From Spirodela intermedia (taxonomy: Eukaryota > Streptophyta > Magnoliopsida > Alismatales > Araceae): DNA of 64,000 nucleotides. The notes below the pieces were generated by a model. The model saw nothing but the letters and a program-made list of their open reading frames with translations. It searched no databases and had not been told where the DNA came from. Shown piece after piece: positions 1 through 64,000 of the stretch. The position numbers were made by a program, and so were the translations under genes. Location: positions 4,940,892 through 5,004,891 of the forward strand of contig LR746265.1 of NCBI GenBank assembly GCA_902729315.2, written 5' to 3'. Within the stretch, counting starts at the first letter, position 1, and every line of letters starts with the position of its first letter.

Positions 1-2
1 AT

Positions 3-3000
3 GAGGCTCTCCTTCACCGCCCCCCTGTCGAGGTTGGTGTACCTGGGGTGGCCGTTGCTTCAGCAGATACTGTCAAAGGAGATGGGTTGCTTGGACCACC
101 GCCAAATCGGTTTGAGAACAATTCAAGGGCAAGAGAGTTTGTGCACGAATGTGCCGTGACAAATGTTACATGTGACGTTGGTGATAAGAAGAGAGCTTCA
201 GATGGGTTGGAGAAAGGCAGAAGAGACTACAGCGAAGATGTTGGTAGGAGGGATGATATGGGAGATGGCGGGACGAGATGCAGCAAGAGAGCACGAACCA
301 ATGTTATAACAGAGAACAATGATGCGGTACTTCTCTATGGCCGTTACGAGCATCTCCGATATGCAAACTGTAGGAGGCAAGTGCGTGACTGGGATGAATG
401 TGACCATGGTCGAAGGAGAGAGATGGACCAAAGTAGGAAAAGAGAGATCGAAGATGGAGATTGGAGGGATAGGAGGGACAGGTGTAGAAAGCAAAGCAGA
501 GACAGGGATGGGAGGGACACCAGAGATCGGGATGTCAGGAATAGCAGGGAGAAGAATTTGAAGGAGAGAGATGGGAAGGGTTTTTGGGAAAGGGACCGAT
601 CTGGGAAACTGGTATTCCGTGTTGGTTCCTGGGAGAACAGAGAGGAGAAGAAAATCAAGCAGGAAGGCCTGGAGAGGGTTAAGAAGGATGATAAATTATT
701 GGAGGAGAGAGAGAAGCCAGCTGAAGAGCAAGCTCGGAAGTACCAGCTTGATGTTCTTGAGCAGGCCAAGAAGAAAAACACAATCGCCTTTCTTGAGACT
801 GGAGCTGGGAAAACTCTCATAGCTGTGCTTCTCATCAAGAGTATCAATCACAAAATGCAAAAAAATAAAATAAAAATGCTGGCTATATTTTTGGTACCAA
901 AGGTTCCCTTGGTGTATCAGGTAAACACATCTTCAGTAGTTCTCTTTTCAGAGCCTTCCTGTTGGTCTGTTTCTCTTATTTTTCTATTTTTGCAGCAAGC
1001 GGAAGTTATCAGGGATGGAACTGGCTATAATGTAGGACATTATTGTGGTGAGATGGGTCAAGATTTCTGGGATGCTCGGAGGTGGCAGCGTGAATTTGAA
1101 ACAAAACAGGTAAGGCTTTAAGTATTTTTTGGCATTGTTTTTGTTTTGAATTTGAATTCAATTACAACCTTGGCTGCAGTATCTGCGTTCGCTATTTTAT
1201 ATTCAATCACGATGATATTCAAATATCAATCCCGTCTTGTTGATTCTGGTAAGCCTTAAATTGTAGGCCATCCTCAAACGGGATAGGTTCCCTGAGGTCC
1301 ATTTTGATGGCAATCAGTCAGCGATTAGGATGTACTACGCATGGCTTTGGAATGCTAGCCATAATCTGCAGTTTATCTTGACATTGCATAGTCCTTACGT
1401 ATTACTTTTATGGAGGTACTGTGGCACTACGTTTGTTTCGTTGAACTGGAGTATAGAGGACACACCCTTCGGGAAAATGAATACAAAGAAGGGACTGAGG
1501 CCGGGATATTTTAGCACATAAGGTAGGCTGGTTTTCTGGGAAAGTGAATGGGTGCCGGGAATATATGAACCGTCAAATTGCTCCAATTAAAGCATCATGT
1601 GATTAAAAAGTAAGAATGATGTAACGAGAAAAGTAATCTTTGACGCATATTCATGATATTTGAATATCAAAATTGTAGTGAAATTTGGGTATGGTTATCA
1701 TCGTGATTGGCAAAAAAATTGCATGTTGAAGCAATGAAATTGTATTTGACATAAAACGTCTGTAGTAGATATATCTCATCTTAAAATGATATGACCGTAC
1801 AGAGGAGTACATTCCAGAGGAGCAATGCATTATGGCATTAAATACAGCGTCAACATTTTTTGGGAGTTATGCCTTGGAAACCAAATGATTTTGTATCATG
1901 CAACCTCGTATTAATTTGCATCTACATTCCCTATAAGCTGTATGAAATTTACAGTTGAGACTTTATCGAAAATCCTATTATTCATTTCGTTATAAGTTGA
2001 ATTATTTTATGTCATTTCCCATGTATTAACCTGTCTTTGATTTCTTCCAAGAAATGACACATCTAATCCTGAATAACCCCTCTAAGGGAGTCCAGGGTAA
2101 ACATCTATAAAGAGGTTGATTAATCAAACAGGACGGTGGAAACTCTTTATTGGAAACAGATTATTTCTAATAACTTATTGAATCTAGAAGCCATTCTCTA
2201 AATGAAAAGAGTTCATATGGTGATGCTGCTTTGTTGCACAAACATTTTAGTTTTGTGCGTAGTGCTTTTCGAGATTGAAGGGGGACACTTTTTTTATTCC
2301 GTTTTTCTTTCTGATTTTGAAAGAATATTTTAAGGGGGGAAGTTAACATTTTATCCTTGTTGGTCTCAAATTTGTCACATCAAAGTTGGTCTTTCACAAA
2401 CATGAACTACGGAAACTTCTCCTTATGAGAGAAGAAGTTTATATTTATGACGTTTTTGAGCTCAAAAGTACGCTTTTTAAGTATTCTGTAGGGGACAACT
2501 TAATTGACATTTGAACTGACGGCTACTACAACTCATATATGATCTCATCCTGTCGTAATTAGCACAATTCTTGAATTTGGTTTTATTAGGTTAAAAAAAA
2601 TGCCTTGTTGTAATTATCAGTGTCCAAGGCATTGTGACTACATTGATTTGTTATTCATACCTTCAGGGTTGAAGTGGGTAGCTTCCCGTGTTCCAAATGG
2701 GGAAAGGCAGAATGGGAGTCAAGAATGACACAGATTTATCCTAAAATGTCACGTCCTTATGCAGAACCTGGTGGAAAGGACATTTCTGTCGTGGAGTGTA
2801 AATCGCTAAACATTTTCAGCTCCTAATAGGAAAATAATTAAATGTTTAACAGAGGTTCATGCACTGCTCAACACCTTAAATGGACTATTGTTATTTGTTT
2901 GTAAGTAGCTTCTTTTGCCTCATCTCCCTGTTCTGTTTTGATTTTTGGTACGTTGAAGGGATGGATTTTATACCTGATGCCTTTGTCTTAATGTTATGCA

Positions 3001-6000
3001 GATGCTAATTGACATCCTGATCTTCATCTGCAGGTGCTTGTTATGACTGCTCAAATTTTGTTGAATATCCTGAGACACAGCATAATAAAAATGGAAGCAA
3101 TCCATCTTCTTATTTTGGATGAGTGTCATCACGCTGTAAAGAAACATCCATATTCACTTGTGATGTCTGAATTCTATCACACAACTCCAAAGGATAAACG
3201 ACCTGCTGTCTTTGGCATGACAGCTTCTCCTGTTAACTTGAAAGGTGAACGTCATGACATAATGTAGTGGAGATAGTTCCTGTTTATTCATTTTATGTTC
3301 AGTATTTTCTGTTTATGCAATTTACATGTATGTCAATCGGTCATTTTCATCCCGTTTTTCAATGCCCAATTTATCATAAATTGTTTAATCGTTTTGAACA
3401 ATTAATTTCATTCTATCATGTTGCTAATAATTTGTCTGATGCATGACAGTTTAAATTGAATCGTTTTAGCACCCTTGGTACTCTCTGATGCCCTTCGGGT
3501 TAGCCTTTAGTTTTGCTTGTCGTATTATAATTGAAAATTGTCTTTCATGGATTTATTTGTCTGATGGATTAAAGTTGCATCCAGGATTTTTTCTCCCCCA
3601 TGTACCAATGCATAAACTTTGTGCCTAGTGGTTATCAAAAGAGCTGTCAGTGTACCTTTGAGACAACAGCTATGATAAAAAACTATGGGATAATTTTCTT
3701 TGCTCGAAAGGTAAATAGACCTAAATGAAAAAGTATACCTATGTTATTGGGTTGAGTAAAGTAAATGTATAGCAATAATTTGATTTTTTTTGTTTAACTG
3801 AATTTTATCAAGCTTCCATTGATTGTAAGATACATTTTTTTGTTTAATTTGATTTTTCGCTTGCTGTTTTTTCTAATAGAATGATAAGATTCTCCCTTTT
3901 GACGAAGTGTTTATATATTTTGTTTTGACGCATCCCATGGTGTTCGTTTTGGTATATTTCATATTGTTTTGTTAAACATTTATACTTTTTACATCCACGA
4001 TTTTCTTGAACATCAGAGTGTGCTCTTATTGTACTTCTTCTGCAGGGGTTTCTAGTCAAGAAGATTGTGCCATCAAGATCCGAAATCTTGAGAGCAAACT
4101 AGATTCTGTTGTATGTACGATAAAAGACCGGAAGGAGCTTGAAAGGCATGTTCCGATGCCCTTGGAAGTTATTGTGCATTATGATAAAGCTGGTAGTCTA
4201 TGTTTTCTTCATGATCAAATTAAACGATTAGAAGCTGAAGTTGATGAAGCTGCACATTCGAGTTCCCGAAGAAGCAAATGGCAGTTCATGGGTGCTAGAG
4301 ATGCTGGATCTAAAGAGGAATTACGCTTTATTTATGGTGTCTCTGAGAGAACGGAGAGTGATGGAGCTGCTAATCTTATTCAGAAACTGAGAGCCATCAA
4401 TTATGCTTTGGGTGAACTAGGGCAGTGGTGTGCTTTTAAGGTATACGATGAGAAACTGACATCTCTTACATTTTTCGACAATTATTCAGAGAATAAATCA
4501 TCAATTTTTTTTTGCAGGTTGCTCTGTCATTTTTGACGGCTTTGCAGAATGATGAGAAGTCAAATTATCATCTTGATATTAAATTTCAAGAATCATACCT
4601 GAGAAAAGTGGTAGAGTTATTGCAATGTCAATTATCTGAAGGAGCTGCCCTTGATAAAGACGTTAAAGGTGAAGTCAAGGTGAGTGCTGATGCCCAAGTG
4701 GAGGAAGTTGAAGAGGGGGAGCTGCCAGATAGTCATGGTGAGTATTGCTTGCTGACTTTCTAACGGATTCGCTTTTTTTTTTTGGAAGTATTTAGGAATG
4801 TTTGTTATTTTGTCTTCCTTGACACTGTTGCATTCAACTCTCATTTTTTATGATTGGCGAGGACATGTGGTGGATGAATTGGGTTATTTATGAATCGAAC
4901 AATTTGAAGCGTTATAAAATTATTTACGATCACTTTTTTTGACATTTAAAATTATTGGAATGTAATGTTGATCCGTTTCATCCGTTTTCAAGACGTGGCA
5001 GGCTGTGGCAATTGTAGAGAATTGTTTTTTTCTATGCAGACGTCTTTATTTGCCTACTCATGAGATGAATTTGGAACTGTCATTTGATGGAAAATTAATC
5101 TGTGAATTACATGGAGATGGTGCAAGATTACCATGACGGCTTGCTGTGATGCAATATGTGCAGAGATAAGTAGTACAATAACTATGAGATACATAGTTAT
5201 TGTTTTTTGGTACTTGCTGTTTTCAATTCATGAAACGTCTGCTTGAGATAGCACAAAAATGATTATTTTTGGTTATTTTTATGATTGATACAATTGAAAA
5301 TACTGCAAATATGATATTCTTGCATTCAATTCGCGTTATTCCATGCTTTGTGAACGCAGATTCTCTTCCCATAATTAAAAAAATAATGCCATAGGTTTTA
5401 CTTTTTAAATCATTTATGTTCCTGGGATCATACGATTTTTAAAAATGGAAACCACCATCTAATACTAGATTTTGGCTAATGCGGTAGGCTGATGTTATTC
5501 TGGCTATACTCAAAATTACTCTCCGGGCTGGTAAATTATTTTTAGAAACATGGAGGAGAGACTATTTCATGTGATCTCTGTGAACAGTAGACTGTTTTCA
5601 ATATACAGTGAAACCAATGATTGGGTGTTGTATGAGGTCGGAATCGGGGATTCTGCCCCAGTCGTCTGCTTGGAGTGCACTCACCCATAACTTTTTTCAA
5701 TGTTAGAATCAGAAATAGTGTGCATTGATACTTAGCCCCATCACTCCTTTTGATATGAAAATATTTTTTTCTGAGGTACTTGGAAAATTTGAAACTTCCA
5801 CCATATGGGATAAGTTTGTGGGCTTGCAGTGCGTTGGTCTGGCTTGTATAAAATGGCAGAAGTTGCAACTCAATGAGTGCTTGTTGGGGTGGCCTTTGAT
5901 GTCTTCCATCCATTGTTTTGCCGATAATGTCGAAGATTTGTTTTTACTGTACAACACAAACATTTTTCTTTACTCTGTTGTGTGCAGGACAACAGAGGAG

Positions 6001-9000
6001 TTATCCATGTACCGTAGATTCTTTCATATGTTTGTTTCAATATTAAATATGCTGATAGCTCTTGGCTGTGCATTGCATGTGACGCGGTACATGATTACCT
6101 TCTATAAATTGTTTGAAGGATCCTTCTTGACGCTATTCGTCAACAAACACAATTGTAACATTCTGTCTACAAGCTGTTGTTTTGCCCATGTTTTTGTTAG
6201 ATTGAGTTATATTGTCAAGTTATAGGATAATTTTCTATTATTTATACTGTGTACTATACTGTATACACAACTTTTCTGCAAACCGTATGTTTTTTCTTGT
6301 CGCTGAGATTTTTGGATTGGCTGTTAGTTCTATCTGGTGGCGAGCATGTGGATGTGATAATAGGGGCAGCTGTGGCAGATGGAAAGGTCACCCCAAAGGT
6401 GCAGTCTCTAATTAAAATACTTCTAAAATACCAACACACAGAAGATTTTCGTGCAATTATCTTTGTAGAACGAGTTGTTGCAGCATTGGTTCTTCCAAAG
6501 GTTTGGCTCAGCTTTTTGTTTTTCTGTCCTCGTTTGCTTGATTGAATTGAACTGCTCAAATAAAATCATTTTTATTCTTTTCTGTGTTTCAGCTCTTGTC
6601 AGAGCTACCGTCCCTGAATTTCATCAAGTGTGCGAGTTTGATTGGACACAACAATAATCAAGAAATGCGTACATGTCAAATGCAGGATACAATTGCTAAA
6701 TTTCGTGATGGTCGGGTACGGATAGAGATTCTTAATTCTAACAACTTCATATCGCTTTGTTAATCTTAAAGATCTGTAAAGATTCTTTCTAACAATAGTT
6801 ATGCTGTGTTTTTGTATCTGACATTTAGGTTACCGTATTAGTTGCCACTAGTGTTGCAGAAGAAGGACTTGACATCCGGCAGTGCAATGTTGTTATTCGG
6901 TTTGACCTTGCAAAAACTGTCTTGGCTTACATTCAATCAAGAGGTCGTGCAAGGAAACCAGGATCTGATTACATTCTGATGCTTGAAAGGTATTGAAATG
7001 ATTTTCGTACTAGAATGTTGTTTAGTTCAGACAGATTTTTTTGGTTAGTATTATTAACCCAGCAAGCTTATACCAGGGGAAACCTGTCACATGAAACATT
7101 TTTGAGGAATGCAAGGAATAGCGAGGAGACATTGAGAAGAGAGGCTATAGAGAGGACTGATCTCAGTCATCTTAAGGGTTCATCAAAACTGACTTCAGTT
7201 GATATGTTACCCGGGTCAATATACAGGGTGGAGTCAACTGGTGCAATTGTTAGTCTTAATTCTGCTGTTGGACTTGTCCACTTGTACTGCTCCCAGTTAC
7301 CCAGTGACAGGTAGTAGTTAACACCTTTTTCTTGAATAGTTGTCCACTTGTATTGCTCCCAGTTACCCAGTGACATTGCTGAAGAATGTCAGATGCATGG
7401 ATTGGTCCTTATGCATAAGGTGTTTAATACATTTTTATCTTGCTTTTATGAGGTTTGAGTAATCGTCGCCTATTCTTTTCATTGATGTTCAGATATTCAA
7501 TACTCCGTCCTGAGTTTATCATGGAACGACATGAGTCACCAGGTGGTTCAACTGAATACTCATGCAAACTTCAGCTTCCTTGCAATGCACCATTTGAAAA
7601 ACTTGAGGGCCCTATATGCAGTTCAATCCGCCTTGCACAACAGGTCTGCTAACCCGCGTAAAGCTTGCAAATTTTTTATTTTGTGTTGTCATACTTTGCA
7701 AATTTGATTGCCTTTTCATTTAAAATTATCCATGTTACCTTGTGAAGGCTGTTTGCTTGGCTGCATGTAAGAAGCTCCATGAGATGGGGGCATTCACCGA
7801 CATGCTTTTGCCAGACAAAGGTAGTGGTGATGACGATGAGAAAATTGAACAGAATGACGAAGGTGATCCTCTCCCTGGGACTGCACGTCATCGAGAGTTC
7901 TATCCTGAAGGTGTAGCGGAAATTCTTTTTGTGAGTTCCACCTTACACGGTTTGCCTTTTGGTCTTGTTTCCGGATATTTTCAGATTTGTTCATTCATGA
8001 AGAGCCTTGTTATTGTGACTTATGGCTACTTTTTTCTGAACCATCTTTCAAAACTAAAATCTACTTTTCATAGTTACGCCGCTGTTGTCTCTTTGATCTC
8101 ATGTTTTGACTCATTCGGATTTGATGGTCTGTGATGAAAATTAGTTATCATTTGGTGTATTCATGTTCAAAGAAATCTGATTACCCTTGTATGGATGCAA
8201 AAGGGATATGTGCCCTTTTTATGCAATATATCTGTTGACTCCGTATATGGCCATCAGTGGTCTTCTCCTGGTGTACACGATAATGGGACAATGTTTACAC
8301 TATTTATGTGTTTCTTGACATTGGTCTGCTTCTAAGTTATTTTTGACATTAGAATCAAATATCTTCTGCAGGACCCTAAAAGGGAATTCATAATACATTT
8401 TCTTGGTATTTATTCTTCTTTAGTCTTGCTAGTATTTAGCAGTTTGTTATGGACGCATGTTTCGTCAACATTCAGAGTTGAAATTTTGGGTCGTGGGCCA
8501 TCCCAGCCTTTCCTTGTCCCAGAGAATGGAAGGAGAACGCGAAGGGTGAAAGACCGGGAAAGAGAATAAAATTAAAAATTAATAGAAATACAAGAGAAAA
8601 TATTAAAATAGGAGAGAGGAGGCAGGATGAATTATCCTTGTAATGAGTGGCGAACTGTCAGCTAATCCAGCTGATGATATGTTTTTCTCATCCGTGTTGA
8701 TGCTATTTCGTTACTACATTTGCATCTTTTTAGTGTTGTTACGTGCACCCTAATTCCTCTTTTATAGTTGCACAGTGGTTTGAACATTTTGTACTTAATT
8801 TATTTGAAGTTTTATATAGTGTATATATTCTTAATTAGGAAAATCTTAATGTCATTTTAAGTAGTTAAAACGACAAGTTTCTAGGAACTCCTTAACGTGA
8901 CATATGTGCTGCTTAGAGGGGTAAGTCGTTTCATTTCAGATGTGAGCATTTCATTCTACTTGTGTAATTGATCGACCTAATCAGTTTCCGTTAGTGAAAG

Positions 9001-12000
9001 TTCTGATGACTCTTTTTTCTCTTGAGGCTAACCAGTCCAAGTTTATTTTGTACCTATTTTCTTTTTTTTAATCTCAATCAAGATCTTAAGTATCCAGAAC
9101 AGTTTCGGTCCTTTTTGTCTGTCCCTTTTGCTAATCCTGGGTGGTAGTTGAAATAGGATATGCCTAAACTTTATGTACTCCTCCACATTTAAATGTCTTT
9201 GTTGCCCTTGAACTTTTAGGGTCCGTCTAAAATTTCTATTACTTAATCCACTTATGGATGCTGAACTGGATATTCTGGAATCGAATAAACTCGAGTACTT
9301 GGTTAGAATGTTCCTACATCAGCACCAAGAGTGAGTGTGTAATATGGGTTTCTCGACATCCCTGTAAAGTCAGGTGGAGCCTTATGGTCTTTCTGCTTTT
9401 GCCTCGTGTGATCAGCTTATGTTGGTGTTTTATCTTTTTTTTCATGCTGCAGAACATCTATTTTACGGCACTTCTCATCCGTTGAGTTTTGCTGCTGCTC
9501 TACGATCCTCTTCTAGTCTTGTTTTGTTAGGACTGATTTGGTTTGGCGTGCTCTGTTTCGACCAGAGACATGTCTTTAACCCTTTCGATTGAATTGTAAT
9601 TTTTCAGGGAGAATGGATTTTATCTCGGGCAGATGGTTACACAAGTTCGCAACCTCTTCAATTATATGTGTACAGTGTGAAATGTGTAAACATTGGCACT
9701 TCCAAAGATCCGTTCCTCACAGATGTTTCAGAGTTCTCTGTTCTTTTTGGCAACAAGCTCAGTGAGGAGGTATCCTTAACCTTACTTACGTATTTTTTAT
9801 GAAAATGATTTACTTTGTCTAATGGTGAATGATTTGCAGGTGCTATCTATGTCAGTAGAACTCTTTGTTGCTAAGACGATGATTACAAAGTCATCTCTTG
9901 TCTTCAAGGGCGCCATAAATATTACCAGAACACAGGTTAGTTGGTTGTTTACAAGGATAAGCATAACTTTGTGAAGATCATATTTGGTTGCACATTTTCT
10001 TATTCTCTTGTCATGTTTCTTTACTGTAGCTAGTTTCTTTGAAGAGCTTTCACGTTCGACTTATGAGCATTGTCCTTGATGTGGACGTTGATCCCTCCAC
10101 TACTCCATGGGATCCAGCCAAAGCATACTTGTTTGTCCCCACAATAAATCAGAAGCACTTAGATCCTTTACTAGAAATTGATTGGGATACAGTTGAACAG
10201 ATTGTTGGCAGTGATGCATGGAGTAACCCTCTTCAGAGGGCACGCCCAGATGTGTACCTTGGTACCAATGAGAGGACGCTCGGGGGTGATAGAAGGGAGT
10301 ATGGATTTGGTAAGTTACGGCATGGAATGTCTTTCGGACTCAAAGCTCATCCGACGTATGGTATCAGGGGAGCGGTTGCACAGTTTGATGTTGTGAAAGC
10401 TTCTGGCTTAGTTCCCAGTTGGGATGTTGGAGCAAATGGCAATGGAGATATGATCCGAGGGAAATTATCGATGGCTGACTCTTATATCCATGCTGAAGAC
10501 CTTGTTGGTAGAATTGTAACTGCTGCACACTCTGGAAAAAGATTTTATGTGGACTCTATAAGATATGACATGAATGCAGAGAATTCATTTCCAAAGAAAG
10601 AGGGTTACCTGGGACCCTTGGAGTATGGCTCCTATGCTGACTACTACAGGAAAAAGTATGATTCTACTCTCCAAGATGTTGATCTTTAATATATTGTTTT
10701 GCTGCCTTTTGTATAACATTATAACTCAGGAAGTAAACACGTGAATCCTCCGTTACAAAATTCTGATATTCTTCATATTTTGCAATTCGGTAACATTGCT
10801 CCCACCCATAGAGTTGTACCGAGTCGGCAAATCCTCCACAAAATTCAGATATTCTTCATATTTTTTAATTTCCGTTTCTGTGGCTAGTTATATGACCATG
10901 CTGTGCGTCAGGAATGGATAGCCACAATGTACCTTAACTGTTGAGCTAGAAGAAGCTTGAAGGTCTTTCCTGCGACGAAGAAGTAGCTTTCCACTGTTCA
11001 ATGCGGAAAAGATTATACAAGTTTTCACATTGACAGTGGTAGCTATTTCTTCGAAGTAGTAGGAAAGGTCTTCATGCTTCATGCCCAACAGTAAGGTGCA
11101 TTTTGGTCTGCCCATTTCTGCTTTGTTTTCATTCCAGGTACGGTGTAGAGCTGATGCATAAAAAACAGCCTCTGTTGCGTGGAAGAGGCGTTTCATATTG
11201 CAAAAATCTGCTTTCTCCGAGATTTGGGCATTCGGAAGGTAGCTATGATGTCACTTCTTTGGTTTATATACCTCCTATCTTTAATCTAGACACTTTTTTT
11301 TTTAACCCTTGTTTGGGTTGTTGTGCAGAAAAGGACAATGAATCCAAGGAGGATCTGGACAAGACATACTATGTATTTCTTCCTCCTGAGCTTTGCCTTG
11401 TCCATCCTCTTCCTGGACCCCTTGTTCGAGGTGCACAGCGATTGCCTTCAATAATGAGGAGAGTCGAGAGTATGCTTCTGGCGGTTCAACTTAAGGACTT
11501 GATTGGTTATCCTGTGCCTGTTGCAAAGGTTTCCTTCCTTCAATAACCCTGCATAAACTTGCCATTATTTTCTGATGCTTACGGATTTTGTGAAATATTA
11601 ATTTCAGATATTGGAAGCCTTAACCGCTGCATCATGTCAAGAAACTTTCTGCTATGAAAGAGCAGAGCTCTTGGGGGATGCTTATCTGAAGTGGGTTGTC
11701 AGCAGGTATCTTTTTCTCAGATATCCGCAGAAACATGAAGGCCAGCTCACAAGAATGAGACAACAGATGGTTAGTAATATGGTGTTATATCAGTATGCTC
11801 TTAATAACGGACTTCAGTCGTATATTCAGGCAGATCGTTTTGCTCCATCAAGATGGGCGGCTCCTGGGGTGCCCCCTGTCTTTGATGAAGATACAAAGGA
11901 ATTAGAACCCCCTCTATCTGGCCAGGGAACCTCTAACACTGAGGTCGACGTCCAGACGGGGGGGTTATATGATGATGATTTTGATGAAAGGGAAGACGGT

Positions 12001-13450
12001 GAGCTTGAGGGTGATTCTGGTTGTTACAGGGTTCTCTCCAGCAAGACGCTGGCTGATGTTGTTGAAGCATTAATCGGTGTCTACTACGTCGAAGGTGGGG
12101 AAAACGCTGCGAACCATCTCATGCAGTGGATCGGCATTCAGGTAGATTTTGGCATGCAAATCATGGATTCTATGAACAAGCCCTACAATATATCAGAGAG
12201 CGTAATGAGGAGCATTGACTTTGATGGATTGGAAGGTATTTTAAATTTGAGGTTCAATAACAAGGGCTTGTTAATGGAGGCCATCACTCATGCTTCCAGA
12301 CCATCATCTGGAGTCCCATGTTACCAAAGGCTGGAATTTGTTGGCGATGCAGTTCTTGACCACCTGATCACCAGTCATCTGTTCTTCACTTATACTGATC
12401 TGCCCCCAGGTCGCCTTACTGACTTGAGAGCCGCGGCTGTGAACAATGAGAATTTCGCTCGGGTGGCTGTGAAGCATAACCTGCATGTGCACCTTCGACA
12501 TGGCTCGACTGCCCTTGAAGCCCAGGTGCTGACTCCTAGGCCAATAACTTCTACGCTGAGAAACCTTCAAGCTTCCCCTCTAGTTAACTTGCTTGTGCAT
12601 TTACCCTCGTGCATCACAGATCCGGGAATTCGTTAAGGACGTTCAAGATGAGCTTTCGAAACCGGGTCTGAATTCTTTCGGCCTGGGAGATTGCAAGGCT
12701 CCCAAGGTCCTGGGTGACATCGTAGAGTCCATCGCCGGTGCCATCTTCCTTGACAATGGATGTGACCCGTCCTCTGTGTGGAAGGCAAGCTTCCGATCTG
12801 CTGCCAACCCCCTCTCTCTCCTCTCCTCTCCTTTCCTCTCCAATGCACATCCCTGCTCGTCTTCTTGATCCATTTGTTTAACAAGGTTTCTTTGTTTGCT
12901 GCAACCCGAGTTGCAGGCGTTTCAGCCCCTGCTGCATCCTATGGTGACCCCAGAGACCCTCCCAATGCACCCGGTGAGGGAGCTCCAAGAGCGGTGCCAG
13001 CAGCAGGCGGAGGGACTGGAGTACAAGGCCACCCGCGCGGGCAATGTGGCCACCGTCGAGGTCTTCGTGGACGGCGTACAGATCGGCGTGGCCCAAAACC
13101 CGCAGAAGAAGATGGCCCAGAAACTGGCGGCCCGGAACGCGCTGGTGGTATTGAAGGAGAAGGACAAGACGAGGCGGGAGGAGGCAGAGGATGGGAAGAG
13201 GTCGTCGGGGCAGGTATACACCAGGCAGACGCTGAACGACATCTGCCTGCGACGGCAGTGGCCGATGCCGCAGTACCGCTGCGTCAACGAGGGCGGCCCC
13301 GCGCACGCCAAGAGGTTCGTCTATTCGGTTCGCGTGAACACCTCCGACCTTGGATGGACCGACGAGTGCGTCGGAGAGCCCATGCCCAGTGTGAAGAAGG
13401 CCAAGGATTCCGCCGCCACCCTTCTTCTCGAGCTACTAAACAAACGCTGA
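3..13450 (+). CDS. DCL1: DICER-LIKE 1, nuclear microRNA-processing RNase III (5' partial, 19 exons visible)
   Basis: Cuts pri-/pre-miRNA hairpins in the nucleus. Exons: 3-920, 996-1109, 3034-3244, 4046-4440, 4518-4737, 6328-6500, 6593-6715, 6829-6989, 7077-7310, 7493-7643, 7748-7930, 9608-9769, 9840-9935, 10030-10655, 11138-11238, 11329-11528, 11608-12525, 12620-12784, 12917-13450. All phases join to 1,894 residues without a stop. Seen in order: Arg/Asp/Lys-rich N-terminus (likely nuclear localisation), Walker A ETGAGKT (265-271), DECH (373-376), helicase C with [10 protein letters not shown] and QSRGRARK (about 720-765), DUF283 (about 835-930), PAZ (about 1150-1290), RNase IIIa ERAELLGD (1373-1380), RNase IIIb LEFVGD (from 1598) with its second acidic pair GDIVE (D1695, E1698), and two dsRBDs (about 1735-1805 and 1818-1893). 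Arabidopsis DCL1 is about 1,909 residues, so only a short N-terminal part is missing. The frame is open to the window edge, so the true start lies upstream. Intron 18 is GC-AG. Confidence 0.97.
1110..3033 (+). other. DCL1 intron 2, with a MITE-like insert
   Basis: A 1.9-kb GT-AG intron between the helicase motif I region and the DECH exon. It is AT-rich. The only structure I see is a segment bounded by 14-bp inverted repeats (1204-1709), described separately. No conserved coding sequence was recognised. Confidence 0.85.
1204..1709. mobile_element. possible MITE in DCL1 intron 2
   Basis: CAATCACGATGATA at 1204-1217 is the perfect inverted complement of TATCATCGTGATTG at 1696-1709. A second inverted pair lies inside it: GATATTCAAATATC near 1214-1227 and GATATTTGAATATC near 1657-1670. 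About 506 bp with terminal inverted repeats and no coding capacity fits a non-autonomous DNA transposon. I could not find a clear target-site duplication, so the family is unassigned. Confidence 0.4.
3245..4045 (+). other. DCL1 intron 3, no internal feature seen
   Basis: An 801-bp, T-rich, phase-1 GT-AG intron. The acceptor TGCAG ends at 4045 and the codon split across it is Gly. Nothing else was recognised. Confidence 0.85.
4738..6327 (+). other. DCL1 intron 5
   Basis: A 1.6-kb phase-1 GT-AG intron. It contains one short perfect hairpin (11-bp arms at 5176-5186 and 5192-5202, loop of 5) and several open frames without recognisable similarity, which I take as chance. Confidence 0.8.
7340..7375 (+). 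repeat. duplicated tail of DCL1 exon 9 lying in intron 9
   Basis: The last 36 nt of exon 9 before its final G (7274-7309, coding for the Cys-Ser-Gln-Leu-Pro region of DUF283) recur at 7340-7375 inside the 182-bp intron, with one difference in 36. The copy is not followed by GT, so it has no usable donor of its own. The sequences upstream of the two copies do not match. Confidence 0.85.
7931..9607 (+). other. DCL1 intron 11
   Basis: A 1.7-kb phase-0 GT-AG intron between the exon ending in Glu-Ile-Leu-Phe and the one starting Gly-Glu-Trp. Its 3' part from about 8651 onward, with most of exon 12, is duplicated near the right end of the window (62608-63682). No other element was recognised. Confidence 0.85.
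10656..11137 (+). other. DCL1 intron 14, hairpin-bearing intron with early in-frame stop
   Basis: A 482-bp intron splitting a Lys codon between exon 14 (ends AA at 10655) and exon 15 (starts G TAC GGT). The exon 14 frame read into the intron meets TAA at 10687-10689, 34 nt in, so retention would end the protein inside the PAZ region and remove RNase IIIa, RNase IIIb and the dsRBDs. A direct repeat of about 40 bp (10745-10786 and 10830-10867) precedes a long foldback (10909-11120). Confidence 0.85.
10909..11120 (+). ncRNA. long foldback in DCL1 intron 14, candidate intronic MIRNA precursor
   Basis: The arms 10909-11003 and 11028-11120 pair almost throughout. The best blocks are AAGTAGCTTTCCACTG near 10981 against CAGTGGTAGCTATTT near 11034, GAAGGTCTTTCCT near 10959 against AGGAAAGGTCTTC near 11061, TGTACCTTAACTG near 10928 against CAGTAAGGTGCA near 11089, and GAATGG near 10912 against CCATTTC near 11112. 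A 5-bp extension (GAAAA/TTTTC) closes an 11-nt loop. Most differences between the arms are G-U wobbles or single mismatches and small bulges. The structure is on the sense strand of DCL1, so it would be transcribed with it. Arabidopsis miR838 is known from a DCL1 intron; I do not claim sequence homology. An alternative is a foldback transposon. Expression and dicing are not shown by sequence alone. Confidence 0.6.
12785..12916 (+). other. GC-AG intron 18 of DCL1
   Basis: The conserved reading Val-Trp-Lys then Ala-Phe-Gln-Pro-Leu-Leu requires a junction AAG|GCAAGC (12784/12785) to TTGCAG|GCG (12916/12917). The donor is GC, not GT, and otherwise matches the donor consensus well (AAG|GCAAG). The 132-bp intron is CT-rich. 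No GT donor nearby preserves the frame and the conserved residues. Confidence 0.85.
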
Positions 13451-13865
13451 CCCCCACCCCTGTCTTATCTATTTAACGTTCCCATTCTTTCGCCGTGGGG
13501 CGCCTGTTCGTCTCTGTGCGTTTACTTTTAGTGCGCATACATGTATATGATGTCTCTCCAGCACTCGAGTGAGAGAGAGTCATCATATATATATCAACGT
13601 GGGATCTCGTTGATATTATCTCTCTCTCTCTCTCTCTCGCTGTTGGCGCGACTGTTCATCTCTGTAGTTTTTCTTTTATTGCTCTCCAAGAGAGAGAGAA
13701 AGAGAGGATATCACTCCAGCCAACAGCCGAACGTGGGGTCCCCTCTGATTTGTCAGCAATCTCCCTATGAGCTTCCGCAACAACAATCTGACAGCTCTCG
13801 CTTAGACAACTCAGATCTACTTAGTGCATAATGGCCAGCAGAGACGAACGGTAGGCTGAACCTAT
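13451..13865 (+). other. DCL1 3' flank with GA/CT hairpin
   Basis: Follows the DCL1 stop codon. I see no canonical AATAAA. A hairpin with a perfect 8-bp core (TATCAACG 13592-13599, CGTTGATA 13608-13615) is extended by a GA run at 13571-13579 facing a TC run at 13619-13638. Probably in or just after the 3' UTR. Confidence 0.5.
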
Positions 13866-14108
13866 TTGGTTATTGGGTCCTCGGAGTCGTACTTCATCCG
13901 TTCTGGCTACTACGGCGATGTCCTGGCTAACCACTACCTCTTCAAGCCCCACCAGGCGGGCACTCCTGTTGGATGTGGCAACATAAGACCGGCGAGGGAG
14001 AACAATGCCAAACCTTACCGCTTCCGCCGCAGACCTGCGGCAGCTGTGGTAAAGACGGGCCAGAAGAATGTTACCTATGAGGAATTACCGAGGCCATCAG
14101 TTGATTGA
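13866..14108 (+). CDS. unrecognised 80-residue open frame, possibly a gene fragment
   Basis: An 80-residue frame with a basic centre (about residues 45-65) and a Gly/Tyr-rich start. I do not recognise it, and I see no splice partner, TATA box or conserved neighbour. It lies about 400 bp past the DCL1 stop on the same strand and could be a remnant of a retroelement or captured exon. It is listed because its composition is more protein-like than the surrounding simple sequence, not because function is shown. Confidence 0.15.
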   Translation: MVIGSSESYFIRSGYYGDVLANHYLFKPHQAGTPVGCGNIRPARENNAKPYRFRRRPAAAVVKTGQKNVTYEELPRPSVD

Positions 14109-16740
14109 AAATGGGCAGTTCTTATAATTGATGCCCACTTTCAGTTCATATTGTTTCTCCTAACAATTAAGAAATTTTCACATAATTTTCTCACATAATG
14201 TTCATCTGGAAACGGCAGGCTATATATCACTAATATTTCACTAACTTACACCTTTTGATGCATTGTCTCGACTTGCTCGTATGGAAGTAAATATCAAGCA
14301 ACTAAGAATTTATGTGGCCTATCGTCTTCCTTGTGACTATACCATTCTCTGAGTGACCCCTGTGCTGTAGTTCTTTACCGGCAACTCCACCACCCTCTTG
14401 TTAGGATCGGAGTGGCAATTCCATAGGTAAACTGTGACACCCCAGAACCTCTCCATCGGGTTGACACCCGGGAGAAGCCACGTGAGACACAAGCGGAGGG
14501 AGGCAGGCAGGCGTCTCACACGCGCAACTAAAGCGCGGGCTACGCGGATGACGCGGTAAAACGGGAACTCGGCGGAGCGATCTCCCGGACCTGGAACAGA
14601 CGGACTAGGGGACCTGGAACAGACGGACCTGGAACGCCGGATCTACGAGAGATCCGGGAACAGACTGACGAAGTCGTCTGTACGAAGAAGGGAAACCTAA
14701 GGAAGGCAAGAACGGATAATTAGGTGGAGGACTATCCGGACTCCTCCGGAAGGCAAGGGAGGATAATGCGGCGGAGATTATTCCCCTCTCCCTCTATAAA
14801 AGTGAGGGTACTTTGCTCTCTGAGGGGGGAAGAGGAGAAGGAAGAGAAGAAAGGAGATTGAGAGAATGATGGAATCAATATGAGGGTTCATTCCCCACGA
14901 GGAGGAAGAAGAGGGAGGAGAAGAGGCCACGTCACCTATACACCCCTTCTCCCCTAAGGAAGGCGTTTCTCCCTCCAAGAGACTCCGCTTGGCATCCTTT
15001 GAGAGGGGACGCCTCTCCTTCCTCTATTTCTTATAAATACTCAAACTCAAGAATACTGGAAGAAAAATTGAAATTAAATTTGGAATCAAGAGGATTCGTG
15101 TTATCCCTCTCACCTCTTGGATTAGGGGTTCCTTCTCCCTCATTCGCCCCTTGGACTGGGGGTTCCTCCCCTCCTTTCATCGCCTCTTGGACTAGGGGGA
15201 CCTCCTTCTCTTCCTCTTCACGTCGTCCTCGCCATCTGCCCCGTCGCTGCCATTCCGCTTTCTCGCCATTCACCCCTGACGCCGCCGTTCCTCTTCCACC
15301 TCGTCCGCCCCGTCGTCGCCATTACCTTTTCTTGCCGTCCGCCCCGTCGTGACCACTCCCCTTCTCGCCAGCCACCCCGCCGCCGTCGTCCCGCCTCCTT
15401 GCTGTCCGCCTCGTCGCCGCCACTCCCCTTCTCGCCAGCCACCGTGTCGCCGTCGTCCCGCCTCCTCGTCGTCCGCCCGTCGCCGGCACTCCGGCTCCTT
15501 GCTGTCCACCCTGTCGCCGCCACTTCATCTCCTCGCTGTCGCAAACCCTCTCCTTTTCTCTCTCCTGCTGTCGCCACGAAACCCCCCCTTCTCCCTCTCT
15601 CCCGTCGACGCCCCTCTGTCTCTCTCCCGCCGTCGCCACGTAACCCTCATTCTCTCTCCCGCCGAAACCCTCTTTCCTATCTCTCCTACCGTCGCCACGT
15701 ACCCTCTCATTTTCTCTCTCTCTCTCTCCCGCCGACGCGCTCTCATTCCGTCCCCTTTTCTCTCTCCACCTTTTCTTTTCATTATTATTTTATTATTTCA
15801 CCTCACTTTTGGACCTCATTTTTAAATTCCGGCTCAAATAGTTCATTCACTTCAAACCACACCAGTCCACTCCTTGGTGCGAACCACTCAGTCTGAACCT
15901 TGGAAAATCACTGATAAAAATGGTGAAACTCGAATTAATAAGAATCTTTAAGATACCAAAATCTATATTGCAAAGGGGCGTTGATTTTTAAATTACTTGT
16001 GAAGTTGGTCATTATTTTTAAATATTTATTCTTAGAATTTGTGAGATTCATAGAATAGCCACCTTTGTGTGAAAGATTGATGGTTTTAACTTTACTTCAG
16101 AAGTCTTATTTGATTATTTGAATTAAATAACATAATAGGTAATTAATGATCTTAATTATCTTAACATTATAGAATAATCTGATATTAAGTCATCTGAATA
16201 TAATAGGTATTAAGTTCTAATTTTAAGGCTTCGGGGCGAGAGAGAGCTTAGGGATTCTCATACACATGAGGGGGACCTTTTGGAGAGAGTGAGGTGACAA
16301 CTCGTGAGGAGGCTAAGGTGGCTCTCGAACGCTGTCAGTGAACGAGTTGACTAAGAGTTGGGTGAAAGCTGGAAGTCACTGACGGAGAAGAGGGCCGTGC
16401 AGGACTCTTCTTCTCTCCCTTGTATGTCTCTATTCTCGGGAACAATATTCTTCTCATTGTGCCACTATTGCAGTACGATCGGGGGATTATTCAGCAGGTG
16501 TGACGTGGAGGCTGCTCGGTGTTGACGGAGCAACGGCGCGTTTCGGGTCGTTGAAACGGCGAATCGGAGAATCACCGGTGACACAAACCCTCGGAGAACT
16601 TCCGAGGGGAAGGGAGTCATTTTGGATTCAGCTCTCCCATAGGGAACACTTTTTATATGTAACGCTAGCGGCTTCAATGGAGGAGGACCGCGGTATTATT
16701 ACTCCGGAGGGGGGGGGGGGGGCACAATAAATATCCGATA
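14109..16740. mobile_element. composite CT/GC-rich repeat region, possible LTR-element remnant
   Basis: Contains TGTGACACCCC at 14433 (an end common in plant LTRs), a TATA-like CTCTATAAAAG near 14791, short direct repeats of a GACCTGGAACAGACGGA unit (14585-14640), three units of about 37 bp around CTTGGACTAGGGG (15110-15220), a GC-rich 66-67-bp tandem repeat (15250-15530), CT-rich sequence to 15780, and a run of 14 G (16709-16722). No reverse transcriptase, integrase or matching second LTR was found. Open frames here are biased by simple composition and I do not call genes in them. Confidence 0.3.
15250..15530. repeat. GC-rich tandem repeat, period 66-67 bp
   Basis: CACTCCCCTT at 15354 recurs at 15421 (67 bp later), and a diverged form CACTCCGGCT at 15487 (66 bp later). 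Half-period copies of about 34 bp occur upstream (from 15251 and 15320). Units contain CTCGCCAGCC and CCGTCGTCCCGCCTCC. The sequence yields Arg/Gly/Pro-rich frames on both strands, which is a compositional effect. Confidence 0.65.
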
Positions 16741-18729
16741 AGGGACTAGACATGTAGGGGCCCACTTCTCCCCATTTTCTTTTTCTTTCCACACAATACA
16801 ACACCTCTACATATGTGCACAAGGGAGCAGGTGATGTATGGAGGTCAACAACGAGAAGAGAGGGGACCGATTCAATGATACTATTGTTTGTCACCTCATC
16901 GCGTTGAGGTCAACGCCTTGGGAAGAGTTTGAAGTAAGACATGCGCTTATTGGGCCATCTCCTCCGCATCCGTCGCATTTCATGTGATTTCCAGAAAACT
17001 TGGTTTTATTTAGATTCCACGGAGCAGCTCAACTTCTCCACTCCCACCCCAACCTCTCCCCAACACAAGAACCCCCTCCCCCCCTTTAAACCACAGGTAT
17101 TTTCCTTTCACATCATTTCAGATTGTCCTTCCAACGTCATATGTCGCGGGGGAAAAACAACATTGCGGACTGATGAAGTAGTTAGTTCATTTCTAAAAAG
17201 GTAGCAGTCGTGCGGACCTTAGGCTCGAGCCACATTTTACGGCCAAAGCAAGGGAATTTCGAGGGGATCCATGGGAGCCTAAGAACAATCGAGTTGAGGG
17301 AGAGGCGTTAGACGCTGGCCCTTTTGTTAGCTTCATGCGTGACTGTGACTTCGTAGTTTCGTCACTATCTCTCTCTCAGATCTCTCCCCCGTACAAGTTT
17401 CATCTATGAGTGGTGATCGAATTTCCGCATGCTGGAGTAAGGATATCGTTCCTGTTTCTACTCGCTGTGTCTCTTTTCCGTAAATTCTGTGCCCTTAGAA
17501 AATGCTCAGGATACGTGGTTAACTGCATCTATGGTCAAATTATGTAATTTGACCATATTGTAAATTCATCGGATATCAAGTTATGTTTTGAGATGCTTTC
17601 CAAGTCTGTGCAAGTAATCAAAAAAATCCTGCTAAATAAAGAAACGAAACGAAGATTGAGACCACTGTGGTTGAATAGGACAGTAAAACTTTAGGAGTCT
17701 CGCCACTGTATGATTACGAGAACTTGAGATATACTCATATCACAATGTTGGAGAATATTACATTTGTTAAAGCCTAGTTAGAAGACCACCATAATAATGA
17801 AAGTAACTTTGATTCGTAGTTGAAAGCAAATGATAAAGAATAAGGATATCCATGCAAACTCAATTAAAATTTCAACTTGAACCATAGAATGAAATTTCAA
17901 CTTGTTATGGTAAACTGACACTTTCCCCGCTGTGGAAGAGAAATCGATTAATGCCTCGAATCACAAGTGGGAACAAGTCCAGATTTTAGACTGTGCATAT
18001 ACAGAAGGAAGATAGGTTAACTCGTTAATTGGAGAGGTCATTTAATGTAGGACCAGTAAAGGCATTAGGTAAGGAAAATGGAACCCTTCATCAAGATAGT
18101 AGAAAGGATGAACGATCAACGGATAGACAGACATGGACGTGGGGGTCACACTTATTACATCCACGACTTCATTCAACCTGTCACAACGCAGCTACAAAGA
18201 TTGTCTCTCACCTTGAGCGTGCATGAACCGACAGTGCGCCACCACACAACTTATCGGGCTCAGTCTTTTTAGTCAAATATCGAAACACTTCCAAGATTTT
18301 GATCGAACATCAAATATATGTTACTGCCACAAATGATATGAAGCTTCCATGAGTCAATCAGGTGAGTTTGCTCACTTCCGTGAAACAAGTAGTGATGCAT
18401 TTCAGAAAGTGCGATTCTCTCTTTCATATTACACTATTGAAATCGTTGCTTCAGAATATCCTCAGTCGACTGGCACTGATAGGGGGTTGGGCTTGGATTA
18501 CTCAAGGAGTTCCTGGAAGATCTGGAACACAATAGTTCGAATATTTCATTAAGAAACAATATATTTTCGATATACTAAAGTTTACAAGAAAACGTGACCC
18601 TGCCATGCATGCGTCTTGATATTTACCCATTGGCTACCCCTGGGGCTTGTTTGCTTTTATTGAGGACTGGATATCCAGAACAATCCAAGATAGCGGAAAC
18701 ACAGATTCAGACGGGAATCCAAAGGTGGT
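16741..18729. other. intergenic spacer, nothing recognised
   Basis: Mixed-composition spacer between the CT/GC-rich repeat region and the 3' end of PRX-A. A possible polyadenylation signal for PRX-A (AATAAA on the minus strand) is at 18656-18661. No other gene, RNA or repeat structure could be supported. Confidence 0.5.
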
Positions 18730-20073
18730 TCAATTGGTCACCCCACAGTTCAACCTTATTTCTCCTTTTTTCCCGGTGAGCACTTCGATTTTGCCCATCT
18801 TCACCATAGCCTCAGCAAACCTCTTCTTGAAGTGGTACTCGTTGGCTGCGTTCTTTTTCACCAGATGAGCAGTCTTGGAACTCGACAGGAGCGCCTGATC
18901 TGAGTGGAAGAGACCCTTGTGGACGAGGATGTTCTTGTAGTAGCTGGAGTCGAAGAGCTCTGGGCTGGGAGGGTCCATTGGGACTGTTAGGTTCGGGTCG
19001 GTGCTCCCTTTGGGACACTTCTTCTTCAGTTTCTTTGCGTAAGCCGGATCCAAACTCGGATCGGTGGTGGCTGTCGAGCTGAAGTTGTACAGCCGGCTGT
19101 CGATGCTGGTGCAATGAGACTTGCCGATGGTGTGTACCCCTGAAATTGCAAGAATAGTTCCCCACGAGAAAATAAAATGGTAGGAATTAAAATATATGGG
19201 TTCAATGTTTCCAAGCTGGACTGATAGATCCCTTTAAACGTGAGCGTTTATATGCTTCGTACCAGAAAGGGTGACCAGGTCGTCCAAGTTTAGACCCTTG
19301 CTGGCAAAGCTCTGAGTGAGCTGTGACAAATTGAACGTCGGAGGTGGTAAGTTTCCGAATGTCTCCGAGCTACGGGAGATCCTCCCATCCCTCCTTCCTG
19401 AGGGAACTTCGTACACAAATCCTCCGCTCTGCAGTTAGGAAGAAAGTCAGCCGAGCAGTCATGCCTATCCACAGGGACATCAAGTCTTGCATTCGCAAGT
19501 GATACGGTCTAGTCAATAATATTAGTATCTTGATTCTACCAGCTCAACACTATCTCTGGCAGCAAAAGCGATGATGTCGGCGCAAGACACGACACCCTTG
19601 CACTTCTTCTCCAGCTTGGCCTTAGCCTCGTCGATGAACTCGAACCCTTCCAGGCTTGGGTTGTTGATGGATGAGTCCTTCTCGGCGACGTTTTTCGAGG
19701 TGGAGTTGATAAGAATTGATCCGTCGCAACCCTAAATACATCAGAAGGAAAGAAGATAAACTGGCGTTGACGAGCTACGTTAACCGAACACAATCCTCTT
19801 CTCGACGAGAGGCATGTAAATATCGGCGTAAGTAGCTACGTAACTCACCCTCACGAAACAGTCGTGGAAATGCATTCTGATGAAATCGGCAGGCAGACCA
19901 CTGTCCTTCTTCACCGCCTTCGTTATAACCTTCTTCACGATGAACTCTGCATGCGGACATGTTTTCTCGTAATACCCGACTCGAAGCGTAGCTTCTGCCG
20001 TAGCACTGAGATACATGCCAAGCACCAGGGCCAGGAACATTATCTCCCCTCTTATTCTCGACCCCATGATCAC
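18730..20073 (-). CDS. class III peroxidase, intact (PRX-A)
   Basis: Secreted haem peroxidase that oxidises phenolic or other substrates with hydrogen peroxide, typically at the cell wall or vacuole. Four exons on the minus strand: 20073-19849, 19731-19540, 19428-19263, 19139-18730, giving 330 residues. Introns are in phases 0, 0 and 1, as in the two + strand paralogues. Seen: N-terminal signal peptide ending near Ala-Glu-Ala, distal site RMHFHDCF (catalytic Arg and His), GCDGS calcium-site motif, VSCADI, proximal haem-ligand His in SGVHTIG, and all eight conserved Cys. The motif is usually AHTIG; Val before the His is a mild oddity. A TATAAA (minus strand, 20108-20113) lies only about 35 bp before the first ATG. 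The second Met, at residue 3, is an equally possible start. The substrate cannot be inferred. Confidence 0.93.
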
Positions 20074-20107
20074 TCAATCTCTAATACCCTCGGCTGCAGT
20101 GTTGTGC

Positions 20108-20113
20108 TTTATA
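20108..20113 (-). promoter_or_regulatory. TATA box of PRX-A
   Basis: TATAAA on the minus strand, 35 bp upstream of the first ATG. The close spacing implies a very short 5' UTR or use of the second ATG. Confidence 0.5.
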
Positions 20114-23100
20114 AGCACGGGATCCATAGCCCTCTAGTATTTTATTCGGAATTATTGATTATCCATTTAAGTGGATTACTGTGGGGCAGATCTGGCTCGT
20201 GGAGGTTGGGTACTAGCGTATCGTGAGGAGGTATTAGGTTGAGGTTGCACGTTTAGTTTCCTAGAATATACACCTCGACAGCTCTTTCTGACGGTGACGG
20301 GACCCATTGTTGACCAGCAGCCAAATCGACTCAAACAGAAGAGATTGATTCTAAAGAACTATGATGATGATAGTAACCGCAACACAGCTGTTCCGTAATA
20401 ACTAATTCGATGTCGAGATGAGCTTGTGTTACGACATCGATGAAGGAGATTGATGACTCAGGCTACGGGGGGGGACCATGTTCAGCAGGAGCCACTGCCA
20501 TTCTTGATTTCATTGCAATAGTACTTGCTGACATTGTTTCAGAATAGGTTAAAGCTTCTCAGTATGTTGCGGGCATCTTGGAAACAGTCCCCATGTATGT
20601 GGATGCAGATTCTGGATTAGTTTTCCAAGGGTTGTGCCTGAGTAGACTAATAAACTTCCTAGAGCGGCGCCTGATACGTGATGCACCTGCTCCACCGCTG
20701 TTGGTGCTAGCTAGGTTAGAACGGGTTAGGTGCCTCCACCGTGCGACCCTGACGCGTGTGCCAAAATTGTCACGTTGGCCGTCGAGCACTTGCTGTGGAG
20801 TCGCGTCGACGATGTTAAGTCCTCGCCCTCCAGACGTGGACTTGGAGGATCACCCTGTATCAGAATCACTTGGCGTCTCCTAGTCGTGATGGATTGTCGG
20901 CGTCATTGCATTCTTGAAGTGAGGAGTCATTAATCTTTAGTGTCCCTTTAATTAGTCTACTGGATTGAGGTGTGTGCGTCTCTTTTGTGTGTAAAAAGCT
21001 GAATCTTACGGAGCGGTTCAACGCTATATTCTATGATGTGCTCTTCCGAAAAGAAACGCGTGTCCGTCACGCTTCGACGTGACGGCAACTTAATGATGGT
21101 AGAAGATGATGGCACGAGGATCATTGATTTTCTTCTGATTTCTCCTGTATTGCTACTGCTTCACCTATCTTCAATGGTTTTAATTTGAATCCGATTCCGA
21201 CTCCTCTTATCAATGGCGATATATACATTTATACTGAAAGAAAACTCCGGTAAGAACGAAGTGCAACCCGGAGAAAGAGCAGATTTGGCAACTCTCTCAT
21301 CCCGAACGGTACTGATGGTCCCTTATGACGCGACTAGAAGACGGGAATTGGTGAGGAACAATTATCGGCTTGAAGGAATCAGTCGCTGTTCCTGTCCAAT
21401 AATGAAAGAATCAGACCCCGACCGGAAATTCCGCAAATTTCTCACCGACAAAAGATCCAACTCTAATTGACTTTTCAACCCCTTTGTTATCTTGCGACGA
21501 TGTCGTTGAGCAGTTTTTCTGTAGCTTTTGATATATGTCTACTCATGATTAGTTGGCACGCAGACATAGGACACAAAACTTTGAGAGGTCCATTCCACCT
21601 TCCAATAGTGCCTCTGGGCAATATAATGCTGTTGATCCGACCGAAAACCTCATTACCATCGGGCCGCGGACAAAAGCCAGGTGTTAAACTGTCTTCAATA
21701 ATCTTCTCTTGTAACAGAACAATTTAATACGAACTTGGTGGGTTCGATCACCATCGAAAGAGGGATGGCTGTTGATTGTCACAATTTGACCGAAAACCAA
21801 TTTACGCCATGTTACCTTGGAGACGAATAAAAAATATTGTTCTGGCTACGTACCACCAATCCAAGTGATAAGGCTTTGGTGGGCGAGAATTAATGTCAAG
21901 ATCTCTCAATAAGTTCTAGAGAAAAATACAGCGAGTGTAGAAAAAATTAAATAAAGGTAAGGGCAAAGAATCTGACTCCAATATTGGGTTGACCTTTTCA
22001 ACCGGAATCATTAAATTCGTAGGTTGACGTATATATATTATCGGGTTTCTACAGAAAATAAAGGTTGAGTAGAAAAGTAAAATAATTAAGCTTCGTCATC
22101 CACCGAACGAGCGACGGAAAAGTTGGATCGTCCTTAAAACGCGCGCATCCTATGAGATTCAGATACCTACGGACGTGGGAAATGATGAAACTATTGTAAA
22201 TGACTTGGCACGTCTTTCAAGAAACTATAACTTTCACGTGCCTTTACAAAGCTACGCTCTACTCTAACATCACTGACAGAAGATCAACATTACTTTAGTG
22301 AGTACAGCCAGCTTGTTGGTGAAACCTAAGCACATTGACAGGATACAAACAATACTCGTCTTATAATAAAAGCGCATCGCGTAAGAGACTATGCAGCAAG
22401 ATGATATCAAAAGGGTTGCTTGAAGCACAATTTAGTTCTGACAACTATACCCATGCACCGACGAACTGTAGTTGAAAACGTGGGCGCAAGTAGAGGTAAA
22501 TGACCAATTTATACCATTATTTTAATGGAGTCGGGGATCTGGCAAGGAGTTGGTACAAGTAACTTGGACTTGGGCTGACCTCGATATGAGGTTAATTTAG
22601 GGCGTTCACATTAGGGCTGGGCACACAAAGACTAGCCCAATGGACTGAACAGGGATTGGGGCTCTTTGAAGTTCTGTCCTTCCTTTACAAAACTATGATG
22701 ACAAACGATACTATCAACAAAATAGCTAAATGTTCGTGCAACAATTTAACATTATTTTTTAATGGGTACTCTGATCGGTAGTCTGTTTTCAAATGGATTG
22801 TGATTGAGGTCAAGATAATATGTAGATAATACTTGCCCTCTTGTAAGGTTATTCTATGAGTAAATCCTACGACTCCTGATAACTTGATACTTGGGATGTC
22901 GTAGGTCTTAGGTGCAGTTATCTAAAATTATTTATATTTCCACTATCCTAATCAATCTAATAAATAGAGAAGGTAAGATAGAGGTCGAACCACAAGGAGA
23001 AAAACTAATGATCTTAAGAAATCTTAAGTAACGAGAAGAAATAGGTTACAAAATAAATAAGAGAAACAAAGATGGGAGATGAGAAATATGAGTGAAATGG

Positions 23101-23810
23101 GATGTAATGAAGGAAACCTTATATCAGGGTTGACCTAAGGGGTGTAGAAAAGAAGTTTTGAAAATATTTTAATGAGAAAGAATGGTCAAAGTTGACAAGG
23201 AATAATGTAGTTACTAAGAATATATCTAAAACCCTAGGTTTCACCCTAAGAGAGAAGAAAAGGAAACAAGTAAGGATAAGGAAGAAGATTGCTCAACTTG
23301 GGCCTTTATTTGTCGTCAAAGTTAGACAGTTTACTTCGACAAGTTGATCTCCAGCACTTTACTTCTTGTAACTCGATCCCCAACACTCAACTTTACTATT
23401 AAGGCCTTTCCTGATCACTAAAGATTACACAGAAGGGAAAGAAGAATGAATCTTTAGAATATAAATTGTTTCATTCTAGTCAACCCTTGTTGGGGCTCTT
23501 TCCAAAAAGATGAGAAGAAAAGAGGGTGAAGAAAATACATATAAGTAGTAAAGTTTCCTCAAATACCTTTGGCCTTTTCTCAAAATACCTTTAACTCCTC
23601 TCCTTTGTTTTCACAACCTTCTTGAAGCTGATTTGTTGATCTGAACGTGGGGATGTGAAGAGACATCTTGAAGATCGTGCCCACAAAATTTGGGCTTGAA
23701 ATATTTTCTGAATCGTCAGATATCGATCTTCGAAGATGGAGATGTCTAAGCCGTTGATTGGGTGTCTCTGCCACAAAAGGACCACCGAAAGGTGACAATT
23801 GAGAAGAGAC
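20114..23810. other. intergenic spacer
   Basis: Upstream of PRX-A. It holds a small perfect hairpin (CCGTCACG/CGTGACGG, 21064-21085) and a run of 8 G near 20467. No open frame here has recognisable similarity. From about 22900 to 23550 the sequence is AG-rich. Confidence 0.5.
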
Positions 23811-24063
23811 GTCTTTAACCGCCGCTTACGGTGACAAGACGTTCTTAACTGACACTTTTGGTGGAAAGCATGCTTAACCACTGCATTTGGTGACAAGACG
23901 TGCTTATCCACCACTTATAGTGAGACAGCGTGCTTACCCACCACTTGTCGTGGGAGAATGTTCTTAGCCGCCGCTTTTGGTGGGAGAGCGTGCTTAATCG
24001 CCGGTTTTCGTGGGAGCAGGCGTGTTTAGCCGCCACTTTTCATGGGAGACGTCCTTAACTGCC
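23811..24063. repeat. 30-bp minisatellite, about 8.4 units
   Basis: Units of about 30 bp around the core GTGCTTAnCCGCC-ACTTTTGGTGGGAGA, diverged from each other at several positions per unit. Because 30 is a multiple of 3, the minus strand reads as a 10-residue repeat (for example RRLSTLSHQK then RRLRTFSHDK). No start, splice site or flanking domain supports a gene. Confidence 0.8.
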
Positions 24064-27000
24064 AAAATAAGAGGCGCAATCATTGACTGGCGGTGAACGT
24101 TTTCTCGCCTTCCGCGTGCGATACCTCGTCTTCTCGCATTCCCCATAATTGCGGCTTGAATAAAATATTCATGAATTTAAATAATCATATTGCTGCAAAT
24201 TTAAATAAGAGGACCAGTGCTCAATTTCAAAACTGCCAAATGAGAAAACAAGCACAAAATAATCATTTTCTAATAGAACTATGTATAGAGATCTTGGTTC
24301 TTGGATCAAGATCTTGACCCTGAAGCATTACTAAAAATGGTTGAAAACATAGTTAAGCTAGTTTAAACAAAAAATACAAATGTTAGCTTTGGGCTTTGTT
24401 ACTTCCCATTGACATCCCCAAGCATCAGCAATGCATACACAATTAATTAACATAATACTCTTGGATAATTGGTGCTATTGTCACTTTCATTATATTTACT
24501 ATTTTAATGGATACAATTGCATGTTGACCCTTCTCGTTTATCTTACTATAATAATTGAGAGAAAAGGTTTTTTCAAATGCAAACTAGAGAAGCCACTTTG
24601 GCTATTTTAGAAATTATTTTTGAGCACTTGGGCTATTTTTGATTTTAATCATGAATCTTGCCATGGTTACTGAGGAAGGTTTTCTCAATCACATGAGTTG
24701 TGACACAAACTTGAAATGCTCTACTTTCTCTACTTATTGATATTTTTTTCTATTGAATAAATATACTTATTTGAATTATAAGGCTAAATGAAACACCAAG
24801 GGAAGGGGATGGGGGATGAATTAGAGTTTTTGAGATTTCTACTGAATTTTGCATTTAAGCTAGACCTATGATTGTGTGTCATAAGATGTGTCGACATACT
24901 TGTATTGCAATCATACCTCTCAACTCTCTCTCAAAAAAACAATAAGATTTTATATCAGTACATCTCTCACCTGACTACTTCTAGTCCTAGAGGAAACTTC
25001 CCTCTAGTATTAACTAATTCTTTTAAGAATTACATATTGATTTCACTAGATCAATCACCTAAGTACCTCACATTCATCTCCTCAAAAACTTAACCTCACT
25101 CAAGATAAATATGGCTACCAGCACTTTGTTCTTTGCTTAAATCACTCTTCCCTCACTGCTTACCTTAGGGCCTAATAGAGCAAGAATTGTGAAGGTGGAA
25201 TTAATTGTTTTGCTAAAATCAACCAAAGAAGATGATACAACATTTTTGTGTAGTAGTGATGTGTACAATAGGAAAAGCATGATGGACAGCCTTAACTTTT
25301 TGTGTAGTTAGCTTTTTTTTATCTCAAAGTTTTATCTAATAAGATTTATAATTCCAAGGGCATCAATATAGATTTTTAGATGACATTTTTCTGTATGAAA
25401 AAAGCTGAAATCAATTAGTATTTAGGTACTTTTCAATCCTCAAATGATGTTTGAAATTTGACTGTAAAAGAATTTAGAGGGAAAATAAGTGTTTGATGGT
25501 TTAGGAGACAATGGCTCACTTGGTTGAGGAATATCATCTCTTACAAATGAATCAAGCTGAATGTTTTTATGTGAGATTTCTGTTGTTGAATGTCATGTTG
25601 ATCATTGGCAATGAAGAATGAAGCTATTTGAACCGATTTCAGGGGAGGAGGCTATGTGGTCAATGTGAGTTGTTCTTTGGTGTGTGATGACATAGAGTAG
25701 GATGGTGAGGAATTCAGTTAGTATATTTTCGAGGACTAGTAATATGAGGCTCATTTGGAATTGATATTTCAAATTGTGGCCTAGAAGGAGAACCAAAGTC
25801 AATCTCGAACTTGGTGGAAGGAGGGTGACTGACTATTTTTTGTCGTTGTAAAGAAAATTCAGCAAATTATAATTTATAAATGCTAAAAAATAAGCCAATT
25901 TAGAATGATTTAATTTTATATGAAATTATTTAATTATATTTATAATTTCCAATTGATAGATTAATTTTTTAGAATTTTTAATTATGAAAATTAATAAACA
26001 TAATTTTTAGAATAAGAAATTATGGATTATGACATCAGCCAACATCAGCCCACGAAGAACACCCCCAAATTTGAGTCATTGGAAATATGTTGACTCATAT
26101 TTCTCAAAATCAAAGACAAAATACTTAGAAATAAACTTTTATTTGAAAAGAGAAATTTTTCATAACACAATGTAGAACTGAAAAAAACATTTTATAAATT
26201 AAAAAGAAAGTAAAATGATGTAAAGATTCAAGCTTTACAAAAGAATGGGCATAATAGTCGACAATCAAATTTTTTCCAGAATTTGATCAATTTGTGCAAA
26301 TGCGATGTACTGAATAGATTGCTACACAATCTCCAGTTGATGAATGACAATCCCAAAAACTGTCACTTATTGGAATCAGTTGATGGCAGTGGTTCAACTA
26401 CGAGTGTGCCGTGGTGTTCAAAAAAGGATCCTTAGAAGAAATTCTTCTCTATTTGTATTAGGCGAAGAATGGGACGAGTTTGTGGATGAAGTTCAACTTA
26501 TGTAGTGGTTGAATCATGAAAAAGTCAAAAAATCTATCATTTGTATCGGATAAGATGATTTGGGTGAATTCGATGTTCGTCGTCACTAAAGGAGAGAGAA
26601 AATGATTGTGGAGAGCGATAGATTGATCGAAGATGCCTCATTCTTCCTTCCCCTAATGTTTTTCCATCTTACAATGCATTAATTCCATTGATTTTGTTGA
26701 ATCATCCACTGTACTTCTCGCCGTATTCATTACATCCATCGTTGATGTGGAAAACCTAAAAAAAGAAATTAGTCTCATAGTTTATTTTTTTTATATAATA
26801 TTATTTATCATAATAAGCTTAGAAAAATAAAATAAAATTCAGGAAAAAATCAGAAAAATGTAATTAACATATAAACATTTTGATAATAATATTAATCATT
26901 GGAAAAACCTATCAAAATATTTCATAGCCAATTTCATCATGTAATTTCTATAAATTAATAATATAACCATATAAATAATTTTAATATCATTTTTTCTAGA

Positions 27001-29704
27001 TTAAAGGAATTTATAAATATTTTTGTATCATTAAATAATAAAATATAAATATTAAACATTTTATCATATAATTAATGGGATTTATCAGAGGGTCTTTTTC
27101 TATAGAGGAGATAATGATTCTTTCCTTATTTTTGTCTTTCTTGAAAATTTTTGAGCACTTGCAAGCCTTGGAGGGGTCAATAGGAAGGATGGAGTGAAGA
27201 GTGTCAACCATTGTTGGTGCTAGAATTTATGGAAAGAGAAATGGACCAGAATGTGATGTGAAATTCGTGAAATAATTTGATGGAATGAATATACTTATCC
27301 CTTATGTAAGCAAGATAAAATGGAACTTAATTTCAGCTTCACTAAGAGGGTTCTTTAGTTGTTCTTGATTGGGGAAGGAAGAGGGGTTTTTTCGGACTGG
27401 GAAAGAAGAGAGAGAACAGTATGGTTTGGATGATTTTAGAATGTGAAGCCTTCAACTCTTTTATAGAGGAATGATTGTAATGAGACAATATTAGATGTAA
27501 CATGATATATGTTCTTCAATTCCTTAGCTTTGATCATATGATAAAATTTAAAATTTTGTCATTCTACATGTGTTGACATTGATGTCTATACATATTGATG
27601 ATAAATGAGATATATAAATTCCAAAAATATGACAAACATAATTAAAATAAAAGTTGATATAATCATGATAAATTAACTAATTTTTACTGAAATTAAAATA
27701 TCATTTAATTTGTATATTTCAAGTTCATCTAGAAGGGGTTTTGTAAAAATATAAACTAATTATTTTGATGTCTTAATATACTTTGAAGTGGTTTAAATTT
27801 GCCGTTCTATTCTTAAGTAATCTGTAAGGTTTTTTATTTTATTTTAATCTAATCAAATCTCTATTAATCACATAATATAATTGAGATGAATTAATCATTG
27901 TTTAATAAATCACATAAATTTGAAAATTATAAATCTAGAAAATACTAATTTTTAGATTTTTAAAAGTATTTATGATTATATCACTTATAATTATATCAGA
28001 GATTTCAGAAATAGTAAACTATTTTAGGTAGATCATAGGGATGGAAGATAGTATTAGACAAAATTTTAAATTTTTAGTGAATAATAAGATATTTTATGAT
28101 TTTTAAACTAAATAATGAAAAGTAAATTTATTTAAAAAGTCGTGAAAAAAGAAAATTCGAGTGCTCATTTAACGATCATAGTAAAGCCCCAACAAGTACA
28201 ATTCGTACAAAAATAGTGTGATTCATATGTAAATAATTATAGATGATTTAATTGATCAAATTAAGATATGTAAAAGTTAAAAAATATAATTGACTAAAGT
28301 AGAGTTTTAAAACTTAAAATATGAAAAATCTCACAAATTGAAATAATAATTAAGTTTTAAAGAAGAAAGATAATATTTTGACTTCATGGTGGTAATCATC
28401 AAAATTTTAAATGTTTGAGGGGATTTTCATGCAATGTCCATGACTTGAAAGGTTTTTTTTAGCATTCATGATGTGGACAATCTTTGTATCCTCTTGTAAA
28501 GTCTAGAAATTGATGACATACCTCAATGAAACATATTCAATAGTTGTCACTTGGTGGAATGAAATTTTGACAGTAATAAGCTCTCCAATGACTATCACCT
28601 AGTAGAGATGAGTTAGGTAGAGCTCAAACAGATCTTAGGAAACTTCTTATCAAATTTACATAGTAAGAGGAGGCTTGTATCTCATTCAGTTTGATTAGGA
28701 GAGGTGGTGACTCATCTCATGACAGATTATCTTATTTTCCATGATGACTCATTTGTTGAATAATCTGAGATGAGTTTTTTGATAAATTCATAACTTTTTA
28801 TCTAGAATCCTTTGTCAATTGGTAATGACACTCTGCGAATCATGTTGATTATATTTTGATTGATGATCTAGTGATTCTGACAATTTGATTATTGACCGAC
28901 ACCCAAGTTAACTTGTGTGAAACTGATCTCAAGTAGCTTTTTACATATGTTATCATAGAAAAGTTTTATTTTGAAATGTTAGCAGTTCTAAATATAAGGT
29001 TATGCTAAATTGAAGAATGACCTTAGTGTCCAATACAAAATTTATTATCTTGAAAAGTAATGTAACTTAATCTTGTCAATTCATTTGCTGAACCTAATTT
29101 ATAAGACCTTAATATCATTTTAAAATATATCATTAATAATAATCTATCTATTTAACATTTACTCTATTAAAGAATCATGATCTTTATCATATACTCATGA
29201 AGTAAATTCTGTCAAAAGACCATGAACATGGGCTCTATTATCCAGTAACTATTTATTTCAACCATTGCTTTTTTAAAATAACAACACATTCCACTTGGGA
29301 TAGAATTAGTTGATGGTTTAGAGGTGGGGGAAGTAGGGTTAAGGGTAGAAAGCAAAAGTGCTTTGCTCATTATCAATTGTAAAATGGTGTAGAAGTTTTG
29401 CTTAGTACATTTATCCTTGAAACTAAATTCTCATCATTACAAACTTTCCAGGAACCATTAGCTGAAGAATTAGAGGACATCATCATCATAAGCAAGGATT
29501 TTAGAGACCTAAGCTAATGAAATCTACTTCTAACGTCTTGAATTGGAAAAATGAAAAAGGAATGGCTCTAAATGGAAACTTCTTGTAAATAGGACTAGCA
29601 TATCATTGATCTGGCCCTGCTATGAGACCCAAAAAATCCAGAGTAGGTTGAAGAGGCCGGGAATGCCATGAAGGACAGACATGGACTGGATAGTTGTAAA
29701 CTGA
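24064..29704. other. AT-rich spacer, nothing recognised
   Basis: Strongly AT-rich DNA with only short open frames. I found no retroelement motifs, tRNA gene or clear terminal repeats. An (AAAAT)n run at 29727-29751 marks the left edge of the peroxidase duplication unit. Confidence 0.5.
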
Positions 29705-30874
29705 AAACAACATTATTTTTTTATCCAAAATAAAATAAAATAAAATAAAAATTCATATTTTAATTCGTATTCTCATAGTTAGGTTATTAAATCATTATCA
29801 CTACCTTGCTCGGAGCCAGTATTTACTGGTGGGCCAACTTAAAGTCGGGGTCGAAATATGGCTTTCGAATTCAGTTCCGAATTAGTAGATACTGCCAAAG
29901 GGAGTGGCGATGACATCTGCAAAAAGGAAGAGATTCATAACATGGCAGAGGAAAGATAATGTGAACCCCTGGATTATAAGAAAACAATTCTAAACCTCCA
30001 CACGGATCAGGATGGATCCACTTAAAGCCAAGGAGAAAGGCAAGGCCTACGGCCAGCGCCGACAACTGAGCAACCACCCACTCAAATATGCATTGCCAAA
30101 TTTTACTGAGAAAACCATGGGACCCACACGCTCTCAGAATGTGGATGGCGGGATATATTGGGAGAATGTACACGTCACGGGTCGTCTGAAGATCATGATA
30201 TAAGACGAGATGAACTTTTTCCATCGGGAAGACCCGAGATATTTCATGGGCGATTTGGCCTCTGTCAAACTAACAGTTAGAAATAACAAGAACCGTGAGG
30301 GGAAAGATAAAGCCGCACACTTGTGCAACTGGATGTGTCGGTGTTTAACGCGCCGACTTCTGCGGATCGTTGACGTTTAGTCGATCGGTTCCTTGTTTGA
30401 AGCTTTCCACGCGGTTGAGATCCCCTCTCGACAAACTGGGAATCTCCTACCACACGCCAGTGGGTTTTCAAAGGATGATTTGGATTTCGGAATACACTAA
30501 CCTCCACTGGTTAAGCCCATGCATAGCGATGTTGCACCGCCTTTCCGGGGAGATCGCATCTCCATCGACAACGGCTGTCCACTTGAATTAAAATAGGCTA
30601 GGAATACACCCCACCTGCCCTTCATCGACATCCTTCCCTCTGAAACGCCAGTAGTATACAGCTAATGGCTCATACTTTACAGGGTGGTGCATGAGTTGTG
30701 TTCCAAGCGGTGTTAAATAAGGAGAAAAAACGTGGGAATCAGAGGAACACCACGCCTTTAAAATGGAGGAATGATCCCTCCTTTTAGTGCGCAATCAAAT
30801 CTTTGAGAACTCTAGAGATTCCAAGCCGCGTCTTTGGCGTGTGGTCAGGTTTGTTCTCTGTCTAGGAAGAGAAA
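29705..30874. promoter_or_regulatory. upstream region of PRX-B
   Basis: About 1.1 kb conserved with the upstream region of PRX-C apart from scattered substitutions and indels. A TTTAAAA motif at about 30759 is the only TATA-like element I see. No factor-binding site is claimed. Confidence 0.35.
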
Positions 30875-32226
30875 ATGGGTTTTAGAGAAGCGGAGGCTCT
30901 TTTGTTGACACTTGTACTGGGTCTGTGTGTGACCCAGCTTGAAGCTCAGCTTCAAGTTGGGTTCTATCGTAATTCTTGCCCTAACGCGGAGAAAATCGTG
31001 ACAGAGGAGGTGGTGAAGGCACTGGTGACGCATCCGGGTGTGCCTGCTGATCTATTGAGGTTGCATTTCCACGACTGCTTTGTCAGGGTAACTTTTCCAC
31101 CTCTTAATTCAACGCACAAAGCTTTTTATCAACACATGGAACCTGCAAGACGCGCGTGATCGTATTATTATAGAACATTCAATAGTTCATTTTTCTTACT
31201 TTGATGTTCTCTGGGAACCTTACTCTGTCAAAGGGTTGCGATGGCTCGGTCCTTCTCGACTCCACTCCAGGTAGTACCGCGGAGAAGGATTCCCCAATCA
31301 ACAACAGTCTTGAAGGCTACGATGTCGTTGATAACGCTAAAACCAGACTGGAGGCAGTTTGCCCAGGCATCGTCTCTTGTGCCGACATTGTTGCCTTCGC
31401 CGCCAGAGACAGCGTCAAACTGGTAACCTTTCTGAGCAAAGGATTCATGAACCGATCACTCACTGGTCTGTTTGTTCTATAACTGTTTGAGGTAATCATG
31501 CTTTCACAATCTTGGGCAGAGCAAAGGAATTCCCTACGATGTTCCAGCCGGAAGAAGGGACGGTAGGGTTTCCTTGAGCTCGGAGACATTCACAAATTTG
31601 CCTCCACCCACCTTCAACCTCGATCAGCTAACTCAGAATTTCGCCAGCAAGGGCCTGACCCAAGAGGACATGGTCATACTCTCCGGTGCGTTTTGGATTC
31701 AGAGCTCGCTGCGGAAGCTTATCCTCTTCCATCTCAATTATCTCCTCCAGAACTAAATTTTGTCGAGAACATGCCTGATTGTCATCCTCACTAAGACCTC
31801 TATTTTGTATAATCAGGAGCTCACACGATTGGCGATGCTCGCTGCTCCTCCATCACTAGTAGGCTTTACAACTTCAACTCCACCGGGAAGGCGGACCCGA
31901 GCTTGGATCCAGCCTATGCGGCCAAACTGAAGAAGAAGTGTCCGCCAACCAGCGTTAATGGGAACCGGGGAGTGGATATGGATCCTCCCAGCCCCACCAT
32001 TATCGACTCGAGCTACTACAGGAACCTCCTCTTTCACCGGGGGTTATTCACGTCCGATCAGACTCTAATGTCTAGTCCGGTGACGGCAGCACAGGTGATG
32101 AAGAATGCCTTTAATGACTTTCTCTTCAATAGGAACTTCGCGGCCGCTATGGTGAAGATGGGTCGGGTTGAGGTCCTCACCGGAACCAACGGGGAGATCC
32201 GCAAGAAATGCAACGTCATTAACTGA
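30875..32226 (+). CDS. class III peroxidase, intact (PRX-B)
   Basis: Secreted haem peroxidase of 325 residues in four exons: 30875-31087, 31234-31422, 31520-31685, 31817-32226. Intron phases are 0, 0 and 1, the same as PRX-A. Seen: signal peptide (about residues 1-24, ending before Gln-Leu-Gln), RLHFHDCF (distal Arg and His), GCDGS, VSCADI, proximal His in SGAHTIG with the codon for Gly split by intron 3, and eight Cys. AATAAA at 32394-32399 is a plausible polyadenylation signal 168 nt past the stop. Its closest relative here is PRX-C (19 of 325 residues differ). The start is the first ATG before the hydrophobic segment. The physiological substrate is unknown. Confidence 0.95.
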
Positions 32227-35200
32227 TGGTCTTGCACTCGGCACGTATCTCTTGTCGCGGAAGTTGCTACATATTTGTGGCGTTGTTTTTCTTCTGCTTT
32301 CATAAACCATTGTTCAAGCGTATTATAGAGAAGGTTGTCGAGGTACTTCTGTGATCTGTTCATGAAACTTCTGTAATGTGATCCTTTTTGAAAAATAAAT
32401 AAATATTTATTCCTCGGATATCGCAGTAGATCCATTCTAGATGTGTCACCGATTATTATGCCGTCGGCTCTTCGACTGTTGAATCACACGACGTGTTATC
32501 TTCTGCGCTTGGTGCTCCTACGATTTAAACACGCCCAGAGTACAAACTATTTCCATGAAAATGGAGTCCAAATTCTTTGTCAACTGGAAACTAATTTCTC
32601 TACTGTATGCGGTTGTATTGATTGATGGTAATTCAATCGATAGTTACAGGCACCACCACCAACGCGGAGATCGTTAATGATGAAGACGAAGGATTTTGAG
32701 CGATGGAAGGATATCCAGGTGATGCGGCCGGATATGCCAAGAGGTCTATTGCGTCCGATCTGCGCGGGGTGTCATGGACAATTGAATATTATTAAAGGTC
32801 ACGAGTTTGGTAAAGCCGGTAAATATAATTCGTCATGGCTATAGATTATCGTATAGGGTAAATTCTTGAATAACAGAAAGGCTCTTCATACAGATCGTGA
32901 ACTTCCGGACAAATATCCAACCGAATGCGATTGTGGGCCTCAAAAGTTAAAAATGTCTACCTATATGCTTGTTGCCGGTCGAATAAATTAAAGAAAAGTT
33001 TAGTATACAACATTAACCATTTCATAAACTATCAAACTCGAAATCTGTAATCTGGATCATAATCAGTCCACGGTATTCGTCATTCTAGTTCTGATCCGTC
33101 TTCCATATCCTTCTTCAAGCACAGAAAAACAATGTCACAATTGAGAGCACTTGAAACCTAGTAAACACGGATTATCTTTCAATTCTTAGGTTCATCAATC
33201 TGGAGCTAATAATAAAACCAGGGATAAGAATGCACATCACAAGTTCTTTACTTTTCTTTCGTGATCTGTCAAGTGAGTCAGCATGGGTCCCTCGTCCTCT
33301 AATCCTTTTGTGGTTGGATAGTTATACGAATCAAAGAATCTGGGTTATGTCGGGTTATAACACAAACTCTGATGAAGATAAAGAAATTTTTTGGAGACAT
33401 GACTTGACTGGATATGTTCGAGTCGACATTAAGATCCAATGCCTTACATGGAGTTCTGTAAGCTTTGAAAATAATATTTCAAGGGGATACCATCACTTAT
33501 ATTTACTTATTTATCGAGATAAAAAATATTTAATGTCTTAACTATTTATCGCAACAAAGGCTACTAAAATGAAGGTGAAATAAAGACCCAGTACAAACAT
33601 TTCGATAATATGAATAATTTATCAGAGTAATGGTATATTTTGACATTTATTGTATAATATTGTAAGCTTAATCCAAATTGTAAAGGTATCACAGGTTAGT
33701 TTAAATTCAAATTACACGGAATTTAAATGCTTATCAACTTAATTGCAAAGGAGTTAGTTGACAGTTCGTACAAATTTATTTAGTATCCTAGAAACGACCG
33801 CTTTAATTACTCTTTTACGTTTCAAGTACTATAAATGTGCACGTGGGACCTGGTGTTTTCTTTTTTATGTTATCTTAATTCTTCTTTGCATGATTGCCAG
33901 AGACGTTTGACTTTGTCTTTAAATAGAGCCGTCCCCTTCCGGAATCGCGGAATTTATTATCCCAGCTTTCTCCACATGCTATTATGACCTCTCCTCGCTC
34001 CACGCCAATCTTATCGGCGGGACGCCCATTGGATGGTCCCAAGCGTCGCTTAGTTTCAGGTATTTTACGTGCACCAATGGGAGATCCAAACATCGCCGAG
34101 CTCATCACGATAAAGCATACATATACCCCGATTTGATTTTGTTCTGGGGAAACTATGGATATGCATAGATAAATAAAATATGAAAGCTATTTACAACGAA
34201 ATGGGTTGAACAGTCTTTAAAATCATACTCAGATTGATGGCGTAGCTGCGAGAGGCGGCGTACATATGCTTTCCTGTTCAGTTTCCGCTCAAATGGATAT
34301 CTGCTTTTATGCCCACCATTACATAAAAACATTTTTTAAATTTTGTTATGTAATAATTATTAGCGGGTAATATTTTATCTTCGCCAATGCATTACAAACA
34401 CGACATTTAGAGAATTTCGGTTTCACGTTTATATTTTTACCAGTGTAGGTGCTTATAGATTATTCATCATTTGAAAGTAAAAGTGACGATGACTGTGCTG
34501 GCAACAAACAAGAATAGAAACAAGAAGAAAATGTAGGACTCTAATGCGAAGTCATTGGCATAATAGGATTTCATGGGTCCTGAGACTATATGGATTTTCC
34601 TCGACACCATACCATCATTCCTTCAGATAATAGAGTCAAGTCGGTCATCTATATCTAGTCAGTGTTTAGGTGTGAGTATTATGATCATGCTCAGTTCTTC
34701 AAGAATTGGTAATTATAAACTAAAAAAATATTTTAGGTCCGATAAGAAGTTATGGTTGATAATAGTATATTAAAAAATATCACTCCTATGAAAGGACTTG
34801 ACGTCGGTGGAGCCGGACCTCTGATTATCACTCAGTCCAAGCAGCTGTTGTCTCATACAAACTTTCATATTTTTCTCTAGGAGATTGGCTTTTGCAGATA
34901 AATATCCAGTTACTCCATATTTTATTCGAATACACTGATAATAAAAAAGTATCCGAAATACTTATTTTCATGAATTACTTTGAGCTTATGTTCACAATTC
35001 CTCATGATGAAAAGTTCCCAATAATGAGTTCTTCGAGCACTATGATCTACCTGTACGAAAGGAGTTATTGGGACAAATCCAGTTTTATCTGCATTTTGTT
35101 GGGAATTGTATATTATATCATATTGGGTTTAGGAATAAGTAAATTTACGTTTAAGTAGACATATTCGCTGATTTCATTTTCAGCTGTAGAAATGTGATGT

Positions 35201-36388
35201 TGCACTGCTCCATGTGTTCAAGCATGCTGCTGTTTTCATATTACTGCATTGGACCGGTTAGTATACATGATCCATCATATCCGCACGTAAAAGATCTGCA
35301 GCAGGATCTTGTCTCCTGGCCGCCGCGTATATTCTTGGCCGAGAAAGTTATAATCCGGGAAGGAGAGATGGGCACGATCACGGGCCATGCATCGCCCTCA
35401 ATCACGTACAAACGGACGGCCTTTTCTGCGAGCTTGGCACGCACCTGCGTACCTAGGCATAGCCGGCGCATGCTGCGCGCTGCCCTCGACTGGAAGATCC
35501 CTAACGGGCCCATCCATTTGTCGACATACCAATGCTAACAGTCGGCATTTCTCACTGGCCGCAGTAAATAGATCGGAGAGAGAAAGAGGAAGAGGTAGGT
35601 AGGGAGGGAGGGAGGGAGAGAGAGAGAGCGAGAGAGCAAACAAGACGGACTGAACTTTGTTCGGTGGCACATTTCCAGCTCCCTGGGAAACCGTCGCCTT
35701 GCACAGGGACTTTACATTGTGCAGCTGAACAGACTAAGTCGGCTGTCATAAACACGGATGATAGATGCGTAGGAGATACAAATCCTGTTGTTCGAAAGCC
35801 ATCCGTATGATGCCTGCGACAAAGACGGTGAAGAGTTCGTCGAAATCTGGCGGGGTCAAACCCTGTCATATCATTCAAAGTCTCTAGGAAAGGAAAGAGT
35901 AGCACTCACGCAACGTAAAGTCACCTACCACGCTCTTTAGTGGTCAACTTATGGGAAAAGGCCGTGATTCCACGATCGCTTTCGACCTTTTTTCTAATGG
36001 TCGAGATCTGTTTTTGTTTGAAGTCTGGCCTTTCCGCGTTCTCGCCCACCCCCGAACGCGCACCATCCGCGACGATTTACTTTGTTTTGGCGGGCTCCGG
36101 TTTACCGAAAGATGCTGATTTCCAGGTAGCAGGCATGGGAACGCCGCTTACGTCATAACCACAGCCGATAAATACTGTTCATTCCCTTCCGCAGATTCAT
36201 GGTTCCCTGTCCCATGATCTCTGTGGCATCCAGCAGATAGCCTGTGCAGTTTTGACCGAGTCAGACCAGATCGTTGAATGAGGGAAAAAGAAAATCTACG
36301 GATTACAAGGTATATATCTAGTCCGTATCCTATAACTAGGTCTCGAAGGCTGTGATAGAGAATGCACAACAAGAGTCGTGAAGTCCCG
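32227..36388. other. spacer downstream of PRX-B
   Basis: Non-coding as far as I can tell. It contains a GA-rich microsatellite (35585-35640). A frame of 114 codons at 35194-35538 is broken by a 1-nt deletion and a stop in the third copy (about 38,680-39,020), so it is not treated as a gene. The whole segment from 32762 is repeated exactly at 56582 onward. Confidence 0.5.
33984..34136 (+). CDS. unrecognised 50-codon open frame (also at 57804-57956)
   Basis: ATG at 33984 follows a TTTAAATAG TATA-like motif by about 70 bp. Inside it the sequence TTTCAG|GTATTTTA resembles a splice donor, so this could be a first exon. I recognise no family. The second copy is identical, so conservation gives no information. 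Weak candidate. Confidence 0.12.
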   Translation: MTSPRSTPILSAGRPLDGPKRRLVSGILRAPMGDPNIAELITIKHTYTPI

Positions 36389-36840
36389 ATGGATTTGAAA
36401 AGTAGCACACTCTGGGTCCTTGTGCTTGGATTGTGCACGACGTCTCCGCTATAATCTCAGCTTAAAGTAGGGTTATAAAAGAGCACTTGCCCTCATGCCG
36501 AGACGATAGTGAGAGAGGAAGTCAACAAGGCCTCCAGATGCCGCAATGGGCTGCTGCCGGATTTCGGCGTGTGTATTTCCATGATTGCTGTGTTAGGGTA
36601 AGCATGGTACTAGTCATCATCACTGTTCCTAGCTCAGGTAGAATGATCCTAGGCACAGCTGTCGATTCTCTCAAAAATCATAATTTTCACTGTTCTAGGT
36701 TGGGATGGTTTGATCCTCATCGACTCTACCATGAGCAACACTGCGGATAAGGTATCGCCCATTTACAACCCTAGCTTAGAAGTCTTCAATGTCATCGGCA
36801 ACTTAAAAACAAGGTTGGAGACCTGGTTTGTACATGTGAT
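36389..36840 (+). pseudogene. peroxidase pseudogene, exons 1-2 only (psiPRX-1)
   Basis: Exon 1 (36389-36597) starts with Met-Asp-Leu-Lys and a hydrophobic signal-like stretch. It then has a stop where the signal ends, a second stop at the Gly-Phe-Tyr position (GGG TTA TAA), and a frameshift just before the His-Asp-Cys motif. The donor after the motif is kept. Exon 2 (from 36699) has Trp for the conserved Cys of GCDGS and decays by about 36840. Exons 3 and 4 are absent. Confidence 0.9.
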
Positions 36841-38443
36841 GTCATCAATCATTTGGGGTACTACTAATCAACTCATAACCATGTAATTTTTCAAATACTT
36901 ATTAATAAGTTTTTATTATTATGAGTTAATAATTAGTTAATGGTATATTTTACATATTAATTCATGATAAATAGTTTTATATTTGAGTTAAATTAAGAAA
37001 AATGTTTTTATGTGAATAATTTGAAGTTTTGGTTAATTATGTGATTTTGTATTATTTTTATATTCATTCTTTAAGTTAAAATAAAAATATATAAAAATAG
37101 AAAATAAAAAAAAGGGATTCACTGACTAGTCAACACTCGGTAGTTCACTTAGAGGGCATTGCACACGAGTGGAAAGCATAGTCAAGGGGCCACTAGTTGG
37201 GCTTGAGTAGCTAAGGAACCCACGTAGAACATATGTGTCACTCTCCTTCCATGCCACCAAGGGCTAATTAGGTGTGGGGCAAGGAATGTTTGTACACACA
37301 TGCGTATGGGGGGACGGACCACTTGATTTCATGGGGCCTTCTCCTTAGGGGGTCCTAGCCATTATGTTTCTAGAGAGAGAACTAGAACACACAAGGAGGT
37401 ACAAACTTATATTTGTTTCAAACATTTAGATAGAACTAATGTTGGACTAAATGATGGTTGAACCATATTGACAAAATAACGTTGAATCTATCCCTAAATT
37501 ATGAGAAGATAATGTGGTCATATGTCCAATGTTGTAAGGGTATTTTGGTAATTAATTGCTTCTCTCTCATGTTACCATGCAACAAGATAAGGTTCAAGTT
37601 TCACCAATACCAAAATTCACAATTTTTATTTGTTCTGATTCTAAAATTTCCTACATACTATAGGTCAAAGATTGAGATGTCAAAAGCACTCGGTCATCAA
37701 TGAAAACTTTGTCAACAATATTTGTGGATCATTATTAACAATTGGCCAAGGATTTTAAATATAAAAATTATATTTTCTTTGAGAAAATTATGTCCGATTG
37801 GTCAACGAATATGTCATTGTTGAGAATAAGATGATCTATCAAGAGACTTGTAGCATTCCAAATACAATAGGAGCCTCTTGATAGAAAATATATAATTTTC
37901 TATCAAGAGTCTCTTTATAGCATTCCAAATATGATAAGAGCCTCTTATTGCTGCACAAACCTGAATGTGAAGCTTTCTTAGATGCATTGTATCTCCATCA
38001 AGCTCAACTCCATCAGGTGACAATTGCTAAAGACCCATCTTCATCAAACTTTAGCTCTATTGGGTGATAACCACTAAAGACCCATCGCCACCCCCTACCT
38101 TCGCCCTCTAGACTTCAAATGTAAATTTAAAAGGTGCTTATGACTAAACACATCTAAAGAGAGCCTTTGAGGTCATAAACACCCTTTAGAAATTTTCAAA
38201 CTTATAAAATTCAAGGAATTGTCAGTGCAAAGTCATGACTCTATTTTTCTTATTTTAAACTTATTTAATATTTAAATTAATGACAGTTATCATAAATTCA
38301 AGTTTCAAAATTTTTATTTAGTCTGTTATAATTCGTTTATCATTTATGGACTTCAATTTTATTAATTGAATCATTTACAATCGTTTATGTAATAATAACC
38401 AGGCAGAACTTTATTTTTGTTGGAATCATCATTCTTTGAGCAT
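36841..38443. other. AT-rich tail of duplication unit A
   Basis: No gene seen. Contains a 15-bp perfect inverted repeat (37875-37909) inside a direct repeat of about 30 bp (37851-37880 and 37918-37947, period 67). The junction at 38443 is followed at once by sequence homologous to 34960 onward. Confidence 0.6.
37875..37909. repeat. perfect 15-bp palindrome, loop of 5
   Basis: CTCTTGATAGAAAAT at 37875-37889 and its exact complement at 37895-37909, separated by ATATA. The same structure is at 61695-61729 in unit B. Confidence 0.85.
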
Positions 38444-40212
38444 AATTATTTTCATGAATTACTTTGAGTTTATGTTCACAATTCCTCTTGATGAAAATTT
38501 CCCAATAATGAGTTTCTTCGAGCAGTATGATGTATATTTATGTTAAGAGTTATTGGTACAAATCCAGATATTTCTGCATTTTTTTGGGAATTGTATATTT
38601 ATCATATTGAGTTTAGGAATGAGTAAATTCAGGTTTAAGTTGAAATATTCGCTCATTTCATTCTCAGCTAGCGAAATATGATGTTGCACTGGTCATTGTG
38701 TTCAAGCATGCTACTGTTTTCATATTACTGCATTGGACCGGTTAATATACATGTTCCATCATATCCGCACATAAATGATCCGTAGCAGGATCCTGTCTCC
38801 TGGCTGCCGCGTATATTATTAGCCGAGAAAGTTATAATCAGGGAAGGAGGGATGGGCACGTCACGGGCCATGCATCGCCCTCAATCACGTACAAACAGAC
38901 GGCCTTTTCTGCGAGCTTGGTACGCCGCTGCGTACCTAGGCGTCGCCGGCGCATGCTGCGCGCTGCCGTCTACTGGAAGATCGCTAACGGACCCATCCAT
39001 TTGTCGACATACCTATGCAAACAGTCGGCATTTTTCATTGGCTGCAGTAAATAAATCGGAGAAAGAGAGGAAGAGGGAGGGAGGGAGAGAGAGAACGAGA
39101 GAAGAGAGAGAGAGAGAGAGCAAACAAAACGGACTGAATTTTGTTCGGTGGAACATTTCCGACTCCCTAGGCAACCGTCGTCTTGAACAGGGACTTTACA
39201 TTATGCAGCTGAACAGACTAAGTCGGTTGTCATAAACACGGATGATAGATGCGTAGGAGATACAAATCCTGTTGTTCGAAAGCCATCCGTATGATGCCTG
39301 AGACAAAGACGGTGAAGAGTTCGTCGAAATCTGGCGGGGTCAAACCCTGTCATATCATTCAAAGTCTCTAGGAAAGGAAAGGGTAGCACTCACGCAACGT
39401 CAAGTCAACTACCATGCTCTCCGGTGTAGTGGTCAACTTATGGGAAAGGCCGCGATTCTAAGATCGCTTTCGATCTTTTCCCTAGTGGTAGAGATCTGTT
39501 TTTTGTTTAAAGTCTGACCTTTCCGCGTTCTCGCCCACCCCCTGCACGTGCTGCACCCGCGACGATCTACCTTTTTTGGCGGGCTCTGGTTTACCGAAAG
39601 AGGCTGATTTCCAGGCAGCATGCATGGGAACGCCGCTTACGTCATAACCACAGCCGATAAATCGTGTGGATTCCTTTTCTCAGATTCATGGTTCCCTGTC
39701 CCATGAACTCTGTGGCATCCAGCAGATAGTCTGTGCAGTTTTTACTGACTAAGACCAGATTGTTGAATAAGGGAAAAACAAAATCTACGGGTTACAGGGT
39801 ATATAACTAGTTCGTAGCCTAGAACTAGGTCTCCAAGGCCGTGATAGAGAATACACAAGAAGAGTTGTGAAGTCCCGACGCATTTGAAAAGTAGCTTGCT
39901 CTGTAAGAGAATACAAGATCAAAGTTAACATGGATTTGAGGTGAGCGAGAATGCTTTTGGTCTTGTCCTTGGACTGTGCATTTCTCCACTAGAAGCTCAG
40001 CTTAAAGTAGGGTTATAAAAGAGCGCTTGCCCTCCAGCCGAGATGATAGTGACAGAGGAAGTCAAGAAAGGCTTCAGATGTGATAATGGTCTGCCGGCGG
40101 ACTTCGTGCGTATGCATTTCCATGATTGCTTTGTTAGGGTAAGCATCGTACCAGTCATCATCACTGTTCCTTGCGCAGGTAGAGTGATCTTCGTAACAGC
40201 TGTGGTGGTTCG
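38444..40212 (+). repeat. third, diverged partial copy of the 34.96-36.7 kb segment
   Basis: Starts abruptly at 38444 with sequence matching 34960 onward at about 90% by eye, including the GA-rich tract (39061-39120) and psiPRX exon 1. It shows that the peroxidase pseudogene segment was tandemly duplicated (about 3.5 kb spacing) before or independently of the larger duplication. Confidence 0.85.
39930..40212 (+). pseudogene. peroxidase pseudogene psiPRX-2, 5' part
   Basis: Exon 1 (39930-40138) has an early stop after Met-Asp-Leu-Arg, a frame shift in the signal region, and the same TAA after Gly-Leu as psiPRX-1, but keeps MHFHDCFVR and the donor. Exon 2 begins near 40200 and reads Cys-Gly-Gly-Ser up to the copia insertion at 40213. 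Confidence 0.9.
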
Positions 40213-40514
40213 TGTTGGAGTCAAACTCCATTCAGGTGACTTTTCTAATCTAATTGGATATTAATGCGATTTTAATGATTCGTGGTATTAGGGTTTACCC
40301 GGGGCAAAACAGTAATTAGGTTATGGAGCGTATTATATAAAATCGTGCCCTTGGGGTTTCAACGCAAGAGAGCAACCAACTCGTACGGCGACACTCTATC
40401 CATAGAAGAGAGGTTCTGATTGCGGGGATCGAACAGAACAAAGGAGGAGAAATATGGGAAGACGTTCGTCATTTTCCGCATTGATGCCGAATACAGGTAC
40501 GTAGATTTCCAACA
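40213..40514 (+). repeat. copia 5' LTR
   Basis: 302 bp from TGTTGG to CCAACA. The left edge is fixed by alignment of the flanking peroxidase exon, the right edge by the primer-binding site two bases later. A TATA-like ATTATATAAA is near 40330. Confidence 0.85.
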
Positions 40515-40516
40515 AG

Positions 40517-40528
40517 TGGTATCAGAGC
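40517..40528 (+). other. copia primer-binding site
   Basis: TGGTATCAGAGC, complementary to the 3' end of initiator tRNA-Met, the standard primer for plant copia elements. Confidence 0.9.
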
Positions 40529-40589
40529 AGGTTTTCTCCTCTCTGTTCTGATTATTGTATGCGACGAAAGTCGCATATAAGGCATATGA

Positions 40590-41290
40590 GAAACACAGTC
40601 AGCCATTAAGTCGCTGCATGGGGACCACACCATACGTCGGCCGTGAGGCTGAGACGATGGAAGCGGCCGAATAGGCGACCGTGTCGTCCATATGAGGTGT
40701 AGACCAAGGCAGCCACTGGCCGCGTTGGCGACCAGGAAAGCGGTGGCCAGGAAGGCCACAGCGGTGGCCATGCATACGGCCGCTGCGGTAAAGTGGTCTT
40801 AGGCAAGTGCAGCGTGAGCATGCAGACGACCGTCGTACGTCGTCGAGGCTTGGGTTGCCGCAACGGAAGTCCCAATACCCACCGCCGTCGTGCTGGTCGT
40901 GGCGGCGGTCCTCATTGCAGCGGGCCCCGTTTTCACCTGCGGGCTCGACTGGCAGAGGATGGAGGTGGTGACGCCGAGGGGGTCTCCGGTCGGCCTCGGT
41001 TCCGTACCACTGGCTGCCGCGGAGGCGGTTGCACTCCATGCCTCCGCGGTGTGCTCCACCACCGCCGACATTGGCGGAGAGGGGTGGAGCGTCGCGACCG
41101 TCTAAGGCGGTAGGGCCTCGACGCGACCGCCGCTTCTTGGGCCCGCGAAGCGGCTCGTGGGAGGGATGACGCACCTCCCGAGGCACATTAGGGCGGCGGA
41201 CAGTTCGCATCTCCCGAGGCACGTCACGGTGGACCTTTCGCCATGCGAACCGCTTCGCACGGATCGCGAAATGACGGCCGTCTGATGATG
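40590..41290. other. GC-rich block in copia leader
   Basis: About 700 bp of markedly higher GC than the rest of the element. Frames are open on both strands because of composition, and I recognise none. It lies between the primer-binding site and gag, where some large elements carry leader or captured sequence. Confidence 0.5.
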
Positions 41291-41902
41291 ACGTCATCTG
41301 ACGTATATTATTATAAAATAGTAATAATAAATGCATGTTTTTATTATATTAACGTGTTTTATTTATTATTTTATGTGTTCATTATTAGCATATTGGAGTT
41401 TCAATGTTCTAATTTATTGTCTGTATCCATGTTATTGGTATTTTGAATTTTAGACAATAATTAGATGTATTACATGTAATATATATTGGACTATCAAGGT
41501 AGAATATTAATTTGTTCAGTCCAATTGTAAAAATATACTGAATGCCATGTAACTATGCATTTAACCTGGGCAACTTGTGTTCCTCACCAACGTGACACCA
41601 AGAATGTCAATTTATATTAATTACATCAAGTAGATTTTAAATCTAATTTGGATGTCATTCAACTTTACATTTAGATAAATGAGATTAACATTACTCACCA
41701 ATGTGAGATTGTTATGATTATTCTAAATGGATGAAATTATTACATTTACATATTAAATATGGAGTATTTAAGTAGCTACTATATTTTATAGAATTTTATG
41801 TTTGTTTAATTAGTTTCATATTCATTTAATTAATAGTACATTATTACATCTGTCTACGGAGAGTTATAATGGTATTATTGTTAAATATAAAGGTTATTCC
41901 AT

Positions 41903-42706
41903 GTGAGTTGTTTCTTTGTAGCAGATAAAAGGGTTAGGATACCTATGTTGAATGGCGTAAACTTCTTAGAATGGGAGGAAGCTTTGATGTTTCAATTGGG
42001 TCTGATGAATTTGAATCTTTGCTTTCAAGTGCTTACACATACAACATTTACTGATGAAAGTAATACAGATGTAAAGATTCTCCATAAAAGATGGGAGAGA
42101 TCTTTTAGATTGTCATTATCATTCATGTTACATGTGTCTAGAGATATTAGAGATCTTGTGACTTCTAACACTTTGACGATCGTTTACATAAAAATGATTG
42201 AACAATAATTTGTTGGGTCTGACAAAGTCAAAGTTGGTGTTCTGATTCAAATGTTTACTTCCATGTGCTATACAAATGAAATATATGGGAGTACATCCTG
42301 ATCATGCGTGACATTGCAAAAAAATTGAATGATCTTAAGATTACCATTCCTGAGACCTTTTTGGTCAATTACATCTTGTAGACATTACTAGCGACATATG
42401 ACCTTTTTAAGGTCTTTTATAACACACATAAGGATGAATGGTCAATGAATGATCTCATGACCTAGTGTGTTAAAGGAAGAAAGACAAGCTGCTAATCAAT
42501 TGGACAAGATAGATATTGTGAATATGGTAACTCACGGATCAAAGAAGCATGCATCAAAGGGCAAGATGATCAAAAAATCTTCAGAAAAGAAGCACAAATT
42601 AGGTGTGGCTAAAGGCTCCATCTCTAAGGTTAAATGCTTCTTTTGCAAGAAACCTAGTCATCTGAAAAAAGAATGCTCGAAGTGCAAGGAATGGTTAATC
42701 AAATAG
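41903..42706 (+). pseudogene. copia gag remnant
   Basis: The first part (41903-42208) has the copia gag opening Pro-Met-Leu-Asn-Gly-Val-Asn-Phe with a following Trp. After several breaks it ends in a zinc knuckle at 42635-42676 with CX2CX4HX4C spacing. Stops and frameshifts separate the parts. Confidence 0.85.
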
Positions 42707-43169
42707 AATTCAGGTAATGTTGTTTTTGTCACATGTCATGAATCAAATTTAGCTTATGTTCCTAATTTGAGTGGGTGGATTGACTTTGGTGCCATTGTGC
42801 ACATTTCAACCACCTTGTAGGGGTTTCTATTAAGGCGGCCTCCAACTAAGTGTGAACTATATGTCGTATTTGGAAATCGAATGCGTTCTCACATAAAGTA
42901 AGTGAAAGATTATAGAATCACTCTGTAATCTGGAGAAACTTTACTTCTGAAGAACTACTTTTATATTCCATCATTTTAATGAAATTTGATATCTATTATC
43001 AAATTAGTTAAAGATAATTATCGCATCATTTTGATGCATCATGTGTGTCTTTAATTAGAGAAAACATTCCCATTGGGACTGATGTAACTGATGGATTATT
43101 TAAGCTTAATATTTTTTTTGATTTTTTTTTCTAATTTCTCAAATAAAAGGAATAAAACTAATGATAACT

Positions 43170-43800
43170 CTGCAATTTTGTGGCATAGGAGGTTGGGACA
43201 CATATCCTAAAAGAGGGTGGAGAGTTTAGTGAAAAAAGGTCTTTTGGGATCTTTGGATTTCACAAAATTCGATACCTATGTCAATTGCATCAAAGCAAAA
43301 ACAATAAACATATTAAAAAAAAAAGCCATAAAATGTGGAGCAACGTTTAATTTGATTCATATAGATGTATGTGGACCTTTTCATCCATGTTTTACAAGCT
43401 AGAAGTATTTTGTAACCTTTATCGATGACTATTTAAGGTTTATATATCTTTACCTCATACATGATAATCTAAAGTCTTTGACATGTTCAAAGATTTTAAG
43501 AAAGAGGTAGAGAAACAATTAGGAAAACCTATAAAGGCAATCAGATCAGATAGAGGTGGAGAATATTATAGTAGACACATTGAGAAATTGATATAGTACC
43601 TCAGCACATAATGCTAGGCAAGCCTAACATGAATGGAGTTACAAAAAGACAAAACATAACACTTAAAGAAATTGATATCGCTATGATGAGTTATTTTACT
43701 CTTCCAATCTCAATGTGGAGTGAAACTTTAAAGATAGTTGTGTATATTCTAAATAAGATTATAACAAAGTCTATACAAAAAACTCTTTACGAGTTATAGA
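43170..43800 (+). pseudogene. copia integrase remnant
   Basis: Pre-integrase zinc region (WHRRLGH) around 43180, then the integrase core with a His-Ile-Asp-Val-Cys-Gly-Pro stretch near 43360, Phe-Ile-Asp-Asp-Tyr near 43423, and a Ser-Asp-Arg-Gly-Gly-Glu stretch near 43550. Internal stops break the frame. Confidence 0.85.
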
Positions 43801-44369
43801 CTAATATGAAACCCTCTTTAGGTTATATGCACATATTGGGTTGTCTTGTTGAAACTAAATTTTATAATTCACATGAGAAATCTCTTGATTTAAGAACAGT
43901 TAGTGCATAATTCATTAGCTATCTAAAGAGGTCGAGAGGATATAGATTCTATTGTCCTACACATACCACAAGAGTCATTGAAATTGATAGAGCTATTTTC
44001 TTAGAGGATGTTTGTGGGAGTGAGAGTATCTTTAAGGATTTCATTTTTGAGGAGTCTCACAAAGATATTGTTTTACCTCAACGAATTTCTAGTAAAGGCA
44101 ATGATATTTATCTTATTCAAAAGATTGAGGTTTATTTGCCATATGTTGTTCTAACCTTGGACAATAATGAAGGGGCAAATATATCTACTCAAGAACAACC
44201 ACATGAACAATCATTTGAGCCCATTGTAGATCTATCTATTCAAGATCTACATCAAGATCAAGAGATGAATCTAAGAAGATCAAGTAGACAAAGAAAATCA
44301 ACTATTCATCTCACTATGTGGTATATTTCTTAGGTGAAGACATGGGTCAAGGGGTAAATGATTTTATTA

Positions 44370-45110
44370 CATTTTCACAGGCCATGAATTGTGTGAATTC
44401 TGATAAATGGTTACAAGTTATGAAGGAAGAGCTTGTGTCTATGGATTGCAATCAAGTATGAGACATCGTAAACTTGTCTATGGGAAAAAAACATGTTAGT
44501 TGTAAATGGGTTTATAAAATCAAATTTAATCCTAATGGCACAATTGAACAATATAAAGTCAGGCTTGTAGCAAAGGGTTTCACATAGAAAGAAAGCATTG
44601 ACTATTATGAGACTTATGCTCTTGTTTCTTCTAAGGATTCATTGAGAATAGTCATGGCCTAAGTAGTTCATTTTGATTTAGAACTATATCAAATGGATGT
44701 GAAAATGACTTTTTAAATGGCAAACTAAAGGAAAAAGTGTACCTATAGTAGTTTCAAGGATTTGAGGTTAAAGGTAAAGTACATATGATTTACAAGTTAA
44801 ATAAATCTATCTACAGACTTAAGCAAGCTTTCAGTCAATAGTACTTTAAGTTTAATGAAGTTATCACATCTTTTGAGTTTAAAGAAAATATTATTGATCA
44901 ACGTATATATTTAAAAGAAATTAGGAGTTGATGAATACTACTTATGTTGTACATAGATGATATTTTACTTGCTAGTTCAAACCTTAGTTTATTAAAAGAG
45001 ACTAAGGAATTTCTATCAATCAACTTTGATATGAAAGACATGGGTGAATCTAATTACGTAATTGACATGCCTCGTCTATTTCAAAGGTTCTACATATCAA
45101 ATATGTTGAA
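44370..45110 (+). pseudogene. copia reverse transcriptase remnant
   Basis: Contains Cys-Lys-Trp-Val-Tyr-Lys-Ile-Lys near 44500, the Val-Ala-Lys-Gly-Phe motif near 44570, and the catalytic YIDD box at 44950-44961. At least six in-frame stops or shifts. Confidence 0.88.
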
Positions 45111-45399
45111 ATAAATTTTGATAGAAAATTGTTGTCCTAATAAAGTACCTATTGTTAAAGGTGATTAACTAAGAAAATTACAAGGACCTCTCTTTGATGC
45201 GGAGAGGCTTGTAATGAAAGAAAAATCATATGCTATTGTAATTGAGTCTTTCAATTATGCACAAATATGTACCCATCTGAATTTATCATTTGTCACAAGA
45301 TATCTCAAAAGATATCAAAGTGACCCTACCGTAATGCAGTGACAAGTTGCGAAGAAGGTTTTATGATATCTTCAAGGAACCAAAGATCTAATTCTCACA

Positions 45400-45918
45400 T
45401 ATAGGTGAATGAATCAATTGGAGGTCATTAGATACTCCGACTCAGACTTTGCTAGATGTTTGGACACACAAAGATCAACTTCAGGCTATGTGTTCTTACT
45501 TGTTGGAGGAATTGTATCATGGTCTAGTACCAAGTAGAAGACAGTTGCAACATCCACAATGGAAGTTGAGTATATAACTTGCTTTCAGGCATCTTTGCAA
45601 GATATATGGATGAAGCACTTCATCACATAGTTAAGAGTTATGAACTCTATACATAAATTAATAAAGAGATACGATGATAATGAAGTTGTTATTAAATTTT
45701 CCAATAATAACAAAAGCTTGAATATTTGTAAGCACATAGAGATTCGGTTCTTGGTTGTGAAGGAGATAATGAAAGATCAATTAGTGTCAATTGATCATAT
45801 TGAGACTAACTATATGCTAGCTGATCGTCTTACGAAGTCACTTCCACTGAGTACCTATCGTAGACATGTGTATAAGATGGGGTTAGTCAATTCCCTAGAG
45901 GATATGACATGTATATAG
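45400..45918 (+). pseudogene. copia RNase H remnant
   Basis: Tyr-Ser-Asp-Ser-Asp-Phe-Ala near 45433, Thr-Met-Glu-Val-Glu-Tyr near 45560, and the C-terminal region with His-Ile-Glu-Thr and Ala-Asp-Arg-Leu-Thr-Lys (to 45918). These are standard copia RNase H motifs with one or two stops. Confidence 0.85.
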
Positions 45919-46208
45919 ACACTAATATAATATGTGATATCACACATTTGATTTCTGAATATTAATTCATGATGAATTATCATTCATCATTGGATAAATG
46001 AGAATGACATTCTGTTTATCTTTTCATTACATAGTGAATGCATTTATAAAGGTTCTTTAAATACCACATAAAGTATTTAATTTTAATATCAATCATGAGT
46101 ATCTTAGTACATGGAAGGGACATACATCTTAAACATTGTATTACCATCATGACTAGTGTTTTTGAAAGATATTATGATCAAAATAAGGTTATCATTTATA
46201 AGCATTAA

Positions 46209-46311
46209 GGTTCTGATTGGGGGGATCGAACAGAACAAAAGAGGAGAAAGATTGAAAGATGTTCATCATTTTCCGCCATGATACCGCATACAAGTACCTT
46301 GATTTCCAACA
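46209..46311 (+). repeat. copia 3' LTR, 5'-truncated
   Basis: Matches 40411-40514 at roughly 80-85% by eye and ends in the same CCAACA. The preceding ~200 bp show no match to the first two thirds of the 5' LTR. Confidence 0.8.
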
Positions 46312-47190
46312 GTTCAATCCTCATTGACTCTACCATGGGCAACACTGGAGAGGACACGCCTATTAACAAACCTAGCTTGGAAGTCTTCGAGGACATCAAC
46401 ATTATTGACTACACAAAAACAAGGTTGGAGACATGCAACCATGTCATAATACTCTGCTCTTTTACTCCTTGTTTTGGCAGATTTAACCTTAATCCTATGC
46501 AGAGTAGGGGTATCTTTTGTGACGTGTCCTCCGAAAGAAAGGATTGAAACATCTCCTTGTGTACGGAGACGTTCGCGAAATTGCCTCCACCTGCCTTTAA
46601 CCTCCATCAGCTTAGTCAAAGTTTCAGTAGAAAAGGCCCGACACAGGACTTGATCATCCTCTCTAGTACGTACGTATGTGACTTCATGGATCGTTTGGGC
46701 TGCTTCCAATCAACTAATAACCAAAACAATATGTCACATACCTACCTATCATTATCAAGAGTTGATATCCCGTGGTGTTGTGTCTAACCAAGTGCACATT
46801 CCATTGGGAAACCTGACAGCTCCTCGTTCAACAACAGGCTCTACAATTTTAACTTCACCGTGCAGACGGACCTGAGCCTGGATCTAGCGTACGAAGCCCA
46901 GCTGAAGCCAAAGTGTCCGTAGGGAACCACAGCTCGGATGTGCCCATGGTTTTCCTCTCCCAAGATCCTCAATTTCAGCTACTATAAATACCTTATTGAG
47001 AACCGTGGCTTGTTCACCTCTGATTAGACTCATGTCCAGCTTAGAAACAGTGAGACAAGTGAGGGCCAACCGAAACAACAATTTCCTCTTCAACAAGAAT
47101 TTGGCGACAATAGTGATGAAGATGGATAAGATAGACGTCCTCACTGGGACTGTAGTCGAAAATTGTTTGAACTGCACGATTGTCAAACAA
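46312..47190 (+). pseudogene. peroxidase pseudogene psiPRX-2, 3' part
   Basis: Resumes exon 2 at Ser-Ile-Leu-Ile-Asp-Ser-Thr (46312-46440), then exon 3 (about 46550-46665, with Leu-Pro-Pro-Pro-Ala-Phe-Asn-Leu) and exon 4 (about 46820-47190, Asn-Arg-Leu-Tyr-Asn-Phe onward). Exon 4 carries stops and frameshifts, and the region of the proximal-His motif is not recognisable. With 39930-40212 it makes a full four-exon gene split by the copia element. Confidence 0.9.
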
Positions 47191-50100
47191 ATAATTTTTA
47201 TAGGTCGTCAACGTTGTCGCTATGCTTGTTCTGTGTATCTAATGGTGTCTCCCTGCATGAGCAAAGTTATGGAGCAGAGCTGTTTGCACGTACTTGGTTA
47301 TGTGGCGTTCTATTGAAGTATTCCATCATTTGTCAAATAATTGTCAAATAAGAATATATTTCTTGTAAATTTACTCACTAATTACTTAACTAGAAGGACC
47401 TTTGTTGCTTATGAAACATTAATTCAGAATGGTTATTTCATGTACGTAGACAACGCAACCTTTCGTAGATTGTTCTATTTTTTTAATATCACCAGGTTAT
47501 CGTCATACAGTTAGCCCAACAAACGAAAGATCCAATGTGTCCTTGTAGACCAATCTAGTCTCATCCTTCCAATCGTATTCCCATGTTTATTAGATATTGA
47601 GAGTCGAGAATACCTCCTAGTGTCCTTCGAACGAAGGACATAAATTTTCGATTGTGCGAGAAATTTCATAAATTTAGGGTTGACGAAGTTGTAGGAAATG
47701 GACTGTCCTCATATTCGAAATGTTGTTGAAACAAAAGATTTTCTTGCAGACCAAGAAACTAAACCTTATACATTATTTATGATTTAAACAATAAGAAGGC
47801 GAACTTAACGAGAGTACTACAATAAGTCCCATGTCTATGCATTGCTATTTGATTTGAATGTAGGAAAACAAATTCCAAACAATTAATTTAAGCTTCCTTT
47901 CTATAGTGGACGAAATTATGATGTTATTCCCAATTTGATGAGGGAACACCTAGCTTTCTTCTTTAAGCAAATCAAGTACAAGATTGAAGGGAAAAACTAA
48001 ACAAGGTGACAAGGAAAGGAGGGCAAAGGGAGGGCGCAGCCCTATACGGTATGTTGAGGGCATACTAGAAATTTCACACGTGGTGACATTCGTATGAACA
48101 TGGACTCGAGATGTAACCCTTGAGGATGGAGTACAAGAAAACCTTGCTTCTCTAGTTGAACCAGGCACTATTAGCACAACAACGTAAATGCGCAAGTTGT
48201 GAATCTGATTTCCCTTCTGGTCTTGTTCGTTTGTTTATTTGTTGCATGTCTGTGATGTACGATTCAATAGTACTTTAGGTGAGACTTCTGGTACCTTTGC
48301 CACCAGTAGTTATATCATGAGGGAATAGCAGGCCTAATCCAAGGCCCAATTTGTCAAAACAATTTGGGCATGTTTCAGGTTCAATTTGAATTGACTGTTC
48401 ATATTTTAGCTAGACCCAATACCCTTGATCGTAAGAATAGCATATTGTAGTAGTGCACACGGTCGTTAGCTCAGCTGTTATCCACGAGCAGCATAGCAAC
48501 ATAGATCCCAATGAAGATTGATGCTCAAACGGGACCAATACATGGGTCCAGTGGGGTGAGATAAATAGAAGACTACGAATGACAATAGGGATTTTTTGGT
48601 TTATTTAATCGTATATTCTAGTATGTATCTCTCTTTCACCTACCAGAGTAATTTATTAAACATGTAACTTTAGTTTAAAGTGTATAAGAAATAGCTTAGT
48701 CATGTATGTACGCTCTTCTTATATGAGCACCTTCACTTCATCATGTTACTATGTGCCTTCATGCAATAGTACGCCGCATTAATGATAAATAGTTCTAGAT
48801 CTTCCTCAACTATCATTTATTAATTTTTTCATTAGTCTACATGAGTTGTGTTGGTTGATATGTTTTGTTGTTTAAATTGAGTTAAACTGTCATCATATTC
48901 TATAGTTTTTAAGGCATGGGACTAGAAATAAATTTTGAGAATTATATATACACCACTCATGTATATGGGAATTATATAAACATGAAGTAACATAATGATA
49001 ATTCAAAAGGAATGAAGATGTAATAGTGTTGTTGTAAAAAGGATAATGACCTCATCTATGGTGGATCGTGTACATATATATGGGAAAGGACCCAAGGACA
49101 GCGCAGTAAAATTTTCATAAAGGCTATGTACTAAAACGGGAAGTGTAAATAACAGCTAGATTAAATTATTGTAAAACTAAGTCCTCAAAATGATCATTTT
49201 AGAGTGTGATGTAGATGTTCTAGTGCTAGTCTTTTGCTGGATGTATATATTTTTAATGTCTTAAATGGTTCAATAATCAAGATAATTTTTTATGCTTTTT
49301 CAATAAAAAAAAAATACTTACTCAAGACATTATTAAAAAATTATATGACAATAATTATTTGATATAGAATCTAAATTATTGGTTAGTTCATGATGATTAT
49401 GTATCATTTTTAATACCATATAAAAATAGTATGAATTATGATATATCATGTCATATTTTTTAATCATTCATTTTATGAGGAATGCTAATATAAGAACCCT
49501 CCTACTTGGTCAAATGATTCACTCCCCTATTTTTCTTCCTCCTAGTTGAAGTTTACAGAACATTTGTGGTGCTACCAAGTCATGCATAAAGAGAACTATT
49601 TATTTTGTACATCTCATCCTTGTTTCAATGTTATTTTAACTATGTAGAGGGTGTAAAAGTAGTAGGTCACGACTCTAAGATGAGTTTTTGAAAAGTGTCA
49701 GTTTGTTTTATGTCCATCATGTGCCAATATTTGATAACTAGTACTAAGCATATCTTCTTCCACATCAAGTAATGTTGCTATCATGGACACTATCGTAGGC
49801 ATCTCGTCACTTGAGTAAGGTTGAATAGAGTGTGTAAGGGTAACTTGGTTAACCCACTTTTAGGGAGGTTCATCCTTTCCTCATTTCCGTTTTATACCTT
49901 TGTTTATGACTGATTTCAAGTACACAACTAGTCCAGCTCCCTTTGTAATACATATATGAAAAGATGACTTGGGGAGAGAGAATGTGAAAGAGAAAATTAA
50001 GGGCATGGAAAATGTTCTTCTATCTGGTGGTTGAAATTAGGAACATGGCTTCTCCTCTCCTTGCTGGTGGTTGGTATCTGTATTTTATGAACTCTACATA

Positions 50101-51539
50101 CTTATGTAATTTACTCCTAATTGACTATTGGATATGATCCCTTCCCTTTTTGGTGGTTGTGAGGCATGGTTGTCCTCTTTAGACTATATTAAATTTGTTG
50201 TATCATATTACAACTTATTTACCCTTCTTCATATCACTTATTATCTTGTAGACATTCTGTCTTATTACTCCCTTCTCTTTGTTCTGCGATCAGATCTCTT
50301 CAAGGCCCATTAAGTCTTAAATGTGGTCTCTTTCCCTAACATAATGAAATATTGAGGATCAAATCCTGATAAGTCATGAAGATTTCAATAAGTGTAGTAA
50401 TTTTTAGTGTATTATTTGGTGGCTGAGTTTCAATATTGCCTATAAGATATTATGAGGATAGTTGAAAGAATTGCAAAGATCATGAGTACAACAGTGCAAT
50501 GACACACCTTTTGTACAAAAATATGAGGGATGTAAGATTTTGTAAACTTTATGAGAAGATGATGTTGAGATAACAGCTCATCAGGAAGCCACAAAAATAA
50601 TTTCAAAATATTTACAGCTCTTGCTGGATTTAGATTTTTTTAGGTGAATTAAATTTTCTTTGGGATAAATTATTTATTTGTTTATATGCTTGCTTGACAT
50701 TGAAACATTTGGAATGTCCAGGGCCATCACCATACATAATCTTTGGTGATATAATCAAAACCATAATAACAAGAAAAGTTTTAGGTGTTTACTTTTGCTG
50801 TTTGTATTCAAAATTTTCATGTCAAAATGTTGACATATATGTCTTGGTATGTAGTCACTTCTATGGCTCTATAATAATCTACAGGAGCATAACTTAAGGC
50901 AAGATTCAGATGTGTAGCTACTTACTCTTGCATTAATCATTACTGAAAAATGAAGTCAATTGTACTAGCGTTTATTGACTTCAAATGGTCAGAATATTGG
51001 CCAGGTGCTTCACAGCATTTGTAATGGATAACTAAAGACTCCACCATGTTGTAAATCATTATTTTAGTAGTTTTCCTTAAAACAAGGCAATATGAATAGC
51101 TTAGTTAAATATAAATGAATATTATTCTCGTTGCCAATTAATAATGAGCCAAAACGTGTGGTTTTTTCTTTTTTTCATTGCTTTTTTTTTGTTTGTTGAT
51201 TGAGTACAGTTATTGGAGAGGCTTTAAATGCATGACGCAATTTTCAATGTGCTCCTATTGAAAGTTCAAGTGAAGCTACGTGCTTACTTATATATCTAAT
51301 CAAGTCGTTGAAAACTTGTTTTCAATGAAACTCAAACCACAAGTACGGGGTTTCAAGATGAGTTGAAACGCAATAGTTGATTTCTGTTAACAATGAAACT
51401 CAAACCACAAGTACGGGGTTTCAAGATGAGTTGAAAAGGCAACTACAAGTAAAGATACCCTGCAATTAAAACCTCTGATCATCGAAAAATATATCAATTC
51501 TAACTGTCTGGCTAACCTTATAGGCTGGTTGGTGAGGAG
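47191..51539. other. AT-rich spacer
   Basis: No gene recognised. Only short low-quality open frames. A two-copy 46-bp repeat is listed separately. Confidence 0.5.
51323..51436. repeat. two-copy direct repeat, period 68 bp
   Basis: A 46-bp unit starting CAATGAAACTCAAACC and ending GAGTTGAAA occurs at 51323-51368 and 51391-51436, identical by eye. The 22 bp between are unrelated to the sequence after the second copy. Confidence 0.85.
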
Positions 51540-52400
51540 CGAAGTAGAAGGAGCTTACGACCCCGTCAATAGCACACCGGCCGAGCCCGTTTAGGAGGAG
51601 ATTTTCTTTGTTATTAATTTAAACATTTATTTTTGTTTCTGAACTCTATTAATACGCTCGTAATCCTAATACGAGAGCAGAGAAGAGATTAGTTCGAGGT
51701 TTACTTCTTTCGCTCCGCAAGGAGAACCCATGAGGGTCACCTATCCATCGCCAACGCCGTCATTTCTCGCCAGCACCACCCGCTGCCACCTTCCACCCCG
51801 TTCTTCCCGCCGCCGTCCGCCGTCACCATCCGCGACTGCTGACACCTTCCCTATCTTCACCTCCGCCGTCCGCCGCCACCATACGCCCGTCTTCGCCGTT
51901 GCCACCATCCTTGGCACTGCCTCCGCCCGTTGCGCCTATTCCGCTGCCGACGCCGCCTTCCTTTCCTCCGCCATGCATGACCCATTCGTGATTTTCCCCC
52001 CATTTTTGGCCCACCGGTTAGGTTTAAAGGCCACCGGTTCGTGGTACCGCGAACCGCAGGCCTGAACCGGACCAGCTCAGCCTTAGCCAATCGCCCCACC
52101 GTCTGATCCGAGCTAACCGGCTTGACCGCCTGGTCTGAACGCAACTGTGTCCCGGTCCGAACCATCTCGGCTCCCTGGTTCAAACCAGCTCCTCCTACTG
52201 GTCATGTTTCTGCCAGACCAGCTGGTCCGTACCCGCCGATCCACTGGTTCGAGCCAGTCCACGCGATCGACCCGTTTAGCTCGGTCAATGTAAGGTCAAC
52301 GGTCAACATAAAGTCAATTCTTCACCAGTGGGTTTGGAATTCAACTCATGCTCCTCCACCATGCCATTGCCCCTTCTGGTGGCAAGGTTTTCTCTAAGTA
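51540..52400. other. GC-rich island, possible retroelement leader fragment
   Basis: The 51730-52065 part is rich in CCGCC and CGTC words and resembles 15240-15540 in composition and in words such as CTCGCCAGC. It is followed by repeated GGTCTGAAC/GGTTCGAAC-like words (52050-52260). One 111-codon frame starts at 51730 but looks compositional. No retroelement protein motif was found. Confidence 0.35.
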
Positions 52401-53501
52401 CTCTTCATACTAAATTTGAACATTTTGTTCATTTATTTGCAATATTACAATCTTGTGATCCATAGAATACTCCACTTATTTTCATAGTTGGTGGTTAGTG
52501 ACGAGTGATAACTGATTTGATTTATATCTTATCAACTTATTGATTGTGGAGCACTCTAATCATTTGGTGATTTTTTAAATATATGGGAAATCACTTGGTT
52601 TTGCTGTAGTTAATCTTCTTAATCTTAGAACTTGGCAAGAATCGAGTTTAAATTATTTGTCTAGGATAGTTTAGTCATTTTCATCATCTAGTCCTGCATC
52701 GGTAGTTGTCTAGTATTAATCAATGCCTAGAAAGATGGTCAAGGTATACTTGACAGAAAAGTTTGGCTTATGTTGATGTTGCTCATCAATGGTAGTCTTG
52801 TGAACTCCAGATGTGGCCCCACTTAGCAAGGAGTTAGAAAGGGTTACAAGATTGATCTTATACCATGTTGACATAGAGAGAGAACACGATGACAGCAAGA
52901 TACGGAGAAGGAATGAAAGGCAACACATAGCCAAGCCCGGTATTGCAGGTTATATAATATTACAAAGGCCAAAAGGTAGCAGGCCCATAAACATAGTAAG
53001 GATCCAAAACATGGAAAGTCCATAAAAAGTGTCCTAACCTCATTAACAAAGATATGGAAAAGCCCAAATTACGACAAGAATGCGCTTCTTCAGGTTGTCA
53101 AGAAAGCGAATATTCTAGATAGAGCATCATACAGTCAACTGAGATGGGAGAGCAAAGCACTCAATAATGGGTCATAACGATTCCACAGGGTCGTGCACTG
53201 ATAGTTACCAGAGGAGAATAAACAATAAAAATGAAGGAACATCAAAGCCAAGTTAGTTGGCCCAACAAGCGAACGCAACGGGAACACGCTTGCTACTGTC
53301 TTTTAGATGAACGCGGAAGGCCCCAGCTAGACAAACAAAACTTGGTTTGGAGTCTCAATCCAAGCTTATATTTACCCTCCCTCTCCCCCTCTCTCCCACT
53401 CTCCCTCCTCTCCCTTTCCCCCTCTCTCCTGCTTCTCTCCCTCTCTTGCCCTCTCTTTCTCTTCCTTTCCCACTCTCTTTCGGTGTCTTATACGTAAAGC
53501 G
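52401..53501. other. spacer with CT-rich tract
   Basis: AT-rich, then a CT-rich run at 53377-53485 just before the left edge of duplication unit B. No gene recognised. Confidence 0.5.
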
Positions 53502-54686
53502 AAAACAAATTAATTTTTTTATCCAATATTTATTATATCCTAAAAAATAAAATAAAATAATATTCATATTTAAATTTAAATTCTCATAATTAGGTTATTA
53601 AAGCATAATCACTGCCTTTCTCAGAGCCAGTATTTACTGGTGGGCCAACAGAAAAATTCCGGGTCGAAATATGGCTTTCAAATTCAGTTCCGAATTAGCA
53701 GATACTGCCAGAGGGAGTGGCGATGACATCTGCAAAAAGGAGGAGATTCATAAAAGGGCAGAGGTATGATAATGTGAAACCCCAGATTATAAGAAAATAA
53801 TTATAGTCATTCACACGGATCAGGATGGATCTGCTTAAAGCCAAGAAGAGAGGCAAGGCCTAAGGCCAGCGCCGACAGCTGAGCAGCCACCCACTCAGAT
53901 ATGCATTGCCAAATTTTACTGAGAAAACCATGGGACCCACAAGCTCTCAGAATGTGAATGGCGGATATATTGGAAGAATGTACACGCCACGGGGTCGTCT
54001 GAAGTTCATATAAGACGAGATGAACTTCTTCCATCGGGAAGACCCGAGATATTTCATGGGCGATTTGGCCTCGGTCAAACTAACCGTTAGAAATAACAAG
54101 AACCGTGAGGGGAAAGATAAAGCCGCACACTTGTGCAACTGGATGTGTCGGTGTTTAACGCGCCGACTTCTGCGGATCGTTGACATTTAGTCGATCGGTT
54201 CCTTGTTTGAAGCTTTTCACGCGGTTGAGATCCCCTCTCGACAAACTGGGAATCTCCTACCACACGCCAGTCAGTTTTCAAAGGATGATTTGGATTTCGG
54301 AATACAGTAACCTCCACTGGTTAAGCCCATGCATGGCGACGTTGCACCGACTTTCCGGGGAGGCCTCATCTCCATCGACAACGGCTGTCCATTTGAATTA
54401 AAGTAGACTAGGAATACGCCTCACCCCCCCCTTCATCGATATCCTTCCCTCTGAAACGCCAGTAATATACACAGCTAATGGCTCTTACTTTACAGGGTGG
54501 TGCCTGGGTTGTGTTCAAAACGGTGTTAAATAAGGAGAAAAAACGTGGGAATCAGAGGAACACCACGCCTTTAAAATGGAGGGATGACCCCTCCTTTTAG
54601 TGCACAACCAAATCTTTGAGAACTCTAGAGATTTCAGGTGCGTCGTTGGCGTGTGGTGAGACTCATTCTCTGTCTAGGAAGAGAAA

Positions 54687-56038
54687 ATGGGTTTTAGAGA
54701 AGCGGAGGCTCTTTTGTTGACACTTGTGCTGGGTCTGTGTGTGACCCAGCTTGAAGCTCAGCTTCAAGTAGGGTTGTATCGTAGTTCTTGCCCTAATGCG
54801 GAGAAAATCGTGACAGAGGAGGTGGTGAAGGCACTGGTGACGCATCCGGGTCTGCCTGCTGGTCTATTGAGGTTGCATTTTCACGACTGCTTTGTCAGGG
54901 TAACTTTTCCACCTCTTAATTCAACACACAAAGCTTTTTATCAACACATGGAACCTGCAAGACGCGCGTGATCGTATTATTATACAACATTCAATAGTTC
55001 GTTTTTCTTACTTTGATGTTCTCTGGGAACCTTGCTCTGTCAAAGGGTTGCGATGGCTCGGTCCTTCTCGACTCCACTCCAGGTAGTACTGCGGAGAAGG
55101 ATTCCCCAATCAACAAAAGTCTTGAAGGCTACGATGTCGTTGATAACGCTAAAACCAGACTGGAGGCAGTTTGCCCAGGCATCGTCTCTTGTGCCGACAT
55201 TGTTGCCTTCGCCGCCAGAGACAGCGTCAAACTGGTAACCTTTCTGAGCAAAGGATTCATGAACCGTTCACTCACTGGTCTGTTTGTTCTATAACTGTTT
55301 GAGGTAATCATACTTTCACAATCTTGGGCAGAGCAAAGGAATTCCCTACGATGTTCCAGCCGGAAGAAGGGACGGTAGGGTTTCCTTGAGCTCGGAGACA
55401 TTCACAAATTTGCCTCCACCCACCTTCAACCTCGATCAGCTAACTCAGAATTTCGCCAGCAAGGGCCTGACCCAAGAGGACATGGTCATACTCTCCGGTG
55501 CGTTTTGGATTCAGAGCTCGCTGCGGAAGCTTATCCTCTTCCATCTCAATTATCTCCTCCAGAACTAAATTTTGTCGAGAACATGCCTGATTGTCATCCT
55601 CACTAAGACTTCTATTTTGTATAATCAGGAGCTCACACGATTGGCGATGCTCGCTGCTCCTCCATCACTAGTAGGCTTTACAACTTCAACTCCACCGGGA
55701 AGGCGGACCCGAGCTTGGATCCAGCCTATGCGGCCAAACTGAAGAAGAAGTGTCCGCCGAACAGCGTTAATAGTAACCGAGGAGTGGATATGGATCCTCC
55801 CAGCCCCACCATTATCGACTCGAGCTACTACAGGAACCTCCTCGTCAACCGCGGGTTATTCACGTCCGATCAGACCCTCATGTCTAGCCCGGTGACGGCA
55901 TCACAGGTGAGGAAGAGCGCCTTTAATGACTTACTCTTCAAGAAGAACTTCGGGGCCGCTATGGTGAAGTTGGGTGGGGTTCAGGTCCTCACCGGAACCA
56001 ACGGGGAGATCCGCAAGAAATGCAACGTCATTAACTGA
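54687..56038 (+). CDS. class III peroxidase, intact (PRX-C)
   Basis: Paralogue of PRX-B, 325 residues in exons 54687-54899, 55046-55234, 55332-55497 and 55629-56038, with the same splice phases. Signal peptide, distal [19 protein letters not shown], proximal His in SGAHTIG and eight Cys are all present. It differs from PRX-B at 19 residues: 4 in exon 1 (including Phe to Leu and Asp to Gly before the distal His), 1 in exon 2, none in exon 3, and 14 in exon 4. AATAAA at 56208-56213 is a plausible polyadenylation signal. Function is otherwise as for PRX-B; the specific substrate is unknown. Confidence 0.95.
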
Positions 56039-59000
56039 TGATCTTGCGCTCGGTACGTGTGTCTCTTGTCGTGGATGTTGCTAAATATTTGTGTCACTGT
56101 TTTTCTTGTGTTTTCATGAACAAATGTTCAAGCGTACTATACAGAAGGTTGTCGACGTACTTCGATGATCTGTTCATGAAACCTTTGTAATGTAATCCTT
56201 GTTGAAAAATAAAAAAATAAATATTTATTCCTGACATTGCAGTAGTTTCATTCTAGATGTGCCATCGATTATGACGGCGTCGGCTCTTATATCGCCTGCT
56301 GAATCACATGGCATGTTATTTTCTGTCGCTCGATGCTCTTAGGATTTAGAGATCGCTAGAGGAGAATCTATTTCCATGAAAATGGAGTCCAAATTCTTCG
56401 TCAACTGGAACCAAATTCTCTACTGTATGGAGTACTATTGATTTATGATAATTTGATCGAGATTCAAACGAAGCACCACTGATGTGGAGATCGTTGATGA
56501 TGAAGACGAAGGATTTTGAGCGATGGAAGGGTATCCAGGTGATGTGGCCGGATATGCCAAGAGGTCTATTGCGTCCGATCCGCGCGGGGTGTCATGGACA
56601 ATTGAATATTATTAAAGGTCACGAGTTTGGTAAAGCCGGTAAATATAATTCGTCATGGCTATAGATTATCGTATAGGGTAAATTCTTGAATAACAGAAAG
56701 GCTCTTCATACAGATCGTGAACTTCCGGACAAATATCCAACCGAATGCGATTGTGGGCCTCAAAAGTTAAAAATGTCTACCTATATGCTTGTTGCCGGTC
56801 GAATAAATTAAAGAAAAGTTTAGTATACAACATTAACCATTTCATAAACTATCAAACTCGAAATCTGTAATCTGGATCATAATCAGTCCACGGTATTCGT
56901 CATTCTAGTTCTGATCCGTCTTCCATATCCTTCTTCAAGCACAGAAAAACAATGTCACAATTGAGAGCACTTGAAACCTAGTAAACACGGATTATCTTTC
57001 AATTCTTAGGTTCATCAATCTGGAGCTAATAATAAAACCAGGGATAAGAATGCACATCACAAGTTCTTTACTTTTCTTTCGTGATCTGTCAAGTGAGTCA
57101 GCATGGGTCCCTCGTCCTCTAATCCTTTTGTGGTTGGATAGTTATACGAATCAAAGAATCTGGGTTATGTCGGGTTATAACACAAACTCTGATGAAGATA
57201 AAGAAATTTTTTGGAGACATGACTTGACTGGATATGTTCGAGTCGACATTAAGATCCAATGCCTTACATGGAGTTCTGTAAGCTTTGAAAATAATATTTC
57301 AAGGGGATACCATCACTTATATTTACTTATTTATCGAGATAAAAAATATTTAATGTCTTAACTATTTATCGCAACAAAGGCTACTAAAATGAAGGTGAAA
57401 TAAAGACCCAGTACAAACATTTCGATAATATGAATAATTTATCAGAGTAATGGTATATTTTGACATTTATTGTATAATATTGTAAGCTTAATCCAAATTG
57501 TAAAGGTATCACAGGTTAGTTTAAATTCAAATTACACGGAATTTAAATGCTTATCAACTTAATTGCAAAGGAGTTAGTTGACAGTTCGTACAAATTTATT
57601 TAGTATCCTAGAAACGACCGCTTTAATTACTCTTTTACGTTTCAAGTACTATAAATGTGCACGTGGGACCTGGTGTTTTCTTTTTTATGTTATCTTAATT
57701 CTTCTTTGCATGATTGCCAGAGACGTTTGACTTTGTCTTTAAATAGAGCCGTCCCCTTCCGGAATCGCGGAATTTATTATCCCAGCTTTCTCCACATGCT
57801 ATTATGACCTCTCCTCGCTCCACGCCAATCTTATCGGCGGGACGCCCATTGGATGGTCCCAAGCGTCGCTTAGTTTCAGGTATTTTACGTGCACCAATGG
57901 GAGATCCAAACATCGCCGAGCTCATCACGATAAAGCATACATATACCCCGATTTGATTTTGTTCTGGGGAAACTATGGATATGCATAGATAAATAAAATA
58001 TGAAAGCTATTTACAACGAAATGGGTTGAACAGTCTTTAAAATCATACTCAGATTGATGGCGTAGCTGCGAGAGGCGGCGTACATATGCTTTCCTGTTCA
58101 GTTTCCGCTCAAATGGATATCTGCTTTTATGCCCACCATTACATAAAAACATTTTTTAAATTTTGTTATGTAATAATTATTAGCGGGTAATATTTTATCT
58201 TCGCCAATGCATTACAAACACGACATTTAGAGAATTTCGGTTTCACGTTTATATTTTTACCAGTGTAGGTGCTTATAGATTATTCATCATTTGAAAGTAA
58301 AAGTGACGATGACTGTGCTGGCAACAAACAAGAATAGAAACAAGAAGAAAATGTAGGACTCTAATGCGAAGTCATTGGCATAATAGGATTTCATGGGTCC
58401 TGAGACTATATGGATTTTCCTCGACACCATACCATCATTCCTTCAGATAATAGAGTCAAGTCGGTCATCTATATCTAGTCAGTGTTTAGGTGTGAGTATT
58501 ATGATCATGCTCAGTTCTTCAAGAATTGGTAATTATAAACTAAAAAAATATTTTAGGTCCGATAAGAAGTTATGGTTGATAATAGTATATTAAAAAATAT
58601 CACTCCTATGAAAGGACTTGACGTCGGTGGAGCCGGACCTCTGATTATCACTCAGTCCAAGCAGCTGTTGTCTCATACAAACTTTCATATTTTTCTCTAG
58701 GAGATTGGCTTTTGCAGATAAATATCCAGTTACTCCATATTTTATTCGAATACACTGATAATAAAAAAGTATCCGAAATACTTATTTTCATGAATTACTT
58801 TGAGCTTATGTTCACAATTCCTCATGATGAAAAGTTCCCAATAATGAGTTCTTCGAGCACTATGATCTACCTGTACGAAAGGAGTTATTGGGACAAATCC
58901 AGTTTTATCTGCATTTTGTTGGGAATTGTATATTATATCATATTGGGTTTAGGAATAAGTAAATTTACGTTTAAGTAGACATATTCGCTGATTTCATTTT

Positions 59001-60208
59001 CAGCTGTAGAAATGTGATGTTGCACTGCTCCATGTGTTCAAGCATGCTGCTGTTTTCATATTACTGCATTGGACCGGTTAGTATACATGATCCATCATAT
59101 CCGCACGTAAAAGATCTGCAGCAGGATCTTGTCTCCTGGCCGCCGCGTATATTCTTGGCCGAGAAAGTTATAATCCGGGAAGGAGAGATGGGCACGATCA
59201 CGGGCCATGCATCGCCCTCAATCACGTACAAACGGACGGCCTTTTCTGCGAGCTTGGCACGCACCTGCGTACCTAGGCATAGCCGGCGCATGCTGCGCGC
59301 TGCCCTCGACTGGAAGATCCCTAACGGGCCCATCCATTTGTCGACATACCAATGCTAACAGTCGGCATTTCTCACTGGCCGCAGTAAATAGATCGGAGAG
59401 AGAAAGAGGAAGAGGTAGGTAGGGAGGGAGGGAGGGAGAGAGAGAGAGCGAGAGAGCAAACAAGACGGACTGAACTTTGTTCGGTGGCACATTTCCAGCT
59501 CCCTGGGAAACCGTCGCCTTGCACAGGGACTTTACATTGTGCAGCTGAACAGACTAAGTCGGCTGTCATAAACACGGATGATAGATGCGTAGGAGATACA
59601 AATCCTGTTGTTCGAAAGCCATCCGTATGATGCCTGCGACAAAGACGGTGAAGAGTTCGTCGAAATCTGGCGGGGTCAAACCCTGTCATATCATTCAAAG
59701 TCTCTAGGAAAGGAAAGAGTAGCACTCACGCAACGTAAAGTCACCTACCACGCTCTTTAGTGGTCAACTTATGGGAAAAGGCCGTGATTCCACGATCGCT
59801 TTCGACCTTTTTTCTAATGGTCGAGATCTGTTTTTGTTTGAAGTCTGGCCTTTCCGCGTTCTCGCCCACCCCCGAACGCGCACCATCCGCGACGATTTAC
59901 TTTGTTTTGGCGGGCTCCGGTTTACCGAAAGATGCTGATTTCCAGGTAGCAGGCATGGGAACGCCGCTTACGTCATAACCACAGCCGATAAATACTGTTC
60001 ATTCCCTTCCGCAGATTCATGGTTCCCTGTCCCATGATCTCTGTGGCATCCAGCAGATAGCCTGTGCAGTTTTGACCGAGTCAGACCAGATCGTTGAATG
60101 AGGGAAAAAGAAAATCTACGGATTACAAGGTATATATCTAGTCCGTATCCTATAACTAGGTCTCGAAGGCTGTGATAGAGAATGCACAACAAGAGTCGTG
60201 AAGTCCCG
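56039..60208. other. spacer downstream of PRX-C
   Basis: Copy of 32227-36388, exact from 56582 on. It carries the same GA-rich tract (59405-59460) and the same weak 50-codon frame (57804-57956). Confidence 0.5.
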
Positions 60209-60660
60209 ATGGATTTGAAAAGTAGCACACTCTGGGTCCTTGTGCTTGGATTGTGCACGACGTCTCCGCTATAATCTCAGCTTAAAGTAGGGTTATAAAA
60301 GAGCACTTGCCCTCATGCCGAGACGATAGTGAGAGAGGAAGTCAACAAGGCCTCCAGATGCCGCAATGGGCTGCTGCCGGATTTCGGCGTGTGTATTTCC
60401 ATGATTGCTGTGTTAGGGTAAGCATGGTACTAGTCATCATCACTGTTCCTAGCTCAGGTAGAATGATCCTAGGCACAGCTGTCGATTCTCTCAAAAATCA
60501 TAATTTTCACTGTTCTAGGTTGGGATGGTTTGATCCTCATCGACTCTACCATGAGCAACACTGCGGATAAGGTATCGCCCATTTACAACCCTAGCTTAGA
60601 AGTCTTCAATGTCATCGGCAACTTAAAAACAAGGTTGGAGACCTGGTTTGTACATGTGAT
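60209..60660 (+). pseudogene. peroxidase pseudogene psiPRX-3 (identical to psiPRX-1)
   Basis: Exon 1 at 60209-60417 and exon 2 from 60519, with the same two stops, frameshift and Cys-to-Trp change as psiPRX-1 and no visible difference from it. Exons 3 and 4 are absent. Confidence 0.9.
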
Positions 60661-62607
60661 GTCATCAATCATTTGGGGTACTACTAATCAACTCATAACC
60701 ATGTAATTTTTCAAATACTTATTAATAAGTTTTTATTATTATGAGTTAATAATTAGTTAATGGTATATTTTACATATTAATTCATGATAAATAGTTTTAT
60801 ATTTGAGTTAAATTAAGAAAAATGTTTTTATGTGAATAATTTGAAGTTTTGGTTAATTATGTGATTTTGTATTATTTTTATATTCATTCTTTAAGTTAAA
60901 ATAAAAATATATAAAAATAGAAAATAAAAAAAAGGGATTCACTGACTAGTCAACACTCGGTAGTTCACTTAGAGGGCATTGCACACGAGTGGAAAGCATA
61001 GTCAAGGGGCCACTAGTTGGGCTTGAGTAGCTAAGGAACCCACGTAGAACATATGTGTCACTCTCCTTCCATGCCACCAAGGGCTAATTAGGTGTGGGGC
61101 AAGGAATGTTTGTACACACATGCGTATGGGGGGACGGACCACTTGATTTCATGGGGCCTTCTCCTTAGGGGGTCCTAGCCATTATGTTTCTAGAGAGAGA
61201 ACTAGAACACACAAGGAGGTACAAACTTATATTTGTTTCAAACATTTAGATAGAACTAATGTTGGACTAAATGATGGTTGAACCATATTGACAAAATAAC
61301 GTTGAATCTATCCCTAAATTATGAGAAGATAATGTGGTCATATGTCCAATGTTGTAAGGGTATTTTGGTAATTAATTGCTTCTCTCTCATGTTACCATGC
61401 AACAAGATAAGGTTCAAGTTTCACCAATACCAAAATTCACAATTTTTATTTGTTCTGATTCTAAAATTTCCTACATACTATAGGTCAAAGATTGAGATGT
61501 CAAAAGCACTCGGTCATCAATGAAAACTTTGTCAACAATATTTGTGGATCATTATTAACAATTGGCCAAGGATTTTAAATATAAAAATTATATTTTCTTT
61601 GAGAAAATTATGTCCGATTGGTCAACGAATATGTCATTGTTGAGAATAAGATGATCTATCAAGAGACTTGTAGCATTCCAAATACAATAGGAGCCTCTTG
61701 ATAGAAAATATATAATTTTCTATCAAGAGTCTCTTTATAGCATTCCAAATATGATAAGAGCCTCTTATTGCTGCACAAACCTGAATGTGAAGCTTTCTTA
61801 GATGCATTGTATCTCCATCAAGCTCAACTCCATCAGGTGACAATTGCTAAAGACCCATCTTCATCAAACTTTAGCTCTATTGGGTGATAACCACTAAAGA
61901 CCCATCGCCACCCCCTACCTTCGCCCTCTAGACTTCAAATGTAAATTTAAAAGGTGCTTATGACTAAACACATCTAAAGAGAGCCTTTGAGGTCATAAAC
62001 ACCCTTTAGAAATTTTCAAACTTATAAAATTCAAGGAATTGTCAGTGCAAAGTCATGACTCTATTTTTCTTATTTTAAACTTATTTAATATTTAAATTAA
62101 TGACAGTTATCATAAATTCAAGTTTCAAAATTTTTATTTAGTCTGTTATAATTCGTTTATCATTTATGGACTTCAATTTTATTAATTGAATCATTTACAA
62201 TCGTTTATGTAATAATAACCAGGCAGAACTTTATTTTTGTTGGAATCATCATTCTTTGAGCATTTATGTTAGCTTCTTGAATTTTCTCTTTTTCTCTAAT
62301 TTTTAAATATATTTCTGTTATAATTGTTTAGTCCAAAAAGTATATAAAATCATATTCTTTGAGATAAATTTTGAAATTTAATTAGATATTATCTTACATC
62401 TGATGCGGAAAGGGGGGGGGGGTTTATTTTGAACTACAGGGGCTTGATGAGTTGCCGTGCTAGGGGCTCAAGGGTGCTGACGGTTACCCTTGTGATAGTT
62501 CTCTTGGGGACTTTCTACATGACTAATTCTACTATCTAATCGATTCAGTCATTCTAGTAGAGTGGCAAGAATAAGAAAGACTATGTTTCTGCCAATGAAT
62601 TGTCAAT
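60661..62607. other. AT-rich tail of unit B and unmatched joint
   Basis: 60661-62263 repeats 36841-38443. From 62264 to about 62607 the sequence matches neither the third peroxidase copy nor DCL1. It contains an 11-G run at 62412-62422. Confidence 0.6.
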
Positions 62608-63682
62608 CTTTCAGCTAATCCAGCTAGGTCTTTTACCACATGTCAATGGATGATATGGTTTTTTCGTCCCTGTTGATGCTATTGCATTACTACATTTACA
62701 TATTTTTTGTGTTATTACATGCATACTAACTCCTCTTTCTCATATTATCCTGGTGTGCACCTTATTCCGTTTTTATAGTTGCACAATGGTTTGAACATTT
62801 TGTACATAATTTATTTTAATTTTTATATACTGTATATGTTCTTAATTAGGAAGATCATAATGTCATTTTAAGTAATTAAAATGTCAAGTTTCTAGGAACT
62901 CCTTAACGTGACATATGTGCTGCTTAGAGGGGTAAGTCGTTTCATTTCAGATGTGCGCATTTCATTCTAGTTGTTTAATATTTCGACTTAATCAGTCTCC
63001 ATTAGTGAAAGTTCGGATGACGCCCTTTTCTCTTGAGGCTAACCAGTCCAAGTCTCTTTTGGACCTATTATCCTTTGTTTTTTTTGGTTAGAATCTCAAT
63101 CAAGATCTTAAGTATCCAGAACAGGTTCGGTCCTTTTTGTCTGGTCCTTTTGCTGGTCATGGGTGGTCATTGAAATAGGATCTGCCTACACATTTAAATG
63201 TCTTTGTAGCCTTTGAACTTTTAGGATCCGTCTAAAATTTCTATTACTTAATCCACTTATGGAATCGAATAAACTCGAGTACTTGGTTAGAATGTTCCTA
63301 CATCAGCACCAAGAGTGAGTGTGTAATATGGGTTTCTCGACATCCCTGTAAAGTCACGTGTGGTCAGCTTATGTTGCTGTTTTATCCTTTTTTTCATGCT
63401 GCGGAACATCTAGTTTACGCCACTTCTCATCCGGTAGAGTTTTGCTGCTGCTCTGCGATCCTCTTCTGGTCTTGTTTTGTTAGGACTGATTTGGTTTGGC
63501 GTGCTCTGTTTTCGACCACAGACATGCCTTTAACCCTTTCGATTGGATTGTAATTTTTCAGGGAGAATGGATTTTATCTGGGGCAGATGGTTACACAAGC
63601 TCGCAACCTCGTCAATTATATATGTACAGTGTGAAATGTGTAAACATTGGCACTTCCAAAGATCCGTTCCTCACAGATGTTT
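62608..63682 (+). pseudogene. displaced DCL1 fragment (end of intron 11 plus 5' part of exon 12)
   Basis: Matches 8651-9728 of DCL1 in the same orientation at very roughly 88-90% by eye, with indels. It keeps the acceptor and the first 121 nt of exon 12 (63562-63682, Gly-Glu-Trp-Ile-Leu-Ser to Thr-Asp-Val). The frame is open, but homology stops at 63682, before the exon 12 donor, and there is no upstream exon nearby. It is a gene fragment, not a second DCL1. Confidence 0.92.
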
Positions 63683-64000
63683 GGATTTTCCGAGCAGAGA
63701 TTTATTTCTTCACCTACAGGTTGGCAGCGCTCTGGAGAAACTGACAGAGACCATCCTCTGCATGGAGGGACGAGTGTTCCATTGGTTCCGTTGGGCTGAA
63801 GAGCGATGACCGTTCAGAAATTGGGAAGAGCTGAAGCAAGAACTCTTGGGGCGTTTCGGAGCAATGCAGTATAATGTCATGTGTCAACAACTGCTGGAAA
63901 TTTTGCAAAAAAGATCTTTCGAAGAATACCGGGAAGATTTTGAGCATCTCTCAGGGGTGATAAGAAATGTGCCCGAAGACATACTCGAGGCCGCCTTGCT
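63683..64000 (+). mobile_element. Ty3/gypsy gag remnant, runs off window
   Basis: Starts at the DCL1 break with Trp-Ile-Phe-Arg-Ala-Glu, the usual gag opening of plant Ty3/gypsy elements. It continues after a frame change with Cys-Met-Glu-Gly, a Phe-Arg-Trp-Ala-Glu-Glu stretch, a TGA at 63807-63809 where the family normally has Trp, and Asn-Trp-Glu-Glu-Leu-Lys. No LTR or gag start lies between it and DCL1 sequence. Confidence 0.85.

Follow-up and report, generated by a model that had tools for sequence, protein, structure and literature searches.

Feedback on DCL1 has so far been explained by miR162 acting in trans and miR838 acting in cis. In Arabidopsis DCL1, intron 14 carries miR838 and the miR162 site is placed where exons 12 and 13 meet (PMC4429486), and DCL1 is described as cutting the hairpin of its own pre-mRNA, which lowers productive mRNA (PMC4429486, PMC4833791, PMC12825306). 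Co-transcriptional processing of Arabidopsis miR838 is reported as absent or inefficient (PMC9023350). Intron 14 of Medicago truncatula DCL1 folds as well and introduces a premature stop when retained; three 21-nt RNAs match its stem-loop, none of them being the miR838 homologue, and cleaved fragments of the intron were not recovered by 5' RACE (PMC4833791). The 19 DCL1 introns of Salvia are reported to contain no such hairpin (PMC4429486), and a search in grape gave no match to miR838. The miRNA has been called seemingly specific to Arabidopsis (PMC4053937) and stated to be found in a single species (PMC4833791); it is also named in papers on Brassica and in one on wheat. Moss miR1047 is described as having an origin separate from that of miR838 (PMC4429486). 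We found no report of a monocot MIR838 homologue in DCL1 in the open-access literature searched.

Here we describe a foldback in intron 14 of a monocot DCL1 gene, located in a stretch of 64,000 nucleotides of Spirodela intermedia, hereafter the window. With MIR838 (RF03974), it shares the gene, the intron and one long unbranched stem. It differs in being longer (95 pairs), in coming from a monocot, in reaching 28.1 of the 190 bits of the Rfam gathering score and in not specially keeping the mature sequence. The Medicago hairpin, from a eudicot, has the same intron, a foldback and a stop on intron retention in common with it (PMC4833791), a likeness of position and fold. MIR1047, in Physcomitrium DCL1a, is likewise a hairpin in a DCL1 intron with a proposed feedback, but it lies in intron 7, has a different sequence and is described as of independent origin (PMC4429486).

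The foldback and its host gene

The DCL1 model begins with an uninterrupted first exon whose first in-frame ATG lies 250 bases upstream of the window (Table 1). Among the best 120 of 490 matches, the protein (residues 300-1700) is closest to that of Anthurium amnicola (88%), then to that of oil palm (84%), and no duckweed DCL1 protein is named. A plant DCL1 was not found in prokaryote and viral contigs, and exon 14 is single copy in the genome. Exons 2-13 measure 114, 211, 395, 220, 173, 123, 161, 234, 151, 183, 162 and 96 nt, presumably the same lengths as in AT1G01040, with the reservation that the match of exon 7 (123) is not independent, because two acceptors scored equally and the 123-nt one was chosen. 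Exons 14, 15 and 16 deviate from the lengths that we assume for AT1G01040 by -3, +3 and +9. For introns 14 and 18, the splice boundaries were placed manually. Exon 15 matches chain 7eld_A, 'Endoribonuclease Dicer homolog 1', which we take to be the Arabidopsis protein, from residue 1263. The hairpin intron is the 14th counted from the first ATG, and it lies two introns downstream of the junction spanned by the residues equivalent to the miR162 site (LSEE|VLSM).

Other features of the gene were observed in passing. The 36 bases at the end of exon 9 (7274-7309) are repeated 66 bases downstream within intron 9 (7340-7375, 97% identity) and could provide a second splice donor. Upstream of the hairpin, intron 14 carries a 33-nt direct repeat (10755-10787 and 10838-10870, 91%). 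Intron 18 (12785-12916) has an apparent GC donor, AAG|GCAAGC. The last exon reads through to 13450, and the last intron of Arabidopsis DCL1, a further one that we assume to exist there, seems to be missing from the present model.

Table 1 Positions of DCL1, its miR162 site and the intron 14 foldback in the window
Feature	Position	Strand	Basis
DCL1 gene, 18 introns in model	1..13450	+	protein similarity and splice signals
miR162 target site, first half, eroded, exon 12 end; encodes LSEE, not LDAE	9758..9769	+	DNA/protein comparison
Place of miR162 target site, second half, exon 13 start	9840..9849	+	protein equivalence
Exon 14, 626 nt	10030..10655	+	exon map
Intron 14, 482 nt, GT-AG, after codon position 2	10656..11137	+	boundaries by hand
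In-frame stop TAA, ten codons into intron 14 if retained	10687..10689	+	ORF 10030-10689
Complete foldback, 95 pairs, in intron 14	10895..11139	+	folding; outermost pair 10895/11139
5' arm, well-paired part	about 10909..11009	+	folding
5' arm part in register with MIR838 stem columns 2-80 of 81	10910..10987	+	duplex alignment
Terminal loop, 12 nt	11010..11021	+	folding
3' arm, well-paired part	about 11022..11122	+	folding
3' arm part in register with MIR838 stem columns 2-80 of 81	11042..11121	+	duplex alignment
Approximate equivalent of mature miR838	11067..11087	+	read by eye from register alignment
Exon 15, 101 nt	11138..11238	+	exon map

The initial annotation had described two arms of about 95 nt pairing nearly end to end at 10909..11120, and folding bears this out. 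From 10890-11140 of the forward strand, RNA folding gives a single unbranched hairpin of 95 pairs (44 A-U, 41 G-C and 10 G-U), the well-paired part of which extends over about 10908-11123. Its minimum free energy is -114.6 kcal/mol (z -11.3), below that of every one of 200 dinucleotide shuffles, which average -62.6 (sd 4.6). The antisense strand of the same stretch also folds (-96.7 kcal/mol, z -9.1), and the hairpin is sense to the DCL1 transcript by position only. The foldback had been proposed as resembling a miRNA precursor, in sense within a DCL1 intron, and the exon map confirms this placement and identifies the intron as intron 14. The base of the foldback extends to, and includes, the 3' splice site of the intron, with a pair at 11139. 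When aligned as DNA, the two arms are ~81% identical, with 88 identical positions, 20 substitutions and 18 gap positions. A search of the window for ungapped inverted repeats of at least 40 nt returned none, an outcome that indels in the arms presumably explain. When the arms are aligned strand-neutrally, changes of the G-U type (in sense) outnumber those of the A-C type 9 to 2 (binomial p 0.03), a weak signal, but one that maintenance of the sense hairpin would predict.

Intron 14 is the sole unusual fold among the 18 DCL1 introns, with a z of -10.2 and a next best value of -3.0 (60 shuffles each). In addition, we surveyed 264 kb of the genome, made up of the window and 20 further 10-kb stretches, by folding 5,208 segments of 300 nt from both strands. 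Besides intron 14, only two places, one in L037 and one in L032, have foldbacks equally long and stable (at least 77 pairs, at most -105 kcal/mol); without the limit on stability, two more places reach this length, one in L026 and another in L037. Comparable foldbacks therefore occur roughly once per 100 kb, so that the chance of meeting one in any particular 482-nt intron is about 0.5%. A chance foldback is ruled out by the shuffle z, this survey and the comparison of the 18 introns. One of the structures encountered, at about 190-400 of the random stretch L037, is itself very stable, with ~85 pairs, and no Rfam match is listed for L037.

Comparison with MIR838

With cmscan on 701 bases, MIR838 obtained the top bit score among 4,227 Rfam families (28.1 bits, 10927-11101, all 170 model positions), without reaching its gathering score of 190 bits; the E-value of mir-488 was slightly lower for the same hairpin stretch. 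The Rfam alignment starts at 10927 and the register alignment described below at 10910, a shift of 17 bases, so that the Rfam rank does not confirm the register and is at most loose support. Unrelated long hairpins of this genome score at least 30 bits with other Rfam families. At 21 comparison loci with long hairpins or MIR156-like sites, the listed matches never included MIR838: 7 of these loci came from the 20 random stretches and were picked for their long hairpins (E up to 10), and the other 14 were loci of 3 kb (E up to 1). These scans covered more sequence, which makes the filters stricter, so weak matches may have dropped out. A genome-wide search with the MIR838 model gave no match, an uninformative outcome, as it scored 35 of 5,261 candidates and passed over the known hairpin itself. 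Two other loci gave weak matches to different families: a hairpin at L024:6809-6981 has a sub-threshold MIR2118 match (47.9 bits, cut-off 85), and a second hairpin at L012:827-1039, ~460 bases before a MIR156 gene, shows weak MIR2118 and MIR408 matches.

The direct alignments were all made against one Rfam consensus of MIR838. On sequence only, the alignment of the hairpin was extreme under four of five scoring schemes, with at most 1 of 111 natural hairpins, 2 of 1,500 random stretches and 5 of 2,000 block shuffles scoring as well; under the fifth scheme it was not significant (18/111, 177/1,500 and 220/2,000 as good). The reverse complement scores about equally, as expected for a hairpin, so this similarity is uninformative on strand. 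A global alignment of the hairpin core to MIR838 was not significant (p 0.19). Because the sequence-only alignments lose the pairing register (6 of 41, 0 of 16 and 0 of 49 pairs kept), we adopted a duplex alignment, in which both arms are held in register and compared pair by pair.

The duplex alignment scores 87 and covers MIR838 stem columns 2-80 of 81. This score was reached by none of 600 column shuffles, by 1 of 3,000 block shuffles (p 0.004 from a Gumbel fit to these 3,000) and by none of 146 natural hairpins, whose maximum was 58 but which are mostly shorter (mean of 73 columns versus 125), a difference that favours the MIR838 finding. Reversing the order of the columns lowered the score to 59 and swapping the arms to 56. 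Over seven duplex scoring schemes, the observed value was matched 1, 2, 1, 7, 21, 0 and 1,045 times in 2,000 block shuffles; thus, six schemes beat about 99% or more of the shuffles and the strictest one (1,045) shows nothing. Among gap-free registers, the top score is 82 and the second 33. In register, identity over the MIR838 stem is 62.5% (90/144), and among the 53 pairs that are canonical in both hairpins, 12 differ on both sides, counts that derive from an optimised alignment. The positions of mature miR838 are not specially conserved (11/18, against 79/126 for the rest of the alignment), which suggests that the hairpin, and not a trans-acting miRNA, is what persists. Overall, the foldback is real and is probably a homologous, old relative of the MIR838 hairpin, with a function that can be proposed by analogy. 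The suggestion that it is a hairpin of the miR838 kind agrees with its position in the same intron and with the register of its stem.

Plant miRNA duplexes have at most five mismatches and small bulges. With these limits, 129 positions of a 21-nt window, counted on both arms, qualify as candidate miRNA/miRNA* duplexes, so no mature miRNA can be named from the sequence. Self-targeting had been suggested for the hairpin. As an effect of a miRNA on DCL1 mRNA this found no support: within the coding exons no site scores better than 4.0 mismatches and 51 sites score up to 5.5, and a miRNA directed against the gene's own exons was rejected.

Erosion of the miR162 site

Like the switch proposed below, miR162 feedback puts DCL1 under the negative control of its own product; it does so in trans, at the exon 12/13 junction, whereas here the site is eroded and a MIR162 gene was not detected. 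The residues LDAE are found in 116 of the 120 DCL1 homologues listed (the best 120 of 490, including many near-duplicates). Of the remaining four, Anthurium reads LNEE, two carry LDIE or LDTE, and Amborella gave no clear reading. Compared as DNA with what we take to be the Arabidopsis site, the site in the window is changed at 8 of 22 positions. A search of the window for an uninterrupted miR162 site is uninformative, because the site spans an intron. In the genome, the mature miR162 pattern with up to three mismatches occurs 7 times and its control 5 times, which is chance level, and none of these 7 places gave a match to the miR162 family. The best family candidate for a MIR162 gene reached 24.8 bits against a cut-off of 75, with 47 of 13,990 candidates scored. 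The same two methods, mature pattern and family search, do detect MIR156 in this genome. From these comparisons, miR162 control of DCL1 has probably been lost in this plant, and the decay of the site may predate the split from Anthurium, where it is seen at the protein level.

A candidate cis-acting switch and its alternatives

We favour, with a probability of about 0.6, the reading in which the hairpin is a divergent homologue of MIR838 that has been in DCL1 intron 14 since before the monocot-eudicot split and acts in cis on the DCL1 pre-mRNA. By analogy with Arabidopsis, DCL1 would itself dice the hairpin in the pre-mRNA, and at high levels of the enzyme this cutting would compete with splicing. 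In a cut transcript, exon 14 could not be joined to exon 15, and retention of intron 14 would lead to a stop after ten codons. Productive DCL1 mRNA would then fall as DCL1 rises. Since the 3' splice site is part of the stem base, folding and splicing may also compete directly.

Common descent has to be weighed against a separate origin, in which intron 14 gained its own inverted duplication in this lineage and the likeness to MIR838 is accidental; intron 14 perhaps tolerates hairpins, or selection favours one there. Such an origin would suit the published view that miR838 is seemingly Arabidopsis-specific (PMC4053937) and miR1047 separate (PMC4429486), the description of Salvia as devoid of such a hairpin (PMC4429486), and also the Rfam score, which is far under the cut-off and in another register. 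We nevertheless consider it unlikely, given a register alignment that runs over nearly the whole MIR838 stem with one outstanding gap-free register, the location in one and the same intron, for which a simple count of the 18 gives odds of about 1 in 18, and the fact that no source sequence for the arms was found in the genome within the limits of the search. A foldback transposon (MITE) or a recent inversion of a gene fragment, which the length of the arms and the occurrence of comparable hairpins about once per 100 kb might suggest, is very improbable. In the 136.5-Mb genome, the whole hairpin and each arm have one match each at the sensitivity tested, a limit to be kept in mind as the search with the 5' arm missed the 3' arm (~81% identical) and diverged copies could escape in the same way. 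With up to three mismatches allowed, a 20-nt core hits the two arms and a further 18 places; its reversed control hits 13. Within this sensitivity, a dispersed repeat is ruled out by the single matches and a core count near that of the control, and the dispersed copies that would mark a transposon were searched for and not found. The initial annotation had taken the long arms and high pairing to suggest a young locus or a foldback transposon, and had proposed that an independent or shared instance would support repeated evolution; the single genome match at this sensitivity together with the stem in register with MIR838 points the other way, to a hairpin that looks shared and old and not to a further instance of repeated evolution.

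An old hairpin could also have been kept for splicing, as a structural spacer that presents the 3' splice site and not as a dicing substrate. The position of the stem base at this site (11139) is in keeping with this role, as are the cut fragments that were not found in Medicago (PMC4833791) and a co-transcriptional processing of Arabidopsis miR838 that is reported as at best inefficient (PMC9023350). It appears doubtful, to much the same degree as a separate origin, since the Arabidopsis hairpin of this intron is described as the miR838 precursor (PMC4429486) and 21-nt RNAs match the Medicago stem (PMC4833791), and since 129 positions of the 21-nt window in the present hairpin stay within the duplex limits.

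A wider proposal can be made, which we advance tentatively and at somewhat less than even odds: the intron 14 hairpin would be an ancestral angiosperm switch, at least as old as the monocot-eudicot split, in which a cleavable stem is what is selected, and it is maybe the sole RNA-level brake on DCL1 left in aroids. Under this proposal, surveys of mature miRNAs would call miR838 young because the stem, and not the miRNA sequence, is kept, and the hairpin may be the only such brake in aroids since the miR162 site of DCL1 seems to be lost there.

If a hairpin in a monocot is related to MIR838, the switch in cis would be the older of the two devices and the one of more general occurrence; it would also follow that an intronic hairpin can persist while its miRNA drifts. 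A plant without miR162 control of DCL1 would, in addition, let the cis switch be tested alone. In the same intron as Arabidopsis miR838 and similar to it along both arms, the foldback points to a possibly much greater age for a kind of self-control so far described in few plants.
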